64,000 bases of DNA. It comes from Mucilaginibacter terrae. Its GTDB lineage: Bacteria > Bacteroidota > Bacteroidia > Sphingobacteriales > Sphingobacteriaceae. Made by a program: the position numbers and the translations under genes. Every line of letters starts with the position of its first letter. Positions within the stretch are counted from its first letter, which is position 1. Where the stretch lies: NCBI RefSeq assembly GCF_031951985.1, contig NZ_JAVLVU010000001.1, positions 3,038,001 to 3,102,000 of the forward strand, in the 5' to 3' direction. This document shows, piece by piece, positions 1 to 64,000 of the stretch. The notes below the pieces were generated by a model. It did no database searches and was not told the origin of the DNA. It saw only the letters and a list, made by a program, of their open reading frames with translations.

Positions 1-138
1 TTGCGCGAAAAGATCACCATGGAAACATTGGAAGAACGCGTTGCCAAAATGGCCCGCAGCTACAATGCCATGGAGAACTTTGACGAACCAATGGAGCCTG
101 CGCCCGAGCCGGCTAAACCGCGAAAGAGAAAACTTTAA
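1..138 (+). CDS. C-terminal end of an unidentified protein (5' cut by window edge)
   Basis: An open frame runs from base 1 to a TAA at 136-138 and gives the last 45 residues of a protein whose start lies left of the window. The visible part is a charged helix (EERVAKMARSYNAM) followed by a Pro/Glu-rich stretch and a basic tail ending PRKRKL. That is too little to name a family; the low-complexity basic tail is compatible with a nucleic-acid-binding protein but does not show it. The following gene begins 114 bp later behind its own candidate promoter, so this gene probably ends its transcription unit here. Confidence 0.6.
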   Translation: MREKITMETLEERVAKMARSYNAMENFDEPMEPAPEPAKPRKRKL

Positions 139-160
139 ATAAGCTACAATTCCAAAAGGC

Positions 161-227
161 TTGACAAATATCAATCGTAATTTTTGATACATGTCATGGT
201 GCAGCTAAGCGCCATACCTGATATTTG
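161..227 (+). promoter_or_regulatory. Candidate Crp/Fnr-type promoter with tandem boxes
   Basis: TTGACAAATATCAA at 161-174 fits the FNR-type 5-4-5 palindrome TTGAT-N4-ATCAA with one change. A weaker copy, TTGATACATGTCAT, sits at 184-197, exactly 23 bp on. A near-consensus Bacteroidetes -7 element (GATATTTG, 220-227; consensus TAnnTTTG) has its centre 33 bp beyond the second site. This puts that site close to -41 from the predicted start of transcription near 234, a class II activator position. The same arrangement recurs at 48537-48603 (minus strand) and 50171-50236. Confidence 0.55.
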
Positions 228-251
228 TAGTATAAATCAGTACACAAAGCC

Positions 252-362
252 ATGAAACTTGTATCATATATCATCGCCTTAAATATACCCAATGCCGATC
301 CTGCGCAAATTTCGGCAGCGTTGCTTATCGGGGTTTCTTATATTAAAAAAATAATGCATTAA
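252..362 (+). CDS. Candidate 36-residue membrane-associated small protein
   Basis: ATG at 252 opens a 36-codon frame ending with TAA at 360-362. The peptide begins MKLVSYIIALNIPNADP, continues with a second hydrophobic stretch (ISAALLIGVSYI) and ends in a basic KKIMH. Its start codon lies about 18 nt after the transcription start predicted from the Crp/Fnr-type promoter at 161-227, which is the main reason for believing it is a gene. The leader shares ACAAAGCCATG (base 244 on) with another small frame at 55568. I do not recognise a family. It could instead be untranslated leader of the following gene. Confidence 0.4.
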   Translation: MKLVSYIIALNIPNADPAQISAALLIGVSYIKKIMH

Positions 363-421
363 AAAATTCACTTCTCTACTGCAACCAATTCGGCATAAGT
401 AGCGTCTTGCCTTTATATACA

Positions 422-979
422 ATGTTACACCTTATGTCATTATCTATCAAAACTCCGTTATTATTTGCATTTATTATACTGCTTACCGCCTTTGGCGCAA
501 AGGCTCAGGATAAAATTAAAAACATTGGCAATAAAGCCCGCACTGGCAGCAGCAACGCCAGCTTTGCGGTGGTTAAAGGCAATCAGGTGGGTATAAAAAT
601 GAAAGCCGGAGGCAAGCCAGTACAATTGCTCAAACTTAATTTTGGTGTTGAGAACAGGAATAAAGACAGTATTCGTTTTAAGGTAAATGTTTACGAGTAC
701 GATGGTACCAAAACCAGCAATAATTATGTTAAGCAAGATATTTTAGGCGTTATCCCTCCCGGTAAAAACCGTGTGGATGTTAACCTCGCCCCATATAACG
801 TAACCGTTAAAGGAAGCCTGCTGGTGGCCATTGAGTGGCTGGAAACCCATAAAGGTTCGGAACCATCGTTTTCAATAGGATTGTTTAACGGGGGTACCTT
901 CCGTTACCAAACGGGTGAGTGGAACAAAATACCGGTTGCCGGCATCGACTTTAATATGGATGTGAAAAAACTTAAATAA
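422..979 (+). CDS. Secreted beta-sandwich-like protein of unknown function
   Basis: A protein of about 185 residues with a clear Sec signal peptide (LLFAFIILLTAFGAKAQ, cleavage after A-K-A) followed by a soluble domain with alternating short hydrophobic strands, as in beta-sandwich proteins. No catalytic motif is visible. The ATG at 434 (MSLSIKTPL) is an equally good start; an upstream TTG at 407 in the same frame is less likely. Expected location is the periplasm or outer surface. A short stem (CAGGC 994-998 with GCCTG 1008-1012, then a T-rich run) lies just after the stop and may end transcription both here and from the convergent trehalase gene. Confidence 0.7.
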   Translation: MLHLMSLSIKTPLLFAFIILLTAFGAKAQDKIKNIGNKARTGSSNASFAVVKGNQVGIKMKAGGKPVQLLKLNFGVENRNKDSIRFKVNVYEYDGTKTSNNYVKQDILGVIPPGKNRVDVNLAPYNVTVKGSLLVAIEWLETHKGSEPSFSIGLFNGGTFRYQTGEWNKIPVAGIDFNMDVKKLK

Positions 980-1012
980 AACAGAGAGGATAGCAGGCTG
1001 GAAAACCGCCTG

Positions 1013-2584
1013 TTATTTTTGTTTATACATGTTCATCAGCTTTAGCAATACCCCATTCGTCCAGCCAAAACCATCCTGCAGTGGGTATTCGCCACCTCCG
1101 GCGCTGGCATCAGTATGTTGAACATCATACTTTTCGAGCAGCTTGCCGGTGCGGTTAAATTCTTTCAGGTTGATTTGAATCCAGCGTTGGGCTATGTTTT
1201 GTGCCAGGGCATCTTGTTTATAGTTACGCAAGCCTACAATAGTAATGTATTGCAGCGGAGCCCAACCGTTGGGTTGGTCCCATTGCTGGCCGGTTGAATT
1301 TAATGTTGTGGCTACACCACCGGGCTGCACAAACTTATCTTTAATTAAATCCGTAATTTGCCGGGCCTGCGCACTATCAGTCATGCTAAAAAATAGCGGA
1401 AATGCCGTAGCAATACTCACCTGCGCCGATAGTGTTTTGAGTTTCCAGTTATAATCGCGGTAGCAGCCTGTTTTAGCATCCCAGCAATATTTCGACAAAG
1501 CAGCTTTGCGCTTAAATGCTTTTTCACGATATACGGTGGCCGATTTCATCCTACCATCAACTTCATAAGCGCGGGCAATCACTCTTTCCAGATTATATAG
1601 CAAACTGTTCAGGTCAACCGCAATTAGGTTTGTAGTTTCAATAGTGGCCAGGCTTTTACCATCGGCCATCCAGCGGCTGCTAAAATCCCAACCCGACTCG
1701 GCCGCTGCCCGTATATTACGGTAAAAATCGGCCTTATTCTGTTTAGTTTCTTTGCCGGCCAGCACATCTTCGCGGTATGATTCTTCGCGCGGAGTTTCAC
1801 TGGCGTCCCAGTACCGGTTAAGAATACTGCCGTCGACAAGTCGTACAGCATGTTCGGCAGCCGTGCCGTTTTTTAATTTGTTTGAGCCATGCATCCAGTA
1901 CTCATACTCTTTAATTAATTGCAGCTTGTAAGTTTGCAGTACCTTTTTACCTTTATGCCGCGCCAGCAACTCAACCATCATGGCAAAAAATGGCGGCTGC
2001 GAGCGGCTTATATAATACGTGCGGTTGCCGTTGGGTATATGTCCGTACTTATCTACCAGGTAGGCAAAATTTTTCACCATACTTTCTATCAAATCATAAT
2101 GTTTGGCTTCCTCAAGGCCCAGCATGGTAAAGTACGAGTCCCAATAATAAACTTCTCTGAAACGCCCTCCGGGCACAATGTAATTATGCGGCAGGGAGAT
2201 GAGTGTGGTGCCTTTTGCCGTATCTGCTGCGTGTTGCAATACTGTCCATAAGGTATCAATATGTTTGCGTATGCCGGCCTGTATATTACTTTTATACGGA
2301 ATGCCATTCTCGGCAGGTGTATTAAAGTATGTCTTTACAAATTTTTTCAAATCAAACCCCGGCTTATTTTTCGACTCCTCATATTCTTCAAGTATGGCAG
2401 TAACCGGTCTACGGGGTGTAGCATCAACAAATGTTTTACCATCGGCATATACCTGCTGCATTTGTACATCTTCAAACAAACCCGGGTATAATTGGGCGGG
2501 TGTTTTAACTTGTGCAACGGCAGATAAATAGATAAAACAAGTAATAAGCGGCAGTAATAAATTTTTAATACGCATCATATTCAA
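1013..2584 (-). CDS. treA: Periplasmic trehalase, GH37
   Basis: Hydrolyses trehalose to two glucose in the periplasm. The 523-residue product has a signal peptide ending SAVAQ and both trehalase family signatures: PGGRFREVYYWDSY at about residues 138-151 and QWDQPNGWAP near 435. The catalytic pair expected for GH37 is present as the Asp in ESGWDFSSRW near residue 300 and the Glu in GGGEYPLQDGFGWTNG near 499. Length matches bacterial periplasmic trehalases. Several Met codons cluster at the start (2584, 2578, 2575); the one giving MRIKNLLLPL (2575) also makes a normal signal peptide. It is transcribed convergently with the preceding secreted protein and divergently from the YceI gene. Confidence 0.92.
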   Translation of the reverse strand: MNMMRIKNLLLPLITCFIYLSAVAQVKTPAQLYPGLFEDVQMQQVYADGKTFVDATPRRPVTAILEEYEESKNKPGFDLKKFVKTYFNTPAENGIPYKSNIQAGIRKHIDTLWTVLQHAADTAKGTTLISLPHNYIVPGGRFREVYYWDSYFTMLGLEEAKHYDLIESMVKNFAYLVDKYGHIPNGNRTYYISRSQPPFFAMMVELLARHKGKKVLQTYKLQLIKEYEYWMHGSNKLKNGTAAEHAVRLVDGSILNRYWDASETPREESYREDVLAGKETKQNKADFYRNIRAAAESGWDFSSRWMADGKSLATIETTNLIAVDLNSLLYNLERVIARAYEVDGRMKSATVYREKAFKRKAALSKYCWDAKTGCYRDYNWKLKTLSAQVSIATAFPLFFSMTDSAQARQITDLIKDKFVQPGGVATTLNSTGQQWDQPNGWAPLQYITIVGLRNYKQDALAQNIAQRWIQINLKEFNRTGKLLEKYDVQHTDASAGGGEYPLQDGFGWTNGVLLKLMNMYKQK

Positions 2585-2660
2585 TTAAACCAAGTAATTC
2601 ATAAATTGTCATACCAAAGCAAAGAAAAATATAGATGTTTAAACATTTAATTTTATCTAT

Positions 2661-2668
2661 TACATTTG
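2661..2668 (+). promoter_or_regulatory. -7 element of the YceI gene
   Basis: TACATTTG matches the Bacteroidetes housekeeping -7 consensus TAnnTTTG exactly and lies 18 bp before the ATG at 2686, giving a leader of roughly 10 nt. It supports the choice of the 2686 start over an in-frame ATG at 2635. Confidence 0.6.
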
Positions 2669-2685
2669 TAGACATAAAACATAAC

Positions 2686-3279
2686 ATGAAAAAATTAACG
2701 ACCTTATTTGTAGCAGTTATTGCGGTAGCTTTAGTTGCTTTTAAACCAATTGCCCCTGTAACTTTTAAAGTTGACACGCAAAGAAGTAAAATTGAGTGGA
2801 CTGGTAAAAAAGTTACCGGCCAGCACACCGGCACTATTAAATTAGCATCGGGCGAAGTTGCTACTAACGGTAAAGTTCCAACCGGTGGTAAATTTGCTAT
2901 CGACATGAACAGCATGGATTGTACAGATCTAAGCGGCGAAGCCAAAGGAAAATTATTAGGTCACTTAAAATCAGAAGATTTCTTTGGTACCGAAAAATAT
3001 CCAACTGCCGAATTTACCGCAACTAAAATTACACCTGCAGGTGCCGGTAAAGTAAACGTAACCGGTAACATCGTTATTAAAGGTAAAACCAGCGTTATTA
3101 CTTTCCCTGCTACTTACGCTGTTGCTGGCAATAACTTAACTGTTACTGCAACTGATGTTAAAGTTGACCGCACTAAACACGATATCCGTTACGGTTCGAA
3201 AAGCTTTTTCGAGAGCATTGGCGACAAAGCTATTGATGATGAGTTTTTATTAAATATTAATTTGGTAGCTACACGCTAA
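2686..3279 (+). CDS. YceI-family periplasmic lipid-binding protein
   Basis: A 197-residue YceI-like protein, a secreted lipocalin-like beta barrel that in known members binds isoprenoid-type lipids. The signal peptide (MKKLTTLFVAVIAVALVAF) is followed by the family pattern: VDTQRSKIEWTGKKVTGQHTG near the N-terminus, a central HLKSEDFFGTEKYPTAEF motif, and a late FESIGDKAIDDEFLLNINL segment. The ATG at 2686 is chosen because it starts the signal peptide and because the -7 element at 2661-2668 lies downstream of the ATG at 2635. A hairpin and T run at 3308-3335 close the unit. The biological ligand cannot be read from the sequence. Confidence 0.9.
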   Translation: MKKLTTLFVAVIAVALVAFKPIAPVTFKVDTQRSKIEWTGKKVTGQHTGTIKLASGEVATNGKVPTGGKFAIDMNSMDCTDLSGEAKGKLLGHLKSEDFFGTEKYPTAEFTATKITPAGAGKVNVTGNIVIKGKTSVITFPATYAVAGNNLTVTATDVKVDRTKHDIRYGSKSFFESIGDKAIDDEFLLNINLVATR

Positions 3280-3307
3280 CATTACATATTTACTGCTCGT
3301 ATACAAG

Positions 3308-3335
3308 AATCCTGGCCTATGCGTCAGGATTTTTT
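3308..3335 (+). terminator. Intrinsic terminator after the YceI gene
   Basis: AATCCTG (3308-3314) pairs with CAGGATT (3325-3331) around a 10-nt loop and runs into TTTTTT, 29 bp after the YceI stop. Confidence 0.75.
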
Positions 3336-3393
3336 GTTTTAAAACTTTACGGAATGAAACAATTTTGCTTTGTTTGCGTATAAGGAGATAATT

Positions 3394-3816
3394 ATGACAG
3401 CGAGCACCTCCAAACCTATTAGTATACTATTGGTTGATGATGATGAGATCAACAATTTTATTTCGATAAAATTAATTAAAAAAGCATTGGTTTATGCTGA
3501 CATAACCGCTTGTTTGGACGGCAGCTATGCTATTAACCAGCTTTTGGAAATTCAGGAAAAGAACCCCGAAAACCTGCCCGATTATATCCTGCTCGATATT
3601 AATATGCCTATTATGAACGGTTGGGAGTTTTTAGACGAATATAAGCGTTTAGGCCTCGACCCATTGGGTAAATCAAAAATCTTCATTATATCTTCCTCAG
3701 TTTTTAGTAACGACATCAACAAAGCCAAATCATACGAATTGGTAAAAGACTTTATTTCGAAGCCATTGAACGTAGAGAAAATAAAAGAGTTGTTTTCTGT
3801 TGAAAAAATCGTTTAA
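3394..3816 (+). CDS. Receiver-only response regulator
   Basis: A 140-residue stand-alone CheY-like receiver domain without an output domain. The acidic pocket (DDD, residues 15-17), the phospho-acceptor Asp68 in YILLDINMP, the switch Ser run (FIISSSV) and the conserved Lys123 in FISKPL are all present. Such proteins relay phosphate or act by binding partners; no partner is evident next door. The start at 3394 follows AAGGAG at 3383-3388, one of the few good Shine-Dalgarno-like sequences in the window, so it is preferred over an in-frame upstream start at 3370. The stop overlaps the stop of the convergent hydrolase gene by 4 bp. Confidence 0.9.
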   Translation: MTASTSKPISILLVDDDEINNFISIKLIKKALVYADITACLDGSYAINQLLEIQEKNPENLPDYILLDINMPIMNGWEFLDEYKRLGLDPLGKSKIFIISSSVFSNDINKAKSYELVKDFISKPLNVEKIKELFSVEKIV

Positions 3817-4583
3817 TAAGGCGTAATACTAAACGTATCATCCTGTTGTTTTACATAGCCAATAGCTGTTGATTTGGCATGGTAAAATAAACAAGCCCAG
3901 TTTTCGGCCGATGCCTTTGCTCCGTATTCCTCGCGGAGGTGCATGGCTTTTTTACCGTCGTAATCATACTTTGCTGCAAACTTTCGCAGTAATTGCTCTG
4001 GCTCCGGAAGCTCATCTCCCCCAAAAAAGCATTTTTGCCCGTCGTTTTCAATTAAAAATACCTGGTGGTATTGCGTATGCCCTCCCGAAAGTTCATAGTG
4101 AATACCGGGGCGGACCTCGCCATCGCCTTCTACAAATTCTATCTTAGCTTCGCGTTCCAGGGTTTCAAATATGGGTTTGCGGTACGAGCTTGATTTGCCC
4201 GACATGGCTACTTCCCACTCACCTTTATTAATCACATGCACCGCCTGCGGAAAGCTTGGCTCCAGTTTACCATTGCGCTCAACTACTAAACCCCCGGTAT
4301 GATCATAATGCAGGTGCGATTGCAGCACCAGCGTAACTTCGCCCGGCGCAAAACCGGCTTTGCGTATGTTTTGATGAATGATGGGTTCGCCGGAGCTATC
4401 TTTTAATCCGAGGCCGCTGTCGAGCACGATGAGGTCGCGGTCGGTTTTAACTAAAAACGGGTTTACGTGGATGAACAGCGAACCGGGGCGGTCTTTTGCA
4501 TTATCGGTGGCTGGATTGAAGGGAATAAATTGTTTGGATGAGTCAACCGAGTAAGAGCCTTCGCCTAATGCAAAAATTTCCAT
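3813..4583 (-). CDS. Metallo-beta-lactamase-fold hydrolase (lactonase-like)
   Basis: A 256-residue cytoplasmic metallo-hydrolase. The dinuclear metal motif HLHYDH (His90, His92, Asp94, His95) is followed by His169 (GGHTQYH), Asp190 (GGDELPE) and a late His in LFYHAKS, the complete ligand set of the fold. Order and length resemble AttM/AiiA-type lactonases and their many relatives, but substrate cannot be fixed from these motifs. No signal peptide. It is a single gene between convergent and divergent neighbours; the divergent recJ begins 88 bp from its start. Confidence 0.85.
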   Translation of the reverse strand: MEIFALGEGSYSVDSSKQFIPFNPATDNAKDRPGSLFIHVNPFLVKTDRDLIVLDSGLGLKDSSGEPIIHQNIRKAGFAPGEVTLVLQSHLHYDHTGGLVVERNGKLEPSFPQAVHVINKGEWEVAMSGKSSSYRKPIFETLEREAKIEFVEGDGEVRPGIHYELSGGHTQYHQVFLIENDGQKCFFGGDELPEPEQLLRKFAAKYDYDGKKAMHLREEYGAKASAENWACLFYHAKSTAIGYVKQQDDTFSITPY

Positions 4584-4671
4584 AGTAACTGTAGCGTGTT
4601 ATATTAAGAAATGTACCTTTGTGGGTTATATAAACCCTGTAAACCATTAAAAGGTTTCGTAGTACAAAAGT

Positions 4672-6369
4672 ATGCAAAAACGGTGGGCGCTAAAGCAAAA
4701 TCCCGATATTAATGAGGTAACACGTATTTCGGCCCAATTATGTATCGATGAGGTTTTGGGTGCCATGCTGTTACAACGGGGGATAAACACCTTTGACGAA
4801 GCCCGTTTTTTCTTTCGCCCTGATTTGCGCCACCTGCACGATCCATTCCTAATGGCAGGTATGGAACAGGCCATTGAACGCATTGAACAGGCCATACAGG
4901 CTGGTGAGAAGATACTGATTTATGGTGATTACGACGTTGATGGCACTACAGCCGTTACGGTAGTTTACAGCTTCTTTAAGAAGCGCTACGACAGGCTGGA
5001 GTATTACATTCCCGACCGTTACCTTGAAGGCTATGGTATATCAACCCAAGGCATTGATTACGCTGCCGAAAATGGCTTCTCGCTTATAGTTGCACTTGAT
5101 TGTGGCATTAAATCTGTTGATAAGGTAGCTTATGCCAATGAGTTGGGTATCGATTTTATTATTTGCGATCACCACACCCCGGGCGATGAGTTACCAGCCG
5201 CCGTGGCCGTACTCGACCCAAAGCGTACCGATTGCGATTACCCTTATAAAGAACTTTCTGGCTGTGGTATTGGCTTTAAGCTGATACAAGCCTATGCGCA
5301 AAAAAACGACATTGATTTTGAAGAGGTTGCACAATACCTCGACCTGGTAGCTACCAGTATAGCTTGCGATATTGTACACATCACCGGCGAAAACCGTACG
5401 CTGGCCAGCTTCGGCCTGCAAAAAATAAATACCAACCCCGGCACTGGTATTAAGGTGCTGATGGATATTGCGGGTAAGAATATTAACTATTCCATATCCG
5501 ACATTGTGTTCATGATAGGTCCGCGCATTAATGCGGCCGGAAGAATTGACAATGCCCGACATTCGGTTGAATTGCTTTTGGCCGAAGATATAGATGCCGC
5601 CAAGGAAAAGGGCATGCTCATAAGCGAAAAGAACATGGAGCGCAAAGAGCACGACCTGGCCATAACTGACGAAGCTTTGAGCATGATAGCCGCCGATGCC
5701 GTAATGACCGGGCGTAAATCTACCGTGGTATTTAATGAGCGCTGGCACAAGGGGGTAATAGGTATTGTGGCATCGCGCCTTACCGAAAAATACTATCGCC
5801 CAACCATTGTACTTACCCGCTCCAACGGGCATGTGGCCGGTTCGGCCCGCTCGGTTGTTGGTTTTGATTTGTACGAAGCCCTGTGCGGATGCAGCGATCT
5901 GCTCCTGCAATTTGGCGGGCACAAGTATGCGGCAGGCTTAACCATGCAACCCGAACAGGTGGAAGCTTTTACCGCCCGTTTTGAAGAAGTGGTAAGTGCC
6001 AGCATTACCGAGCAGCAACTTATTCAGGAGATACAGATAGATGCCGAACTAAAGCTGGAACAAATTACGTCCAAATTTTTCCGGGTTTTAAACCAATTTG
6101 GTCCGTTCGGTCCCGAAAATATGTGCCCGGTGTTTATCACGCGCAATGTTTCGGTATATGGCAACGTTAGTTTGGTGGGCAGCAATCATATTAAAATGAC
6201 GGTTCACCAAAGCGGCTCGCCACTGTTTGATTGTATTGCCTTTAACCAGGGCGAATGCATTGAAGAGCTACGCAAAGGCAAACCGTTTGATATTTGTTAT
6301 ACCATTGAAGAAAACATTTGGCGCGAAAAGCGTTCCATACAATTAAATATTAAAGGAATTAGGTGTTAG
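4672..6369 (+). CDS. recJ: Single-stranded-DNA-specific exonuclease RecJ
   Basis: 5'-3' single-strand DNA exonuclease used in recombination and mismatch or base-excision repair. The 565-residue product has the DHH-family Mn-binding motifs in order: IYGDYDVDGTT (Asp86, Asp88, Asp90), a central LDCGI with ICDHHTPG (Asp166-His167-His168), and a DHHA1-type GGHKYAAGL motif near residue 417, then the RecJ OB-like domain. Length agrees with bacterial RecJ. It starts 88 bp from the divergent hydrolase gene and is followed by a perfect 19-bp inverted repeat and lptB. Confidence 0.95.
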   Translation: MQKRWALKQNPDINEVTRISAQLCIDEVLGAMLLQRGINTFDEARFFFRPDLRHLHDPFLMAGMEQAIERIEQAIQAGEKILIYGDYDVDGTTAVTVVYSFFKKRYDRLEYYIPDRYLEGYGISTQGIDYAAENGFSLIVALDCGIKSVDKVAYANELGIDFIICDHHTPGDELPAAVAVLDPKRTDCDYPYKELSGCGIGFKLIQAYAQKNDIDFEEVAQYLDLVATSIACDIVHITGENRTLASFGLQKINTNPGTGIKVLMDIAGKNINYSISDIVFMIGPRINAAGRIDNARHSVELLLAEDIDAAKEKGMLISEKNMERKEHDLAITDEALSMIAADAVMTGRKSTVVFNERWHKGVIGIVASRLTEKYYRPTIVLTRSNGHVAGSARSVVGFDLYEALCGCSDLLLQFGGHKYAAGLTMQPEQVEAFTARFEEVVSASITEQQLIQEIQIDAELKLEQITSKFFRVLNQFGPFGPENMCPVFITRNVSVYGNVSLVGSNHIKMTVHQSGSPLFDCIAFNQGECIEELRKGKPFDICYTIEENIWREKRSIQLNIKGIRC

Positions 6370-6373
6370 TTGT

Positions 6374-6443
6374 GTTGTGAGTTGTGAGTTGTCCATTGTC
6401 TGGAAACTCCCGATCTCACAACCGACAACTCACAACTCACAAC
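6374..6443. repeat. Palindromic mini-repeat between recJ and lptB
   Basis: GTTGTGAGTTGTGAGTTGT (6374-6392) is perfectly inverted at 6425-6443 with a 32-nt loop. Each arm is itself built of GAGTTGT units. It fills the recJ-lptB gap and may act as a transcript hairpin. A related arm-and-loop design (19-nt arms, 36-nt loop) occurs inside mqnB at 29853-29926. Confidence 0.8.
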
Positions 6444-6453
6444 TCAACCAAAA

Positions 6454-7191
6454 ATGAATTTACGCGCCGATAATCTGGTAAAAAAATACAAACAGCGTAC
6501 TGTGGTAAACGATGTATCGTTCAACGTATCGCAGGGCGAAATTGTGGGCTTGCTGGGGCCCAACGGTGCCGGTAAAACTACGTCGTTTTATATGATCGTA
6601 GGATTGATTAAGCCGAATGAAGGCCATATTTATCTGGACGATCAGGAAATAACCAATGATGCCATGTATCGCCGTGCACAAAAAGGTATTGGTTACCTGG
6701 CGCAAGAGGCTTCGGTATTTCGCAAGCTTACGGTGGAGGATAATATTAAAGCCGTGCTTGAAATGGGCAGCATGACCAAGGCCGAACAAAAGGATAAACT
6801 GGAAGAACTGATAGACGAATTCAGTTTACACCGCGTACGCAAAAACCGTGGCGACCTGCTTTCGGGCGGTGAGCGCCGCCGTACCGAAATTGCCCGTGCC
6901 CTGGCTGCCCAACCTAACTTTATCCTGCTGGATGAGCCTTTTGCGGGTGTTGACCCCATAGCGGTAGAAGAGATACAAGCCATGGTTTACAAGCTCAAAC
7001 ACCGTAACATCGGCATCCTCATTACCGACCACAACGTACAGGAAACCCTCTCCATAACCGACCGCGCCTACTTACTTTTCGAAGGCAAGATACTCGAATC
7101 GGGTGTACCTGAAGTATTGGCCTCCAACGAAATGGTGCGCAAGGTTTACCTGGGCGCTAACTTTGTGCTCAAAAGAAAAACTTTTGCTTAA
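6454..7191 (+). CDS. lptB: LPS export ABC transporter ATPase LptB
   Basis: ATPase of the LptBFG complex that drives lipopolysaccharide from the inner membrane toward the outer membrane. The 245 residues hold Walker A GPNGAGKT (35-42), a Q-loop in [10 protein letters not shown], the ABC signature LLSGGERRR near 137, Walker [14 protein letters not shown] and the switch His in LITDHN. The [14 protein letters not shown] segment is typical of LptB. The last codons ([10 protein letters not shown] and stop) occur a second time at 9741-9773 downstream of the GH2 gene, so the region behind lptB has been rearranged. Confidence 0.95.
7158..7190 (+). repeat. Direct repeat copy 1 (end of lptB)
   Basis: These 33 bases, the 3' end of lptB, recur at 9740-9772 with a single synonymous difference (CTC versus CTT). 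The two copies flank the GH2 gene. Further similarity (GTCGCCATTAC here, GTCGCATTAC there) continues just downstream of both. Confidence 0.85.
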
Positions 7192-7261
7192 AAAGTCGCC
7201 ATTACAAAATAGCTAAAGTACGGCTATTGCCTTATTATTACCAAAACATCCAAACCAACCA

Positions 7262-9667
7262 ATGCTCAAGATCAAATGCCTTTTACTTGTGTTGCTTGCA
7301 ATCGTAAGTATGGCGCCGAATGCTCAATCGCAAGATAAATCAACCAGCAGTCAAAAGTTTGATTACGGCTGGAAGTTTAAGCTGGGAGATTATCCGGAAG
7401 CGGCGAAGCCAGATTTTAATGATTCATTGTGGCGGAGACTCGACCTGCCTCACGACTGGAGTATTGAAGGTAATTTTGACGCTAAAAACCCTATGGGTAA
7501 TGATGGCGGTTATTTACCCGCAGGCATAGGCTGGTACCGAAAAACCTTTGAAGTAAAGGCTGATGTGCAATACAAGAAAATGAGCCTGTATTTTGAAGGT
7601 ATATATATGAATGCTGAAGTATTTATTAACGGTACATCTTTAGGGATACGCCCTTACGGTTATTCATCTTTCTATTACGACATTAGTCCATACATTAAAA
7701 AGGGGCAAAACATTGTAGCTGTTAAGGTTGATAATTCCCAACAGAAAAACTGCCGCTGGTATTCCGGATCGGGCATATACCGGCATGTATGGTTAACCAC
7801 AACCAATCCTGTTCATATTCAGCAGTGGGGAGTTAATATTTCTACCCCCGAAGCAAATTCAAAAAAGGCAACAGTAAACCTAAAGGTTAACGTACAAAAT
7901 CAAAGCATCATCGCCCAAAACATAATTTTAGCGGTTAATATTTACGACAAGAGAAACAAAAGAGTTGGTAATGGCGAGGTTTCGGCTACATTAAATGCAA
8001 ATTCAGTAAAAGAAGTCACCCGCGATATTATACTTAAATCTCCATTTCTGTGGTCTCCCCATCACCCGGACAGGTACCGTGCCGAAATAAAGATCATTCA
8101 AAAAAACACAGTGCCCGAAACCTACACTACACGTTTCGGGATCAGGAAAATAGAATATAGTGCAGAAAAGGGCTTTGTTTTAAACAATACACCCATCAAA
8201 TTAAACGGCGGGTGTGTTCATCATGATAACGGGCCTTTAGGCGCGGCCGCCTATGACCGTGCCGAATATAAAAAAGCAGAATTATTGAAGGGTGCCGGGT
8301 TTAATGCAGTACGCACAAGCCACAATCCACCATCGGAAGCATTTTTAGATGCATGCGATTCATTGGGATTATTGGTTATAGATGAAACCTTTGATGGATG
8401 GAGGGAGCGAAAGAACACGTATGACTATTCGTTGTATTTTGATAAATGGTGGAAAAAGGATACCGAAGCAATGGTTTTAAGAGACCGGAATCATCCATCA
8501 ATTGTTATTTGGAGTATAGGGAATGAGATTATTGAGCGTAAAACGCTTGAAGCCGTACAAACTGCGCATAAACTGGTAACACAGGTACACAAACTTGACC
8601 CTTCGCGCCCTGTAACATCGGCCATGGCCAGTTGGGATAAAAACTGGGAAATATTTGATCCGCTATTTGCAATGCACGACATTGGAGGTTACAACTACCT
8701 CATGCAACATGCTGAAGCGGATCACGAGAGAGTTCCGTCGCGTATAATTTTACAAACAGAATCGTACCCAAGGGACGCTTTCAGCAACTGGAAAGCTGTA
8801 AATGACCATGCCTATGTTGTTGGAGACTTTGTGTGGACCGCAATAGATTACCTGGGAGAATCGGGCATAGGCAGGAACTATTACACCGGTGATTTACCCG
8901 GCGAACATTGGGAGCGTGATCTATTTCCATGGCATGGTGCTTATTGCGGTGATATTGACCTTACAGGCTGGCGTAAGCCCATATCACACTACAGGGAAAT
9001 ACTGTACAGCGAAAGGCAAAACCTATACATGGCCGTTAAGGAGCCTAACAAATATTACGGCGAGATACATGAAACACTGTGGTCGGTATGGCCAACCTGG
9101 GAAAGCTGGAATTGGCCCGGACATGAGGGTAAAAACATAGATGTGGAAATTTATTCGAAATACCCTTTGGTAAGGTTATACCATAATGGAAAATTAATTG
9201 GCGAAAAGGCAACAACCAGAAATGAAGAGTTTAAAGCAGTATTTACCATTCCCTATGAGCCAGGAGAGCTTAAAGCTGTTGCTGTTGTTAACAACAAAGA
9301 AGTTAACCCGGTTATATTAAAAACTGCTGGAGAAGCATCCCAAATTAAATTATCAGCCGATAGAACGGTGCTAAAGCCCGATGGGCAGGACCTGTGTTAC
9401 ATATCTGTTGAATTAATGGACGGGCAGGGCAACCTTCAGCCTAATGCCGAAGATCAGCTTACTTTTAGCATTAAAGGCTCCGGCACTATTACAGCCGTAG
9501 CAAATGCCAACCTTAAAGATATATCTCCTTATATAGGCCATCAAAAAAACGCATGGAAAGGGCGGGCAATGGTAGTTGTAAAAAGCAGCAGCCAGGGGGG
9601 GAACATTGAACTCTCCGTTACAGGTGCCGGGTTAAAGCCGGGTAAAGTTAACCTAACTTCGAAATAG
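7262..9667 (+). CDS. Secreted GH2 glycosidase (beta-galactosidase type)
   Basis: An 801-residue exported glycoside hydrolase family 2 enzyme, probably a periplasmic beta-galactosidase or related exo-glycosidase. After a signal peptide (LLLVLLAIVSMAPNAQSQ) come the sugar-binding jelly roll (FDYGWKFKLGD, LPHDWSIEG), an Ig-like domain, and the TIM barrel with acid/base Glu in VIWSIGNEI and a likely nucleophile Glu in ILQTESYPRD. The C-terminus adds a DUF4982-like and an Ig-like domain. The gene sits between lptB and a GH3 gene and is flanked by the duplicated lptB end, so it appears to be an insertion. Exact substrate cannot be read. Confidence 0.9.
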   Translation: MLKIKCLLLVLLAIVSMAPNAQSQDKSTSSQKFDYGWKFKLGDYPEAAKPDFNDSLWRRLDLPHDWSIEGNFDAKNPMGNDGGYLPAGIGWYRKTFEVKADVQYKKMSLYFEGIYMNAEVFINGTSLGIRPYGYSSFYYDISPYIKKGQNIVAVKVDNSQQKNCRWYSGSGIYRHVWLTTTNPVHIQQWGVNISTPEANSKKATVNLKVNVQNQSIIAQNIILAVNIYDKRNKRVGNGEVSATLNANSVKEVTRDIILKSPFLWSPHHPDRYRAEIKIIQKNTVPETYTTRFGIRKIEYSAEKGFVLNNTPIKLNGGCVHHDNGPLGAAAYDRAEYKKAELLKGAGFNAVRTSHNPPSEAFLDACDSLGLLVIDETFDGWRERKNTYDYSLYFDKWWKKDTEAMVLRDRNHPSIVIWSIGNEIIERKTLEAVQTAHKLVTQVHKLDPSRPVTSAMASWDKNWEIFDPLFAMHDIGGYNYLMQHAEADHERVPSRIILQTESYPRDAFSNWKAVNDHAYVVGDFVWTAIDYLGESGIGRNYYTGDLPGEHWERDLFPWHGAYCGDIDLTGWRKPISHYREILYSERQNLYMAVKEPNKYYGEIHETLWSVWPTWESWNWPGHEGKNIDVEIYSKYPLVRLYHNGKLIGEKATTRNEEFKAVFTIPYEPGELKAVAVVNNKEVNPVILKTAGEASQIKLSADRTVLKPDGQDLCYISVELMDGQGNLQPNAEDQLTFSIKGSGTITAVANANLKDISPYIGHQKNAWKGRAMVVVKSSSQGGNIELSVTGAGLKPGKVNLTSK

Positions 9668-9739
9668 GAATTGTACCTTAATTTAACGCAAGTTTGGCAA
9701 GCAGCCAAAGAAGGATATGAAACTGGCGATAGTCAATTT

Positions 9740-9772
9740 TAACTTTGTGCTTAAAAGAAAAACTTTTGCTTA
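9740..9772 (+). repeat. Direct repeat copy 2 (relic of the lptB 3' end)
   Basis: 32 of 33 bases match 7158-7190, and the frame is kept: an ATG at 9717 would read [18 protein letters not shown] then stop, whose last ten residues are those of LptB. It lies 22 bp before the GH3 start. It is best read as a scar of the event that placed the GH2 gene behind lptB, not as a gene. Confidence 0.8.
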
Positions 9773-9794
9773 ATTTGGCTGTCGCATTACTGCT

Positions 9795-11327
9795 ATGACC
9801 CTTATAAACTCCGTTGTTACCTGGCTCATGAAAAAGCGCATTCACCAGATTGAGCTTTTTATAAAATACCCCAATGAGGTGCAAACCGAGTGGTTTAACC
9901 AGCTTATTAGCAACGGCACCGATACTGAATGGGGCAAACAGCACCATTACAAAAGCATCAAAACCCTTCATGATTTTAAAGAGCGCGTTCCGCTGCAAAA
10001 TTACGACACGCTGAAGCCTTATATTGAGCGTATGCTCAAAGGAGAGCAAAACGTATTGTGGCCGTCGGAGATCCGCTGGTTTGCCAAATCATCGGGCACC
10101 ACTAACGACAGGAGTAAGTTTATCCCGGTAAGTGAGGAATCATTAGAAGAATGTCACTTTAAGGGCGGAAAGGACATGCTTACCATTTACTGCAACAACC
10201 GGCCCGATGCATTGCTGTTTACCGGCAAGGGGTTAACGCTGGGTGGTAGCCACCAGGTGGGTCAGCTAAATGGCGATACTTACTTTGGCGACCTGTCGGC
10301 CGTGATCATGAAAAACCTGCCTATGTGGGCCGAGTTTTACCGCACCCCCGATCTTACCATTGCCCTGCTCGAAAACTTTGAGGAAAAAATAGAGAAGATG
10401 GCGCATGCCACCATCAACGTAAACGTAACCACCATTAGCGGCGTACCTACATGGAATTTGCTCCTGTTTAAGCGCATTCTCGAAATTACCGGTAAGAAGA
10501 ACCTGTTAGAAGTATGGCCTAACCTCGAGCTGTATGTTCACGGAGCCGTAAGCTTTACACCCTACCGCGAGCAGTTTAAAAAGCTCATTCCAACCGATGG
10601 TATGTATTACCTCGAAACCTACAATGCCAGTGAAGGTTTCTTTGGCATACAAGACCGTGAAGAGCCGGGAGATATGCTCCTGATGCTCGATTACGGCATA
10701 TTTTACGAGTTTTTGCCTTTAGAGAACCTGCATGATGATAACCCGCGCACACTAACGCTCGATGAGGTAGAACTGGATAAAAACTATGCACTCATCATCA
10801 GCACCAATGCCGGTTTATGGCGATATATGATTGGCGACACTGTGCGCTTTACCTCGTTAGATCCCTTCCGCATACAAATAACCGGCCGCACCAAACATTA
10901 TATCAACGCCTTTGGCGAAGAGGTGATCATCGACAACGCCGAACGTGCGTTAGAAGAAGCCTGCCGCCAAACCGATGCCATAATTGCCGATTACACGGCG
11001 GCTCCTATCTATTTTAGCGATAGCAAAGCCGGTGGCCACGAGTGGATCATAGAATTTGAACGCAAGCCTGCCGAGTTTGAACGCTTTGTTGATTTGTTAG
11101 ATGAAACCCTGCGCAAGGTAAATTCAGACTATGATGCCAAACGCTTTAAAGACATGGCCCTGCATCGCCCTAAAGTACACACCGTACCCGGTGGAACTTT
11201 TGTGAACTGGATGAAACAGCGGGGTAAATTTGGCGGACAGCATAAAGTTCCGCGCCTGGCAAACAACCGCGAGTATGTGGATAGCATACTCGAAATGATG
11301 GGCATCAGGCAAACATCTGCCGCCTGA
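9795..11327 (+). CDS. GH3-type acyl-adenylate/amido synthetase family protein
   Basis: A 510-residue member of the family named after plant GH3 auxin-amido synthetases, which adenylate a carboxylate and pass it to an amine. The P-loop-like adenylation motif SSGTTNDRSKFIPVS lies near residue 100, a second ATP-contact region reads YNASEGFFGIQD near 277, and LWRYMIGDTVRF near 340 completes the family's third motif. The C-terminal domain has GTFVNWMKQRGKFGGQHKVPRL. No signal peptide, so cytoplasmic. Substrates of bacterial members are mostly unknown. It follows a relic of the lptB end, suggesting it was once directly behind lptB. Confidence 0.85.
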   Translation: MTLINSVVTWLMKKRIHQIELFIKYPNEVQTEWFNQLISNGTDTEWGKQHHYKSIKTLHDFKERVPLQNYDTLKPYIERMLKGEQNVLWPSEIRWFAKSSGTTNDRSKFIPVSEESLEECHFKGGKDMLTIYCNNRPDALLFTGKGLTLGGSHQVGQLNGDTYFGDLSAVIMKNLPMWAEFYRTPDLTIALLENFEEKIEKMAHATINVNVTTISGVPTWNLLLFKRILEITGKKNLLEVWPNLELYVHGAVSFTPYREQFKKLIPTDGMYYLETYNASEGFFGIQDREEPGDMLLMLDYGIFYEFLPLENLHDDNPRTLTLDEVELDKNYALIISTNAGLWRYMIGDTVRFTSLDPFRIQITGRTKHYINAFGEEVIIDNAERALEEACRQTDAIIADYTAAPIYFSDSKAGGHEWIIEFERKPAEFERFVDLLDETLRKVNSDYDAKRFKDMALHRPKVHTVPGGTFVNWMKQRGKFGGQHKVPRLANNREYVDSILEMMGIRQTSAA

Positions 11328-11338
11328 TAAACGCCAGA

Positions 11339-11827
11339 TTACTTATTGATCATTAAGCCGGTTACCTCAAAAACCAATCGTTTTTTTGGGTTGGCAAGCG
11401 CCTCGTGCTGCTTTTTACCTACCACAGTATCACCTGCCATATGCTGCTGGTCATCGGCTATAAATTGTTTGGCGGCTACGCCCTCAATAATAACTTCGCG
11501 GCCTTTTAATTCAACAGGTAAGGTTACATTGTAATTTTTGAAGTGCGCACGTATTACCCGCCCGCTATCAGCATCCAATTCAAACCAGCCGCCTTTGGGT
11601 TTAGTAACCCGTAATACTTTTCCCACAATTACGGCACTGATACGGGTACGGCGTCCCATAAAATCCTCGAGTTCCGAAGCCTTCTTAAGACCAATACTGC
11701 CGGGTTTGGTTCCGTACACCATGCCATGCGGCAGGGCAACCTTTTTTTGTGCTGATGCCGTAACTGAAAACATGCAGATAAAGATTATCCCTGATAGTAG
11801 CCTTTTGGTTGATACAAACATACTCAT
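11339..11827 (-). CDS. Secreted DUF4920 protein
   Basis: About 162 residues with a signal peptide (LLSGIIFICMFSVTASAQ) and one DUF4920-like domain: an N-terminal YGTKPGSIGLKKASELEDF, then the GKV-x-x-V-x-x-x-KGGWFEL core. Related proteins usually show a CxxKGCW pattern here; this one has VTKPKGGWF, lacking both cysteines. Two Met codons (11827, 11821) precede the signal peptide; an earlier in-frame Met at 11884 would add a basic leader unlikely to be translated. It converges on the GH3 gene with 11 bp between stops. Function unknown. Confidence 0.7.
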   Translation of the reverse strand: MSMFVSTKRLLSGIIFICMFSVTASAQKKVALPHGMVYGTKPGSIGLKKASELEDFMGRRTRISAVIVGKVLRVTKPKGGWFELDADSGRVIRAHFKNYNVTLPVELKGREVIIEGVAAKQFIADDQQHMAGDTVVGKKQHEALANPKKRLVFEVTGLMINK

Positions 11828-12073
11828 ACAACAAAGTTTAAAAGCCTTTGGTTTCGGTATTTGCAAAAGCGGTTTTATTAACAATATTTAACACTTGCCA
11901 ACATGTTATAACCATAAAGAGTTGCTTAATTAGCAGGATAATTAAAGCTCAATTTCTCCACTGCTTTTATTATAAGTAATTTAGCGCGTTATTAAGCTTT
12001 GCTTTGTTGCAAAACCCGTGTTTTGTACGTATCAAGCTTGTGCGTAAATGTGTAATTGAATGAATAAACTTTT

Positions 12074-13450
12074 ATGATCTTTCAAAAATCTTCGTTGGTT
12101 AAGAATAGTTTAGCAACAGGGCTTATAGCCTTTACTATGGCCTTTGCGGCCTGTAATAAAAGCAATGACACTCCGGATGTTGCACCAACATCCGAAACTG
12201 TTCCGGTGCTGGCTAATGTAACGTCTACTGGTGCGCAGGTATCCGGGAATGTAACCGGCATCGGCTCTTCGTTCAGTATTACTGCTGTTGGAGTTTGTTA
12301 CAGTGCTACTAATCAAAACCCAACCATAACCGATTCAAAAACCACCGATGGCACTACATATAATTTCAAAAGTGTATTAACGGGTTTAACACCCAATACA
12401 ACCTATTATGTGCGCGCCTATGCACAAGATAATGCCGGTGTGGGTTACGGCAGTGTTATCACCTTTAAAACCAGCGCAACCGGTGCCGATACTACTGTTA
12501 CTACCAGCACGTTGGCAGGCAGCGCAACCCTGGGCAGCACCAATGGCACAGGCACAGCCGCAAGTTTTGGCAACCCGCAAGGTATAGCTGTTGACGGGCA
12601 AGGAAACATTTACGTAGCCGATTCATACAATCACATCATTCGTAAAGTAACCCCGGCAGGCGTAGTGAGTACTTTTGCAGGTAGCAGCACAGTAGGCTTT
12701 GCTGCCGGAACAGCCGCCACGGCACAGTTTTACAGTCCGCAGGGTATTGCTGTTGATGCTAACTCAAACGTGTACGTAACCGACCAGGGCAATAACGCAG
12801 TTTATAAAATTACCCAGGCCGGGGTGGTTACCATTTTAGCCGGCGACGGAACCCCGGGCGTATCCGACGGAACAGGTAGTTCAGCGCGTTTTAATGCACC
12901 GCAAGGAATAGCTGCCGACGCCCAGGGCAATGTATTTGTGGCCGACCGCAATAACCACCGCATCCGTAAAATTACATCAGCCGGGGTGGTTACAACCTTT
13001 GCCGGTTTAGGAACTGCAGGCGCTGCCAATGGCGATGCTACAACCGTAGCTACTTTTTACCGCCCGGTAGGTGTGGCTTTTGATACTAACGGCAATTTAT
13101 TTGTTATTGATCAAGCCAACGCGCTACTACGTAAAATAACTTCCGCAGGCGCTGTAAGCACTATTGTTGGCAATACAGCAACCAAAAACTTATTAAATAC
13201 CCCCGCAGGTATTGCCCTCGATGCGCAAAACAACATTTACATTACCGACCAAAGCGGCCGCGTACTTAAAATATCAAACGCAAACATTCTTTACACGTTA
13301 ACAGGTAAGGCCGATACCCAGGGCTTTGCAGATGGCGGCAGGGCTACTTCGCAGTTTTCGGGTCCGGTGGGCATTGCAGTTGATGCTGCTAAAAACATTT
13401 ACGTTGCCGACATGAACAATAATCGCATTCGCAAAATTGTAGTGCAATAG
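12074..13450 (+). CDS. NHL-repeat lipoprotein with FN3-like domain
   Basis: A 458-residue surface or periplasmic lipoprotein. A lipobox (AFAAC, Cys near residue 27) ends the signal sequence. Residues about 35-135 form a fibronectin-III-like domain (LTPNTTYYVRAYAQDNAG). The rest is a beta-propeller of NHL repeats, each with a core such as PQGIAVDGQGNIYVADSYNH, then HIIRKVTPAGVVSTFAG. Five to six repeats are visible. Such propellers usually mediate binding; no enzyme residues are evident. It stands alone and is closed by the strong hairpin at 13468-13504. Confidence 0.88.
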   Translation: MIFQKSSLVKNSLATGLIAFTMAFAACNKSNDTPDVAPTSETVPVLANVTSTGAQVSGNVTGIGSSFSITAVGVCYSATNQNPTITDSKTTDGTTYNFKSVLTGLTPNTTYYVRAYAQDNAGVGYGSVITFKTSATGADTTVTTSTLAGSATLGSTNGTGTAASFGNPQGIAVDGQGNIYVADSYNHIIRKVTPAGVVSTFAGSSTVGFAAGTAATAQFYSPQGIAVDANSNVYVTDQGNNAVYKITQAGVVTILAGDGTPGVSDGTGSSARFNAPQGIAADAQGNVFVADRNNHRIRKITSAGVVTTFAGLGTAGAANGDATTVATFYRPVGVAFDTNGNLFVIDQANALLRKITSAGAVSTIVGNTATKNLLNTPAGIALDAQNNIYITDQSGRVLKISNANILYTLTGKADTQGFADGGRATSQFSGPVGIAVDAAKNIYVADMNNNRIRKIVVQ

Positions 13451-13467
13451 TATCTTCTACTTTACAA

Positions 13468-13504
13468 AAAAAGAGCGCTGGTAATTTTGCCAGCGCTCTT
13501 TTTT
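13468..13504. terminator. Bidirectional terminator
   Basis: AAAAGAGCGCTGG pairs with CCAGCGCTCTTTT around a short TAATTTTG loop, with A and T runs on both sides. It sits between the convergent NHL lipoprotein and the membrane-protein gene at 13529-13975 and can serve both. Confidence 0.85.
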
Positions 13505-13528
13505 TATCTTGAAATTTTAATTGAAAGC

Positions 13529-13975
13529 TCAACCAGTTATAGCAAAAAACGGACGCTTGCTTTGAACAATAGCTACGACGATAATTAAAACTGCCAGTAT
13601 ATAAAATATAGCAATAGCACGATGCTTTAGCTGTGGTACAACCGCTTTTTTAGATTTGCTATGGCCAATAGTTATTAATACAATGGCAAATAACATCATG
13701 GCAATATGCTCAACTGTCCAGTAGCGGGTGGTGGCTTCCTTCATGGTATTGCTGCCAAACTGCACAAACGGACTAACAAAATACAATATCAAACCAAACA
13801 AAAATTGGGTATGGGCCGATATCATGGCAAACATATTAAGCTTGCGGTTACCTTGTGAATAGGTTTTGTTACCCAGCCATCCGGCTAAAGCCTGTAATAT
13901 GGCCAATACAATTAGTATCAGTACAACAAAACGCAAACCTGAGTGCAGGTATTTAATAATTTGGTATGCAGACAT
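13529..13975 (-). CDS. Four-helix membrane protein
   Basis: 148 residues with four clear membrane segments (VVLILIVLAILQALAGWL, FLFGLILYFVSPFV, IAMMLFAIVLITIG, IAIFYILAVLIIVVAIV). His residues lie at membrane edges (YLHSGLRF, ISAHTQF, VEHIAMM, KHRAIA), as in cytochrome b561-like folds, and similar Bacteroidetes proteins are often labelled cytochrome B; heme binding is not demonstrated by this. No operon partners. Confidence 0.6.
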   Translation of the reverse strand: MSAYQIIKYLHSGLRFVVLILIVLAILQALAGWLGNKTYSQGNRKLNMFAMISAHTQFLFGLILYFVSPFVQFGSNTMKEATTRYWTVEHIAMMLFAIVLITIGHSKSKKAVVPQLKHRAIAIFYILAVLIIVVAIVQSKRPFFAITG

Positions 13976-14219
13976 GTGTTAAAAAGTTTGTGCCAAATAT
14001 ACGACAATTTAAAATCAACATCCTTTAACGCAGTAAGCAACTTTGTTGGGCAATTGTATTTCCATTTGATTTAGAAATCCATCAATAGAAAGGCCGAATA
14101 CTTAGTTTTCACTCAATTGTTTTGCAACAGTTGTAACAATCAGGCTATTTACATAAAAGCCATATATTATTTGGCAGTTTATTGAATATATTTAAACGAT
14201 TAAAACTAAAAACTGCAAA

Positions 14220-17200
14220 ATGAAGAAACTTTTACTCGCTTGTTTTGCCCTTTTCCTCACCCATCAAAGCTTTTCGCAGGAAAGTTATCCTGTAAATGGC
14301 TCATGGGACGTGCGTTCGGGGCAATACGCTTTCACCAATGCAAACATTGTGGTTAGCGCCGGGCAAACCATTACCAATGGTACGCTTATTATTAAAGATG
14401 GTTATATTGAATCGGTAGGTGCCGCAGGCTCGGTTCCTAAAGGATATGTAACCGTTGATTTAAAAGGAAAATATATTTATCCGGGCTTAATTGATGCTTA
14501 TACCACTTACGGCATGCCCGAAGCCCCGCGCCAGGCTGGCGGCTTTGGCGGCTTTGGCCGCGCCGCTGTACCGGTATCAACCAAACCTGGTCCTTACGGT
14601 TGGAACGAAGCCATTCGCCCCGATGTGATGGCGGTTAAAATGTTCCACGTAAACCCTACCCGTGCCGAGGAATTAAAACGTAACGGTTTTGGTGCCGTAC
14701 AAGCTTTAGTGCAGGACGGTATTGCCCGCGGCACATCGGCAGTATTAACCCTGGCTAATGCCAGCGATAACGAAGTTTTGGTAAAAGACGAAGTTGCTGC
14801 TAATTACTCTTTTAGCAAAGGTACTGCTGCTACTAACTACCCATCATCATTAATGGGCAGCATTGCGTTACTGCGTCAAACCTATTATGATGCGGCCTGG
14901 TACAAAACTCAAAAAAAGGAATACAATATTTCATTAGCCGAGTTTAACCGCACACAAGCCCTGCCTCAAATTTTTGAGGTAAGTGATGTGCAAAGTATCC
15001 TTCGTGCCGATAAAATTGCCAAAGAGTTTGGCAAACAATACATCTACAAAACCGATGGCCAAGAGTATCAGCGTATAGATGCGGTTAAAGCTTTAAACGC
15101 AAGCTTTATTGTTCCGCTAAGCTTCCCGGCAGCATTTGATGTTGAGGATGCCCTTGATGCCCGCAACGTTGGCTACGCCCAATTAAAAAACTGGGAACTT
15201 GCTCCAACCAACCCGGCCGCTTTAGAAAAAGCAGGTATCCGCTTTGCCTTAACCTCTAACGGCTTAACCAACGCGCGCGACTTTTGGACCAACCTGCGCA
15301 CAGCTATAACAAATGGCTTGAGCGAGAAACAAGCCCTCATGTCGTTAACCGAAATTCCGGCGCAAATATTAGGCGTGAGCGATAAGGTAGGCACATTGGC
15401 AAAAGGTAAACTGGCCAACTTTATTATCACCTCGGGCACCTTGTTTAAGGCCGATAACGTGATCTATGAAAACTGGGTACAAGGCCAAAAATTCGTGGTT
15501 AGCAAAATGGATGTAAGCGACCTTCGCGGTACTTACACCCTAAGCGGAAGCGGTTTAGCTAATACCACATTAGTTATAGGTGGTACACCGGGTGCTTACA
15601 CTGCTAACATTAACCGCACCGGTGCCGATAGTACCCGTACACAAGGTACCATAGTGCGTACCGGAGACTTGGTTAGCCTTTATTTTGATCTTAAAAACAA
15701 GCCTTCGGGCAACATCCGTTTAAACGGGTACATTACTTCAACAACACCGCTGGCCCTGCGTGGTACAGGTACACTGCCTGATGGTGGTTCGGTTAGCTGG
15801 ACAGCTACTTATACCGGAGCTGCTCCGGCAGGTGGTTTTGGTGGCGGCCGCGGAGGCCGTAGCCCGGGTGCAGAACAAACGGCTAAAGCCCCTGTTGTTG
15901 GTCCATTGGTTTACCCTTTCAGCGCATTTGGTAATACCGAAGTGCCTAAAACCGAAACCACTTTATTTAAAAATGCTACCGTTTGGACCAACGAAAAAGA
16001 AGGTATTCTTCAAAACGCCGATGTGTTAATTGAAGGCGGCAAAATTAAAGCCGTAGGCAAAAACCTTGCAGCGGGCAGTGCCAAAGTGGTTGATGCCACA
16101 GGCAAACACATTACTGCAGGTATCATTGATGAGCACTCGCACATTGCCGCCTCAAACGGTATTAACGAGGGTACGCAGTCGGTAACATCAGAAGTGCGTA
16201 TTGCCGACGTTATTGATGCCGAAGACGTAAACATTTACCGTCAGCTGGCAGGTGGTGTTACTACCTCACACATTCTGCATGGTTCGGCCAATGCCATTGG
16301 CGGCCAAACCCAGTTAATTAAATTGCGCTGGGGTGTAATGCCCGAGCAAATGAAATTTGAAGGCAGCGATGGCTTTATCAAATTTGCACTGGGCGAAAAC
16401 GTAACCCAAAAGAACCGTACACAATCTTTCGGCGATGCCAACGTACGCTTTCCGCAAAGCCGTATGGGTGTTGAGCAGGTTTATGTTGATGCATTTACCC
16501 GCGCCAAAGAATACAAAGCCGCACGTTCCGTTAAAGGCAGCACCACCCGCCGCGATTTAGAGCTGGATGCACTGGTGGAGATATTGGACAGCAAGCGCTT
16601 TATTACCTGTCACTCTTACGTACAATCAGAAATTAACATGCTGATGCACGTGGCCGATTCAATGGGCTTCAAGATCAACACCTTTACCCACATTTTGGAG
16701 GGTTACAAAGTAGCCGATAAAATGAAGGCCCGCAAAATTGCAGGTTCTACCTTCTCTGACTGGTGGGCTTACAAATACGAAGTTGCCGAGGCTATCCCAT
16801 ACAATGGTAAACTGATGCACGAAGTTGGTGTAGTAACCGGTTTTAACTCTGATGATGCCGAGATGGCTCGCCGCTTAAACCAGGAAGCTGCAAAAGCAAT
16901 TACCTATGGTAAACTAAGCGAAGAGGATGCTCTTAAACTGGTTACCCTTAACCCGGCTAAAATGCTGCACATTGACAGCAAAGTTGGTAGCTTAAAACCA
17001 GGTAAAGATGCTGATGTGGTAGTATGGTCGGCCAACCCACTTTCTATTTACGCCGTAGTTGAAAAAACTTATGTTGATGGTGTACCTTACTGGGATTATG
17101 CAAAAGATGCCGAAAAACAAAAAACTATGAAAGCTGATGCAGGCCGCATTGTTCAAAAAATGATCGAGTCTAAAGGTCGTGGTGCTGCCACCCAGCGTCC

Positions 17201-17315
17201 GGCTTTCCAACGCCCGCGTTTGTACGAGTGCGAAAGTGTTGAAGATGCCGCCTACGTTATTGCAGATGATTACAACGGCATGAAAAAACAGGTATCAGCT
17301 GAAAATCATCAATAA
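14220..17315 (+). CDS. Secreted two-domain amidohydrolase
   Basis: A 1031-residue exported protein made of two amidohydrolase-like units joined by a Gly/Arg-rich linker (PAGGFGGGRGGRSPG) around residue 540. The second unit keeps metal-ligand motifs: IIDEHSHIAASNG near 640, TCHSYVQSEINM near 800, FTHILEGYK near 825 and GFNSDDAEMAR near 880. The first unit has LIDAYTTYG where the HxH should be and therefore looks inactive. A signal peptide ends HQSFSQ. The next gene, 24 bp on, encodes another amidohydrolase-like protein, so both are likely co-transcribed and may form a complex acting on a cyclic amide or peptide-like substrate in the periplasm. Substrate unknown. Confidence 0.85.
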   Translation: MKKLLLACFALFLTHQSFSQESYPVNGSWDVRSGQYAFTNANIVVSAGQTITNGTLIIKDGYIESVGAAGSVPKGYVTVDLKGKYIYPGLIDAYTTYGMPEAPRQAGGFGGFGRAAVPVSTKPGPYGWNEAIRPDVMAVKMFHVNPTRAEELKRNGFGAVQALVQDGIARGTSAVLTLANASDNEVLVKDEVAANYSFSKGTAATNYPSSLMGSIALLRQTYYDAAWYKTQKKEYNISLAEFNRTQALPQIFEVSDVQSILRADKIAKEFGKQYIYKTDGQEYQRIDAVKALNASFIVPLSFPAAFDVEDALDARNVGYAQLKNWELAPTNPAALEKAGIRFALTSNGLTNARDFWTNLRTAITNGLSEKQALMSLTEIPAQILGVSDKVGTLAKGKLANFIITSGTLFKADNVIYENWVQGQKFVVSKMDVSDLRGTYTLSGSGLANTTLVIGGTPGAYTANINRTGADSTRTQGTIVRTGDLVSLYFDLKNKPSGNIRLNGYITSTTPLALRGTGTLPDGGSVSWTATYTGAAPAGGFGGGRGGRSPGAEQTAKAPVVGPLVYPFSAFGNTEVPKTETTLFKNATVWTNEKEGILQNADVLIEGGKIKAVGKNLAAGSAKVVDATGKHITAGIIDEHSHIAASNGINEGTQSVTSEVRIADVIDAEDVNIYRQLAGGVTTSHILHGSANAIGGQTQLIKLRWGVMPEQMKFEGSDGFIKFALGENVTQKNRTQSFGDANVRFPQSRMGVEQVYVDAFTRAKEYKAARSVKGSTTRRDLELDALVEILDSKRFITCHSYVQSEINMLMHVADSMGFKINTFTHILEGYKVADKMKARKIAGSTFSDWWAYKYEVAEAIPYNGKLMHEVGVVTGFNSDDAEMARRLNQEAAKAITYGKLSEEDALKLVTLNPAKMLHIDSKVGSLKPGKDADVVVWSANPLSIYAVVEKTYVDGVPYWDYAKDAEKQKTMKADAGRIVQKMIESKGRGAATQRPAFQRPRLYECESVEDAAYVIADDYNGMKKQVSAENHQ

Positions 17316-17339
17316 TCCAATCCATTCAAAGAAATCAAC

Positions 17340-18650
17340 ATGAAAAAGAAATTTATTTTAGGTTTTGGAGGATTGATGCTAACCACAGTCCTCGCGTTTG
17401 GCCAGGCCACCATTATGCCGGCTAAACCGCAAGCAGGCCCCATTGTAATTACAGGTGCTACCATACATGTGGGCAACGGCAAGGTAATTAACAATGGCTA
17501 CATTGCTTTTGATAAAGGAAAAATTACCGCCATTGGCGAAGGCTCAGCACCAAATACAGCCGGAGCCACCATAGTAAACGCCAGCGGTAAACAAGTATAC
17601 CCCGGCTTTATTTGCCCCGTAACTTCATTGGGTTTGGTAGAGTTCGAATCTATCCGTGCTACTGATGATGAAACCGAAACCGGCGAAATGAACCCGCATG
17701 TACGTTCGCTTATCGCTTTTAATACCGATTCGAAGGTTATTCCAACCGTACGTTCAAACGGTGTTTTACTGGCACAGCCAACACCGCAGGGCGGTGTTAT
17801 ATCAGGCCAATCATCGATAATGATGCTGGATGGCTGGAACTGGGAAGATGCTGCTTATAAAACGGATATTGCCGTGCACTTAACCTGGCCTGTTACCCGT
17901 GTGGGTCGTGGTCGTCGTGGTGGCTTTGGTGCTCCGGGTGCTGCCGGTCAGGAATCTCCTGCCGAGCGTGCTCAAAAAGCAATTGACGGTATTACAAGCT
18001 TATTTTCTGAAGCTAAAGCTTATGCACAGGCCAAGCCGTCTGTCACCAATGCCCGTTTAGCAGCCATGAGCGGCTTATTTAACGGCACCAAAAAGCTGTT
18101 CGTAATTGCCGATGGCGCAAAAGAGATCATTCAGGCGGTAAACTTTGGTAAGCAAATGGGCGTGCAGGTAGTTATTGTAGGTGGTAAAGAATCATACCTG
18201 GTAACTGATGTGTTGAAAGACAACAGCGTGCCTGTAATTATCAGGGAAACCCAGGCTTTGCCCGATAAGGACGAAGACGATGTTTATCTGCCTTACAAAT
18301 TACCTCACCTGTTACAGGAAGCAGGCGTGTTGTACGGCTTAACCGGTACCGGTTTCTGGCGTCAACGCAATTTGCCTTTTGAGGCTGGCCAGGCGGTGGG
18401 TTACGGGTTAAGCAAAGAGCAAGCCGTATCTATGATTACCTTGAACAATGCCAAAATTTTAGGTATCGATAAAACTACCGGTACTTTAGAAACCGGAAAA
18501 GATGCCAACCTGTTTATTTCGGCAGGCGACGCACTGGACATGGTTACACTCGATGTGGAAAATGCTTATATTCAAGGCAAAAGCATTAGCCTCGATAACC
18601 TGCACAAGCAGCTATACAAACGTTACAGCGAAAAGTATGGCGTAAAATAG
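17340..18650 (+). CDS. Secreted amidohydrolase-like protein, metal site degenerate
   Basis: 436 residues, signal peptide (LMLTTVLAFGQ), and an imidazolonepropionase-like composite domain plus a partial barrel. At the place of the HxH metal motif it reads PGFICPVTSLG, and the late part runs LNNAKILGIDKTTGTLETGKDANLFI as in true amidohydrolases. Lacking the N-terminal metal ligands, it resembles the inactive first half of its upstream neighbour. An Arg/Gly-rich insertion (VGRGRRGGFGAPGAAGQ) echoes the linker of that neighbour. Probably an accessory subunit in a two-gene operon. A hairpin at 18679-18713 follows. Confidence 0.8.
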   Translation: MKKKFILGFGGLMLTTVLAFGQATIMPAKPQAGPIVITGATIHVGNGKVINNGYIAFDKGKITAIGEGSAPNTAGATIVNASGKQVYPGFICPVTSLGLVEFESIRATDDETETGEMNPHVRSLIAFNTDSKVIPTVRSNGVLLAQPTPQGGVISGQSSIMMLDGWNWEDAAYKTDIAVHLTWPVTRVGRGRRGGFGAPGAAGQESPAERAQKAIDGITSLFSEAKAYAQAKPSVTNARLAAMSGLFNGTKKLFVIADGAKEIIQAVNFGKQMGVQVVIVGGKESYLVTDVLKDNSVPVIIRETQALPDKDEDDVYLPYKLPHLLQEAGVLYGLTGTGFWRQRNLPFEAGQAVGYGLSKEQAVSMITLNNAKILGIDKTTGTLETGKDANLFISAGDALDMVTLDVENAYIQGKSISLDNLHKQLYKRYSEKYGVK

Positions 18651-18678
18651 CCGTTATTATACGTTGATTAACGAAAAC

Positions 18679-18713
18679 ATAAAACCCTTACCGCAAATGC
18701 GTAAGGGTTTTAT
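18679..18713 (+). terminator. Terminator of the amidohydrolase operon
   Basis: AAAACCCTTAC pairs with GTAAGGGTTTT around CGCAAATGC and is followed by a T-rich run, 29 bp past the stop at 18650. Confidence 0.8.
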
Positions 18714-18916
18714 GTTTTTACACCGATGCTATTGGTAGAAATTCTGTTTTTGCAATATTACAAGCGGTTGCCCTTATCCTAATTTAGCGCTGTACTTTTT
18801 ATAATAAGTTTTGCGCAAGCGGCTCATATGCTATGTATGAAAAACTTTCGCAAAAGAGGTACTGCAGGATTGTGCCGTGTTCAACCCTTCAAAAAACACC
18901 AAAATTGAACACAACA

Positions 18917-18953
18917 AAAAACCGCGAAATTATCGGGTAATTTCGCGGTTTTC
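18917..18953 (-). terminator. Terminator of the S9 peptidase gene
   Basis: AAAACCGCGAAATTA and TAATTTCGCGGTTTT form a perfect 15-bp stem around TCGGG. It lies just past the stop of the minus-strand peptidase and has A/T runs on both sides. Confidence 0.85.
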
Positions 18954-18987
18954 AGTAGAAAATCTGAATAGAGCAGACGCTTAAAGT

Positions 18988-21171
18988 CTATCTGCCTCCC
19001 GGCGGACAATGTTCTTTCAGGAATTTGGTGTACAGCGTGCTTAAATGCTGGCTGGTACCTAAACCTTCTGATATTCCATGCGTACGGTTAGGATACGCCA
19101 TGAGCTGAAATTGCTTATTATACTTTACCAGTTCGTTAATCAATTGTTCGGCGTTACTATAGTGTACATTATCATCGCCTGTACCATGTATGTAAAGCAA
19201 GTTGCCTTTCAAGTTTTTAGCATATGTAACCGGCGAGCCTTTAATAAAGTACGAGCGGGCTTCCTCATTTACAGGCACGCCCATGTAGCGTTCCTGGTAA
19301 ATGTTATCGTAAGTAAGCTGGTTGCCTACTGCCGCCACAGCAATGCCTGTTTTGTAAATTTCGGGGTACTGGAACATCAGGTTAAGGGTTGATGAGCCGC
19401 CGCCGCTCCAACCCCAAACAGCCACGCGCGAGGTATCAATAAAGCTATAGTTTTTAAACAGTTCTTTGGCGGCCATGGCCTGGTCGCGCACGTTAAGGGT
19501 ACCAATATTGCGGTAAATAGCTTTACGCCACTCGCGGCCTTTGGCTACCGGGGCACCACGGTTATCCATCGATACGTAGATGTAACCATCATCAGCCATA
19601 TTGCCGGCGTATTCAAAGTTCATGCCCGCACCATAGCTATCGGCTGCGGTTTGCGAGGCAGGTTCGCCGTACACGTAAAATACGATGGGGTATTTTTTAT
19701 TCGGGTCAAAATTGGTGGGCTTTTTCATCCAGCCATCCATACTAATGCCATCAACCGTGGTTACTTTGAAAAACTCGGTTTTATTTGCGGCTGCCGCTGC
19801 ATCAACCTTAATGGCAGTTGGTTTTCCATCAAGTGGTTTGTGGGCGGGCAGGCCAATGGTTTCGCGCACTGGGGCCGTGTAGCTATTGTTAAATGAGTGG
19901 ATAGCCACTAAACCATTCGGCGCAATATCGTAACGGTGCGAGCCCGGCTGATCGGCCGGAGAAACGCGTTGCGGGGCACCGCCGCTTAATTTTACGCGGT
20001 AAAGGTACTTCTGCGTAGCATTATCGGGCGAGGCCATGAAGTAAATAAAGCCATTGGTTTCATCAATGAGGTTGAGGCTCATTACATCGTACTTGCCGGG
20101 GGTAAGCAGTTTTTCTTTACCACTACGGTCAATACTATAAGCGTGGCGCCAGCCGTCTTTTTCGCTCAGCCAAATAAATTTTTTGCCATTTTCTATCCAA
20201 TCCCAACCCTCGGGCGCAGCTTTGGCATCAACCCAGGCCTTGTCGGTTTCGGTATAAATGGCTTTTGATGAACCGCCGTTTGCAGGGCATACCCATATTT
20301 TGCTTTCGTTTTGAGCGCGGTTAAGCTGTTGTAAAATAAGTTCGTTGCTGTTACCAGCCCACTCCATGCGGGGTATGTAGTTTTGTATAGCATCGCCCGG
20401 AACATTGATGTTGGTTGTTTTGCCATCAGTTACATTAACCACTTTTATTTTGCACGAGCTTGGATCGGTGCCAGATACCGGATACTCAACCGGAACAGTG
20501 AATGAGTAGGTAGAGTCGGTAGTATTCAGCATTAAATAGTTGCGGATCTTGGTCGCATCAATTTGCCAGTAAGCAATGGTGCGGCTATCGGGCGACCAAC
20601 GAAAACCGTCGCGGCAGTCAAATTCTTCTTCGTAAGCCCAATCAAAGGTGCCGTTAATCAAGCGTTTGGTGCCATCGGTAGTTAAGGCTTTTACCGCACC
20701 GCTGGCTAAATCTTCTACATAAATATTGTGTTCGCTCACATAAGCAGCCTTGGTGCCATCAGGCGATATTTTGGCAAACATTAACGTTGATGCCGGGCGG
20801 GCTTTACCTATTTGGGCAAGCTTTTTGGTTTGAAGATCGTATAGCCAGTAATCGCCGCGGGTATCTTGCCGCCAAACGCGTTTGGTGTTGGTGTTAATGA
20901 GTACTTTTTGCCTGTCATCCGAAAACGAAAAACGGCGCACCCGTATGGTTGCCTTACCTTCGGGAGTAAGTGCCTGCTGGTTAATAATTACATTTTTCTT
21001 ATCGGCAGCCCTGATGTCGAGCTCGGCAATTTCGCCGTTTTGGATGCTGTAATAATGATAACCGTCTTTAGCCCACTGCAAACCTCCCTGGGCCTTAACT
21101 ACATTACCTGTAAGCATAGCCGAAGCCATTATCAAAACACTTAAAACAGGGCGGTAAAAATTCATGTTCAT
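18988..21171 (-). CDS. Dipeptidyl-peptidase-IV-type S9 peptidase
   Basis: A 727-residue exported prolyl-type dipeptidyl peptidase. The signal peptide is followed by a DPPIV N-terminal propeller that includes FDWAYEEEFDCRDGFRWSPD; its EE pair is the substrate N-terminus anchor of DPPIV. The alpha/beta hydrolase domain carries the nucleophile Ser in VWGWSGGGSS near 610, the Asp in HGTGDDNVHYSN near 686 and the His in YPNRTHGISEG near 718. Length matches DPPIV. The start could be Met1 or Met3 (21165). The gene is divergent from the next one by 97 bp. It probably releases X-Pro or X-Ala dipeptides in the periplasm. Confidence 0.92.
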   Translation of the reverse strand: MNMNFYRPVLSVLIMASAMLTGNVVKAQGGLQWAKDGYHYYSIQNGEIAELDIRAADKKNVIINQQALTPEGKATIRVRRFSFSDDRQKVLINTNTKRVWRQDTRGDYWLYDLQTKKLAQIGKARPASTLMFAKISPDGTKAAYVSEHNIYVEDLASGAVKALTTDGTKRLINGTFDWAYEEEFDCRDGFRWSPDSRTIAYWQIDATKIRNYLMLNTTDSTYSFTVPVEYPVSGTDPSSCKIKVVNVTDGKTTNINVPGDAIQNYIPRMEWAGNSNELILQQLNRAQNESKIWVCPANGGSSKAIYTETDKAWVDAKAAPEGWDWIENGKKFIWLSEKDGWRHAYSIDRSGKEKLLTPGKYDVMSLNLIDETNGFIYFMASPDNATQKYLYRVKLSGGAPQRVSPADQPGSHRYDIAPNGLVAIHSFNNSYTAPVRETIGLPAHKPLDGKPTAIKVDAAAAANKTEFFKVTTVDGISMDGWMKKPTNFDPNKKYPIVFYVYGEPASQTAADSYGAGMNFEYAGNMADDGYIYVSMDNRGAPVAKGREWRKAIYRNIGTLNVRDQAMAAKELFKNYSFIDTSRVAVWGWSGGGSSTLNLMFQYPEIYKTGIAVAAVGNQLTYDNIYQERYMGVPVNEEARSYFIKGSPVTYAKNLKGNLLYIHGTGDDNVHYSNAEQLINELVKYNKQFQLMAYPNRTHGISEGLGTSQHLSTLYTKFLKEHCPPGGR

Positions 21172-21268
21172 ACTATATATCTTTTTACAATACCTTAGCG
21201 GCGTTGTATAATGCCGCTATAAAATTTGCGTTAAATTAATGTTTTAAAACAAAGCGGATTGCCCCAAT

Positions 21269-22786
21269 ATGAAAAAATTCTTACTGCTTTTTGCCTTTTG
21301 TATTGTTTTTGACGGTGTTTATGCCCAAAACGTAAACCGTAATAAGTTTATAACCGATAGTTTGGATAACCTGATCAACCGCTCGCTTACTAACTGGCGG
21401 GTGCCCGGTGCTACTGTTTGTATTGTAAAAGATGGCCGCATTATTCTACGCAAAGGTTACGGCATTAAAGAACTGGGCGTAGCCACCAAGGTTGACGAAA
21501 ATACGCTGTTTATGATAGGCAGCAATACCAAAGCTTTTACCGCCACGGCATTAGCCATGCTGCAAGCACAAGGCAAGCTTAATTTAGATGATAAGGTAAC
21601 TAAATACATCCCCGAGTTTAAGCTCGACAATAAGCAGGTGACAGATATGGTAACCCTGCGCGATCTGCTTTGTCACCGCATTGGGTTTGAAACTTTTCAG
21701 GGCGATTTTACTTACTGGACCAGCGACCTCAGCCGCGAACAGGTGATGGAGAGAATGAGCCATGTAAAGCCTATGTACCCATTCCGCAGCCGTTGGGGGT
21801 ACACCAACGCGGCATTTTTAACAGCCGGCGAAGCCATTGAACGCATTACTAAAAAGCCTTGGGAGCAATACATTAAAGAAACTATTTTGGCTCCGCTTGG
21901 CATGAGCAGTACGGCTGTTTTATCAAAAGACCTGGCTACCTCATTCAATAAATCGGCCGCACATACCATGATCGATGGCCGGTTGGCCGCTATACCGTAT
22001 CCGCAAATTGACAACCTGGCCCCGGCTGGCAGTATGAGCTCATCGGCCAATGATATGTGTAAGTGGTTGCTGGCCTTATTAGCCAATGGCAAGGTTGGCC
22101 CAAAAGAAGTTATTCCGGCAGCGGCCATACGTGCAACCCGACAACCGCAAATACTGGTAGGAGGCGGCGAAGACGGTGGCTTTAGCGCTTACGGCTTAGG
22201 CTGGTTTTTACAGGGTTATAGTGGGCACCGGGTAGTAATGCATACAGGCGGGGTAAACGGCTTTGTATCATCGGTTACGCTGGTGCCCGATCAAAACCTG
22301 GGCATAGTTATTTTAACCAATACCGATCAAAACAACCTCATCGAAACGCTTAATCTTGATATTATTGATGCCTACCTTAAACAGCCGTTTCGTAATCATG
22401 GCAATACTGAGCTAACCGAGACCAAAGCCCGTCAGCAACGCACCCTGCAACGCGAAAAAGCATGGCGCGACAGCACCCTGCTCAACCTGCGCCCGGCCTT
22501 GAGCATTAACGATTACACCGGAAAATACAATAACGACCTGTACGGCAACATTACCATAAGTAAAGGTGAAGGTGTAAACGATCTTGAGATACGCTTTGAG
22601 CATCACCCTAAACTATTTGCTAAACTGCAACCATTGGGCGGCAACCGTTTCTTTGCCACCTTCTCCGATGCAGAATTTGGCCGTGCAGTTTTCCCGTTCA
22701 CCGTTCAGGGCAATAAGGTAATAAGCCTGCAGGTTAAGGTAGCCGATTTTATTGAGTATACGCCTTATGAGTTTAAAAAGAAGTAG
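21269..22786 (+). CDS. Secreted serine hydrolase, class-C beta-lactamase fold
   Basis: 505 residues with signal peptide (LLLFAFCIVFDGVYAQ). The catalytic S-x-x-K is Ser85-Lys88 in GSNTKAF, the Y-x-N is in WGYTNAAFL near 184, and the third motif is in HTGGVNGF near 336 (H-x-G in place of K-T-G, as in many esterase or peptidase relatives). A C-terminal DUF3471-like domain follows from about 400. More likely a D-amino-acid peptidase, esterase or amidase than a resistance enzyme; substrate unknown. It ends 3 bp before the stop of the convergent AhpD-like gene. Confidence 0.88.
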   Translation: MKKFLLLFAFCIVFDGVYAQNVNRNKFITDSLDNLINRSLTNWRVPGATVCIVKDGRIILRKGYGIKELGVATKVDENTLFMIGSNTKAFTATALAMLQAQGKLNLDDKVTKYIPEFKLDNKQVTDMVTLRDLLCHRIGFETFQGDFTYWTSDLSREQVMERMSHVKPMYPFRSRWGYTNAAFLTAGEAIERITKKPWEQYIKETILAPLGMSSTAVLSKDLATSFNKSAAHTMIDGRLAAIPYPQIDNLAPAGSMSSSANDMCKWLLALLANGKVGPKEVIPAAAIRATRQPQILVGGGEDGGFSAYGLGWFLQGYSGHRVVMHTGGVNGFVSSVTLVPDQNLGIVILTNTDQNNLIETLNLDIIDAYLKQPFRNHGNTELTETKARQQRTLQREKAWRDSTLLNLRPALSINDYTGKYNNDLYGNITISKGEGVNDLEIRFEHHPKLFAKLQPLGGNRFFATFSDAEFGRAVFPFTVQGNKVISLQVKVADFIEYTPYEFKKK

Positions 22787-22789
22787 GGT

Positions 22790-23134
22790 TTATTGCGCAT
22801 TCAACTCATCCCAATACTCAACCGCACGGCGGTAGTGAGGAATTACAATTGAACCGCCAACCAAATTGGCTATCATAAATATCTCATTCATTTCGGCATG
22901 ATTTACACCGGCTTCGTGGCATTTGCCGAGGTGGTATTTAATGCAATCGTCGCAACGGAGCACCATACTGGCAACCAGGCCCAGCATTTCTTTGGTTTTT
23001 ACGTCAAGAGCGCCGTCGGCATAGGTGGTGGTATCTAAGGCAAAAAAGCGTTTAATATTGGTATTGGCCGATTCCATGATCCTATCGTTCATCTTGGTAC
23101 GGTAGCCATTAAAATCATCTATGAGTTGTCCCAT
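22790..23134 (-). CDS. Carboxymuconolactone decarboxylase (AhpD-like) family protein
   Basis: 114 residues, all helical, with the family's redox centre RCDDCIKYHLGKC: a CxxC pair followed by His three residues later. Related AhpD proteins are thiol peroxidases or reductants for peroxiredoxin; single-domain members of this length commonly act in oxidative defence. No signal peptide. It is the last backbone gene before the AT-rich island, whose left junction lies about 150 bp beyond its start. Confidence 0.88.
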   Translation of the reverse strand: MGQLIDDFNGYRTKMNDRIMESANTNIKRFFALDTTTYADGALDVKTKEMLGLVASMVLRCDDCIKYHLGKCHEAGVNHAEMNEIFMIANLVGGSIVIPHYRRAVEYWDELNAQ

Positions 23135-23377
23135 GGGAGTATAGTTATTGGGTTATTAAGTTATTTTGTGCAATGTTCGTGATTTTTTTTGGTGTGATTG
23201 GAAACGGAACTGTCAATTTCAACGGCAGGGGACATTTTAAGTTTTACATATTCGAAAGGACACACCCCCACCCCTCCCAAGAGGGCATCAATATACTATT
23301 ATACACCAAAATTTTTAAAGTCTTTTTTTAGGACATTAAGAAACATATATTTATGGTTAAAAAAATACATAAATACC

Positions 23378-23818
23378 ATGTGGGCAAATCATGTCATTGA
23401 AACTTTAGAATCATCAGTTGTATCTGTTTATAAACGGATAAATGAGGCTATTAATTCTTACGAAGATATAGGATATTTAAAAGTATTACGAAATGACGGT
23501 GATGGGATTTTAGATATAAAAATTGGTGCAGAAAAGTTTACTATAAAATCACGTATTGCCGCTAATGCTAACAGGGTATTTTTTAATGTTTATGAATATG
23601 TATTTGACACACGTTTCCCGAATAGGGAAAGGGAACAATTAGTTGATGAACTTTTCTTTTATAAAGAGAATAACGGAACCGTTTATTTTGCCACCAATAA
23701 GAATATTTGTTTCGAAATAAACTCTAAAAGAAATGATTTAGTAATTTCCTTTTTAGAAAGGTTCGATAATTACACCGATAGCAAGAATAATCGTTATAAC
23801 CAACTAATTAATTCTTAA
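23378..23818 (+). CDS. Island protein of unknown function, probably 5'-truncated
   Basis: From the ATG at 23378 (MWANHVIETLESS) the product is 146 residues, mixed alpha/beta, rich in Asn, Lys and Ile, with no recognised motif. The frame stays open upstream to a TTG at 23198, across the left island junction; codons 23288-23350 in it read YYYTPKFLKSFF, matching the start of a second frame at 23823 (MGLYYYTLKQIKRFF). The position matching that second frame's ATG is GCA here, so the original start codon seems lost at the junction. The gene may use the internal ATG, or be non-functional. Confidence 0.45.
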   Translation: MWANHVIETLESSVVSVYKRINEAINSYEDIGYLKVLRNDGDGILDIKIGAEKFTIKSRIAANANRVFFNVYEYVFDTRFPNREREQLVDELFFYKENNGTVYFATNKNICFEINSKRNDLVISFLERFDNYTDSKNNRYNQLINS

Positions 23819-23822
23819 AATC

Positions 23823-23868
23823 ATGGGTTTATACTATTATACACTGAAACAAATTAAACGCTTTTTTA
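23823..23868 (+). pseudogene. Relic of a gene start homologous to the island's first gene
   Basis: ATG at 23823 begins MGLYYYTLKQIKRFF, which repeats the N-terminal segment of the preceding frame; 14 bases (ATACTATTATACAC) are identical at 23293-23306 and 23831-23844. After about 15 codons the frame runs antisense through the next minus-strand gene and ends at 24002, so only the start of the gene seems to survive. It points to a family once present in tandem and cut by insertion of the following gene. Confidence 0.4.
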
Positions 23869-24282
23869 ATTCTTTTGCCAAAACAAAAAATGAGGAAATA
23901 ACGGAGCAATGTAAATTCTTATTATCTCTAAAAGATAATAAAGTCCGGCAATCACAGCAGCGGCGTTTAATAATCCTACCTTCAATTTTTGTAGAGGATT
24001 AAATTTGTTTTCTCTATCAAATTTACCTTTATATCCTCCCGTCTGATTAAGCAATCTCCCATCAAAAGTAATACTGTACCATGTATATGCGGGTTCAAGA
24101 CTATTTCCCTGTTTTGAATTAGGCTTTATATTCTTGTCGTCTTTTAATCGTTCCAGTATTTCAAAGCATTCATTATAATCTACATTAATTTTATTTGCCA
24201 TTTCATGTACGTCTATCAAATCTCTTTTTGATATAAAATCGAGTACAGCATCCAGTTTTTGAATTGGCGTAAGGCTTGTCAT
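23866..24282 (-). CDS. Winged-helix protein with C-terminal membrane segment
   Basis: 138 residues. Residues 1-80 look like a winged helix (IQKLDAVLDFISK, then EMANKINVDYNECFEILERL as the helix-turn-helix, then a YTWYSITFDGRLL wing). Residues 100-130 are hydrophobic (VGLLNAAAVIAGLYYLLEII) and should span or enter the membrane. The island gene at 26304 has the same plan. Function unknown; the design suggests a membrane-tethered sensor or toxin-like effector rather than an ordinary repressor, but nothing here proves it. Confidence 0.6.
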   Translation of the reverse strand: MTSLTPIQKLDAVLDFISKRDLIDVHEMANKINVDYNECFEILERLKDDKNIKPNSKQGNSLEPAYTWYSITFDGRLLNQTGGYKGKFDRENKFNPLQKLKVGLLNAAAVIAGLYYLLEIIRIYIAPLFPHFLFWQKN

Positions 24283-24345
24283 TTTATGAGAGGTTTATTT
24301 TTTGAATATCTACATAATTACAATGGTAATCAACAATCTTTTTTG

Positions 24346-24403
24346 GTGTAAATAAAAACTCATAAATATTTGCAATTGCAATTGTTTAAGCCGATATTTA
24401 CAC
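24346..24403. promoter_or_regulatory. Inverted repeat in the transposase leader
   Basis: GTGTAAATA (24346-24354) is perfectly inverted as TATTTACAC (24395-24403), ending one base before the transposase ATG. The loop contains ATTTGCAATTGC. It could be an operator or a hairpin limiting translation of the transposase. Confidence 0.4.
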
Positions 24404-24404
24404 T

Positions 24405-25322
24405 ATGCAAGAGCAAGACATATACTTCAAAAGCATTCACGATTTCTTAGCAGTGTTCCCAAATGAGCAAGCATGTATCGACCATTTAACCCAAACAAGA
24501 TGGAACGGTAATGTAGTAAGCCCTTTCGACCCTGAAAGCAAAGTTTATGTATGTAAGCTTAACCGTTACAAATGCAAGAATACCGGCAAATACTTTAATG
24601 TAAAAACAGGAACTATTTTTGAAGACACCAATATGCCTTTAATGAAATGGTTCATGGCCTTGTACGTGTTTTCAAGCCATAAGAAAGGTATATCATCACA
24701 TCAGTTAGCACGTGACTTAGATATAACTCAAAAGTCAGCCTGGTTCATGTTACACCGATTACGTTACGCCTTTAATGTTCCTACTGAAAAGTTAGAAGGT
24801 ATTGTTGAGGCTGATTGTACATTTGTTGGTGGTAAAAACTCTAACAAGCATAAAAAGAAACGTGACGAAGCAAATGCAAACGGTACAGGTGCGGTAAATA
24901 AAACGCCCGTGTTCGGTATGGTGCAACGTGACGGAAAATTAGTTACTGGTGTTGTTGCTAAAGAAGATCAAGAGAATTTACGCCCACTTATCAGACGTTG
25001 GGTTGAAGTAGGTAGTACTTTAGTTACCGATGGACACGGAGCCTATAAACACATAGCAGGGGTTAAACATGAAAGCGTTGCACACGAAAAGGGGGAATAC
25101 GCACGTCAACACTTCCATACTGCACACATAGACGGCTTTTGGAGCCAGTTTAAGCGTGGTATTATCGGCATCTATCACCAAATATCAGAAAAGCATACAA
25201 ACGCTTACGCGCAAGAATTTACGCTTAGACACAACACCCGAAAATTCAGCACATCATCACGTTTTGATTACATACTAACTAACATGGTAGGTAGATTGAA
25301 ATATAACACCCTTACAGCATGA
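24405..25322 (+). CDS. IS1595-family (ISXO2-like) transposase
   Basis: 305 residues, full length. The N-terminal part carries a degenerate zinc-ribbon-like region (VYVCKLNRYKCKNTGKYFN), then a helix-turn-helix (SSHQLARDLDITQKSAWFML). The DDE-type core shows VEADCTFVGGK (first Asp), LVTDGHGAY (second Asp) and HTAHIDGFWSQFKRGIIG with YHQISEKH and EFTLRHN, the usual C-terminal landmarks of IS1595. Ends are not certain: AATTGCAAAT (25511-25520) inverts ATTTGCAATT (24368-24377), but no matching target duplication adjoins them. A 47-codon gene overlaps its stop by 4 bp. Confidence 0.92.
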   Translation: MQEQDIYFKSIHDFLAVFPNEQACIDHLTQTRWNGNVVSPFDPESKVYVCKLNRYKCKNTGKYFNVKTGTIFEDTNMPLMKWFMALYVFSSHKKGISSHQLARDLDITQKSAWFMLHRLRYAFNVPTEKLEGIVEADCTFVGGKNSNKHKKKRDEANANGTGAVNKTPVFGMVQRDGKLVTGVVAKEDQENLRPLIRRWVEVGSTLVTDGHGAYKHIAGVKHESVAHEKGEYARQHFHTAHIDGFWSQFKRGIIGIYHQISEKHTNAYAQEFTLRHNTRKFSTSSRFDYILTNMVGRLKYNTLTA

Positions 25323-25462
25323 AAGAAAAAAGAAAGTATGTAAAAAAAGAAAAGGTAGTTGAGGTAACACCCGTTAGCCTTAACCAATTCAACAAAGATT
25401 TAGCCTTTTTAGTTACTGTACCCAAACCAGTAGACGACAAGGATAAAGAGAAAAAGCAATAG
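25319..25462 (+). CDS. Small charged protein coupled to the transposase
   Basis: The ATG overlaps the transposase TGA (ATGA), giving a 47-residue Lys/Glu/Val-rich protein (MKEKRKYVKKEKVVEVTP...) with no hydrophobic segment. The overlap implies translational coupling with the transposase, so it is likely part of the insertion sequence. Its last codons form the left arm of a terminator. Function unknown; an accessory DNA-binding role is possible because of the basic N-terminus. Confidence 0.6.
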   Translation: MKEKRKYVKKEKVVEVTPVSLNQFNKDLAFLVTVPKPVDDKDKEKKQ

Positions 25463-25487
25463 GGCAAAACACCTATTGCTTTTTTAA
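25451..25487 (+). terminator. Terminator of the IS1595 unit
   Basis: AAAAAGCAATAGG pairs perfectly with CCTATTGCTTTTT around an 8-nt loop and ends in a T run; it includes the stop codon of the small coupled gene. Confidence 0.85.
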
Positions 25488-25604
25488 TATAACTCCCTTA
25501 GATTTACTCAAATTGCAAATCATACGTATGAAGTAAAATAAACCAAGCCTTGCGGATTTTCCCCGCAAATAAATACTGTACTAACATCGGAGTGCTGTCC
25601 TAAA

Positions 25605-25734
25605 TTCTCACAAACACAGCATCACACGTCCGAGGTATAAGTGCGCCAGTAATGGCGTGGCTGTATCTTTTCGTGTGATAGGCCGTGAGAAGCCTTGGGA
25701 CGGCGAAAGATAATATCAGTCACGTCATTTTTTT
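25605..25734 (+). ncRNA. Structured leader RNA, possible RNA switch
   Basis: Four nested helices are seen: TTCTCAC (25605-25611) with GTGAGAA (25685-25691); ATCACACG (25621-25628) with CGTGTGAT (25672-25679); AGGTATA (25633-25639) with TGTATCT (25662-25668, two wobble pairs); CGCCA (25644-25648) with TGGCG (25653-25657), capped by a GTAA loop of the GNRA class. A T7 run lies at 25728-25734. TTCTCAC recurs at 25745-25751, four bases before the ATG of the next gene, so GTGAGAA has two alternative partners. No known riboswitch family was recognised. Confidence 0.5.
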
Positions 25735-25754
25735 GTCCCTTAAATTCTCACATA

Positions 25755-26246
25755 ATGAAAACCTTATTATTATCCATTAGCCTACTGGCTGCAACTACAT
25801 GCTTTGCCCAAAAAGATTATTGCAAAGACATAAAGAAAGAAACAGACGAGTTTAGACAATCTGTTAAATACGAATCTCCAAGTTTAGGAGAAAAGATAAA
25901 CGTCCAATTTTATAGAACCATATCAAAAGGGTTTACTTTTAACAAAGTCATTGTGAATTGCAAAAGTTCATCAAGTGATTATAGAGCAAAAGAATTGTTT
26001 TTAAAACTGGAGGATGGAACTATATTATCAGACCAAGCAAATACTGTAGTAGATTGCTCCTATATTTCAGGAGGCTATTATTTGTTTGTAGCGGTAATGG
26101 AATTAGATAGTGATGATATTGAAAAATTAACAAAGCAAAAGATTGTCAAAGTTAGATTAGCACATGAGGAAAGAGATTTAACAGAAAAACAGCAAGTTAA
26201 ATTACAGGCATACGTACCTTGTGTGTTTGCTGAAACTAATAAATAA
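25755..26246 (+). CDS. Island secreted protein of unknown function
   Basis: 163 residues with a signal peptide (LLLSISLLAATTCFAQ) and a beta-rich mature part with four cysteines (DYCKD, IVNCKSS, VDCSYIS, VPCVF), which could form two disulfides in the periplasm. ATG 25755 is chosen because it starts the signal peptide; the frame is open further upstream, but that part lies inside the structured leader RNA. A hairpin at 26252-26273 follows the stop. No family recognised. Confidence 0.65.
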   Translation: MKTLLLSISLLAATTCFAQKDYCKDIKKETDEFRQSVKYESPSLGEKINVQFYRTISKGFTFNKVIVNCKSSSSDYRAKELFLKLEDGTILSDQANTVVDCSYISGGYYLFVAVMELDSDDIEKLTKQKIVKVRLAHEERDLTEKQQVKLQAYVPCVFAETNK

Positions 26247-26251
26247 CAAAA

Positions 26252-26273
26252 AAGCAGGGTTGCAGCCCTGCTT
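26252..26273 (+). terminator. Terminator after the island secreted protein
   Basis: AAGCAGGG (26252-26259) pairs with CCCTGCTT (26266-26273); preceded by an A run and followed by AATTATT. It can act in both directions. Confidence 0.7.
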
Positions 26274-26303
26274 AATTATTACAACATAAACCTAAACAAG
26301 ATT

Positions 26304-26741
26304 ATGAATAGCGAATTAGTAAAAAAGTTCATAAAAGACCATAGAGGTCAAAACATAATTTTAAAAGATAATAGCACCGAAGATTTTAAACAAATGGTTT
26401 TGTATTGCTACGATCAAAATTATATCAGATACAATGGAGAAAATCATTATTTGGTTTCAGAAACTGGGCTTAACTTTTTAGTTGGAAAATCAGATAAATC
26501 AGGATCAACTTACAATACCAATCATGTAGGCCATATAATACATGGTGGGGTTACTCATTCAGATTTGTCTATAAAAGATACTCTCAACTTTTCCAGTAAC
26601 CCACCAACCAATACACAAAATAAACAAAATGCTATTGTATCTAAATTGAAGTCTATTTGGAAATGGATGTGGTCTAATGTTTGGAGCATCTTTATTGCTT
26701 TACTTACTGCATATATAATTTATAAACTTGGATGGAGTTAA
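26304..26741 (+). CDS. Winged-helix protein with linker and C-terminal membrane helix
   Basis: 145 residues. Residues 1-60 resemble a compact winged helix (STEDFKQMVLYCYDQNYI, then HYLVSETGLNFL, the usual wing-and-end of such domains). A Gly/His/Ser/Asn-rich linker follows (GSTYNTNHVGHIIHGG), then a Trp-rich segment and a C-terminal membrane helix (NVWSIFIALLTAYIIYKLGW). The same order is found in the minus-strand gene at 23866-24282. Bacteroidetes carry many such small membrane-anchored proteins of unknown role. It is the last island gene; the right junction is about 40 bp beyond. Confidence 0.6.
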   Translation: MNSELVKKFIKDHRGQNIILKDNSTEDFKQMVLYCYDQNYIRYNGENHYLVSETGLNFLVGKSDKSGSTYNTNHVGHIIHGGVTHSDLSIKDTLNFSSNPPTNTQNKQNAIVSKLKSIWKWMWSNVWSIFIALLTAYIIYKLGWS

Positions 26742-26818
26742 AGTTAAAAAGCATTTAGTGTAATATTGTATGTTGTTGCCCCCAAGAGGGGAATTGCACA
26801 TGCAGCTGCTTAACACTA

Positions 26819-27955
26819 CTATATCTTGATAAAGATTTTTCTATTATACATCACCCACAAAATAATTAACCACATTAGCACAAAAGCCAATGCCCAGGCT
26901 AAAGAGGCATTAATAGGTGAAAAGTACGGTGCAAAAAAGCTTTGATAAAGAAAGCTACTCACGCTGGTTTTACTGCCGTGGTTATTTACCATCCAGCGGT
27001 TTAGTCCACGAGCCATCAAACCCGATATTACAAATACAAATATAGCGTTCAGGCCATACACTAAAAATGGCTTGGTAAAACTACGATAGCCTCGTATATC
27101 AATTAACCAATAGCAGGCCGCAAAAACCAAGATGGCTAACCCACCCGAGAACAGCACATAAGAACTCGTCCACAACGATTTATTAATGGGGAACCACAAA
27201 TTCCACAACAGGCCAAGCGCGGCTAATATAAAGCCTGCACCCAGCAGGGCATTAATCTTAGTTGTGTTATTGGTATCAGGCCGCTTTATCAAGGTGCCGG
27301 TTAACAGGCCTAAAAGCCCGGTACCAATGGCCGGCAGTGTGCTTAAAACACCTTCCGGGTCCCAGGTTTTGCTTTGGTTCCAAAGGTGGTTGGTGGTTAA
27401 AAGGGCACGGTCAAGCCAAGCACCTATGTTAGTTTCAGGTTCGAGATTGGGTTGATTAACTCCCGGCACCGGTACATAGTTCATGATAACATAGTAGCCA
27501 ATAAGCACCAAGCCTAATAAAGCCGCTTGTACCTTAACGCCGGTTTTAATGAACAGCAAACTGCATATCAAATACACTACCGCAATGCGTTGCAGCACGC
27601 CGGGTATACGTACCGTGGCAAAATCCCAATTCAAAAATATCGACATAAAAATACCCAAACCAAAAATGATAAGGGTGCGCCGCAGTGCTTTTACAATAAG
27701 CGAAGCATGATTAGCGGGATCGGCCTTTTTGGTTTGCATGGCATATACTATGGATACGCCCATAATGAACAAAAAGAAGGGGAAAACCAGGTCGGTTGGC
27801 GTGCAGCCATGCCAGTGCGCATGTTCGAGCGGGGCATAAATATGACCCCAATCGCCCGGGTTGTTCACCAGGATCATGGCCATAACGGTTAGGCCCCGAA
27901 ATACATCGAGCGATAACAAACGGTTAGGCTGTACAGAATTGAAAGCTTGACTCAT
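26819..27955 (-). CDS. NagX/DUF5009-type multipass acyltransferase
   Basis: A 378-residue inner-membrane protein with about ten hydrophobic segments. The start LSLDVFRGLTVMAMILVNN and the following HWHGCTPTDLVFPFFLF are hallmarks of the heparan-alpha-glucosaminide acetyltransferase/NagX family, in which the conserved His takes part in acetyl transfer across the membrane. Bacterial members are linked to N-acetylglucosamine or peptidoglycan sugar use, but the substrate here is not shown. It lies downstream of mqnD in the same direction, 106 bp away, and may be on the same transcript. Confidence 0.85.
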   Translation of the reverse strand: MSQAFNSVQPNRLLSLDVFRGLTVMAMILVNNPGDWGHIYAPLEHAHWHGCTPTDLVFPFFLFIMGVSIVYAMQTKKADPANHASLIVKALRRTLIIFGLGIFMSIFLNWDFATVRIPGVLQRIAVVYLICSLLFIKTGVKVQAALLGLVLIGYYVIMNYVPVPGVNQPNLEPETNIGAWLDRALLTTNHLWNQSKTWDPEGVLSTLPAIGTGLLGLLTGTLIKRPDTNNTTKINALLGAGFILAALGLLWNLWFPINKSLWTSSYVLFSGGLAILVFAACYWLIDIRGYRSFTKPFLVYGLNAIFVFVISGLMARGLNRWMVNNHGSKTSVSSFLYQSFFAPYFSPINASLAWALAFVLMWLIILWVMYNRKIFIKI

Positions 27956-28061
27956 AAGTGGTTGGCTTAAATATAGACAGGCTTACCGGTTGTTACAAAC
28001 ATTTATGCCGTTAACCTTTTGCTTATTGCCAATTTATGAATCAAACCTCAATTCAGGAGCC

Positions 28062-28913
28062 TTAAACATTCAAAAACAAACTTTCCTTTATCTCGGGGAT
28101 AATGTTTTTCTCTTTAGCGGTATCAAACATCAGTTGAATGGCCTTTTTGCCCTCCTCACCCAAATCGAGCGAATATTTATTCACATATAGCTCGATGTGT
28201 TTGTACATGACCTCTTCGCTCATTTCCTGGGCATGCGAGCGGATAAACTCCAGCCCCGATTTTGGATTAGCAAAGGCAAACTCAACAGAGCGGCGCAATA
28301 CCCGGTTTACCTTGTGCTGAACATCGGCAGCCAGGTTACGGTTAGCCACAATACCTCCTAACGGAATAGCGCAGCCGGTTTGCTTTTCCCAATAATCGCC
28401 CAGGTCGAGTATCTTTTTCAGGCCTTTGTCCTGGTAGGTAAAGCGATTTTCGTGAATGATGAGCCCTACATCAATGCGACCGTCTAACAAGGCCTGCTCA
28501 ATGTCTGAAAACACCAGTTCCTGTTTGTTGGTTGCCCCGGGGAACGCAAGGCTTAATAAAAAATTGGCCGTGGTATATTTTCCGGGGATGCCGATGGTTA
28601 GATGTGAGTTATCAGTTTTTAGTTGTGCGCGAAGTTCTTCCGGATCGCCTTTGCAAATGAGCATTGGCCCAACACCAAAACCCAGTGCGCTACCGGCATC
28701 AAGCAATACATAGCGGTTGGCTACATAGGCAAAAGCATGATAGCTGAGCTTGGTAATATCCAGTTCGCCACGTATGGCTTTTTGGTTGAGGGTTTCTACA
28801 TCATCGTAAAAAACCTCAAACTCTAAACCTTCGGTATCAATTTTATGATGAATAAGGGCATCAAAAATAAAGGTATCATTAGGGCATGGCGAAAAGCCGA
28901 GTGTTAGTTTCAT
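28062..28913 (-). CDS. mqnD: 1,4-dihydroxy-6-naphthoate synthase MqnD
   Basis: Last dedicated ring-forming step of the futalosine route: converts cyclic dehypoxanthine futalosine to 1,4-dihydroxy-6-naphthoate for menaquinone. The 283 residues start with GFSPCPNDTFIFDAL, the family's defining motif, and contain TKLSYHAFAYV and the GSALGFGVGPML substrate pocket, in a periplasmic-binding-protein-like fold. No signal peptide. Transcribed with the unknown 105-residue protein and mqnB upstream, which catalyses an earlier step of the same route. Confidence 0.93.
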   Translation of the reverse strand: MKLTLGFSPCPNDTFIFDALIHHKIDTEGLEFEVFYDDVETLNQKAIRGELDITKLSYHAFAYVANRYVLLDAGSALGFGVGPMLICKGDPEELRAQLKTDNSHLTIGIPGKYTTANFLLSLAFPGATNKQELVFSDIEQALLDGRIDVGLIIHENRFTYQDKGLKKILDLGDYWEKQTGCAIPLGGIVANRNLAADVQHKVNRVLRRSVEFAFANPKSGLEFIRSHAQEMSEEVMYKHIELYVNKYSLDLGEEGKKAIQLMFDTAKEKNIIPEIKESLFLNV

Positions 28914-28998
28914 AGTAGCTTGATTATATTATTCTCTCGGTAGTAGTATATTAGCGTCAAGTTCTACCGGATACTTGGAAACGTTTATGAAGTTTTTG

Positions 28999-29316
28999 CT
29001 AATAAGTCTTTCCAAATTCATCAATAATAAACTTATCCAAAAGCTCAGGCACGTTGTTACAATAAAGGTTAGCGGTATTGTTTAAATATTGCTCTACCGT
29101 AATTTGACCGGTAGCATTTAAAAAGATTTGTTGCGGCCATGGATCGAAGGTAATTACCCTTGGCGCGTTAGGATCATAAGCAACAATATTGCCATCATTC
29201 ATTTTAGAAAATGGCATAGTGCGATAAAAGTACATGTCTTTTAAATAATGATTTAAAAAGTACTCTGAAGGCACATACTTAAATTCGTTTTTCGAGAAGA
29301 AGTCAAATAATCCCAT
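28999..29316 (-). CDS. Small conserved-looking protein overlapping mqnB
   Basis: 105 residues (MGLFDFFSKNEFKYVPS...), soluble, aromatic-rich, no motif recognised. Its start overlaps the 3' end of mqnB by 14 bp, so translation is probably coupled; mqnD follows 85 bp later. The position within a menaquinone cluster does not by itself imply a role in that pathway. Confidence 0.65.
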   Translation of the reverse strand: MGLFDFFSKNEFKYVPSEYFLNHYLKDMYFYRTMPFSKMNDGNIVAYDPNAPRVITFDPWPQQIFLNATGQITVEQYLNNTANLYCNNVPELLDKFIIDEFGKTY

Positions 29317-29995
29317 TATTTAATAGTTCGATAGCAAATGTATTCAGATTTTTAACGGCCAGCCCAATCTTCCAGGCATCGCGGTTGCGTTTTTCCACAT
29401 AATTTGACACTGCCCTGATTTGCAGTGACGGTATGCCTGCCTGCTCACAAGCATAAAAAAAGGCAGCCCCTTCCATGCTTTCCAGTTGGGGTGCCGTGCG
29501 CTGGTGCAGTTTAGCTATCGAGGCTTCTTCGCCATGTACGGTGTTTACCGTAGCAGCAGTTACCTGCCATATGTTTTGATTTTGTATGTAATCGGCAACG
29601 CGGGCATTGGTTTTGTAAACCGTGCGGCCAAATCCCAACTGGTCGAGCGTTATAAAGCGGCTGTGGTCTTCGGCACCCAACTCGGTAAATGTATCTTCTA
29701 CCACCTCAACCACGGTTCCTAAAGCAATATTGCGGTCAAAACTGCCGGCAATACCAAGGTTGATAGCCAGGTCGTATTGGTTGGTAGCCAGGTGCCTGCC
29801 CAGCGCAAAAGCCGTGGCGGTCATGCCAACGCCGGTGATGAGAACCTGGGGGGCGGGGAGCGAAGAGTGGAGAGCGGAAGATTGCAGATATTCTTGCTGC
29901 TCAGTTTTCCATTCCTCGCTCCCCGCTCCAAATGCCCCGCTCTCTATCAAAGGCTCAATCTCCTCCCGCGTTGCTGCAACTACCAATATCTTCAT
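29303..29995 (-). CDS. mqnB: Futalosine hydrolase MqnB, with an in-frame insertion
   Basis: Nucleosidase that removes hypoxanthine from futalosine in menaquinone synthesis. The start at 29995 gives MKILVVAATREEIEPL, the standard N-terminus; the frame is open upstream but overlaps the divergent PTPS gene. Landmarks: VLITGVGMTATAFALGRHL, NLGIAGSFD, LESMEGAAFFYACEQ and IRAVSNYVE with the catalytic-region Asp in KRNRDAW. Between residues 20 and 50 lies an unusual segment (AGSEEWKTEQQEYLQ...) encoded by a palindromic mini-repeat at 29853-29926. It lies in a likely surface region between strand 1 and the next, so the enzyme could remain active. Confidence 0.9.
   Translation of the reverse strand: MKILVVAATREEIEPLIESGAFGAGSEEWKTEQQEYLQSSALHSSLPAPQVLITGVGMTATAFALGRHLATNQYDLAINLGIAGSFDRNIALGTVVEVVEDTFTELGAEDHSRFITLDQLGFGRTVYKTNARVADYIQNQNIWQVTAATVNTVHGEEASIAKLHQRTAPQLESMEGAAFFYACEQAGIPSLQIRAVSNYVEKRNRDAWKIGLAVKNLNTFAIELLNNGII
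29853..29926. repeat. Palindromic mini-repeat inside the mqnB coding sequence
   Basis: GCGGGGAGCGAAGAGTGGA (29853-29871) is inverted at 29908-29926 with 17 of 19 matches and a 36-nt loop. It is translated in frame as part of a roughly 30-residue insertion in MqnB. Arm and loop size resemble the intergenic repeat at 6374-6443. Confidence 0.75.
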
Positions 29996-30033
29996 GCTGG
30001 CTAAGATAAAACAACTTGCCTGTTTTTGTTTTG

Positions 30034-30041
30034 TATATTTG
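30034..30041 (+). promoter_or_regulatory. -7 element of the PTPS-folE unit
   Basis: TATATTTG matches TAnnTTTG exactly. A TTG at 30016-30018 could be the -33 part. The ATG at 30056 follows after a leader of only about 8-10 nt. Confidence 0.5.
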
Positions 30042-30055
30042 CACCAACAATTGTT

Positions 30056-30475
30056 ATGATGATACATATAACGCGCAGAGAGCATTTTAATGCTGCACAC
30101 CGCATGTACCGTGAGGAGTGGAGCGCAGAGAAAAACCAGGAAGTGTTTGGCAAATGTGCTAACCCCAACTGGCACGGCCACAATTACAACCTCTATGTAA
30201 CGGTGAAAGGCGAGATCAGCTATGAAACGGGTTACCTCATTGACCTAAAAGAGCTTAAAGTAATCATTAATGATTATGTGATAGAAAAGCTCGACCATAA
30301 AAACCTGAATAAGGATGTTGATTTTATGGAAGGTAAAATGGCATCAACCGAGATACTTTGCATAGAGATATTTAACCAGCTTAAAGGACCAATTGAGGCT
30401 TACGAGGGTGTTTTTTTACACTCGGTACGCTTAGCCGAAACTGAAAACAACAGTGCCGAGTATTTTGGCAACTAA
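30056..30475 (+). CDS. queD: 6-pyruvoyltetrahydropterin/6-carboxytetrahydropterin synthase family enzyme
   Basis: A 140-residue T-fold enzyme of the PTPS/QueD family, acting on dihydroneopterin triphosphate. Zinc ligands are seen as His in REHFNAAH and the two His of NWHGHNY; the catalytic Cys is in KCANPNW. The Glu anchoring the pterin is in the C-terminal [11 protein letters not shown]. Two ATGs (30056, 30059) are adjacent. folE, which supplies the substrate, begins 11 bp after the stop, so the two form an operon. QueD (queuosine) versus PTPS (tetrahydrobiopterin) role cannot be settled; no queC or queE is visible. Confidence 0.85.
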
Positions 30476-30486
30476 TAATTACTCCA

Positions 30487-31131
30487 ATGTTTGACGACGA
30501 CGACGACAACCTGCCCAACCGCGATGCAGGTATTGATGGTTACCGCAAAATAGACCGCTATAACCCCGAACTGATCGAAAACCTTTCGGCCAGTTACCAT
30601 AACGTGCTTACCCAAATTGGTGAAAACCCCAACCGCGAAGGTTTGCTAAAAACCCCCGAGCGTGTAGCTAAAGCCATGCTGTTTTTAACGCACGGGTACG
30701 ACCTTAATGCCGAAGAGATATTAAAATCGGCCATGTTTAAGGAGGAATATAGCCAAATGGTGGTGGTAAAAGATATTGAGGTATACTCGATGTGTGAGCA
30801 CCACATGCTGCCGTTTTTTGGCAAGGCACACGTGGCTTACATCCCTAACGGGCATGTGGTGGGCTTGAGCAAAATTCCGCGTATAGTTGACGTGTTTTCG
30901 CGCCGTTTACAGGTGCAGGAACGTTTAACCAACGAAATACGCGATTGTATACAGCAAACCCTTAACCCCCTGGGCGTAGGTGTCGTAATTGAATGCCGCC
31001 ACCTGTGCATGAGCATGCGCGGGGTGCAAAAGCAAAACTCGGTAACTACCACATCGGCCTTTAGCGGCGAGTTTTATAAAGACAAAACCCGCACAGAGTT
31101 TTTAGATCTGATAGCCTCTAAATTGTCATAG
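30487..31131 (+). CDS. folE: GTP cyclohydrolase I
   Basis: Converts GTP to 7,8-dihydroneopterin triphosphate, entry to folate, pterin and queuosine synthesis. 214 residues; zinc Cys and His in [19 protein letters not shown] and the second Cys in [11 protein letters not shown]; the [18 protein letters not shown] motif is canonical. A charged N-terminal extension ([13 protein letters not shown]) precedes the usual start of the fold. It follows the PTPS-family gene by 11 bp and is co-transcribed with it. Confidence 0.95.
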
Positions 31132-31208
31132 AATACAGAGTCAAGAATCAGGAGTCAAACAAGAAATATATTCACTCATTCAAACATTCACTAAATCACT
31201 CATTAACA

Positions 31209-32096
31209 TTGAAAGCATATATTTTCCCCGGTCAGGGTGCCCAGTTTGTAGGCATGGGTAAAGACCTTTACGATAACCACGAACAAGCCCGCCAACTGTT
31301 TGAGCAGGCTAACGAGATACTGGGTTTCCGCATTACCGATTTAATGTTTAGCGGTACCGATGAAGATTTAAAACAAACTAATGTTACCCAACCGGCAATC
31401 TTTTTGCATTCGGTTATTTTAGCCAAAGTTGCGGGCGATGATTTTAAGCCCGAAATGGTGGCCGGTCATTCATTAGGTGAGTTTTCGGCACTGGTATCTG
31501 CCGGTGCATTATCCTTTGAGGATGGCTTGAAACTGGTTGCCGCCCGTGCCAATGCCATGCAAAAAGCCTGCGCAATTCAGCCATCAACAATGGCTGCGGT
31601 TTTAGGGTTGGATGATTTTACTGTTGAAGACGTTTGCCAGCAGGTGAGCGAGGTGGTGGTTCCGGCAAATTATAACTGCCCGGGCCAACTGGTAATTTCG
31701 GGCACTATTGCCGGTGTTGAACAGGCTTGCGAAAAACTGAAGGCCGCAGGCGCTAAACGTGCTTTAATATTAAACGTAGGTGGTGCATTCCACTCACCGT
31801 TAATGGAATCGGCACGTGTGGAGCTGGAACACGCCATTGTAAATACCGATATTAAAGCGCCTGTTTGCCCTATCTATCAAAACATTGATGCCAAAGCCTA
31901 TACCGATCCGGCAAGCATCAAACACAATTTGATTGCACAACTTACCGGTGCCGTACGCTGGACGCAAACCGTTGCGCACATGCTCGAAGACGGAGCCACT
32001 TCATTTACCGAAGTAGGACCAGGCAACGTATTGCAAGGCCTGGTTAAAAAAGTTGACCGCACCGCCGAAACTAATAGTTTAAGCGTAAACGCTTAA
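31209..32096 (+). CDS. fabD: Malonyl-CoA:ACP transacylase
   Basis: Loads malonate onto acyl carrier protein for fatty acid synthesis. 295 residues; N-terminal IFPGQGAQFVGMG, nucleophile Ser88 in GHSLGEFSA, the Arg in VAARANAMQ, and catalytic His in VGGAFHSPLM near 200. The start codon is TTG at 31209; no ATG fits the conserved N-terminus. The gap from folE (31132-31208) holds short direct repeats of the CATTCACT/CACTCATT kind. A terminator follows at 32106-32136. Confidence 0.95.
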   Translation: MKAYIFPGQGAQFVGMGKDLYDNHEQARQLFEQANEILGFRITDLMFSGTDEDLKQTNVTQPAIFLHSVILAKVAGDDFKPEMVAGHSLGEFSALVSAGALSFEDGLKLVAARANAMQKACAIQPSTMAAVLGLDDFTVEDVCQQVSEVVVPANYNCPGQLVISGTIAGVEQACEKLKAAGAKRALILNVGGAFHSPLMESARVELEHAIVNTDIKAPVCPIYQNIDAKAYTDPASIKHNLIAQLTGAVRWTQTVAHMLEDGATSFTEVGPGNVLQGLVKKVDRTAETNSLSVNA

Positions 32097-32105
32097 AATT
32101 TACAA

Positions 32106-32136
32106 AAGCCGCAAACTAAAGCGGCTTTTGTTTTTT
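32106..32136 (+). terminator. Terminator after fabD
   Basis: AAAGCCGC pairs with GCGGCTTT around AAACTAAA and is followed by TGTTTTTT. Confidence 0.85.
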
Positions 32137-32149
32137 ATGGATATATTTG

Positions 32150-35100
32150 ATGCTCAAATCTTCGTCTGCCGTTAAATTGACTACCTATGCCAAAATACGT
32201 ATTTGGCTGGCCGTATTGTGCGCCAGTTTGCTGCTAACGGCCATTATTTTACGTATTACCTATACCCCCCGCGCCGATTTTGTTACCAATGCCCGCCAGT
32301 TAGAAAACAATCTCCACAAACGTGAAACCATCGTTCAGGATTTATTTTCGGGCAAGAACTTTGAAGCGCTTAAAAACATGCCCGATAATGACCGGGCGGC
32401 ACTCAGGCAAATAGATTACATAACTTTACAAAACCGCATTTGGTTAGTTACCTACAAAAAAAGTAAAGTAGCTTATTGGACGGGTATTAAAATAATTGCC
32501 GAAAACCCAAAACCATATAAAGAGGGAAGCCAATTTATAACTACCAGCAACGGGTACTACGAAGCGGTTCGCAAAACCGAAGGTGATTTTACAGCAATTG
32601 CCTTTATTTTTATCAAAAGCAATTATTCGTTTCAAAACCAATACCTGCAAAACAATTTTGAACCGGGACTGTCGCTGGCAACTAATATTGATGTTGCTGC
32701 AATTAGCGATAAAGATGTTTACCACATCAATAATATCAGTAAAAACTATCTCTTTGCCGTAAAAATTAACCCTGCTAAAGAAAATTATTCGTCGCTGGGT
32801 TGGGAAATTGCCGCATGGGTTGCGGCCTTAATTGCATTTTGCCTGCTCATAAGCAGTATATGCAATTACTTTATTTACAAAAAACAAACGCTGCTGGCAT
32901 TTGGTGTAATGATTGGTTGCATTGTTTTTGTACGCTTTATTAATCTTTATTTTAACCTCCCCGATTTTACCCATACCACAGAACTGTTTAATCCTAAACT
33001 ATTTACGCTAAACCCTGTTTTTCCAACCTTTGGCGATTTTTGCCTCAACCTGCTTTTCTGTTTGTGGTTGGCTATATATATTTACAGCCACAGGTTTAAA
33101 ATTGTAACCAAGCAGCTAAGTAATAAAACAGGCTATGCTGTGCTAATTGGCAGCATTGTTTTGCTTATTGCGGTATCAACAGGGTTCCTGCTTTTATTCA
33201 GGCAACTGGTTATTAATTCAAACGTAAGTTTTGATGTTAAAAATGTGCTCAACCTGTCGGGCTATAGTATACTGGGAGTTGCAATGGCCTGTTTCAGCTT
33301 CCTCATTTTTTATTTCCTGGTAGAAACTTTGCTGGTTATCACTAATTCAATAAATATAGCCAGCAAAGTAAAGCTCGCCTTTTTTGTAAGCGCTATATTA
33401 ATCACTACCGCTGTTTCCTTTGTTTTTAATGGCACGCTTTACTATGTGTTGTGGGCGCTATTGGTATTGGTACGTGTTTACGCCATTCGTAAACTTAATG
33501 GCGAAATTACTGCCATATCATACGTAGGTATGATTTTTATTTGTGCGTTAATAGCCGCCGTAAAGCTGGGCGATTTTGAATCCATCAAAGAAAAAGAAGT
33601 ACGTAAACAGCTGGTATCGCAGCTGGACAACGGTGATAATTCGCGCATCATCAAAATATTTAAAAAGGTTGAGCAGCAAATTATTGAAGACCCCGAACTG
33701 CTACAGTATTTTAAAAGAAACGAGCATAACGAGGGCTACCTGAAAAACAGGTTTGCCAAACGATACTTTGACGGTTACCTAACCGATTACGACTGCAAAG
33801 TATACGAGTTTGATGGCAGTGGCAACCCGTTGGTGCAGGGTGGCGATTACGCCCTTAACGACTTTAAAGATATGGTAATATTCAGTTCCTTTAAGGTATC
33901 TGATTATTTTTACCGCGAGAGCGAAAACTTTGGTTTCCAAAGCTATTTTGCCATTATACCTGTTTATGATAAGGATAACAATATAGGTACGGTTATCATT
34001 GAGCTTAGATCGAAACCGGTTCATGCCAACAGTAATTTCCCTGAACTGTTAATTGAAAACCAGTTGCGTGCCGATGAACGCTTTAAAGATTACTCATATG
34101 CTTTTTACAGTGATGGCCGCCTGCTTAGCCAAAGCGGAAGCTTTGATTATGATGTAGTAAACACCGATTTTAAAGGAAAGCTCAAACAGTATTTATTTAA
34201 ATCAACCAACAGTAATTATAGCGAGGGGGCAGATATTTCGCTGGTACAAAAATTAACCCGGTATAACCACCTCATCTATCAGCCCAGCTTACGCAAGGTT
34301 ATTGTGGTATCAAAACCCGAAAACAGCTTGCTGAGCAACATCGCATCACTAACTTTCTTCTTTGTAGTATTATTGCTGTTTAGTGCTGTAATTATTATAG
34401 CTGCATGGGTATGGAAACGCATAACATTTGTTAAAATAACCGCGCAAAGTATCAGGTGGGATTTCAAGCTCAACTTTGAAAGTCCGCTTTATAAAACCCG
34501 CATTCAGTTTTCAATTATGTTGGCCGTGGTGGTTACCCTTGCTTTAGTGGGCTTTATTACCTACTGGTCAATAAAAGCGCAATACCTTGAGCAGCAAGAC
34601 CAGATGATGGGCAATAAGGCCAACAATATTGCCACTAAATTTGAAAGCTTTTTTTCAGGAGGTATTCAACGCGCCGATGAACGTACTCAAATTAGGTTCA
34701 ACAATTTTGCAGATAACTTTTCGGCAGATCTAGTATATTTCAATAAAAGTGGTGTGCCCATTATTTCAACCCAACCTAAAATTTATGAATACGGTTTATT
34801 AGGAAGGCGCATGCACGCATCAGCTTATATTATGCTTAGCCGCAGGCAAAAATCATTGCTCATCAATAATGAAAAAATAGCCAAACTAAGTTATAAAACG
34901 GCTTATGTGCCTATACGTAATGCACAAAACATCACCATTGGCTATTTGCAGGTGCCATACTTTTCAAACGAGGCCGATTATTATGAACGCATTAACTCGT
35001 TCGTAAACTCGCTCATTAATATTTACGCCTTCATATTTGTGGCTATTGGCATTTTTGCCGTATTGGTTGCCCGCCAAATTACTACCCCGCTTAATTTTAT

Positions 35101-35929
35101 ACAAGAGAGCCTGAGGCGCACCATATATGGCAAAAAGAATGAGCCCATAAAATGGGAACGTAATGATGAAATTGGGGCACTGGTAAAAGAATACAACAAT
35201 ATGATTGCGGCACTGGAAAACAGTGCCAACAAACTGGCACAATCTGAACGGGAGAGCGCCTGGCGCGAAATGGCCAAGCAGGTAGCTCACGAAATCAAAA
35301 ATCCGCTTACGCCGCTTAAATTGGGGCTGCAACTGCTCGAAAAATCATGGAAGGACAAAGACCCGAGGTTTGATGCCAAATTTGAGCGTTTCAGCAAATC
35401 ATTTGTGGAACAGATAGAAAGCCTGTCGTCTATTGCATCGGAGTTTTCGGCCTTTGCCAAAATGCCCGATACCAAAATGGTACGCCTCGACTTGTTTGAA
35501 ACCCTGGGCCAGGCTGTTATTATTTTTAAGCACATGGATAACCTGCGCATTAGCTATGAACCGCCAGCCGAGCCGTTCATGATAAATGCCGACCGCGATC
35601 AGTTATTACGCTGCTTTAACAATTTGCTTAAAAATGCAATTGAGGCCATGCCTCCCGAAAGATTTGGCTTGGTTGATATTTTTTATGATATAACCGATAA
35701 CCACATCCTCCTCAGGATACACGATAATGGAAACGGCATACCCGAAAACCTGCGCGAACGCATTTTTGAGCCAAACTTTACCACCAAAAGTTCGGGCACA
35801 GGCCTGGGGCTGGCATTTGTTAAAAACTCAATTGAAAACGCCGGGGGCAAAGTATGGTACGAAACCGAACTTAACCAGGGCACAACCTTTTATCTCCAGT
35901 TTCCGCAAATTGAAGATAAAGCCAGATAA
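32150..35929 (+). CDS. Large NtrY-like membrane sensor histidine kinase
   Basis: A 1259-residue kinase. The N-terminal half has about ten membrane segments in two groups (first TM near residues 17-36, a cluster of six between about 220 and 480), a periplasmic or extracytoplasmic sensor region, further TMs near 745 and 790, and a second sensor region. Then come a TM near 960, HAMP (ARQITTPLNFIQESLRR), the HisKA box with His1047 in QVAHEIKNPLTPLKL, and an ATPase domain with NNLLKNAIEAM, DNGNGIP and GTGLGLAFV. The H-box with NPLTPLKL is NtrY-like, a class that phosphorylates NtrC-type regulators; none is adjacent. ATG at 32150 is preferred over a TTG just before it. Confidence 0.88.
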   Translation: MLKSSSAVKLTTYAKIRIWLAVLCASLLLTAIILRITYTPRADFVTNARQLENNLHKRETIVQDLFSGKNFEALKNMPDNDRAALRQIDYITLQNRIWLVTYKKSKVAYWTGIKIIAENPKPYKEGSQFITTSNGYYEAVRKTEGDFTAIAFIFIKSNYSFQNQYLQNNFEPGLSLATNIDVAAISDKDVYHINNISKNYLFAVKINPAKENYSSLGWEIAAWVAALIAFCLLISSICNYFIYKKQTLLAFGVMIGCIVFVRFINLYFNLPDFTHTTELFNPKLFTLNPVFPTFGDFCLNLLFCLWLAIYIYSHRFKIVTKQLSNKTGYAVLIGSIVLLIAVSTGFLLLFRQLVINSNVSFDVKNVLNLSGYSILGVAMACFSFLIFYFLVETLLVITNSINIASKVKLAFFVSAILITTAVSFVFNGTLYYVLWALLVLVRVYAIRKLNGEITAISYVGMIFICALIAAVKLGDFESIKEKEVRKQLVSQLDNGDNSRIIKIFKKVEQQIIEDPELLQYFKRNEHNEGYLKNRFAKRYFDGYLTDYDCKVYEFDGSGNPLVQGGDYALNDFKDMVIFSSFKVSDYFYRESENFGFQSYFAIIPVYDKDNNIGTVIIELRSKPVHANSNFPELLIENQLRADERFKDYSYAFYSDGRLLSQSGSFDYDVVNTDFKGKLKQYLFKSTNSNYSEGADISLVQKLTRYNHLIYQPSLRKVIVVSKPENSLLSNIASLTFFFVVLLLFSAVIIIAAWVWKRITFVKITAQSIRWDFKLNFESPLYKTRIQFSIMLAVVVTLALVGFITYWSIKAQYLEQQDQMMGNKANNIATKFESFFSGGIQRADERTQIRFNNFADNFSADLVYFNKSGVPIISTQPKIYEYGLLGRRMHASAYIMLSRRQKSLLINNEKIAKLSYKTAYVPIRNAQNITIGYLQVPYFSNEADYYERINSFVNSLINIYAFIFVAIGIFAVLVARQITTPLNFIQESLRRTIYGKKNEPIKWERNDEIGALVKEYNNMIAALENSANKLAQSERESAWREMAKQVAHEIKNPLTPLKLGLQLLEKSWKDKDPRFDAKFERFSKSFVEQIESLSSIASEFSAFAKMPDTKMVRLDLFETLGQAVIIFKHMDNLRISYEPPAEPFMINADRDQLLRCFNNLLKNAIEAMPPERFGLVDIFYDITDNHILLRIHDNGNGIPENLRERIFEPNFTTKSSGTGLGLAFVKNSIENAGGKVWYETELNQGTTFYLQFPQIEDKAR

Positions 35930-35987
35930 CAACCATTAACCAAGACTTTTATTTAAGATTCAAGGCTAAATTTCGAGGTATTATTGA

Positions 35988-37295
35988 TTAAAATTCCACA
36001 TGTGCACGTATGGCAAATACGTTAACAGGTCCGCGGTCTTTATTATAAGCTGGGTTAACAATAAACTGATAATCAGGCGTAAGCCAAAATTTATGCTGAT
36101 AGGCATCAATTTTATAATAAAGCTCTGCTATAAGCTCATGGCTGTAATTGAGTTTACCATCGCCAATAATAAAGCCATAGCCACCTGCAGCCAGGTAATC
36201 TCTGTGGGCCGATGATATGCCGTTAGCAGCAAAAGCCAACCCCAACTCATCATTACTACGTTTCCACGAAGTGCCTTTAAGCACGCTGCCAAAGCTTAAT
36301 GATTGATCTATCTCGGTAAAAAACCAGGTTTCGGTTTTACCATCGTTGTAGGCAGCCCGGGCAAATACGCCAAAATCAGGCGTAAGATATTGTTCGGCAT
36401 TAATACCAAAGCCGTATTTATGATGGCCATAACCGGTAACAGCATCAACATCGGGCGCGGCGGGATTACGTAAAATCGCTTCTCGATAGTTGCCCATTTT
36501 ACCCTGGTTGTAAAAGCCCAGCAAACGCACGGTGCCATCTTGCCCGTTTAATTTGTAGCGTTGTTCGTACTCTAATGATTGGGTATTGGCCTTGCCAACG
36601 CGCTCATCTAATACCGAACCGTTAGCCTCGGTAGGCACCATGGTAAAGGCGTAACGCAACGACCAGTTAGGTTGCCCCAGTTCGGCCACTGCGCCTATGA
36701 TATAGCCGCGTGTATTGGCCGGGTAATCCCATGCTCCGTTGCTCATTAAAGCCCAGTTCATAAACTGCGTACGAGGGTCGTGACTAAAGCTGTTGTTATC
36801 AAAATAATCAGATATGCCAAATTTTCCGGCCGTTACAGAGAAATAGCGTTTGCTCTTTTTACCCGCCAGTTGGTTGGCATCATCAGTAAGATAGTCATAA
36901 TCCTTACCCCACTCAAACCTTTGGGTTAAAAACAGGCGGGCTATATAAATTTTAGGTTCGGCTGCACCCACACGAAAAGTTTCACCGTTAGGGAAACCAG
37001 CTACGCCCAGCGTTTTACTAAAGCCCGATCCGCCCGACATTTCGGTATTAAAATACGCCTCGGCCCCTTTCCAAAGCCTTGCCCCGCCAAAAAGCGTGGT
37101 TGTTAATGATGTTGCAGTTTCGTGGCCGGGCAGTAAACTGTTTTGACCGGTATAAGCCGCGCTGAAACTTGGCTTGGTTTGGGTAATAACGGTTTGTTGA
37201 AAATGCAGGTTAAAGCGTTGCGCTTTAGTGGTATCCTGGGCAAATAAAAGCGCTGTGGCGTGTAAGGCAACCAGCAGCAAAAACAGTTTCTTCAC
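35988..37295 (-). CDS. OprB-type carbohydrate porin
   Basis: A 435-residue outer-membrane beta barrel with a signal peptide (LFLLLVALHATALLFAQ). The first 60 mature residues (FNLHFQQTVITQTKPSFSAAYTGQNSL) and the motif KFGISDYFDNNSFSHDPRTQFMNWAL are typical of the carbohydrate-selective porin family; the C-terminus ends in aromatic Phe (VFAIRAHVEF) as barrels do. It is not in an operon with sugar genes, so the solute is unknown. It converges on the kinase gene with 58 bp between stops. Confidence 0.85.
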   Translation of the reverse strand: MKKLFLLLVALHATALLFAQDTTKAQRFNLHFQQTVITQTKPSFSAAYTGQNSLLPGHETATSLTTTLFGGARLWKGAEAYFNTEMSGGSGFSKTLGVAGFPNGETFRVGAAEPKIYIARLFLTQRFEWGKDYDYLTDDANQLAGKKSKRYFSVTAGKFGISDYFDNNSFSHDPRTQFMNWALMSNGAWDYPANTRGYIIGAVAELGQPNWSLRYAFTMVPTEANGSVLDERVGKANTQSLEYEQRYKLNGQDGTVRLLGFYNQGKMGNYREAILRNPAAPDVDAVTGYGHHKYGFGINAEQYLTPDFGVFARAAYNDGKTETWFFTEIDQSLSFGSVLKGTSWKRSNDELGLAFAANGISSAHRDYLAAGGYGFIIGDGKLNYSHELIAELYYKIDAYQHKFWLTPDYQFIVNPAYNKDRGPVNVFAIRAHVEF

Positions 37296-37389
37296 TACTT
37301 ATTAAAATTTGATTAGAGCAAATGTAGTATTGCCAATCCAAACTTTTACGTAGTACTTTAATCCTAATTGAAATTTAATTTACAGGCAA

Positions 37390-38043
37390 TCAACGCTGTC
37401 CGTTAAACTCCCCGTAAAACTGCTCTAAAAAGCCTTCCATGTACTGGTGGCGGTTTTGGGCAAGTTTGCGGGCGGTTGGTGTATTCATCTTATCTTTTAA
37501 TAGCAAAAGCTTTTCGTAAAAGTGATTGATGGTAGGAGCGGTAGTTTTTTTATACTCCTCTTTACTCATTTGCAGGTTGGGTTGCACTTCGGGGTTGTGC
37601 AGTTCGCGACCTTTAAAGCCGCCGTAATTAAATGCGCGGGCAATACCAATAGCGCCTATGGCATCTAAGCGGTCGGCATCCTGTACTATTGCCAGTTCGG
37701 GTGAATGAAAAACGCGGGCATCAAAGCTCGATTTAAACGACATGTTACGAATAATGGCTTCCACATGCTCTATAACAATAGGGTCAACTTGTTGCTCTTT
37801 TAAAAAAGCAACCGCCGTTTGGGGGCCAATATCCTCATTACCATCATGAAACTTGCTATCGGCAATATCATGCAGTAAGGCCGCCAGTTCAACTACAAGC
37901 ATATCAGCCGGCTCGGTTTGCGCTATAAGTTTGGCATTGTTCCAAACACGCAAAATATGCCACCAATCGTGCCCCCCTTCTGCATTTTGCAGGGTTTGGC
38001 GTACAAAATGGGCGGTACTGTCAATAAGTTGTTCTGGAGTCAT
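37390..38043 (-). CDS. HD-domain phosphohydrolase
   Basis: 217 residues with the complete HD metal set: His in GGHDWWHILRVW, the HD pair in ALLHDIADSKF, and later His in HVEAIIRNM and Asp in IVQDADRLDAIG. The fold and length match the YedJ-type single-domain phosphohydrolases acting on nucleotides or signal molecules; the substrate is not known. No signal peptide. Followed by the porin gene on the same strand, 94 bp away. Confidence 0.88.
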   Translation of the reverse strand: MTPEQLIDSTAHFVRQTLQNAEGGHDWWHILRVWNNAKLIAQTEPADMLVVELAALLHDIADSKFHDGNEDIGPQTAVAFLKEQQVDPIVIEHVEAIIRNMSFKSSFDARVFHSPELAIVQDADRLDAIGAIGIARAFNYGGFKGRELHNPEVQPNLQMSKEEYKKTTAPTINHFYEKLLLLKDKMNTPTARKLAQNRHQYMEGFLEQFYGEFNGQR

Positions 38044-38090
38044 GATGCTGTTATATTTGAACGGGCAAATATAACAGCATTAAACAGGTT

Positions 38091-38378
38091 TTAGTTCTCT
38101 ACTAACGAGGAGGAATTGATAATTACCATCACCTCGTTATCATTAGCTTTGATAAGCTCTATCACATCCACCTCCAGTATCTGGGCTATCTGAAAAAGCC
38201 TTTCGAGGGTTATTTTGGTATAACCTAACTCAATTTTACTGTAGGCATTCTGCGAAATGTCTAATTTTACCGCCAGGTATTCCTGTGTATAGTTGCGGTA
38301 CTCTCTGATTTTGCGAATATTAGTTGCAACACTCTTAATCTTGCTCGTATGTGCTTCCTTCTGCATCGGTATCTTCAA
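38091..38378 (-). CDS. XRE-family helix-turn-helix regulator
   Basis: 95 residues with one Cro/CI-type domain (IRKIREYRNYTQEYLAVKL, DISQNAYSKIELGYTKI, TLERLFQIAQILEVDVIEL), a short basic N-terminus and a hydrophobic tail (EVMVIINSSSLVE). Probably a DNA-binding repressor or the antidote part of a toxin-antitoxin pair; no toxin-like partner of suitable size is next to it. Confidence 0.85.
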   Translation of the reverse strand: MKIPMQKEAHTSKIKSVATNIRKIREYRNYTQEYLAVKLDISQNAYSKIELGYTKITLERLFQIAQILEVDVIELIKANDNEVMVIINSSSLVEN

Positions 38379-38492
38379 AAATTACAAGTTGATACCTGAG
38401 ATTTACGGAGATTTTACAGGGGCGGATTTAGTACACTTAGTGTAACGAGCTTACATGCTCATTATCAGCAAAATAAATTATATTTTACCTCA

Positions 38493-38975
38493 CTAATAAG
38501 TAGTTATAATAGCAGGCAGCAATGTTGCCATATCTAACGGAACGGGGTTGCTGGCAAAAATAGGTGTACGTTTGCTATAAGAGTCGTAAACCTTTTTTTG
38601 TATTGCGGCTGTTGCCTTTTCGGGCGCGAGGTTAATGGTACATGATATGATGAAGTCATGAAACTTCTCTTTATCATAAATTATCCATTTTTTGTCCGAC
38701 TTTTTTAGCGCTTCAATAAAAGGCATTGCAATGCTGTAATCATCAGCATAGTAAACTATAATTTTTTGGATAACCCCTTTGGGGTCGGCCGTAAATTTAA
38801 GCACGGCTGTGCCTGTAGCTTTTTTATCTTTTAAAGCCTGTGGCAGCACCACATTCTCTTTAAAAAAGTTCATCATCACATCCTTTCCGCCCTGAAAAGG
38901 AAAAGCCATTTGCTGTTGCGCCCGGCTGTAAAAGGCCGACAACAATATGGCGGCCATTAAAATCATACGTTTCAT
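38493..38975 (-). CDS. Secreted TonB-C-like protein
   Basis: 160 residues with a signal peptide (MILMAAILLSAFYSRAQ). The mature part resembles a lone TonB C-terminal domain: FFKENVVLPQALKDKKATG, then TAVLKFTADPKGVIQKIIVYYADD. It has no membrane anchor or Pro-rich spacer, so it is not a normal energy transducer. Its ATG overlaps the stop of the methyltransferase gene by 4 bp, implying coupled translation. Confidence 0.7.
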   Translation of the reverse strand: MKRMILMAAILLSAFYSRAQQQMAFPFQGGKDVMMNFFKENVVLPQALKDKKATGTAVLKFTADPKGVIQKIIVYYADDYSIAMPFIEALKKSDKKWIIYDKEKFHDFIISCTINLAPEKATAAIQKKVYDSYSKRTPIFASNPVPLDMATLLPAIITTY

Positions 38976-40150
38976 TCTGCTTCTTTTTTAGGTTCGCGTT
39001 TGCTGCCGTCGTATATATTGTACTCCAGTAAGCGGCAGTCGAGCTTACCATTATAAAACTCAACTCGCCTGCTTGCAGCCAAGCCAATTTTCTTGGCTAA
39101 ATCGGGGTTGCCGGTAAATACATAGCCGCGGTAACCTTTACATTTTTGCTTCAGGTAGTCGCCTATGCGGGCATAGGTGGCTTCAAGCTTGGTATGCGTG
39201 CCCAGGCGTTCGCCATACTCCGGGTTAAACATTACAATGCCGGGTTGCTCAGGTACTTCGGTATCAGCAAAATCACCAACACTAAATTCTATCAAATGTT
39301 CTACACCGGCGGTACGTGCATTCTTTTGTGCAATATCAACTGCATCTTCTGATAGGTCGGTAGCCAGTATTCTAAAGCCGGTTTCTTTTTTTGCTTTATC
39401 TTTTAACTTACGGCGCTCGGTAAAAAACACTTGCTCGTCATAGCCCATAAAGTGCATAAAGCTGTAATTCATTCTAAACAAGCCCGGGCTTTTATCGGTA
39501 GCCAGCAGGGCGGCTTCAATGGCTAAAGTACCCGACCCGCACATGGGGTTAATAAATGTGCTTTTGCGGTCCCAGCCTGTAGCCATAATGGTTGAGGCAG
39601 CAAGTGCTTCCAGCATTGGTGCCTTGCCCGGTATTTTGCGGTAGCTGTGCTTGGCCAGGGTTTCGCCCGAGGTATCAACAAATATCTCGGCCTTGTCATC
39701 CTGCCAGTACAGGTGCAGCACAGCCTTGTTTAATTCGGGACCCGAATTTGGGCGGATGCCTTTTTTCTCTTTAATACGGTCTACAACGGCATCTTTAACC
39801 TTAACGTTGGCGTAAAGCGGGGTGAGTATGTGCTCGTTATTTACGTTGGAAGTTATGGAAAAGTAACCATTAAAATCGATCAGGTTTTCCCATTCAATTT
39901 GTACCAGCTCGTTGTAAAGGCGTTGCGGGTCGGCAGCTTCAAAGCTCCCGAGTGAGTATAATATCTGGCTGGCGCAGCGCAGGTTAAGATTTAGCGGAAT
40001 ACAATCATTAACGGTACCCACCAGCTCAACGCCGGTTTGAAAGGCGCGCTTAATGGTAAAACCCAACGCTTCCACTTCCTGTTGCAGGTATGGTGCAAGG
40101 CGTTTATTGCAGGTAATGATGATCTTACTTTCGGTTTGATAAATTTGCAT
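38972..40150 (-). CDS. THUMP-domain RNA methyltransferase (RlmL/YpsC-like)
   Basis: 392 residues. N-terminal THUMP and ferredoxin-like region to about 160, then a class I SAM methyltransferase with NPMCGSGTLAIEAALLA (SAM loop) and a catalytic IVMFNPEYGERLG motif; the NPPY of most N6/N2 methylases is NPEY here, which I recall as usual in Bacteroidetes homologues. Expected to make m2G in 23S rRNA, as the N-terminal half of RlmL does. Divergent from the DUF3127 gene. Confidence 0.87.
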   Translation of the reverse strand: MQIYQTESKIIITCNKRLAPYLQQEVEALGFTIKRAFQTGVELVGTVNDCIPLNLNLRCASQILYSLGSFEAADPQRLYNELVQIEWENLIDFNGYFSITSNVNNEHILTPLYANVKVKDAVVDRIKEKKGIRPNSGPELNKAVLHLYWQDDKAEIFVDTSGETLAKHSYRKIPGKAPMLEALAASTIMATGWDRKSTFINPMCGSGTLAIEAALLATDKSPGLFRMNYSFMHFMGYDEQVFFTERRKLKDKAKKETGFRILATDLSEDAVDIAQKNARTAGVEHLIEFSVGDFADTEVPEQPGIVMFNPEYGERLGTHTKLEATYARIGDYLKQKCKGYRGYVFTGNPDLAKKIGLAASRRVEFYNGKLDCRLLEYNIYDGSKREPKKEAE

Positions 40151-40229
40151 GTTGGCTACAAATTTATGAATTAAAAAATGCCCGATTTACAATTGTAACC
40201 ATTAACTTTACGTTTTATAAGCAAGAATT

Positions 40230-40592
40230 ATGGATATTAAAGGCAAAGTACACGAAGTTACTCCTACACAGCAAGTTACCGAATCTTTAAAGAAGAGAGA
40301 ACTTATAGTAGAATATATAGAAAACCCGCAATACCCTGAGTATATTAAGTTTGAAGCAATTCAGGATCGTTGCAACCTGCTTGATGCAGTGAAAGTTGGC
40401 GACGATGTTGAGGTGTTCTTCAACCTTCGCGGCCGCCCATGGACCGATAAAACAGGCAAAAAAAGCTACTTTAACTCATTGCAGTTATGGCGCCTTAACG
40501 TACTAAGCGCAGGTGCAGCAGCAGCTACCCCTGATTACGCTCCACCGGTTGACATCAACTCTGCACCGGATGACGACGATTTGCCGTTCTAA
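40230..40592 (+). CDS. DUF3127 protein with SSB-like acidic tail
   Basis: A 120-residue protein whose domain (MDIKGKVHEVTPTQQVTESL ... WTDKTGKKSYFNSLQLWRL) belongs to DUF3127, predicted to be an OB-like fold. After a flexible Ala/Pro-rich linker it ends DDDDLPF, closely resembling the C-terminal tip of bacterial single-strand DNA-binding proteins (DDDIPF), the docking site for repair proteins. A role in single-strand DNA metabolism is inferred from this. It is a single gene closed by a hairpin at 40634-40670. Confidence 0.85.
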   Translation: MDIKGKVHEVTPTQQVTESLKKRELIVEYIENPQYPEYIKFEAIQDRCNLLDAVKVGDDVEVFFNLRGRPWTDKTGKKSYFNSLQLWRLNVLSAGAAAATPDYAPPVDINSAPDDDDLPF

Positions 40593-40633
40593 TTAATAGA
40601 ATCAAGAGTAAAGATTCAAGATTCAAGACACAA

Positions 40634-40670
40634 AAAGGCCGTTTGATTTATATTCAAGCGGCCTTTTCTT
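40634..40670 (+). terminator. Terminator after the DUF3127 gene
   Basis: AAAAAGGCCG pairs with CGGCCTTTT around a 17-nt A/T-rich loop and ends in a T-rich run. It is nested inside a longer imperfect palindrome (about 40602-40711) made of ATTCAAGA-like units, the same class of intergenic repeat as at 6374 and 31139. Confidence 0.75.
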
Positions 40671-40720
40671 ATATGATCAAATCTGTATTCTTGATTCTGC
40701 ATCCTTGACTCTATTTTCAA

Positions 40721-40750
40721 TTGTTAAAATTTGTTAAACTGGTGTTACAC
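40721..40750 (+). promoter_or_regulatory. Three 10-bp direct repeats upstream of rprX
   Basis: TTGTTAAAAT, TTGTTAAACT and GGTGTTACAC follow one another at exact 10-bp spacing, sharing the core TGTTAmA. OmpR-family regulators bind side by side to such head-to-tail repeats on one DNA face. The array ends 29 bp before the rprX start, so autoregulation by RprY is a reasonable reading. Confidence 0.45.
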
Positions 40751-40779
40751 ACTTGTATTTCAGTTATTTTTGTTGAAGA

Positions 40780-42609
40780 ATGAAGAAAAGGAGTATTGGT
40801 TTAATAATTGGCCTGATGGGGTTTGCCTTGCTGGGAGTGGTGGCCATGCAATATTTTTTCCTGCGCCAATCTTACCATATGCAATCGGAGTTGTTTGACC
40901 GCGATGTGCATGAGGCCTTAAATACCGTGGTATCAAAGCTTGAAAAAAAAGATGCCAATAGGTTTATTGATAAACGGGCCGATAGCATGATGGTTAAAGA
41001 AGAGCGTAAGCTTACCAAAACCGAGGTTAAAAAAAATGTTGCCGATAGTTCATTAAACACCACAGCCACACAAAGCCGTAAGCAGCATGATTTGCGTATT
41101 GCCAAATTACGCGACAGTCTTAAATATATCATGCTTCGCACCAAACTTGATGAAGAGCTTTACGGGCTTCCGCAAGAAGAAATGGTGAATGTAAAAATTC
41201 AGATTGAAGAGTTTGTTGACGAATATGGTATACTGCACCAAAACAGGGGGCCGCTTGAAATAACTAAGCTTCCGCCAACCAAACATGGCGATAAGCTGCA
41301 CAAATACGATACTACATACCAGCATTACCTCGATCCGCAGTTTGGTCCGCAGGTAGTGGCACGCCTCAGGATTAATCCCTACTGGCAGCGCGAGCATGAG
41401 CGCAAAGTAAAAGAACGCAAGGTTGCCCAAATTAGGCAAATGCTGCGTGCCGATTCACTGGCCAAGCTAAACCAAAAGGAAACTGAGGTAACGTTAACCA
41501 ACTTTACGGTTATGCAAAACCTGGCCGAAGAGTATAAGAACTCGGGCCAGCCGTTAAAAGACCGCATTAACACGTTGTGGATTGACTCCCTGCTGCGTTT
41601 TGAGTTGCACAATAAAGGCATAACACTGCCCTTTAGTTATGAGGTGAGCACCGCTAATAATGATTCGTTGATATTTTCTAAAGCGTATGATATGGTGGGC
41701 GAAAAGCCTGTATTTTATGCCAGCGAAACTTACCAAACCCCTATTTTTGCCAAAGATGTAATTAACGACCCGGGTAAAATACAGCTGTTCTTCCCCGATA
41801 AAAATTCGCATATATTGAGCAGCATGACTTACATGCTCAGCATTAGCGGGGGTTTATTAATGGTACTGATTGTTTGCTTTGGCTATACCATATTTATCAT
41901 CCTGCGTCAAAAGAAAATTTCGGAAATGAAAACCGATTTTATTAACAACATGACGCATGAGTTTAAAACGCCGGTTTCAACCATTATGATTGCCAGCGAG
42001 GCGTTAAAAGACCAGGAAATTATTGAAGATAAAGCCCGCGTAACCCGCCTGGCCGATATTATTTACGAAGAAAATGCCCGTTTAGGTAGCCATATTGAGC
42101 GTGTACTGAATATTGCCCGCATTGAAAAGAACGACTTTAAGCTCGACAAAAAACCTGTCGATGTTAACGAACTGGTAACCGATGTGCTGGACAGTATGCA
42201 GCTTAAATTGCAAAAAAGCAATGCTCAAGTTGATTTGCACTTAGATGCCGAGTTTGCCGTTATTGAAGCCGATGAACTGCACTTTGCCAACGTTATATTT
42301 AACTTAATTGACAATGCCATTAAGTATAGTAACGATGAGCCTCAACTAACCATAAGCACGCTTAATAAAGGCAACCAACTGGTTATACGTGTGGCCGATA
42401 AAGGCATAGGCATGAGCCGCGACCAACAGGCAAAAATATTTGAGCAATTTTACCGTGTACCTACCGGTAACCTGCACGATGTTAAAGGCTTTGGTTTAGG
42501 TCTGAGCTATGTAAATACTATTGTTAAACGCCTGGAGGGTATGATAAGTGTACGATCAGAAAAGGAAAAAGGCTCCGAATTTGAACTAAAATTCAACGTT
42601 TTTGCATGA
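40780..42609 (+). CDS. rprX: RprX-like sensor histidine kinase
   Basis: 609 residues. A first membrane helix (SIGLIIGLMGFALLGVVAMQYFFL, 5-28), a long charged periplasmic domain, a second helix near 345-372 (ISGGLLMVLIVCFGYTIFIIL), then HisKA with His393 in NNMTHEFKTPVSTIMIA and an ATPase domain with NLIDNAIKYSN, DKGIGMS and GFGLGLSYV. Arrangement and start (LRQSYHMQSELFDRDVHEALN) resemble RprX of Bacteroides. Its stop overlaps the ATG of rprY by 4 bp. Confidence 0.9.
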   Translation: MKKRSIGLIIGLMGFALLGVVAMQYFFLRQSYHMQSELFDRDVHEALNTVVSKLEKKDANRFIDKRADSMMVKEERKLTKTEVKKNVADSSLNTTATQSRKQHDLRIAKLRDSLKYIMLRTKLDEELYGLPQEEMVNVKIQIEEFVDEYGILHQNRGPLEITKLPPTKHGDKLHKYDTTYQHYLDPQFGPQVVARLRINPYWQREHERKVKERKVAQIRQMLRADSLAKLNQKETEVTLTNFTVMQNLAEEYKNSGQPLKDRINTLWIDSLLRFELHNKGITLPFSYEVSTANNDSLIFSKAYDMVGEKPVFYASETYQTPIFAKDVINDPGKIQLFFPDKNSHILSSMTYMLSISGGLLMVLIVCFGYTIFIILRQKKISEMKTDFINNMTHEFKTPVSTIMIASEALKDQEIIEDKARVTRLADIIYEENARLGSHIERVLNIARIEKNDFKLDKKPVDVNELVTDVLDSMQLKLQKSNAQVDLHLDAEFAVIEADELHFANVIFNLIDNAIKYSNDEPQLTISTLNKGNQLVIRVADKGIGMSRDQQAKIFEQFYRVPTGNLHDVKGFGLGLSYVNTIVKRLEGMISVRSEKEKGSEFELKFNVFA

Positions 42610-43295
42610 AGAAAATACTATTGGTAGAAGACGACCCTAACCTGGGCACCCTATTGCAAGACTACCTGCAACTTAAAGGCAAATTTGATGTGGTGCTGTG
42701 TAAGGATGGCGATGCCGGGTTAAAGGAGTTTACCAAAAGTGAGTATGATTTACTGATTTTAGATGTAATGATGCCTAAAAAAGACGGCTTTACCCTGGGT
42801 AAAGAGATACGCAAAATGAATGAGCACGTGCCCATAATTTTTGCCACCGCCAAAGGCATGATCGAAGATAAAACCCTGGCCTTTAACTTGGGTGGCGATG
42901 ATTATATTACCAAACCTTTCCGCATTGAAGAGCTGCTGCTGCGCATTAATGCCCTGTTAAAACGCGCTGCAAGCGGAAGTGCCGAAGAAGAAAAACCAAC
43001 CACTTTTAAAATTGGCAAGTACGACTTTGATTTTACCTCGCAGGTGATAACTGCTGATGGTGTTGTGCAAAAACTATCTACCAAAGAAGCCGGCCTGCTG
43101 CGCCTGTTATGCCTGAAAAAAAACGAGGTGCTCACCCGCGAAGAAGCCCTGCTCAACATCTGGAACGACGACAACTACTTTAACGGCCGCAGCATGGACG
43201 TGTTTTTGAGCAAAATACGCAAGTACTTAAAAGATGATTCGCGCGTGGAAATTATTAATGTGCATGGCCGGGGGTATAAGTTACTGGTGAATTAA
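42606..43295 (+). CDS. rprY: RprY-like OmpR-family response regulator
   Basis: 229 residues. Receiver domain with the VEDD acidic pair (8-10), phospho-acceptor Asp53 in LLILDVMMPKKDG, Thr/Ala switch in IIFATAKG and Lys in YITKPF; then an OmpR-type winged helix from about 130 (LSTKEAGLLRLLCLKKNEVLTREEAL ends with NGRSMDVFLSKIRKYL, VHGRGYKL). It is translationally coupled to rprX. Probably binds the repeats upstream of rprX. Confidence 0.93.
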   Translation: MKKILLVEDDPNLGTLLQDYLQLKGKFDVVLCKDGDAGLKEFTKSEYDLLILDVMMPKKDGFTLGKEIRKMNEHVPIIFATAKGMIEDKTLAFNLGGDDYITKPFRIEELLLRINALLKRAASGSAEEEKPTTFKIGKYDFDFTSQVITADGVVQKLSTKEAGLLRLLCLKKNEVLTREEALLNIWNDDNYFNGRSMDVFLSKIRKYLKDDSRVEIINVHGRGYKLLVN

Positions 43296-43345
43296 GCTGC
43301 TTTTTGGTGTAGGTTGTGTATATTAGATGTACCAATCAACCTATT

Positions 43346-45790
43346 ATGAAAAGAGCACTATTGTTTTTTTCGCTTATTTCATGGTGCTGTTTTAATTTGT
43401 TGGCACAAACTGCGCCAGCTAACACAGCCATAAAGCTGTATTTTGAGAAAGCCTACCTGCATACCGACCGCGATGATTATGCCGCAGGAGACGATATTTG
43501 GTTTAAAGCCTACCTTGTTAATGCGCAAACCAATAAGCTCATAAGTACAAGCAACAACCTCTATGTAGAACTGATACGTGCCCCCGGGGTACTGGTCGAT
43601 AAACGATTAATCAGGCTGGACAATGGAACAGGCAACGGCGATTTTAAACTTTCGGCCGCTGCATCTGCCGGCACATATACCCTGCGTGCTTATACCAATT
43701 GGATGCGCAATTTTGATGATAAGTTTTTCTTTGAAAAGCATTTACGCATTTACAACGACACTCTTCCCCTAAATTCCCTCGTTAAGTCAACACTTAAAAA
43801 AGATTCTAAGGCCCCTAACTCCGTATCAGTAGTTGTAAATGAGGAGAAACCTGCCATTCGTTTAAGCTTCTTTCCCGAGGGTGGCTCTATGATAGAAAAT
43901 ACGGAAGGGATTATTGCTTTCAAAGCCGAAAATGAACAAGGCAAAGGCTTACCGGTTAAAGGGGGAATTTATACCTCTACGGGAAATAAAGTAACCGATT
44001 TTGAAAGCAATGCCAATGGGTTAGGCTGTGTTGCGTTAAAACCACTTACAGGTACCATGTATGAGGCACGGGGCACCTATGGCAATGGCAGGAGTTTTAC
44101 ATCGGCTTTACCTCAATCTCATTTACAAGGGGTGGCAATGCACGCATCTAAAGCCGATACTTTGCTGAAAATATTATTTATCACCAACGCTATAACACTT
44201 AACACTATACTAAAAGACACTTTGCTGTTAGTTGCCCGAAGTAAAGGAAAATTGGTATTTAAAAGACCGGTAACCTTGCCGCAATTACAAACACAGGTAA
44301 ACATTTCCCAACAGGTTCTTCCTGCTGGAATAACGGCAATAACGCTATACGATGCTCAAAATCGTCCGTTGTGCGAACGGCTGATTTTTAATGAACAGGA
44401 GCCTAAAGAAACATTAACCCTGATTGCCGATAAACTGACATATAGTTATAAAGAGAAGACCGGGCTTACACTAAAGATCACAGACATTGAAGGCAAGCCT
44501 GTTATAGCCAGCTTATCAATGGCCGCAGTAGATGCCATGGTGCCTAAGCAACAAGGTAATATGATTAGCTACCTTGGTTTACAATCAGAAATAAGAGGAA
44601 ATATAGAAGGCATAAATCAGTATTTTAACAGCAAGGGCAAACCCGATCTGCAAAAAATAGACTTGCTTTTGCTTACGCAAGGCTGGCGCGATTTTTTATG
44701 GAAACGCATGGCCGATTCAACTATACGCATTAAATATGCACCAGAGCAGGGGATTGATGTATATGGCCGAACAAGGCGCATATGGGTCAATAAACCGGTA
44801 CCCGGCTTAAATGTTACACTATTTGCAAATGGGGCTAAGGGCAACAAACTATACACTACCACAACCGATTCAGTTGGTCGCTATGCTTTTTACAATTTAA
44901 ATCTTACAGGTAACCAGCCTATTAGTTTATCGGCCACAAATAATAAAGGCAAGCAAGAGGCCTATTTACTGGTTGATACCGTTACGCATAGTGGTGCCCC
45001 GGTAAAGCCAATTCCCCTTTTCCACGACAGCACTAAAACAGTAACCGGAAAACTCAAAAATGAGCTTTTGGACCGTAGCCGATTTGCGGCGCGGCAACGA
45101 TTAACCGATACCATTCAGCTAAACGATGTCGTGGTTTCAAAAACACCGTTAAGGCAGGTTTTAATTGATACTATAATTAAAATGGCACGGGCTGATTACA
45201 GCTTGAAAACATTAAGAGATTACATATTGGAGCGGGTACCCGGGGCGGTATCGGGTTATCAGGTAGCTTACTTTTATGGCCTAAACCACCTGTTGATGAA
45301 GGTGCCTATGCTGCCCCGCTTCTCGGTTGATGGTGTACCGTTTTGGCAGGTGCGTAATGTGTTTTTTTACGATATACCTTTAGAACAAATTGAGGAAATT
45401 CGATTCAGGAAATTTAACCTTGCAGGAGCGCCAACTATTGCTCAGGATGAAATGCGGTTTAGGCGGGGCGAAAACTTTTGGATACAATTGAAACTTAAAC
45501 CACATGCGCTGGATAACATAAACCTGCACACTGCGCATTTGGAAGTTGAAGGCTATGATGAAGCCCGTGCATTTTATAAACCTACGTATGATAATATAAA
45601 TGCCACTAAACAAGCGGATGTGCGCACCACCTTACACTGGGAACCCATTATTACAACCAATATTAACGGAGAGGCTACAGTAATTTTTTATAACAAAGCA
45701 AATTGGGGCAATGTGCGTGTAGTGGTTGAAGGAATAACCAATACTGGTACACCTTTAACGGGCTTATTAGAATATAGTGTTAAGCAATAG
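43346..45790 (+). CDS. Exported MG2-domain protein with plug-like segment
   Basis: 814 residues from the ATG at 43346, which starts a signal peptide (MKRALLFFSLISWCCFNLLAQ); an earlier frame start at 43316 adds residues ahead of it. The mature N-terminus holds an alpha-2-macroglobulin-type MG2 domain (YLHTDRDDYAAGDDIWFKAY, AGTYTLRAYTNWMR). Later there are Ig-like and carboxypeptidase-like domains and, near residue 610-690, a fragment resembling a TonB receptor plug (LRDYILERVPGAVSG, FSVDGVPF), but no barrel. Such proteins are common in Bacteroidetes envelopes; their role is unknown. It starts 50 bp after rprY. Confidence 0.8.
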   Translation: MKRALLFFSLISWCCFNLLAQTAPANTAIKLYFEKAYLHTDRDDYAAGDDIWFKAYLVNAQTNKLISTSNNLYVELIRAPGVLVDKRLIRLDNGTGNGDFKLSAAASAGTYTLRAYTNWMRNFDDKFFFEKHLRIYNDTLPLNSLVKSTLKKDSKAPNSVSVVVNEEKPAIRLSFFPEGGSMIENTEGIIAFKAENEQGKGLPVKGGIYTSTGNKVTDFESNANGLGCVALKPLTGTMYEARGTYGNGRSFTSALPQSHLQGVAMHASKADTLLKILFITNAITLNTILKDTLLLVARSKGKLVFKRPVTLPQLQTQVNISQQVLPAGITAITLYDAQNRPLCERLIFNEQEPKETLTLIADKLTYSYKEKTGLTLKITDIEGKPVIASLSMAAVDAMVPKQQGNMISYLGLQSEIRGNIEGINQYFNSKGKPDLQKIDLLLLTQGWRDFLWKRMADSTIRIKYAPEQGIDVYGRTRRIWVNKPVPGLNVTLFANGAKGNKLYTTTTDSVGRYAFYNLNLTGNQPISLSATNNKGKQEAYLLVDTVTHSGAPVKPIPLFHDSTKTVTGKLKNELLDRSRFAARQRLTDTIQLNDVVVSKTPLRQVLIDTIIKMARADYSLKTLRDYILERVPGAVSGYQVAYFYGLNHLLMKVPMLPRFSVDGVPFWQVRNVFFYDIPLEQIEEIRFRKFNLAGAPTIAQDEMRFRRGENFWIQLKLKPHALDNINLHTAHLEVEGYDEARAFYKPTYDNINATKQADVRTTLHWEPIITTNINGEATVIFYNKANWGNVRVVVEGITNTGTPLTGLLEYSVKQ

Positions 45791-45840
45791 CCTGCCAATA
45801 AATATACAACTCAAAATATGTGGACTACACCCAAAAAAAA

Positions 45841-45925
45841 CATCGCGGCTTTTACCTGTAATGCGCGGCTCTGTCCCGGTGGTAGCTGTGCCTATGCGCA
45901 TTATTTTTAGGTAAAACCCGCGATG
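45841..45925. other. Long imperfect hairpin between convergent genes
   Basis: CATCGCGG-c-TTTTACCT (45841-45857) pairs with AGGTAAAA-c-CCGCGATG (45909-45925), one C/C mismatch; inside, AATGCGC (45860-45866) pairs with GCGCATT (45896-45902). The 29-nt loop is GC-rich. It is the only feature between the MG2 protein and the DUF5686 gene. It could be a bidirectional terminator, a small mobile palindrome or a structured RNA. Confidence 0.6.
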
Positions 45926-45954
45926 CGGAAATGTCTTATATATACCTCGGTATA

Positions 45955-48507
45955 TTAAAAATCAAACTTTACGAAAGTCCTCAAACCCAGCTTTGGTGCA
46001 TTAGGGTTATCTAAATAGGTAAATCGGCGAACCAGATCGAACCTTAACACTTTGAATATATTGCCTATACCTATACTGCCTTCGGCATACATACCATTGT
46101 TAAGCGTATAAGTAGTAGCCTGGCCTAAGCTGTTGGTTGGGAAACGCAGCAACGAGCGGTCGTTAGCCGGGTTGTTCTCAGCGCGAACAGCTCCCCATAA
46201 ACCTTTAAAGTTTACCACCTCGCGCAGTTTTAAGCGGCGTAATAATGGAATTTTATTAAACAAAAACCCGTTAAAGTTATGGTCGATAGTAAAGGTGGCA
46301 TAATGGTCGCTCACAAACTCCTGGAAGTTCATTAAGTTAAATGATTGGAACTGGAACGCATAGCTTTGATTGGCGCGGTGAATATCAAGCAACGGGAACG
46401 GCACTTTGCCAAACAGGTAACCACCCTCAATACTCACATCTGAGAAACCCAATTGCGAAGCATAAAAACGCTTGCTAACGTTACCTACCACATTTTGGTA
46501 ATTATAATCGCCCCCTACCAGGCCTTTAAAGCCCTGGGTGTAGCGCAGAGTATATATTGGGTACTTATCAGGAATAGGTGTGCGGTATAGTTTGCCCTGG
46601 TAAAATTTCTCGTGCGGTGCAAAGCGCAACTGTAACGACATTTCGGTGGTATGAATAAGATTTACGTTATTCAATGCACCGTTTGGCAACAGGTTTTGAA
46701 ACTGCAAAGCACCAGCCGGGCTTTGATTCCACTTTTTAAAGCCAACGGCATATGAGAAGTGGTTTAAGTACTCGTGTACGTAATCCAGCTTAAATATATC
46801 GTTGTATAACCACTGGTCGTTTGCGCCGCGTTTAAATGAAAGCAGGAAGTTGCTCTCCTGTACAAACTCCAGCTCCTGGCCGGGCACCTTGGTATCGTGC
46901 TGAAAGCTGGCGCGGATATAGTTTTGCGGGAATGAGTAGATAGACTTGTTGTTAAGCGAGTAGGTAGAGCTTAAAAAGTATTTAAATTTTTGGTCGCGGG
47001 TCCCGTAAGCACCGTAGGTTTCAAAATAATAGCGTTTGCTCAATGCGGTAGTGGTACGGCCGCCTAAACGTGCGCGGAAGCCCTCAACCGGGTTAAAGCT
47101 GTAAAAGGTATTTACCGGGCCCATCTCAAACGGACCAAAGTTTTTGTAACCGGCCAGTACCAGCGTGGCAATATCCATAGTGCGTTTAAACGATGGTATG
47201 GTTTGCAGGCTGTCTACATTTTTATAAAGGTCGGCAGCGGCTTTGTCCAGTGTATCAGGGCGGCTTTCGGTCCAGTAAGCATCGGTTTGCTCGTCATACT
47301 TTTTGGCGTAAACCTGTGCGGGGCCATCATAAGTTTCTTTAGGGCGAGGCGTGTTGATCTGAAAGTTGCGTATGGTAACCAAGCGTTCGCCAAATACACC
47401 GCCTCCTTTGTTTTTATTGAGGGCAAACTCAATTTTCAAATTACTTTGGCTCAGGTGGTAACGGTTATCGGGGTTTTTCTCAAACGACAAGCGGGCCTCC
47501 ATTTGGCGCACAAAGTTAAGGTCGATGTTTTTATTAACCGTTAACACCGCATTTTGCACGGCATAGTTGCCATCCATAGTAATGTAAATACGGCCTTCAA
47601 ACAGTTTGTTGATGGTGTTACGGGGAGTAAAGCTCAGCTCAATTAAATTGGGCTGCTGATCTTTAATGGTATCGGTAATGAAAAATTTATAATAGTTAGG
47701 AGAATTGTCTGATATGGGGCTCAACAACTGATTGCTCAGTAAAGATACGTTATTATCATAAATGTTAATGTCCTGGTACATGCGGTTAAAGTAGGTAGTG
47801 AGGCCCTGATTATCCACAAATGTTTCATCATATTTAACCTGTTTATTGGCTTCAACCACCTGCTTTTGCGCATAAGGAACTTTGCGGTAATAATTAGCCG
47901 AAAGTTTCTCTTCCATATATAGAGGCAGCAATGTTTTACCGCCAATAGCAGTTGAATCCTGCTCGCGGAACATAAACTGGTAATTTTTGAAGATCTTTTT
48001 GCTTTTAAACTTATCGCTCAGGTTGCTTAACGAAAAGGTCATGCGCTCGTATTGTTTGTACTCGGCATAATTATAATTGGTTACCTGGTTTTGTGCCTTA
48101 TGAGCAATAACCTGCCTAATGAGTTCAACCGCAGGGTTGTTTTTGTTAGTGTATTTCTTTTTTTTACCGGCTTTTACCACTACATCGCTCAATTGCCTGG
48201 TATCGGCGTTTATGGCTATATTAATGGTTTGCTCTTTACCAGCTTCAATGTTACGGGTTATAGTACGGTAGCCAACGTAGTTAACTTTTATGTAGTCAAA
48301 CTTGTCGTTTGTTTTAATGGTAAAACGGCCGTTGCCATCGGTTGGGGCACCTTGATTACTATCGCCAAAGGTTACCGTTACATATGGCAATGCTTCTTTG
48401 GTTTTGGCATCGGTAACTGTACCTTTAACAATGGTTTGTGCGTACAAAGCATTTAAAGAGGCGGTAAGTATAAAGAGCGTAAATATTATTTTGGTAAAGA
48501 GTTTCAT
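45955..48507 (-). CDS. DUF5686 outer-membrane protein with carboxypeptidase-like domain
   Basis: 850 residues from Met at 48507, which begins the signal peptide (MKLFTKIIFTLFILTASLNA). Then a carboxypeptidase-D-like regulatory domain (VKGTVTDAKTKEALPYVTV, residues about 25-105) and a DUF5686 region, with a C-terminal beta barrel ending in Phe (LRTFVKFDF). An ATG ten codons upstream (48537) is in frame but lies within the predicted -7 element, so it is not used as start. Probably an outer-membrane barrel of unknown function. The promoter carries Crp/Fnr-type boxes at 48567-48603. Confidence 0.85.
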   Translation of the reverse strand: MKLFTKIIFTLFILTASLNALYAQTIVKGTVTDAKTKEALPYVTVTFGDSNQGAPTDGNGRFTIKTNDKFDYIKVNYVGYRTITRNIEAGKEQTINIAINADTRQLSDVVVKAGKKKKYTNKNNPAVELIRQVIAHKAQNQVTNYNYAEYKQYERMTFSLSNLSDKFKSKKIFKNYQFMFREQDSTAIGGKTLLPLYMEEKLSANYYRKVPYAQKQVVEANKQVKYDETFVDNQGLTTYFNRMYQDINIYDNNVSLLSNQLLSPISDNSPNYYKFFITDTIKDQQPNLIELSFTPRNTINKLFEGRIYITMDGNYAVQNAVLTVNKNIDLNFVRQMEARLSFEKNPDNRYHLSQSNLKIEFALNKNKGGGVFGERLVTIRNFQINTPRPKETYDGPAQVYAKKYDEQTDAYWTESRPDTLDKAAADLYKNVDSLQTIPSFKRTMDIATLVLAGYKNFGPFEMGPVNTFYSFNPVEGFRARLGGRTTTALSKRYYFETYGAYGTRDQKFKYFLSSTYSLNNKSIYSFPQNYIRASFQHDTKVPGQELEFVQESNFLLSFKRGANDQWLYNDIFKLDYVHEYLNHFSYAVGFKKWNQSPAGALQFQNLLPNGALNNVNLIHTTEMSLQLRFAPHEKFYQGKLYRTPIPDKYPIYTLRYTQGFKGLVGGDYNYQNVVGNVSKRFYASQLGFSDVSIEGGYLFGKVPFPLLDIHRANQSYAFQFQSFNLMNFQEFVSDHYATFTIDHNFNGFLFNKIPLLRRLKLREVVNFKGLWGAVRAENNPANDRSLLRFPTNSLGQATTYTLNNGMYAEGSIGIGNIFKVLRFDLVRRFTYLDNPNAPKLGLRTFVKFDF

Positions 48508-48536
48508 GACCTTAAAGGTTGTTGAGTGTGATGTCA

Positions 48537-48603
48537 CAAAGTTGGATTGCTAACAGGAACAGCATCTTAACATTTGCTAAAAAATGCTGTTGATATTTGT
48601 CAA
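48537..48603 (-). promoter_or_regulatory. Candidate Crp/Fnr-type promoter of the DUF5686 gene
   Basis: On the minus strand: TTGACAAATATCAA (48603-48590), a weaker TTAGCAAATGTTAA (48580-48567) 23 bp on, and a -7-like CAACTTTG (48544-48537; 7 of 8 positions of TAnnTTTG) whose centre is 33 bp beyond the second box. The geometry equals that at 161-227. Predicted transcription start near 48533 leaves a 26-nt leader to the Met at 48507. Confidence 0.55.
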
Positions 48604-48769
48604 GAGTGCCGTATTTTGGAAGCTTAACCGGCAGCCTGAACCCGATTTGTGAAATCGTTAGTGAACATGGTTTAAGTAAAATGTTCAGCAAATGTGCGTC
48701 GGCTTTTTGCAAGTTGCAACATTGTTAAGTGGGTATGACAATTGTATTATATATTCATTACAATTCGCT

Positions 48770-48801
48770 TACATTTGTGGTATAGTTTTAACACATGTTA
48801 A
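48770..48801 (+). promoter_or_regulatory. -7 element and operator-like palindrome of the Crp/Fnr gene
   Basis: TACATTTG (48770-48777) is a perfect -7 match. TTAACACATGTTAA (48788-48801), arms inverted without mismatch, lies at or just past the predicted transcription start, the place for a repressor site. The 5-4-5 layout is that of Crp/Fnr operators, so negative autoregulation is possible. Confidence 0.45.
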
Positions 48802-48854
48802 CAATTATTGCCAATTTTAAAATCAATTAAGGCAATTTCGCCTCTCAAATTTTT

Positions 48855-49445
48855 ATGTACGAAGCGCTGTACCACTACATTGAAAACTACTCATCGTTAA
48901 CATTAAACAACGATGATAGAGCGCTCATTCGCGATAGCTTTAAACACAAACGCCTACGCAAAAAGCAGTATTACTTGCAGGAAGGCGATGTGAATAAGTA
49001 CATTGGTTTTGTTATTAAAGGCGCTTTGCGCATGTACTCGGTAGATAGCAAAGGGCACGAACATATTGTGCGCTTTAGCCTCGAAAACTGGTGGGTGGGC
49101 GATTATGAAAGTTACATGATGCTTACGCCATCAAAATTTAATATTGATGCCGTTGAGGATGCCGAACTGCTCATGATATCAAACACCCAAAGCGAGGAAT
49201 TGCAAGGCAAAGTACCTGCCTTTGCCGGGATGATACGTGAGCTGGACAAGCGCGCCAACATAGCCACCCAAAACCGCGTGCATGCCGCCATTAGCCTAAC
49301 CGCCGAAGAGCGCTACCAGCAATTGCAGGAAACCTATCCCGGCTTTTTACAGCGCTTTCCGCAAAACATGATTGCGTCTTATTTGGGTATTTCGCCTGAG
49401 ACGTTGAGCCGGATTAGAAAGAGTAGTGTAGTGGGGAAGAAGTAA
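48855..49445 (+). CDS. Crp/Fnr-family transcription regulator
   Basis: 196 residues: a cyclic-nucleotide-binding-like beta roll (KKQYYLQEGDVNKYIGFVIKGALRM; HIVRFSLENWWVGDY) and a C-terminal helix-turn-helix (FPQNMIASYLGISPETLSRIRKS). The cAMP-pocket RxS motif is absent and there is no Cys cluster, so the ligand is not cAMP or an FNR-type FeS centre of the normal kind. The recognition helix has Glu182, Ser185 and Arg186 in the E-x-x-S-R order by which FNR reads TTGAT half-sites, matching the TTGAC/T boxes found nearby. Confidence 0.9.
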   Translation: MYEALYHYIENYSSLTLNNDDRALIRDSFKHKRLRKKQYYLQEGDVNKYIGFVIKGALRMYSVDSKGHEHIVRFSLENWWVGDYESYMMLTPSKFNIDAVEDAELLMISNTQSEELQGKVPAFAGMIRELDKRANIATQNRVHAAISLTAEERYQQLQETYPGFLQRFPQNMIASYLGISPETLSRIRKSSVVGKK

Positions 49446-49498
49446 GATAGTACCTTCTTTAAAAATTCGTCACCTATTGTAATTTTATACAGCAGATT

Positions 49499-50140
49499 AT
49501 GGAACCCCTCGATAGCTTGAATTATAGAATGCTCGCAGCTAATCAGCTCGCTAAAAGTGAATATGTTGAGGCAATCAATTTTTGTTTAAAGAATTTCAAG
49601 GCTTTGGAAATCCCAACCGATAGAGACATGTATCAAATATCTTCTATCCTTGTTAAAGCCGTAATCAATTATTATAACCTTAATATTACTGAGTCAAATG
49701 AAATTTATATAGCCTTTGAGAATCGAATATTGAAAGCTATTTCCACAATACCTTTTAATAACACAGAAAATCTGTTAAAACTCAAGATGTATACATCTCA
49801 AGATTATCTTGAATGGGGAAAGTATCAAGGTAAAAAGATATCCGAAGTCTTGTTACTTGACTTTGAATATCTCTTATGGTGCTTAATTAACTTAGACCAT
49901 TTTTCTATAGACCCTCCCTTTTTTATATACTTTTTTTTACTCACTAAAAAAGATTTAAAAAAGGAGATTGAATTCAACTTAATTAAGCAATTATTGTATT
50001 CCAATTATTTAGAGGAAGATAGTGAATTAGAGACAGACGACCGATCCAATTACTACTATGGTTATAACTCCTCTGATGAGTTTAACTTTTATGAGGGATA
50101 TGAAGGCAACAACGACGCTTGGGACGAAAGAAACTCTTAA
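49499..50140 (+). CDS. Unknown protein with ExoX-C-like motif
   Basis: 213 residues, A/T-rich codons unlike the flanking genes. The part near residues 115-140, YLEWGKYQGKKISEVLLLDF then EYLLWCL, resembles the small 'FGKYKGK...YLxWL' domain found at the C-terminus of exodeoxyribonuclease X-like and other bacterial proteins. Residues 1-100 are helical and TPR-like in look; the tail is very acidic and Tyr/Asn-rich. No catalytic residues recognised. It lies 53 bp after the Crp/Fnr gene and may be recently acquired. Confidence 0.6.
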   Translation: MEPLDSLNYRMLAANQLAKSEYVEAINFCLKNFKALEIPTDRDMYQISSILVKAVINYYNLNITESNEIYIAFENRILKAISTIPFNNTENLLKLKMYTSQDYLEWGKYQGKKISEVLLLDFEYLLWCLINLDHFSIDPPFFIYFFLLTKKDLKKEIEFNLIKQLLYSNYLEEDSELETDDRSNYYYGYNSSDEFNFYEGYEGNNDAWDERNS

Positions 50141-50170
50141 AAGTAAATTCAAAGGTTTTCGTCTCCCTTC

Positions 50171-50236
50171 TTGACAAATATCAATGTCATTTTTTGCCAT
50201 ATATCATTACCCGGCTCCGGGCATCCCGTAGTTTTG
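50171..50236 (+). promoter_or_regulatory. Candidate Crp/Fnr-type promoter of the barrel/kinase-like gene
   Basis: TTGACAAATATCAA (50171-50184), then TTGCCATATATCAT (50194-50207) 23 bp on, then an exact -7 element TAGTTTTG (50229-50236) centred 32 bp beyond the second box. Predicted start of transcription near 50243 gives a leader of about 96 nt to the ATG at 50339. Same arrangement as at 161 and 48603. Confidence 0.6.
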
Positions 50237-50338
50237 CACTGTTACTTTTATTACATAACTATGAAGAGTTATTAGAAAAGTATTAAATGTGAAGCCTTAA
50301 AATTTACTTATTTTACACCTGCAAACACCCTACTCCCT

Positions 50339-52903
50339 ATGATTCGCAAATTTACCCTCCTCGCAGTGTTACTTAGTGCCACAACTATGAGCTATGCCCA
50401 GCGCAAAACTCCGGCTGTATTCCCCGATAGCGTTTTGGTTAAAGTGCATCCGTCGTACGATAGTGTGAGCGGCATACACCGCTGGTTATTCGGTAAAAAT
50501 TACCGCGAGGAGTGGGCCACGGTTGTGAAGTTGCCGGTTATTAAAATATCAGAATTTTCGGGGGGATTAAAGCCGCTTCGCGAAGGTGGGGGTATGCAAT
50601 CCAAATCGTTACGTTTGCAGGATAAAAGCGGTAAGGAATGGGTAATACGCAGTGTTGAAAAAACGCCTGAAAAGATATTGCCGCCCAACTTTAAAGGCAC
50701 ATTTGCGGTAGACTGGATTGACGATGCGCTGAGCAGTCAGCACCCGTTTTCGGCACTGGTGGTTCCGCCGCTGGCCGATGCTGCTAAGGTGCCGCATGCC
50801 AACCCCATTATTGGTGTAATGGTGCCCGACCCAGCCTTGGGCGAATACAGCAAAATATTTAACGGACTTGTGGTACTGCTGGAAGAACGCGAGCCGAATG
50901 GCAAATCGGACAATACGCCAAAAATGCTGAGCGAGCTTAAAGACGATAACGACAACCATTTTGAAACCGAGCAGTTTTTGCGTGCCCGCATGCTCGATTT
51001 GCTTTTGGGCGACTGGGACCGCCACGAAGATCAATGGCGTTGGGCTTATCAAAAGAAAGATAAAAATAAACAATACTATGCCGTTCCGCGCGACCGCGAC
51101 CAGGTGTTTCACCTGAGCGAAGGCGTTTTACCATCCCTGGCGGCCGTATCATGGATCAGTCCCACACTTGATCATTTCGACGGTGAAATTCCGCGGGTAA
51201 AATACTCGCTGTTTAAAACCCGCTTTATGCAGGTATACCCGGATATGCAAATTACGCATGCCGAATGGATGCGCATAGCCAACGAGTTTATTAAAGCCGA
51301 AACCGATGAAGTGCTTGAGGCTGCTTTGAAGCGCCTCCCGCCCGAGGTTTACAAATTGCGCCACGATGTGCTTTTGGCTAAACTTAAAAAGCGCCGTGAT
51401 AATATTCCGGCGGCAATGGACGAATACTACCGCTTTATTAACCAAACGGTAGACTTACGCACCAGCGACAAAAATGAACAGGTAACCATCGCCGATGCCG
51501 ATAATAAAGGGCTAAGGGTACAAATCAGTAAAATTAACAAATCGGGCGAGGCTGAAAGCACGTTGCTCGACATGGTTTATGATCCTGAAATTACCCGCGA
51601 AGTTCGCCTGTACGTTGAAGGCGGCGACGATAAGGTTATAGTTAATAACGCCTCATCGCCCATAAAGCTGCGTGTTATTGGTGGTACCGGGCAAAAAACC
51701 TATGAAATTAATAAAACCGAGAGCCGGGTGCGGGTTTACAGCCGTAAAGACAGCGTTACCTTTACCGGTAATGGCAGCGTAGGCAAACACCTTAGTAATG
51801 ATTCGTTAAACACACGCTTTGTTCAAAACAACCCTTATAATGTTTGGATGCCGCTGGCCACAGCCGCCATTAACGCAGATGATGGTTTTTTAATAGGTGC
51901 CGGGTTTAAGTATACCCGCCGCGATGGTTTCCGTAAGTTGCCTTACGCCAGCGTGCAGCAGCTTATGGTTACCCATGCCTTTGCTACCGATGCCTTCCGC
52001 ATACGTTATAACGGGGAGTGGATTGATGCCATTGGCAAGGCCGACATAACTATTAACGCCTTTGTACAGGCCCCAAACAATACCCTCAACTTTTTTGGCC
52101 GTGGTAATGAAACCCCATTGGTCAAATTTCAGGGTTATCGACGCTTTTACCGTACCCGTTATAATACCTATCAATTCGACCCTGCCCTGCGCTGGAACCT
52201 TGGATCTAATACCACCATCAGTGCCGGGCCGTCATTTCAATTTTATCGCTTAAACCGAGAGGACAATGAGGGGCGGTTTATTAATAATCCGGGCCGTATA
52301 AACTCATACGATAGCCTAACCATTAATAAAGACAAAGCCCACTTAGGCTTGCTGGTTAACATTAACAGCAATCAGCGTAATAACAACATTTTGCCAAGTA
52401 ACGGGTATTATGCTAACGTAACGTTACAGGCATACAACGGGTTAAACAATGATACCAAATCGTTTGCGCAAATTCGGCCGGAGTTTACTTATTATTTAAG
52501 CCTCAACAAAAAGGGCACATTCGTACTAACCGACCGTGTTGGCGGCGGGGTAAGCATTGGCAAACCTGCCTTTTACCAATCTATGTTTTTAGGCGGACAG
52601 GGCGGTAACCTGTTGGGTTATTTAGGTAACCGCTTTGCGGGCGATCATATGTTTTACAACAACCTGCAGGCGCGGTTAAACTTATTTAATATTGCCAGCT
52701 ACGTATTGCCCGGCCAATTGGGTATAACCGGTTTTTACGATACCGGCAGGGTGTGGGTAAAAGGCGAATCATCAGACAAATGGCATGCAGGTACCGGCGG
52801 CGGTGTTTACTTTGCGCCGGCAAGTTTAGCCGTTATACAGGTTTTAGCCGGCCATTCAAAAGAGGGTTGGTACCCGTATGTGTCGCTTAATGTTAGGTTA
52901 TAA
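50339..52903 (+). CDS. Omp85/BamA-like barrel with kinase-like N-terminal region
   Basis: 854 residues with a signal peptide (LLAVLLSATTMSYAQ). Residues about 80-260 contain features of an atypical kinase fold: a Gly-rich start (SGGLKPLREGGGMQSKSLRL), a VIRSVEK strand, then MLDLLLGDWDRHEDQW (Asp226 in the DRH motif) and VPRDRDQVF (Asp253, metal-binding place), as in HipA and FAM20-type kinases. The C-terminal ~330 residues are a BamA/TamA-type outer-membrane barrel (GITGFYDTGRVW, ... YPYVSLNVRL). Bacteroidetes have longer relatives with a metallophosphoesterase in front; it is missing here. Kinase activity is inference. Confidence 0.75.
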   Translation: MIRKFTLLAVLLSATTMSYAQRKTPAVFPDSVLVKVHPSYDSVSGIHRWLFGKNYREEWATVVKLPVIKISEFSGGLKPLREGGGMQSKSLRLQDKSGKEWVIRSVEKTPEKILPPNFKGTFAVDWIDDALSSQHPFSALVVPPLADAAKVPHANPIIGVMVPDPALGEYSKIFNGLVVLLEEREPNGKSDNTPKMLSELKDDNDNHFETEQFLRARMLDLLLGDWDRHEDQWRWAYQKKDKNKQYYAVPRDRDQVFHLSEGVLPSLAAVSWISPTLDHFDGEIPRVKYSLFKTRFMQVYPDMQITHAEWMRIANEFIKAETDEVLEAALKRLPPEVYKLRHDVLLAKLKKRRDNIPAAMDEYYRFINQTVDLRTSDKNEQVTIADADNKGLRVQISKINKSGEAESTLLDMVYDPEITREVRLYVEGGDDKVIVNNASSPIKLRVIGGTGQKTYEINKTESRVRVYSRKDSVTFTGNGSVGKHLSNDSLNTRFVQNNPYNVWMPLATAAINADDGFLIGAGFKYTRRDGFRKLPYASVQQLMVTHAFATDAFRIRYNGEWIDAIGKADITINAFVQAPNNTLNFFGRGNETPLVKFQGYRRFYRTRYNTYQFDPALRWNLGSNTTISAGPSFQFYRLNREDNEGRFINNPGRINSYDSLTINKDKAHLGLLVNINSNQRNNNILPSNGYYANVTLQAYNGLNNDTKSFAQIRPEFTYYLSLNKKGTFVLTDRVGGGVSIGKPAFYQSMFLGGQGGNLLGYLGNRFAGDHMFYNNLQARLNLFNIASYVLPGQLGITGFYDTGRVWVKGESSDKWHAGTGGGVYFAPASLAVIQVLAGHSKEGWYPYVSLNVRL

Positions 52904-53020
52904 TGATGAATATTGGGGCTTATAGTTTTGTAATATGTGCATCAGATTTTTGAACAACTGCCTGCCAAAGTAAACAGTAAGCCTTATTTTATTTAATTTT
53001 GCTCAACTTATCGTACCGAT

Positions 53021-55384
53021 ATGAGTGTTCAGGCATATAGAGAAAGTCCTTTCGAAATCCACATTTCGTTTCATGTGCTGATAGAGCACCTGCAGAAAGT
53101 GGCCAGAGAAGAAACGGGCTATGCCGCCGAGCGCGCAGCCGCACTCCTTAAAGAAGTTGAACCCTTTCCCGAACTGTGTAACGGCTTTACCGAGCAATCG
53201 CAGGTTGATAAGCACCAAACTGTAATTCAGCACCTCCTGGCCGATCTGTTCCCTCAGGCGCTTACTAATAATGAAATTAAGGCGGTAACATTTCCGTTCT
53301 ATGATTTTATTATCAATCAAAGTGAGCGCTTTAAAAACATACTGGCCGCCGCGGGTCCCGATTTCGACATGTCGATACGCGATTTTGACGACCATCAGTT
53401 TTATGTAATGAGTTGCTGCCTGGTGCTTAATGAGTTTTATAATACCCAGCTCGATTTTGCCAAGCCTATGTTTTACGACATACCTACAGCATCGGGCATT
53501 ATGCGCCATTACCGCATACTGTATAATGCCGATTTTCTGGAAATTATTCCAACCGAAAAGGCTGTAAAATTAACTGCAGACGACATTAACCAACTCATTA
53601 ACAATTACGACGACCTTGAGCTTTGGAAACGAATGTTTCCGAAAGGGAGCTACCTGTTAAAAGGATTTGCCATTGTAAATCTTTTTGATTCCACGGTTGA
53701 AAATGCGGTATCATCATTAAAGGGGTCACTCCTCACCGATTTAAAGGATGTGGAGTTAGAACACGATTTTGAAGATATTTTTCGCTCCATATACAAAATC
53801 CCCGACCTGCGCATAGGCTTTACTGCGTTCAACCCTGAAGATAATAAATTTACCAGCATTGCCCCGCTGCGCAAAATAAAGAGCTACATGCTGGGCGATT
53901 GTATGGATGGCGTTTGTTCTACCGATATATTAGGGCCCAAATCATACCAGGCGCTGCTTGGTAAAAGCGAATACTTTGCTGTATCAAATACCCGCGATTT
54001 CTTTTTGGAGCATCCCGAAAGCGAAATGGCACACCAGTTTTTGGGTCAGAACATTCATAGCTTTATTCTTGCACCAATTATAAAGGATGATGTGCTATTG
54101 GGAATTATCGAACTGGTTTCATCGCGCCCGGGAGAGCTGAACAGTGTGAACGCGCACAAACTTGAAGTGGTGATGCCGTTTTTGGTAAACACCATTGACA
54201 GGCAGGTAACCTACAAGCAAAACCGCGTGCAAGCCGTAATACAAAACGAGTATACCACCTTGCACCCAAGCGTGCAGTGGAAGTTTATGAAAGAGGCTTA
54301 CAAATACATTGAGCGCCGCGATAACCACCAGGAGTACCAGCTTAAAGAAATTGTATTTAACGATGTATATCCGCTTTACGGACAAATTGATATTAAAGGC
54401 TCGTCAGAATCGCGTAACAGCAGTATTCAAAAAGATTTAAACAACCAGTTGGAAGCCCTCATTCCAATTGTGTTGCATTTGCAAAGCTATGATGAACAGG
54501 CAAGCCGTTATTTAGGCCGCCTTCAGGAGTTTAAATATTTAACTCACAGCGTATCGGTATTAATACGTACCGATACCGAGCAGCAAATACAACAATTTAT
54601 TGACGAAAAAGTACACGAGCTGCTCAATGCAGCCCTTTTAAACAACCAGCATGTACAGAGTATAAGGGAATATTTTAAACAGGTTGATAAAACCACCGGT
54701 ATTTTTTATACCTACCGGCGCAAGTATGATACTACGGTATCAACCATTAACCAAAAAATGGCGGCCCTGCTTGATGAAAAACAGGCCGAGGCACAGCAAA
54801 TATTTCCGCATTATTATGAGCGCTTTAAAAGTGATGGGGTTGAGCATAATTTGTATATAGGCGCATCCATAGTGCCTAACCGTGCCTTTTTACCTGTGCA
54901 TTTCCAAAACTTACGCCTTTGGCAGTTAAAGGTGTTATGCGAAATGGAGCGCGAACACCACAGGTTTAAAACAACGCTACCCTACTGCCTCGAGGTTACT
55001 ACGCTTATACTGGCTTATAGTATAACGATGTCAATACGTTTCAGGATGGACGAGAAGCGCTTTGATGTGGATGGAACTTATAACGCCCGTTTCGAAATTG
55101 TTAAAAAACGCATTGACAAAGCACACATTAAAGGCACCGATGAGCGTATTACCCAGCCGGGCAAAGTGGTTGTAGTGTTTGCCAATAATTACGAAGAAAA
55201 AGAATACCGGGGCTACATCAAACAACTGCAGGAAAAACACATCCTTGATAGCCACATAGAAGAGCTGGAGGTAGAAGAATTACAGAGCATATCTGGCCTC
55301 AAAGCTCTAAGGGTGGGCATACTGCATGATGATATTGTTTTAATCGAAGGCTTACAAGACACTGCCAGTATTAATCAATCTTAA
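53021..55384 (+). CDS. GAF-domain protein
   Basis: 787 soluble residues. Two halves with a GAF domain near residues 275-395 (SIAPLRKIKSYMLGDCMDGVCSTD region, then HSFILAPIIKDDVLLGIIELVSS, the usual last strand of GAF). The rest is mainly helical, without HisKA, GGDEF or phosphatase motifs, so no output enzyme is seen. Large GAF proteins of this sort occur as conserved single genes in Sphingobacteria; ligand and partner are unknown. The gene stands alone behind the barrel/kinase-like gene. Confidence 0.7.
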   Translation: MSVQAYRESPFEIHISFHVLIEHLQKVAREETGYAAERAAALLKEVEPFPELCNGFTEQSQVDKHQTVIQHLLADLFPQALTNNEIKAVTFPFYDFIINQSERFKNILAAAGPDFDMSIRDFDDHQFYVMSCCLVLNEFYNTQLDFAKPMFYDIPTASGIMRHYRILYNADFLEIIPTEKAVKLTADDINQLINNYDDLELWKRMFPKGSYLLKGFAIVNLFDSTVENAVSSLKGSLLTDLKDVELEHDFEDIFRSIYKIPDLRIGFTAFNPEDNKFTSIAPLRKIKSYMLGDCMDGVCSTDILGPKSYQALLGKSEYFAVSNTRDFFLEHPESEMAHQFLGQNIHSFILAPIIKDDVLLGIIELVSSRPGELNSVNAHKLEVVMPFLVNTIDRQVTYKQNRVQAVIQNEYTTLHPSVQWKFMKEAYKYIERRDNHQEYQLKEIVFNDVYPLYGQIDIKGSSESRNSSIQKDLNNQLEALIPIVLHLQSYDEQASRYLGRLQEFKYLTHSVSVLIRTDTEQQIQQFIDEKVHELLNAALLNNQHVQSIREYFKQVDKTTGIFYTYRRKYDTTVSTINQKMAALLDEKQAEAQQIFPHYYERFKSDGVEHNLYIGASIVPNRAFLPVHFQNLRLWQLKVLCEMEREHHRFKTTLPYCLEVTTLILAYSITMSIRFRMDEKRFDVDGTYNARFEIVKKRIDKAHIKGTDERITQPGKVVVVFANNYEEKEYRGYIKQLQEKHILDSHIEELEVEELQSISGLKALRVGILHDDIVLIEGLQDTASINQS

Positions 55385-55567
55385 ATTAATATCTCAGGCT
55401 TAATTACTCCCCTATTTTCCACAATTGATATTCCCAACATGGGGCATGCTTTCCTCATTTAAAAGTAAAACGAGGGTAACAAAATGTTGCAACGCCTAAA
55501 ATGAGGAATATTCATAAATGGAATACGTTTTGCATTAACCTTGGTAATTAATTTAACGTACAAAGCC

Positions 55568-55645
55568 ATGATGATTGCCCTAATTGCCCTTTTAGTTGTT
55601 GCTAACGTTTTAGTAGTAGCTAATAACAAAAGAACCATTATTTAA
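55568..55645 (+). CDS. Candidate 25-residue membrane peptide
   Basis: ATG at 55568 opens 25 codons: MMIALIALLVVANVLVVANN then KRTII, a single hydrophobic helix with a basic end. The leader bases ACAAAGCCATG equal those before the small gene at 252. No promoter match of quality was found. It may be a real membrane microprotein or a chance frame. Confidence 0.3.
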   Translation: MMIALIALLVVANVLVVANNKRTII

Positions 55646-55654
55646 GCTCAGGAT

Positions 55655-56023
55655 CTATCCTTTGGCCTCATCTGGGCCAAACAACTCCTGTCTTGCTTTT
55701 TTAGTCAAGCTCTTTACCACCAATTCGTACGAGTGGTCAATCATATCGCAAAGCTGTTTGCGGGTTAGCCCGCCATCTATATATACAGTATTCCAATGCT
55801 GCTTGTTCATGTGGTAACCCGGCTGCACCTCACTAAAATTTTCGCGCAGTTCAACAGCACGCTCAGGGTCGCATTTTGCATTAAAGCTATTGCCGGTATC
55901 CAAACTCAATAGTAAAAACATTTTTCCACCAATCTTGAATACAAGCGTTTCCAAATCAAACGGAAAACTTTCGGTAACGCCGTGCTTTTCGAGGCAATAG
56001 TTACGCAGTTCTTCAATGTTCAT
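55655..56023 (-). CDS. MmcQ/YjbR-family protein
   Basis: 122 residues with the YjbR fold signature: LRNYCLEKHGVTESFPFD at the start, FKIGGKMFLLL, and PGYHMNKQHWNTVYIDGGL later. Family members have a DNA-binding-like double-wing fold, though function is not settled. The stop is 9 bp from the end of the small frame at 55568-55645, which is convergent. Confidence 0.9.
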   Translation of the reverse strand: MNIEELRNYCLEKHGVTESFPFDLETLVFKIGGKMFLLLSLDTGNSFNAKCDPERAVELRENFSEVQPGYHMNKQHWNTVYIDGGLTRKQLCDMIDHSYELVVKSLTKKARQELFGPDEAKG

Positions 56024-56042
56024 CAGGTAAATTTATAAAAAG

Positions 56043-56097
56043 AAAATGGCCCTACCCAAATCTTCCCATGTAGGGAACCTTGAGTGGGGCCATTTTT
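56043..56097 (-). terminator. Terminator of the VWA protein gene
   Basis: AAAATGGCCC (56043-56052) pairs with GGGCCATTTT (56087-56096); an alternative inner stem is CCCTAC (56050-56055) with GTAGGG (56070-56075). It lies just past the stop of the minus-strand VWA gene and before the start of the YjbR gene. Confidence 0.7.
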
Positions 56098-56118
56098 ATG
56101 GGGGGAATCAAGAGGCGG

Positions 56119-58065
56119 TTACTCTACCGCCGCCAGCGAGCTTTTGCTGAGTAACTTTGCGCTTTCGGCCAGTTTAATAAATTCGGCCCGGTAGCCTTCA
56201 TCATCGTTGCCTTTAGCGGCCCGGGCTATTTTGATAGCTTCATCAAAGCGGGCATTTTGTTTAAATTCCGAATCGCGCAGTAGCATCCCGAATTCGGCCA
56301 CGGCAGATGCAAAACGAAAATCGGCAGAAGCGTTTTTAAAATCAACGGGTTTATCCACCACCACGACCTGGCTTAATTTACTTACGGTACCATTGAGTTC
56401 TTTGTATCTGAATTTAATGGTTAACATATCGTTTGATACATAGTTGGTAGTTGCCTTTTCTACTTTTTGATATTTAAGCGGGTCCACAGTATGAGTAAAC
56501 TTATCATGTACGCCGGCAGGAATGATCTCGTATAAGGCAGTTACGTTGTGGCCTGCGCCCATCTCGCCGGCATCTTTCAAGTCATTGTTAAAATCTTCTT
56601 TATTAAGCATTCGGTTTTCATAACCTATTAAACGGTATGATGCTACTTTGGCAGGGTTAAATTCCAGTTGCAGTTTTACATCTTTAGCCACGGTAAACAG
56701 GGTGCCGCCAAATTCGCTAACCAAAGTTTTGCGGGCTTCGGTTATATTGTCGATGTAGGCATAGTTGCCGTTGCCTTTATCGGCCAGGGTTTCCATTTTG
56801 CTGTCTTTGTAATTGCCCATACCATAACCCAATACCGATAGAAATACCCCGCTTTTGCGTTCCTGCTCTATCAGCCTCTCCATATCCTCATCGCTTGATG
56901 CGCCTACGTTAAAATCGCCGTCGGTAGCCAGTATTACCCGGTTATTGCCGTTCTTTAAATAGTTTTGCTTGGCCGTGCGGTAGGCCAGTTTAATGCCTTC
57001 GCCGCCTGCGGTCGAGCCACCGGCATTCAGGCGGTCAATGGCATCTTTAATAGTGGTTTTCTGGTCGCCCGGTGTTGAGGGCAGCACCAAACCGGCAGCA
57101 CCGGCGTATACCACAATGGCCACCTTGTCTTGCGGGCGTAGCTGGTCGGTAAGCATTTTTAGGGATGATTGCACCAGTGGCAGTTTATTAGCCGAACCCA
57201 TTGATCCTGAAACATCTATGAGGAAAACCAGGTTTGATGCCGGTAATTTATCATTTTGCACCACACGGGCTTTAAGGCCAATGCGTAACAAGCGGTGCTG
57301 CGGGTTCCATGGCGCGGCCGAAAGCTCGGTATGTATGGCAACCGGTTCGCCGTTGGTTGGCGCGGACAGGTTATAGTTAAAGTAATTGATCATTTCCTCA
57401 ATGCGTACGGCATCTTTGGGTGGTAACTGGCCATTGTTAATAAAGCGCCTAACATTGCTGTACGATGCCGCATCCACATCAATGGAGAAGGTTGACAATG
57501 GATTGTCTTTAGAGCTTTGAAAGCCGTTTTCGGTGATGCCTTTATAATTCTCCTGCTCTTGCAGCGCCTGATAATTGCCTACAATGGGCGATACAAAACG
57601 CTGTTTTGCAAACGCTTTGCTTTTATCCATAACGGCAACACCGGCAGCCCGGCCAACAATGGCATTAGGCGCATTGGGTACCGGTGCCGGGCCAACCGTT
57701 GATACACTCCCTGTTACAACGCTTTTACGTTGCACACCATAACCCACCACAACCACCTCGTTAAGCGATCGGTTGGAGGCTTTCAGGTAGATATCTATCT
57801 TGGTGTTTTTGCCAATGTTTATGGTTTGGCTTTCAAAACCAATGTAACTAATGCTTAGTTGGGTGTTCCTTTCGGTTACACGCAAACTATAAGCCCCGGT
57901 AACATTGGTTTGCACGCCGTTTTTGGTGCCGGTTACAAGCACGGCGACTCCGGCTAAGGGCTGTTTATCGGCGGCATCGTAAACATGGCCGGTAATTGTG
58001 CGGGTTTGTGCTTTAAGGGCGGTAAAGCCGCTTAGCATCAGGAGTAATAAAATTAATCTTTTCAT
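56119..58065 (-). CDS. VWA-domain protein with carboxypeptidase-like domain and SusC-type segment
   Basis: 648 residues. Signal peptide (LILLLLMLSGFTALKAQ); carboxypeptidase-D-like domain (21-105); a SusC-like 'SLNEVVVVGYGVQRK' box and the first plug turn (VGRAAGVAV, 137-145) but no plug core and no barrel; then a YfbK-type VWA domain with intact MIDAS Asp284-x-Ser286-x-Ser288 (LIDVSGSMGS), and a C-terminal DUF3520-like part. It is divergent, with 89 bp between, from the sigma factor and anti-sigma genes, and the latter protein repeats the same plug segment. A surface or periplasmic adhesion or sensing role is possible. Confidence 0.85.
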   Translation of the reverse strand: MKRLILLLLMLSGFTALKAQTRTITGHVYDAADKQPLAGVAVLVTGTKNGVQTNVTGAYSLRVTERNTQLSISYIGFESQTINIGKNTKIDIYLKASNRSLNEVVVVGYGVQRKSVVTGSVSTVGPAPVPNAPNAIVGRAAGVAVMDKSKAFAKQRFVSPIVGNYQALQEQENYKGITENGFQSSKDNPLSTFSIDVDAASYSNVRRFINNGQLPPKDAVRIEEMINYFNYNLSAPTNGEPVAIHTELSAAPWNPQHRLLRIGLKARVVQNDKLPASNLVFLIDVSGSMGSANKLPLVQSSLKMLTDQLRPQDKVAIVVYAGAAGLVLPSTPGDQKTTIKDAIDRLNAGGSTAGGEGIKLAYRTAKQNYLKNGNNRVILATDGDFNVGASSDEDMERLIEQERKSGVFLSVLGYGMGNYKDSKMETLADKGNGNYAYIDNITEARKTLVSEFGGTLFTVAKDVKLQLEFNPAKVASYRLIGYENRMLNKEDFNNDLKDAGEMGAGHNVTALYEIIPAGVHDKFTHTVDPLKYQKVEKATTNYVSNDMLTIKFRYKELNGTVSKLSQVVVVDKPVDFKNASADFRFASAVAEFGMLLRDSEFKQNARFDEAIKIARAAKGNDDEGYRAEFIKLAESAKLLSKSSLAAVE

Positions 58066-58154
58066 GGCTGTATAAGTATGGTTTTGCAGTAAGGATGCAG
58101 TTACATATCAATTTCCATAAGCCATTTAAAAAAATTATTTTCAGCCATTACTAA

Positions 58155-58730
58155 ATGAGTTGGTTCAGCAAAAAAACTAAGCCCGATGCGGGGGACGATG
58201 AAGTCCTGCTGCAAAGCTATCGCCAAAGCGGCGATCTGGCTGTGCTGGGTCAACTTTATGAACAATACATGCCCTTAGTATATGGAGTTTGCTTAAAGTA
58301 TTTGCAGGATGAGGAGCAAAGCAAGGATGCCGTAATGCAGATATTTGAAGAACTGATCATAAAAATAAACCGCCATGAGGTAAAGCAGTTTAGAGGATGG
58401 TTGTATGTGCTGAGCCGCAACTTTTGTTTGATGCAATTGCGCGCTAACAAAAAAACCGAAACGTTAAGTGTAGATGACGTTATGGAATTTCCATTTGTTT
58501 TGCATCCTGATGATGAAAGCGATAATGAAGCCAGCATACAACAACTGGAAAAATGCATGCAGCAGCTATCGCCGCAGCAACAACAAAGCATCGATTTATT
58601 CTATATAAAAGAAAAATGTTATAGAGAGGTGGCCGAGTTAACCGGCTACACTTTAAACGAGGTTAAAAGTTATATACAAAACGGAAAACGTAATTTAAAA
58701 ATTTGCCTGGAGAGTAACCGTGAGCGATAA
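58155..58730 (+). CDS. ECF-type RNA polymerase sigma factor
   Basis: 191 residues with region 2 (LYEQYMPLVYGVCLKYLQDEEQSKDAVMQIFEEL... includes the -10 reading helix and GWLYVLSRNFCLMQL) and region 4 (QLSPQQQQSIDLFYIKEKCYREVAELTGYTLNEVKSYIQNGKRNL). No region 1 or 3, so an ECF factor. Its stop overlaps the GTG start of the next gene by 11 bp, the usual coupling with an anti-sigma factor. Target promoters are not known; the divergent VWA gene is an obvious candidate. Confidence 0.9.
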   Translation: MSWFSKKTKPDAGDDEVLLQSYRQSGDLAVLGQLYEQYMPLVYGVCLKYLQDEEQSKDAVMQIFEELIIKINRHEVKQFRGWLYVLSRNFCLMQLRANKKTETLSVDDVMEFPFVLHPDDESDNEASIQQLEKCMQQLSPQQQQSIDLFYIKEKCYREVAELTGYTLNEVKSYIQNGKRNLKICLESNRER

Positions 58731-60069
58731 CAAGCCCGACATATTGCTGATTCAAAAGTACCTGAATGGGGAGCTTAACGCACGTGCCATGCACGAGCTT
58801 GAACGCCGCGCGCTTGACGACCGGTTTTTGGCCGAGGCTTTGGAGGGGTACGCAGTAAACGGCAAAAACCAGCAAGATAATATTGATGAACTGCAAAAAC
58901 GCCTGCAGCAACGTGTACAGCCTAAAACCAGGCGGATAACCTTATGGCCAGCCATTAGTATTGCGGCTTCGGTATTGGTTTTTATTGGATTTGGCGGATG
59001 GTGGCTACTTAATTACCGGCCGGCATCAAATAAACCCGATTTGCCAGTGGCCGATAAAACAGAGGTTGCTAAAAACAAATCGGTTCCTGCCGTTGTGCCG
59101 CAACAATTTAAACAGGAGCCACAACCTGTTATTAAACCAACTGCACCGTCACAACGATATATTGCGCCACAGGCTAACAGCATAATGAGTGAAACGCCAG
59201 TTCCAAACGCACCGGTAGCGGAAGGAATAAAGGAAAACGCTAAGTATTTACGCCCCACCATTGGCGACAGCCTGAAAAAAGTTAAAAGTTTGGATGAAGT
59301 AGTTGTAGTAGGCTATGGCGTGCAACGTAAAAGTGTGTTAACAGGAAGCGTAGCAACGATCACCGCCGATTCTATTAAACCTAAACCAATGGAGCAAGCC
59401 CTGGTTGGCCGGGCAGCAGGTGTACAGGTGGCCAATGGCGCCCCTGGTGCTGATAACCAAATAAGAATAAGGGGCATATCAAGCCTATATGCAAAAGGCG
59501 ATAGCGTTAAAATAATTACCGGGCAAATTTTAAGCGCCGATGATAAGCAGCCTTTGCCTGGTGTAACTGTGCGGGTAAATTCAAGTGGCTTGGCGGTAGG
59601 TACTGATGCGCGCGGGCGCTTCAAAATTGCCGCTACTAAAAAGGATGAGCTGAATATTGGCTACATCGGCTTTGAATCGCAAAAAGTAAACATCAATGGC
59701 AAAGACAGCCTGAAGGTTTTGCTTAAAGAAAACCACAGCGCTCTATCAGAAGTAGTGGTAACAAGCAATAGTACCCACGAGCCACAGGAAATTATTAACG
59801 AAGCCCACCCCCAAAACGGATGGCTTAAATTTAACCAATACCTCAACGAAGAAGCACGTGTAAGCACCGGCAAAACCGGCGTGGTGCGGGTAAGCTTTGT
59901 AGTGGGTACAGATGGAACCCTGTCTGACTTTAAAATACTTAAAAGCCTGAGCCCTGAAAGCGATAAAGAAGCTGTTGAAATAATTAAAGATGGCGCCGAT
60001 TGGGTTCCGAATGTTAACCACCAGCCCGAAACGGTTAAGCTTCGCATCAGGTTCAGGAAAGAGAAATAA
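58720..60069 (+). CDS. Anti-sigma-like membrane protein fused to plug, CarbD and TonB-C domains
   Basis: 449 residues from a GTG start overlapping the sigma gene. Residues 1-70 are a soluble helical anti-sigma-like part; 75-98 a membrane helix; 100-185 a Pro/Lys-rich periplasmic spacer; 190-256 a truncated SusC-type segment (SLDEVVVVGYGVQRKSVL to RIRGISSLYAKG); 264-338 a carboxypeptidase-D-like domain; a second box SEVVVTSN at 343; and 365-449 a TonB C-terminal domain (GKTGVVRVSFVVGTDGTLSD). It could pass a signal from an outer-membrane receptor through TonB-like contact to the sigma factor. The domain order is unusual: the plug piece precedes the CarbD domain. Confidence 0.8.
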   Translation: MSDNKPDILLIQKYLNGELNARAMHELERRALDDRFLAEALEGYAVNGKNQQDNIDELQKRLQQRVQPKTRRITLWPAISIAASVLVFIGFGGWWLLNYRPASNKPDLPVADKTEVAKNKSVPAVVPQQFKQEPQPVIKPTAPSQRYIAPQANSIMSETPVPNAPVAEGIKENAKYLRPTIGDSLKKVKSLDEVVVVGYGVQRKSVLTGSVATITADSIKPKPMEQALVGRAAGVQVANGAPGADNQIRIRGISSLYAKGDSVKIITGQILSADDKQPLPGVTVRVNSSGLAVGTDARGRFKIAATKKDELNIGYIGFESQKVNINGKDSLKVLLKENHSALSEVVVTSNSTHEPQEIINEAHPQNGWLKFNQYLNEEARVSTGKTGVVRVSFVVGTDGTLSDFKILKSLSPESDKEAVEIIKDGADWVPNVNHQPETVKLRIRFRKEK

Positions 60070-60111
60070 AGCTGAATATTTTTAAGCCCTGTGCTGTTTA
60101 TTGATGTTTCC

Positions 60112-60235
60112 ACAATATATGATGCACCGTAGGTGCTACCTATTTATAGTAACAAGCCAAGATATTTTATGTTCTGTTAGGAACTACCCTTGTAAATCAA
60201 CACCTCAATTAGGGTAGCTCCTAATGGAGCACGTT
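60112..60235. repeat. REP-like intergenic repeat
   Basis: Nested palindromes: GCACC-GTA-GGTGC (60124-60136), TTAGGAACTACCCT (60177-60190) inverted at 60211-60224 with 13 of 14 matches, and GCTCC-TAAT-GGAGC (60217-60230). The motif 'AGGTGCTACCTATTTATAGTAAC' class (here from 60131) looks like the dispersed intergenic repeats I know from other Bacteroidetes genomes; only one copy is in this window. Confidence 0.6.
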
Positions 60236-60355
60236 TAATTTTACAAAAATTTGCTACAAACAGGCAGCACTTACGGCGCATAAAAAACTTGTGTAGGTCC
60301 TATAGTTTTAATCCGGATAAAAACAACATTTTTGCAGGCAGATTAAGCATCACTT

Positions 60356-61597
60356 ATGAACGCATTGAATTTTACCGTTACCGAACGCTTTATGCGCTAT
60401 GTAACCATCGATACCCAGTCAAACCCCGAATCGCCAACCTATCCATCTACCGAAAAACAGAAAAACTTAGGCCGCGTTTTGGTGCAGGAATTATTGGATA
60501 TGGGTATTACCGATGCGCATTTAGATGAGTACGGCTATGTTTACGCTACCATTCCATCAAATACGGATAAAAACGTACCGGTAATTTGCTTTTGCTCGCA
60601 CATGGATACCTCGCCAGATTGTAGCGGCGAAGGCGTAAAGCCCATTATTCATCGCAACTACCAGGGGGAGGATTTAATTTTGCCCGACGATATCACACAG
60701 GTGTTAAAACCTCAAAACCACCCCGAATTAAAAAACCAGGTGGGCAACGATATTATAACCGCCAGCGGAACCACCCTTTTGGGCGCCGATAACAAGGCCG
60801 GCGTGGCCGAAATAATGGATGCCTGCTACCAGCTCATCAATCACCCTGAAATTAAGCACGGTACCATCCGCATATTGTTTACCCCCGACGAAGAGATCGG
60901 TCGGGGTGTAGATAAGGTTGACCTGAAAAAGCTAGGCGCTTTTGCAGCCTACACCATGGATGGTGAAACCGCCGGGAATATGGAGAATGAAACGTTTTCG
61001 GCCGATGGGGCAAAGCTCATTATCAATGGTATAAGCGCACACCCCGGCTTTGCCAAAGGCCAGATGCAAAGCGCCATTAAAATTGCCGGGCAAATTGTGG
61101 CTGCCTTGCCTTTTGAGCTTTCGCCAGAGGGTACGGAGGGCATGGAGGGTTTTGTGCATCCCGTGGGCATTAGCGGCCATGTGGAGCAGGCTATTATTGA
61201 TTTCATCATCCGTGATTTTGATGAGGCTTTGCTTGAACAGCACGCCGGGGTTATTAAACAAGTGGCCGAACAAGTGCTGCAAAGCTTTCCCGAGGCCACA
61301 TATGAACTCATAGTGAAAGAACAATACCGCAACATGAGGCAGGTACTCGATCAGCATCCGCAAATTGTGGAGTATGGCATGGAGGCTATACGCCGTGCAG
61401 GGCTTGAGGCCAAACTTTGCAGTATTCGTGGCGGAACAGACGGGTCCCGCTTGTCGTTAATGGGTTTGCCTACGCCTAATATTTTTGCCGGCGAGCATGC
61501 TTTTCATGGTAAGCAGGAATGGGTATCGGTTCAAGACATGCAAAAGGCGGTTGAAACCATACTGCACCTGTGCACCATATGGCACGAAAAGAGTTAG
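60356..61597 (+). CDS. pepT: Peptidase T (tripeptide aminopeptidase)
   Basis: 413-residue cytoplasmic M20 metallopeptidase that removes the N-terminal residue of tripeptides. Metal ligands: His in CFCSHMDTSPD, Asp in LLGADNKAGVAE, Glu pair in FTPDEEIGRGVD, Asp in AYTMDGETAGN and the late His in FAGEHAFHGKQEW. RGGTDGSRLS near 362 is typical. Length matches PepT. It is monocistronic, behind the REP-like element. Confidence 0.94.
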   Translation: MNALNFTVTERFMRYVTIDTQSNPESPTYPSTEKQKNLGRVLVQELLDMGITDAHLDEYGYVYATIPSNTDKNVPVICFCSHMDTSPDCSGEGVKPIIHRNYQGEDLILPDDITQVLKPQNHPELKNQVGNDIITASGTTLLGADNKAGVAEIMDACYQLINHPEIKHGTIRILFTPDEEIGRGVDKVDLKKLGAFAAYTMDGETAGNMENETFSADGAKLIINGISAHPGFAKGQMQSAIKIAGQIVAALPFELSPEGTEGMEGFVHPVGISGHVEQAIIDFIIRDFDEALLEQHAGVIKQVAEQVLQSFPEATYELIVKEQYRNMRQVLDQHPQIVEYGMEAIRRAGLEAKLCSIRGGTDGSRLSLMGLPTPNIFAGEHAFHGKQEWVSVQDMQKAVETILHLCTIWHEKS

Positions 61598-62031
61598 CAG
61601 GCACTTGAGTTTGGCACACTTTTTTATTTTGTAGCAGGGAAAAAAATCCCCATCCGGAATTTTTTGCACGATAGTTGTAATTGTATGCACGGTTTAACAA
61701 CCTATAAGGCTAAGCTTTTAACCCAAAAGATAAACTTATAGTTTATAACGGAGTTTAAGCCCTGATAATGGTAATGCTAAATCTTGCTAAGAATTTATTT
61801 TTAGCAGCTGAATTTTACTTAATTTATAATTATACTAATACAAACTTGCTAAAATAGCCTTCTTTTGTACGTTGAAAAGGTTTTTTGTTGCCGGTGTTTT
61901 AAATTAAACCAAAGGCAATTGTGTACTTTAGCAATAGTTTAAAGAACGCTTAATAAAACTGATATTTAACTGGCGGGAAGGGTAGTGCGCACGACGTTTA
62001 TTACGGTTATTAGCTAAACTGCTTTCACTAT
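61598..62031. other. Long AT-rich intergenic region before the TPR gene
   Basis: No convincing gene is seen. Short runs such as CCCATCCGGAATTTTTTGC after pepT may end its transcript. TACTTTAG near 61933 is a 7-of-8 match to the -7 element but is about 90 bp from the TPR start and unsupported by other signals. Confidence 0.4.
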
Positions 62032-64000
62032 ATGGGGAAATTATTACTTGTTTTATCGCTTATTTTACCCATTTGGGCAATTGCCCAAACTGCTGATACT
62101 TATATTCAGGCGGGTAATGCAAAAGATAAAATTAAAAATTACAACGGGGCTATTCAGGATTACACCAGGGCCATACGTATGGATAGTACGAATGCCAATG
62201 CCTATTATTACCGGGCTAATGCCAGGGCTAACGTACAGGACTATAACGGCGCGGTAAAAGATTTTACCCAAACCATCCGCTTAAAATCAGACTATGCCGA
62301 CGTTTATTACTACCGTGCTAATGCGTACAGCAATTTAGAACAGTATGAGGATGCCGTTCAGGATTATTCTACCGCACTGCGTTACAAGCCCAACAATGCC
62401 GATATTTATCACTATCGCGCTAATGCCAAAGCCAATCTTAAAGATAATGTAGGTGCCATAGCCGATTTTAATAAGGCGATTGAAATTACGCCGAACAATA
62501 TTGATCTATATATATACCGCGGGGTGGCCAAAAGCAACATGGGCGATAATGCCGCCGCAATAGTTGATTATGACCGTGCTATTAAATCGCGCCCTAACAG
62601 TTCGGAGCTGTTTTACTACCGTGCTAATGCCAAAGCTGCGCTTAAAAACTACAATGGGGCTATTGTTGATTTTGATAAGGCTATTGCCTTAAACCCACAT
62701 AATGCCGAGGCTTTTTACTATCGCGGCAACGCCAAGAGTAATTTGGGTAATAACCAGGGAGCTATTGTTGATTATAACAACGCCATCAGGTTAAATCCTA
62801 AACTTTCAGAATTATACCAGTACCTGGCAAATGCCAAAACAAATGCATCCGACAATAAAGGAGCTATTGTTGACTATACCAAGGCCATTAACCAAGACCC
62901 TAAAAATGCAGAGCTGTACCTGCGTCGTGGTGTGGCTTACTATAATACAAAGGATAAAGTGAAAGCTTTGGCCGACCTTAACAAGGCTATTGAGTTACAA
63001 CCCGAAACCTTCCCTGAGGCTTACCGTACCCGTGCAGGCATTCGTTATGACAATAAAGACTACGGCGGTGCTATTGATGATGCTGATTTTGCCATCAAAA
63101 GCGATGATAAAGACGAAAGTGCCTATGCCACCCGTGCTGCATCAAAGTACGCGTTAAAAGATACCACAGCTGCCCTGGCCGATTTTAATTCCTCTATTCA
63201 ATTAAACCCGCGCAACAGCTATAGTTATTATATGCGTGGCAATATTAAGCGCGATACCAAAGACTTTCATGGTGCAATTGAAGATTATACCCAGGCTATA
63301 ACCATCAGGCCCGATTATTTGGATGCCTACCTGGAGCGTGGTAATGTTTATACCCGTACGCGTAATTTTTCGGCCGCAGCGCAGGATTATCAGCGTGTAT
63401 TAAACAACTCTCCTCGTAGCGAAGAGGCTTATTTAAAACTGGGTGATGCCCGCGCCTTATTCCGCGATTACCAGGGTGCTATTGATACGTATAACTTAGG
63501 CTTTAAAATTAATCCTAAAAATACGGCTTTCCTCATCAGAAGAGGTGTGGCCAAAAGCAAGCTGGGCGATACCCAGGGTGCAGCACGCGATTTTAACCAG
63601 GTGCTGCGTATTGATACCGGCTCGGCAGAGGCTTACCAGAACCGAGGCAACCTAAAAGCCGGATACGGTGATTATGAAGGTGCACTTGCCGATATTAATA
63701 AAGGGCTGTCACAAAAACCTAACGAAGAGGGGTACCTGTTTTTAGGCAATGCCAAAGCTGGGTTAAACGACTTTTTAGGCGCTATCGATAGCTATAACAA
63801 AGCGCTCGACCTGAATACAAACAGCGCTAAGGCCTACTACTTCAGAGGTCTTTCGAAAGCTAACCTTCCCGATTCATTGGGCGCTATGGACGACTTTAGA
63901 AAGGCGTACGAAAATGACCCGCAGGATGAAGATGTGTTTGTATACCGGGGTTTAGCCAAGTTTGCCCTGCAAGATTCTATCAACGCTATACAGGAGTATA
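62032..64000 (+). CDS. Exported TPR-repeat protein (3' end beyond window)
   Basis: ATG at 62032 starts a signal peptide (LLLVLSLILPIWAIAQ) and the frame runs open to base 64000, 656 codons, with no stop. After the signal peptide there is an unbroken array of about 18 tetratricopeptide repeats of 34 residues, each of the form NGAIxDYTxAIxLxPxNAxAYYYRANAK. The repeats are highly alike (YYRANAK or YYRGNAK recurs), so recent expansion by unequal crossover is likely. A protein-protein scaffold in the periplasm or outer membrane is expected; the C-terminal function domain, if any, is outside the window. Confidence 0.9.
   Translation, partial: MGKLLLVLSLILPIWAIAQTADTYIQAGNAKDKIKNYNGAIQDYTRAIRMDSTNANAYYYRANARANVQDYNGAVKDFTQTIRLKSDYADVYYYRANAYSNLEQYEDAVQDYSTALRYKPNNADIYHYRANAKANLKDNVGAIADFNKAIEITPNNIDLYIYRGVAKSNMGDNAAAIVDYDRAIKSRPNSSELFYYRANAKAALKNYNGAIVDFDKAIALNPHNAEAFYYRGNAKSNLGNNQGAIVDYNNAIRLNPKLSELYQYLANAKTNASDNKGAIVDYTKAINQDPKNAELYLRRGVAYYNTKDKVKALADLNKAIELQPETFPEAYRTRAGIRYDNKDYGGAIDDADFAIKSDDKDESAYATRAASKYALKDTTAALADFNSSIQLNPRNSYSYYMRGNIKRDTKDFHGAIEDYTQAITIRPDYLDAYLERGNVYTRTRNFSAAAQDYQRVLNNSPRSEEAYLKLGDARALFRDYQGAIDTYNLGFKINPKNTAFLIRRGVAKSKLGDTQGAARDFNQVLRIDTGSAEAYQNRGNLKAGYGDYEGALADINKGLSQKPNEEGYLFLGNAKAGLNDFLGAIDSYNKALDLNTNSAKAYYFRGLSKANLPDSLGAMDDFRKAYENDPQDEDVFVYRGLAKFALQDSINAIQEY

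Follow-up and report, generated by a model that had tools for sequence, protein, structure and literature searches.

The kinase-like/Omp85 gene and its surroundings

We analyzed a 64-kb stretch of DNA from Mucilaginibacter terrae, referred to as the window. It contains a gene for an 854-residue protein, the features of which are collected in Table 1 together with those of the flanking sequence. Omp85 is recognized by Pfam at residues 602-820 (PF01103, E = 5.6e-12, 46.2 bits against a cut-off of 24), and NCBIfam Omp85_fam matches the protein below the family cut-off. The sequence-only reading of this DNA had placed DRH and DRD motifs ahead of an Omp85 barrel in an exported protein, and this description stands: residues 227-229 and 252-254 are the sole DRH and DRD in the protein and are near-invariant in its relatives, the barrel is the PF01103 match, and the signal peptide can be recognized by eye. 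In Pfam searches, the N-terminal half of the protein gave nothing above the cut-off, and neither a POTRA domain nor PF00149 was matched anywhere in the 854 residues; in the model, the place of POTRA domains is occupied by the all-beta domain.

Table 1. Features of the kinase-like/Omp85 locus, in window coordinates
Feature	Position	Strand	Basis
Crp/Fnr-like regulator gene, upstream	48855..49445	+	PF00027 cNMP_binding, E 3.5e-10
Crp/Fnr-type box TTGAC-N4-ATCAA, TTGACAAATATCAA	50171..50184	+	Motif scan of the window
TAnnTTTG match, possible -7 element	50229..50236	+	Motif scan of the window
Kinase-like/Omp85 gene	50339..52903	+	ATG start; 854 aa plus stop
Signal peptide, aa 1-20	50339..50398	+	Type I, judged by eye from the translation
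Predicted atypical kinase-fold domain, aa ~31-367	50429..51439	+	AlphaFold2 model and PDB structure matches
Candidate Gly-rich loop GGG, aa 83-85	50585..50593	+	Between strands 78-83 and 90-94 (model)
Beta3 region RSVEK, R104 to K108	50648..50662	+	Strand 100-105 in the model; putative register relative to other kinases
Catalytic-loop motif DWDRHEDQWR, aa 225-234, D227 = putative catalytic Asp	51011..51040	+	hhalign alignment with the CotH NWD region
Putative metal-binding motif PRDRD, aa 250-254	51086..51100	+	Aligned with the CotH IPxDxD-type consensus
All-beta domain, aa ~370-485, between kinase fold and barrel	51446..51793	+	Secondary structure in both models
16-strand Omp85 barrel, aa ~502-852	51842..52894	+	PF01103; strands counted in the model; BamA match
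Downstream gene, weak GAF match	53021..55384	+	Homologues in 50 of 80 relatives' loci

The promoter had been described in the same reading as having a Crp/Fnr-type arrangement. The box is present, and three boxes of this type occur in the window where 0.26 are expected. The other two perfect copies lie at 161-174 and at 48590-48603, the latter between divergent genes and upstream of the Crp/Fnr-like gene. Conservation does not extend to the relatives: counted from gene starts, with one further gene skipped because it lacks upstream sequence, a box was found within 300 bases upstream in 2 of 82 relatives' genes (L018 and L052), that is, in 0 of 36 long forms, which by their length would carry an additional phosphoesterase, and in 2 of 46 short forms. 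The closest relative, L001, has no such box in its 300 upstream bases. The box is real but local. TAnnTTTG, the -7 element motif of Bacteroidota, is no commoner in the window than expected by chance, and scans for sigma-70 promoters and terminators gave matches at chance level. Between the regulator and the kinase-like/Omp85 gene, positions 49499-50140 encode a 213-residue protein whose C-terminal motif is ExoX-like (PF20600, E = 1.8e-8). Further downstream, on the reverse strand, 56119-58065 encodes a von Willebrand factor A protein of the YfbK type that carries a CarboxypepD_reg domain at its N terminus.

Predicted fold of the N-terminal half

We modeled the full-length protein from 60 sequences (pLDDT 87.1, pTM 0.82) and counted 16 long strands in residues 502-852. 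A Foldseek search of the PDB with this model returned BamA and its relatives in the 50 top rows (best E = 3.1e-10). Residues 28-490 were modeled alone with AlphaFold2 (pLDDT 91.7, pTM 0.90) and matched 28 PDB chains at E ≤ 0.001, led by CtkA (1.6e-6) and PI4KII-alpha (1.6e-5). Further matches include a bacterial Ser/Thr kinase, a Golgi casein kinase of the FAM20 type, YihE, and HipT, and named kinases or pseudokinases make up the majority of the top 50 rows; a few rows have other titles (YihE, MSMEG_1954, Rv3197, and chain z of pre-40S particles), but these proteins are kinase-like as well. The TM-scores are modest, with TMt not above 0.54 among the rows listed.

VIA-align comparison of residues 28-490 with 999 chains gave 94 chains at Z ≥ 8. 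The best are PI4KII-beta (Z 14.6, rmsd 4.9 over 265 residues) and CotH (Z 13.1, rmsd 4.0 over 239 residues), and CtkA follows at 12.7. Models without a clear match typically reach a best Z of 7 to 8, or of 14 if they are mostly helical; ours is of mixed composition. The kinase fold is thus well supported, since the top Z exceeds that typical best of 7 to 8, and we predict with high confidence that the front half of the protein (residues ~31-367) adopts an atypical kinase fold. The sequence-only reading had called this region kinase-like, to be refuted by an unrelated fold; what was predicted is a fold of the kinase type. Its more specific comparison with HipA and FAM20 holds in part: both match in fold (Z 10.2 for HipA and 9.6 for the Golgi casein kinase of the FAM20 type), but in the model the nearest folds are those of PI4KII, CotH, and CtkA rather than FAM20.

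At the level of PDB sequence searches, this kinship is not visible: queries with the protein and with profiles found the barrel only, or weak matches outside the kinase fold. At E ≤ 1, no Pfam family, FAM20 included, matches the kinase region of the window protein. The models for CotH (PF08757) and HipA_C (PF07804) match neither the window protein nor anything else in its genome. When the kinase regions of 60 relatives were searched, the 25 Pfam families listed out of 26 were each found in one to three members at E = 0.003 or worse; none of those listed is a kinase, and CotH is not among them.

Comparison of profiles was more informative for CotH. A profile of 89 relatives aligned with one of 30 Bacteroidota CotH sequences at a score of 34.3 (hhalign E = 8e-4, probability 24%). 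The alignment spans 125 columns covering residues ~203-331, which is the C-lobe only, and it pairs D227 and PRDRD with the NWD and IPxDxD regions of CotH. By comparison, scores were 9.5-19.5 for eight decoy families and 15.4 and 15.7 for reversed profiles; 30 column shuffles did not exceed 16.7, and 30 block shuffles averaged 23.1 with a maximum of 28.2. CotH itself reached up to 23.4 against decoys and, for scale, 32.1 against HipA. A global hhalign alignment of the whole domain with CotH was sensible in the C-lobe only. By the same method, HipA_C scored 19.0 against the kinase region, which is at decoy level.

Relatives, conserved residues, and gene neighborhood

A scan of genome contigs confirmed at least 592 related stretches, the best 80 of which (L001-L080) are 45-80% identical over most of their length. 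Among 198 evenly drawn Bacteroidota genomes, 93 contain a match; sorting by hand showed that it covers the kinase region in 70 and is confined to the barrel in 23. Five plasmid records match as well, four being annotated there as hypothetical protein and one carrying no annotation at the match. We found 130 kinase-region proteins among 1,230 open reading frames. The catalytic-loop pattern fits 123 of them, which, classified by length alone, comprise 60 proteins with phosphoesterase, kinase, and barrel, 59 with kinase and barrel, and 4 with the kinase region only. P-x-D-x-D is also present in 122, two others keep a variant DRH, and six lack DRH. Both long relatives scanned with Pfam (L086 and L053) contain Metallophos (PF00149) and Omp85, and all four kinase-only relatives bearing the motif have lipobox-like N termini. 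At one locus (L206, 8129-12094) the three parts are encoded by adjacent separate genes, for a 519-residue kinase-region protein that begins with a lipobox-like sequence and matches nothing in Pfam, a 403-residue phosphoesterase, again with a lipobox-like start, and a 388-residue barrel.

In an unrooted FastTree phylogeny of a thinned set of kinase regions (87 of 129), the state changes between long and short at least six times, although the "short" labels of L035, which lies near a contig start, and of L173, an interrupted copy, may be artifacts. The window protein belongs to a short-form clade of 14 rows (local support 98), beside the long form L025. As this clade is nested among long forms, its phosphoesterase was probably lost. 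L173 (7610-9928) is a second kinase/Omp85 copy in the window genome itself, at about 4.374-4.377 Mb, with an interrupted N-terminal part; its nearest relative in our set is 53% identical.

We assessed the putative catalytic site in 129 aligned kinase regions, collected with the window region by phmmer at E ≤ 1e-10 (130 found, one dropped as too short) and including many close relatives. G83 and G84 of the candidate loop are each kept in 122 of the 129, and R104 and K108 of the beta3 region in 124 each. D129 is kept in 127, E182 in 126, and D220 and D225 in 128 each. Within the DRH motif the counts are 124 for D227, 127 for R228, and 123 for H229, with 127 for the nearby Q232; both D252 and D254 of DRD are found in 126. 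As sequence motifs, DRH and DRD exceed chance. By alignment with CotH, D227 is the putative catalytic Asp, and D252 and D254 are putative metal-binding residues. Judging from its strand position in the model, R104 appears to take the place of the beta3 Lys, which binds ATP in most kinases, with K108 four residues further on. Q232 stands where HipA and CotH have the catalytic-loop Asn. The near-invariance of the catalytic Asp residues argues against a dead pseudokinase.

The six relatives without DRH are candidate natural pseudokinases, and several of them sit on long branches (L198, 6476-9112; L213, 8862-11312; L209, 8103-10658; L214, 8642-11233; L211, 9469-11148; L212, 7436-8623). Three of these copies, L198, L211, and L212, adjoin another kinase-region copy.

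Several genes recur next to the family. In the 80 loci, an HD/PycTM gene was found in 50, the polyphosphate kinase Ppk1 in 47, an SdiA-regulated-like lipoprotein in 48, and a protein with a weak GAF match in 50, where loci cut by a contig end are scored as misses and many are close relatives from Pedobacter and Mucilaginibacter. The usual order is HD/PycTM, Ppk1, SdiA-regulated-like, kinase/Omp85, GAF, mostly with short gaps. Ppk1 lies in the same locus for 32 of 37 long forms and 18 of 46 short forms. In 40 regions of ~18 kb chosen by hand from 38 genomes, HD/PycTM-type genes occur in 23 (the homologue at L178 being PycTM without HD), GAF in 11, SdiA-like in 7, and Ppk1 in 4, all counted as presence within the region and not always adjacent. 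In one family group (f22), Ppk1 and the kinase gene are no more than 20 kb apart in 15 of 18 genomes, a proximity that shared ancestry may explain. In some genomes of this group the kinase gene is immediately followed by a class III cyclase gene and, in a few of them, then by a PycTM gene. At L178 (11146-13722), a class III cyclase with TPR repeats and then a PycTM protein directly follow the phosphoesterase-kinase-Omp85 gene. The window locus has the kinase and GAF genes only and is not next to Ppk1. An HD/PycTM, Ppk1, SdiA-like, GAF cluster is found elsewhere in the window genome, at 4.36-4.37 Mb, and the second kinase/Omp85 copy follows it at a distance of about 4 kb. Mere co-occurrence with Ppk1 was dropped as evidence: Ppk1 is present in 180 of the 198 genomes, so only its position is informative. 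Neither the linkage to Ppk1 and HD/PycTM genes nor the phosphoesterase-fused relatives had figured in the sequence-only reading.

Possible functions and known systems

We propose, giving the idea about an even chance, that the protein is an outer-membrane-anchored periplasmic phosphotransferase that is often paired with a phosphatase. The exported protein would consist of a signal peptide, an atypical kinase fold of the PI4KII/CotH/CtkA/HipA/FAM20 branch, an all-beta domain at the position that POTRA domains occupy in other Omp85 proteins, and, at the C terminus, a 16-strand Omp85 barrel. We infer an extracytoplasmic location from the signal peptide judged by eye, the barrel, and the lipobox-like starts of the kinase-only relatives. 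The kinase domain would face the periplasm, as the enzyme domain of PlpD does, and would transfer phosphate to an envelope substrate, which could be a protein, a glycan, or a lipid head group. In the longer relatives the phosphoesterase may reverse or tune this transfer, and the window clade would keep kinase and barrel without it. The donor could be an exported or scavenged nucleotide, or polyphosphate, which becomes a candidate because of the linkage to Ppk1. We consider it rather unlikely that all of this applies in its most specific form, namely that an envelope kinase and a phosphatase share one barrel at the periplasmic face of the Bacteroidota outer membrane and draw on a phosphate source that is not cytoplasmic ATP and may be polyphosphate synthesized by the linked Ppk1.

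A pseudokinase had been rated equally likely in the sequence-only reading. Such a non-catalytic protein would keep the fold either to sense a ligand such as nucleotide, phosphate, or polyphosphate or to serve as a scaffold that acts on the barrel, with any phosphate chemistry left to the phosphoesterase of the longer relatives. ATP is not expected in the periplasm, and Arg-104 and Gln-232 appear to stand where Lys and Asn are usual in other kinases; D227 is lost in 5 of 129 relatives, and the pairing of half of the DRH-less copies with another kinase-region copy would fit as well. However, at least 124 of the 129 regions keep each of D220, D225, D227, Q232, D252, and D254, and the window clade, which has no phosphoesterase, still keeps the motifs. 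The near-invariant Asp residues thus weaken the earlier estimate, the apparent replacement of the beta3 Lys by Arg speaks for retaining part of it, and we now regard a pseudokinase as possible but doubtful.

By analogy with PlpD, the domain might instead phosphorylate the head groups of lipids or glycolipids in the inner leaflet of the outer membrane, and the fused phosphoesterase would then catalyze the reverse reaction. The top VIA match is a lipid kinase, PI4KII (Z 14.6), and PlpD alters membrane lipids from the periplasmic side (PMC11116518). PI4KII and CotH are only about 1.5 Z apart, however, and CtkA leads the Foldseek list, and we find this assignment improbable. Far less probable still, and already disfavored, is the reading that the protein has a conventional Omp85 role in assembly or translocation and that its N-terminal half looks kinase-like by chance. 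The barrel is clearly Omp85, and Pfam reports nothing above its cut-off in that half, but fold, profile, and residue evidence agree with one another, and kinase-region proteins without a barrel exist.

The periplasmic phosphotransferase that we favor can be set beside several known systems. A "Metallo" Omp85 subfamily, combining Omp85 with PF00149, was described in 2014 by Heinz and Lithgow (PMC4104836), who also recognize a subgroup of Omp85 proteins without an N-terminal extension. Our two scanned relatives of ~1200-1250 residues likewise have PF00149 ahead of the barrel, and by domain content alone the long relatives would belong to this subfamily. The window protein differs in having no PF00149, and the kinase-fold domain is a new element; the word "kinase" has no occurrence in the main text of PMC4104836. 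PF00149 itself is given as a metalloprotease domain in that paper and as a calcineurin-like phosphoesterase in Pfam. PlpD-type patatin-Omp85 proteins also place an enzyme domain ahead of a 16-strand Omp85 barrel, and this domain is periplasmic (PMC11116518). PlpD, however, combines a patatin-like domain with POTRA, in place of which the window protein has a kinase fold and an all-beta domain. PI4KII, CtkA, HipA/HipT, and FAM20 resemble the kinase region in fold, but neither PDB sequence searches nor Pfam families above their cut-offs link the region to them. In the open-licence PMC literature, titles and abstracts among the matches listed describe no kinase domain carried by an Omp85 protein, which is weak evidence of absence. 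An OMP76 paper was set aside; it compares its own protein with a TonB-dependent receptor and is unrelated to the kinase/Omp85 protein.

These comparisons involve known parts; the kinase-fold domain was unrecognized before, and the combination is new. A common Bacteroidota outer-membrane family thus appears to carry an unrecognized kinase-fold domain with a conserved catalytic site. Should the domain be active, phosphorylation control would extend to the outer membrane, and phosphoesterase-Omp85 proteins would be recast as phosphatase-kinase-barrel proteins. CotH (PF08757; PDB entries 5jda and 5jd9) is similar in fold, in the motif-to-motif profile alignment of the C-lobe, and in the catalytic Asp pair (CotH D228 and D251), but its HMM misses the window protein, and CotH is not known to have a barrel. 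The D228Q and D251A variants of CotH are catalytically inactive, and the source of ATP for this kinase is an open question (PMC7821199). With an active kinase on an Omp85 barrel, the question of the extracytoplasmic phosphate donor, which is thus shared with CotH, would become directly testable.
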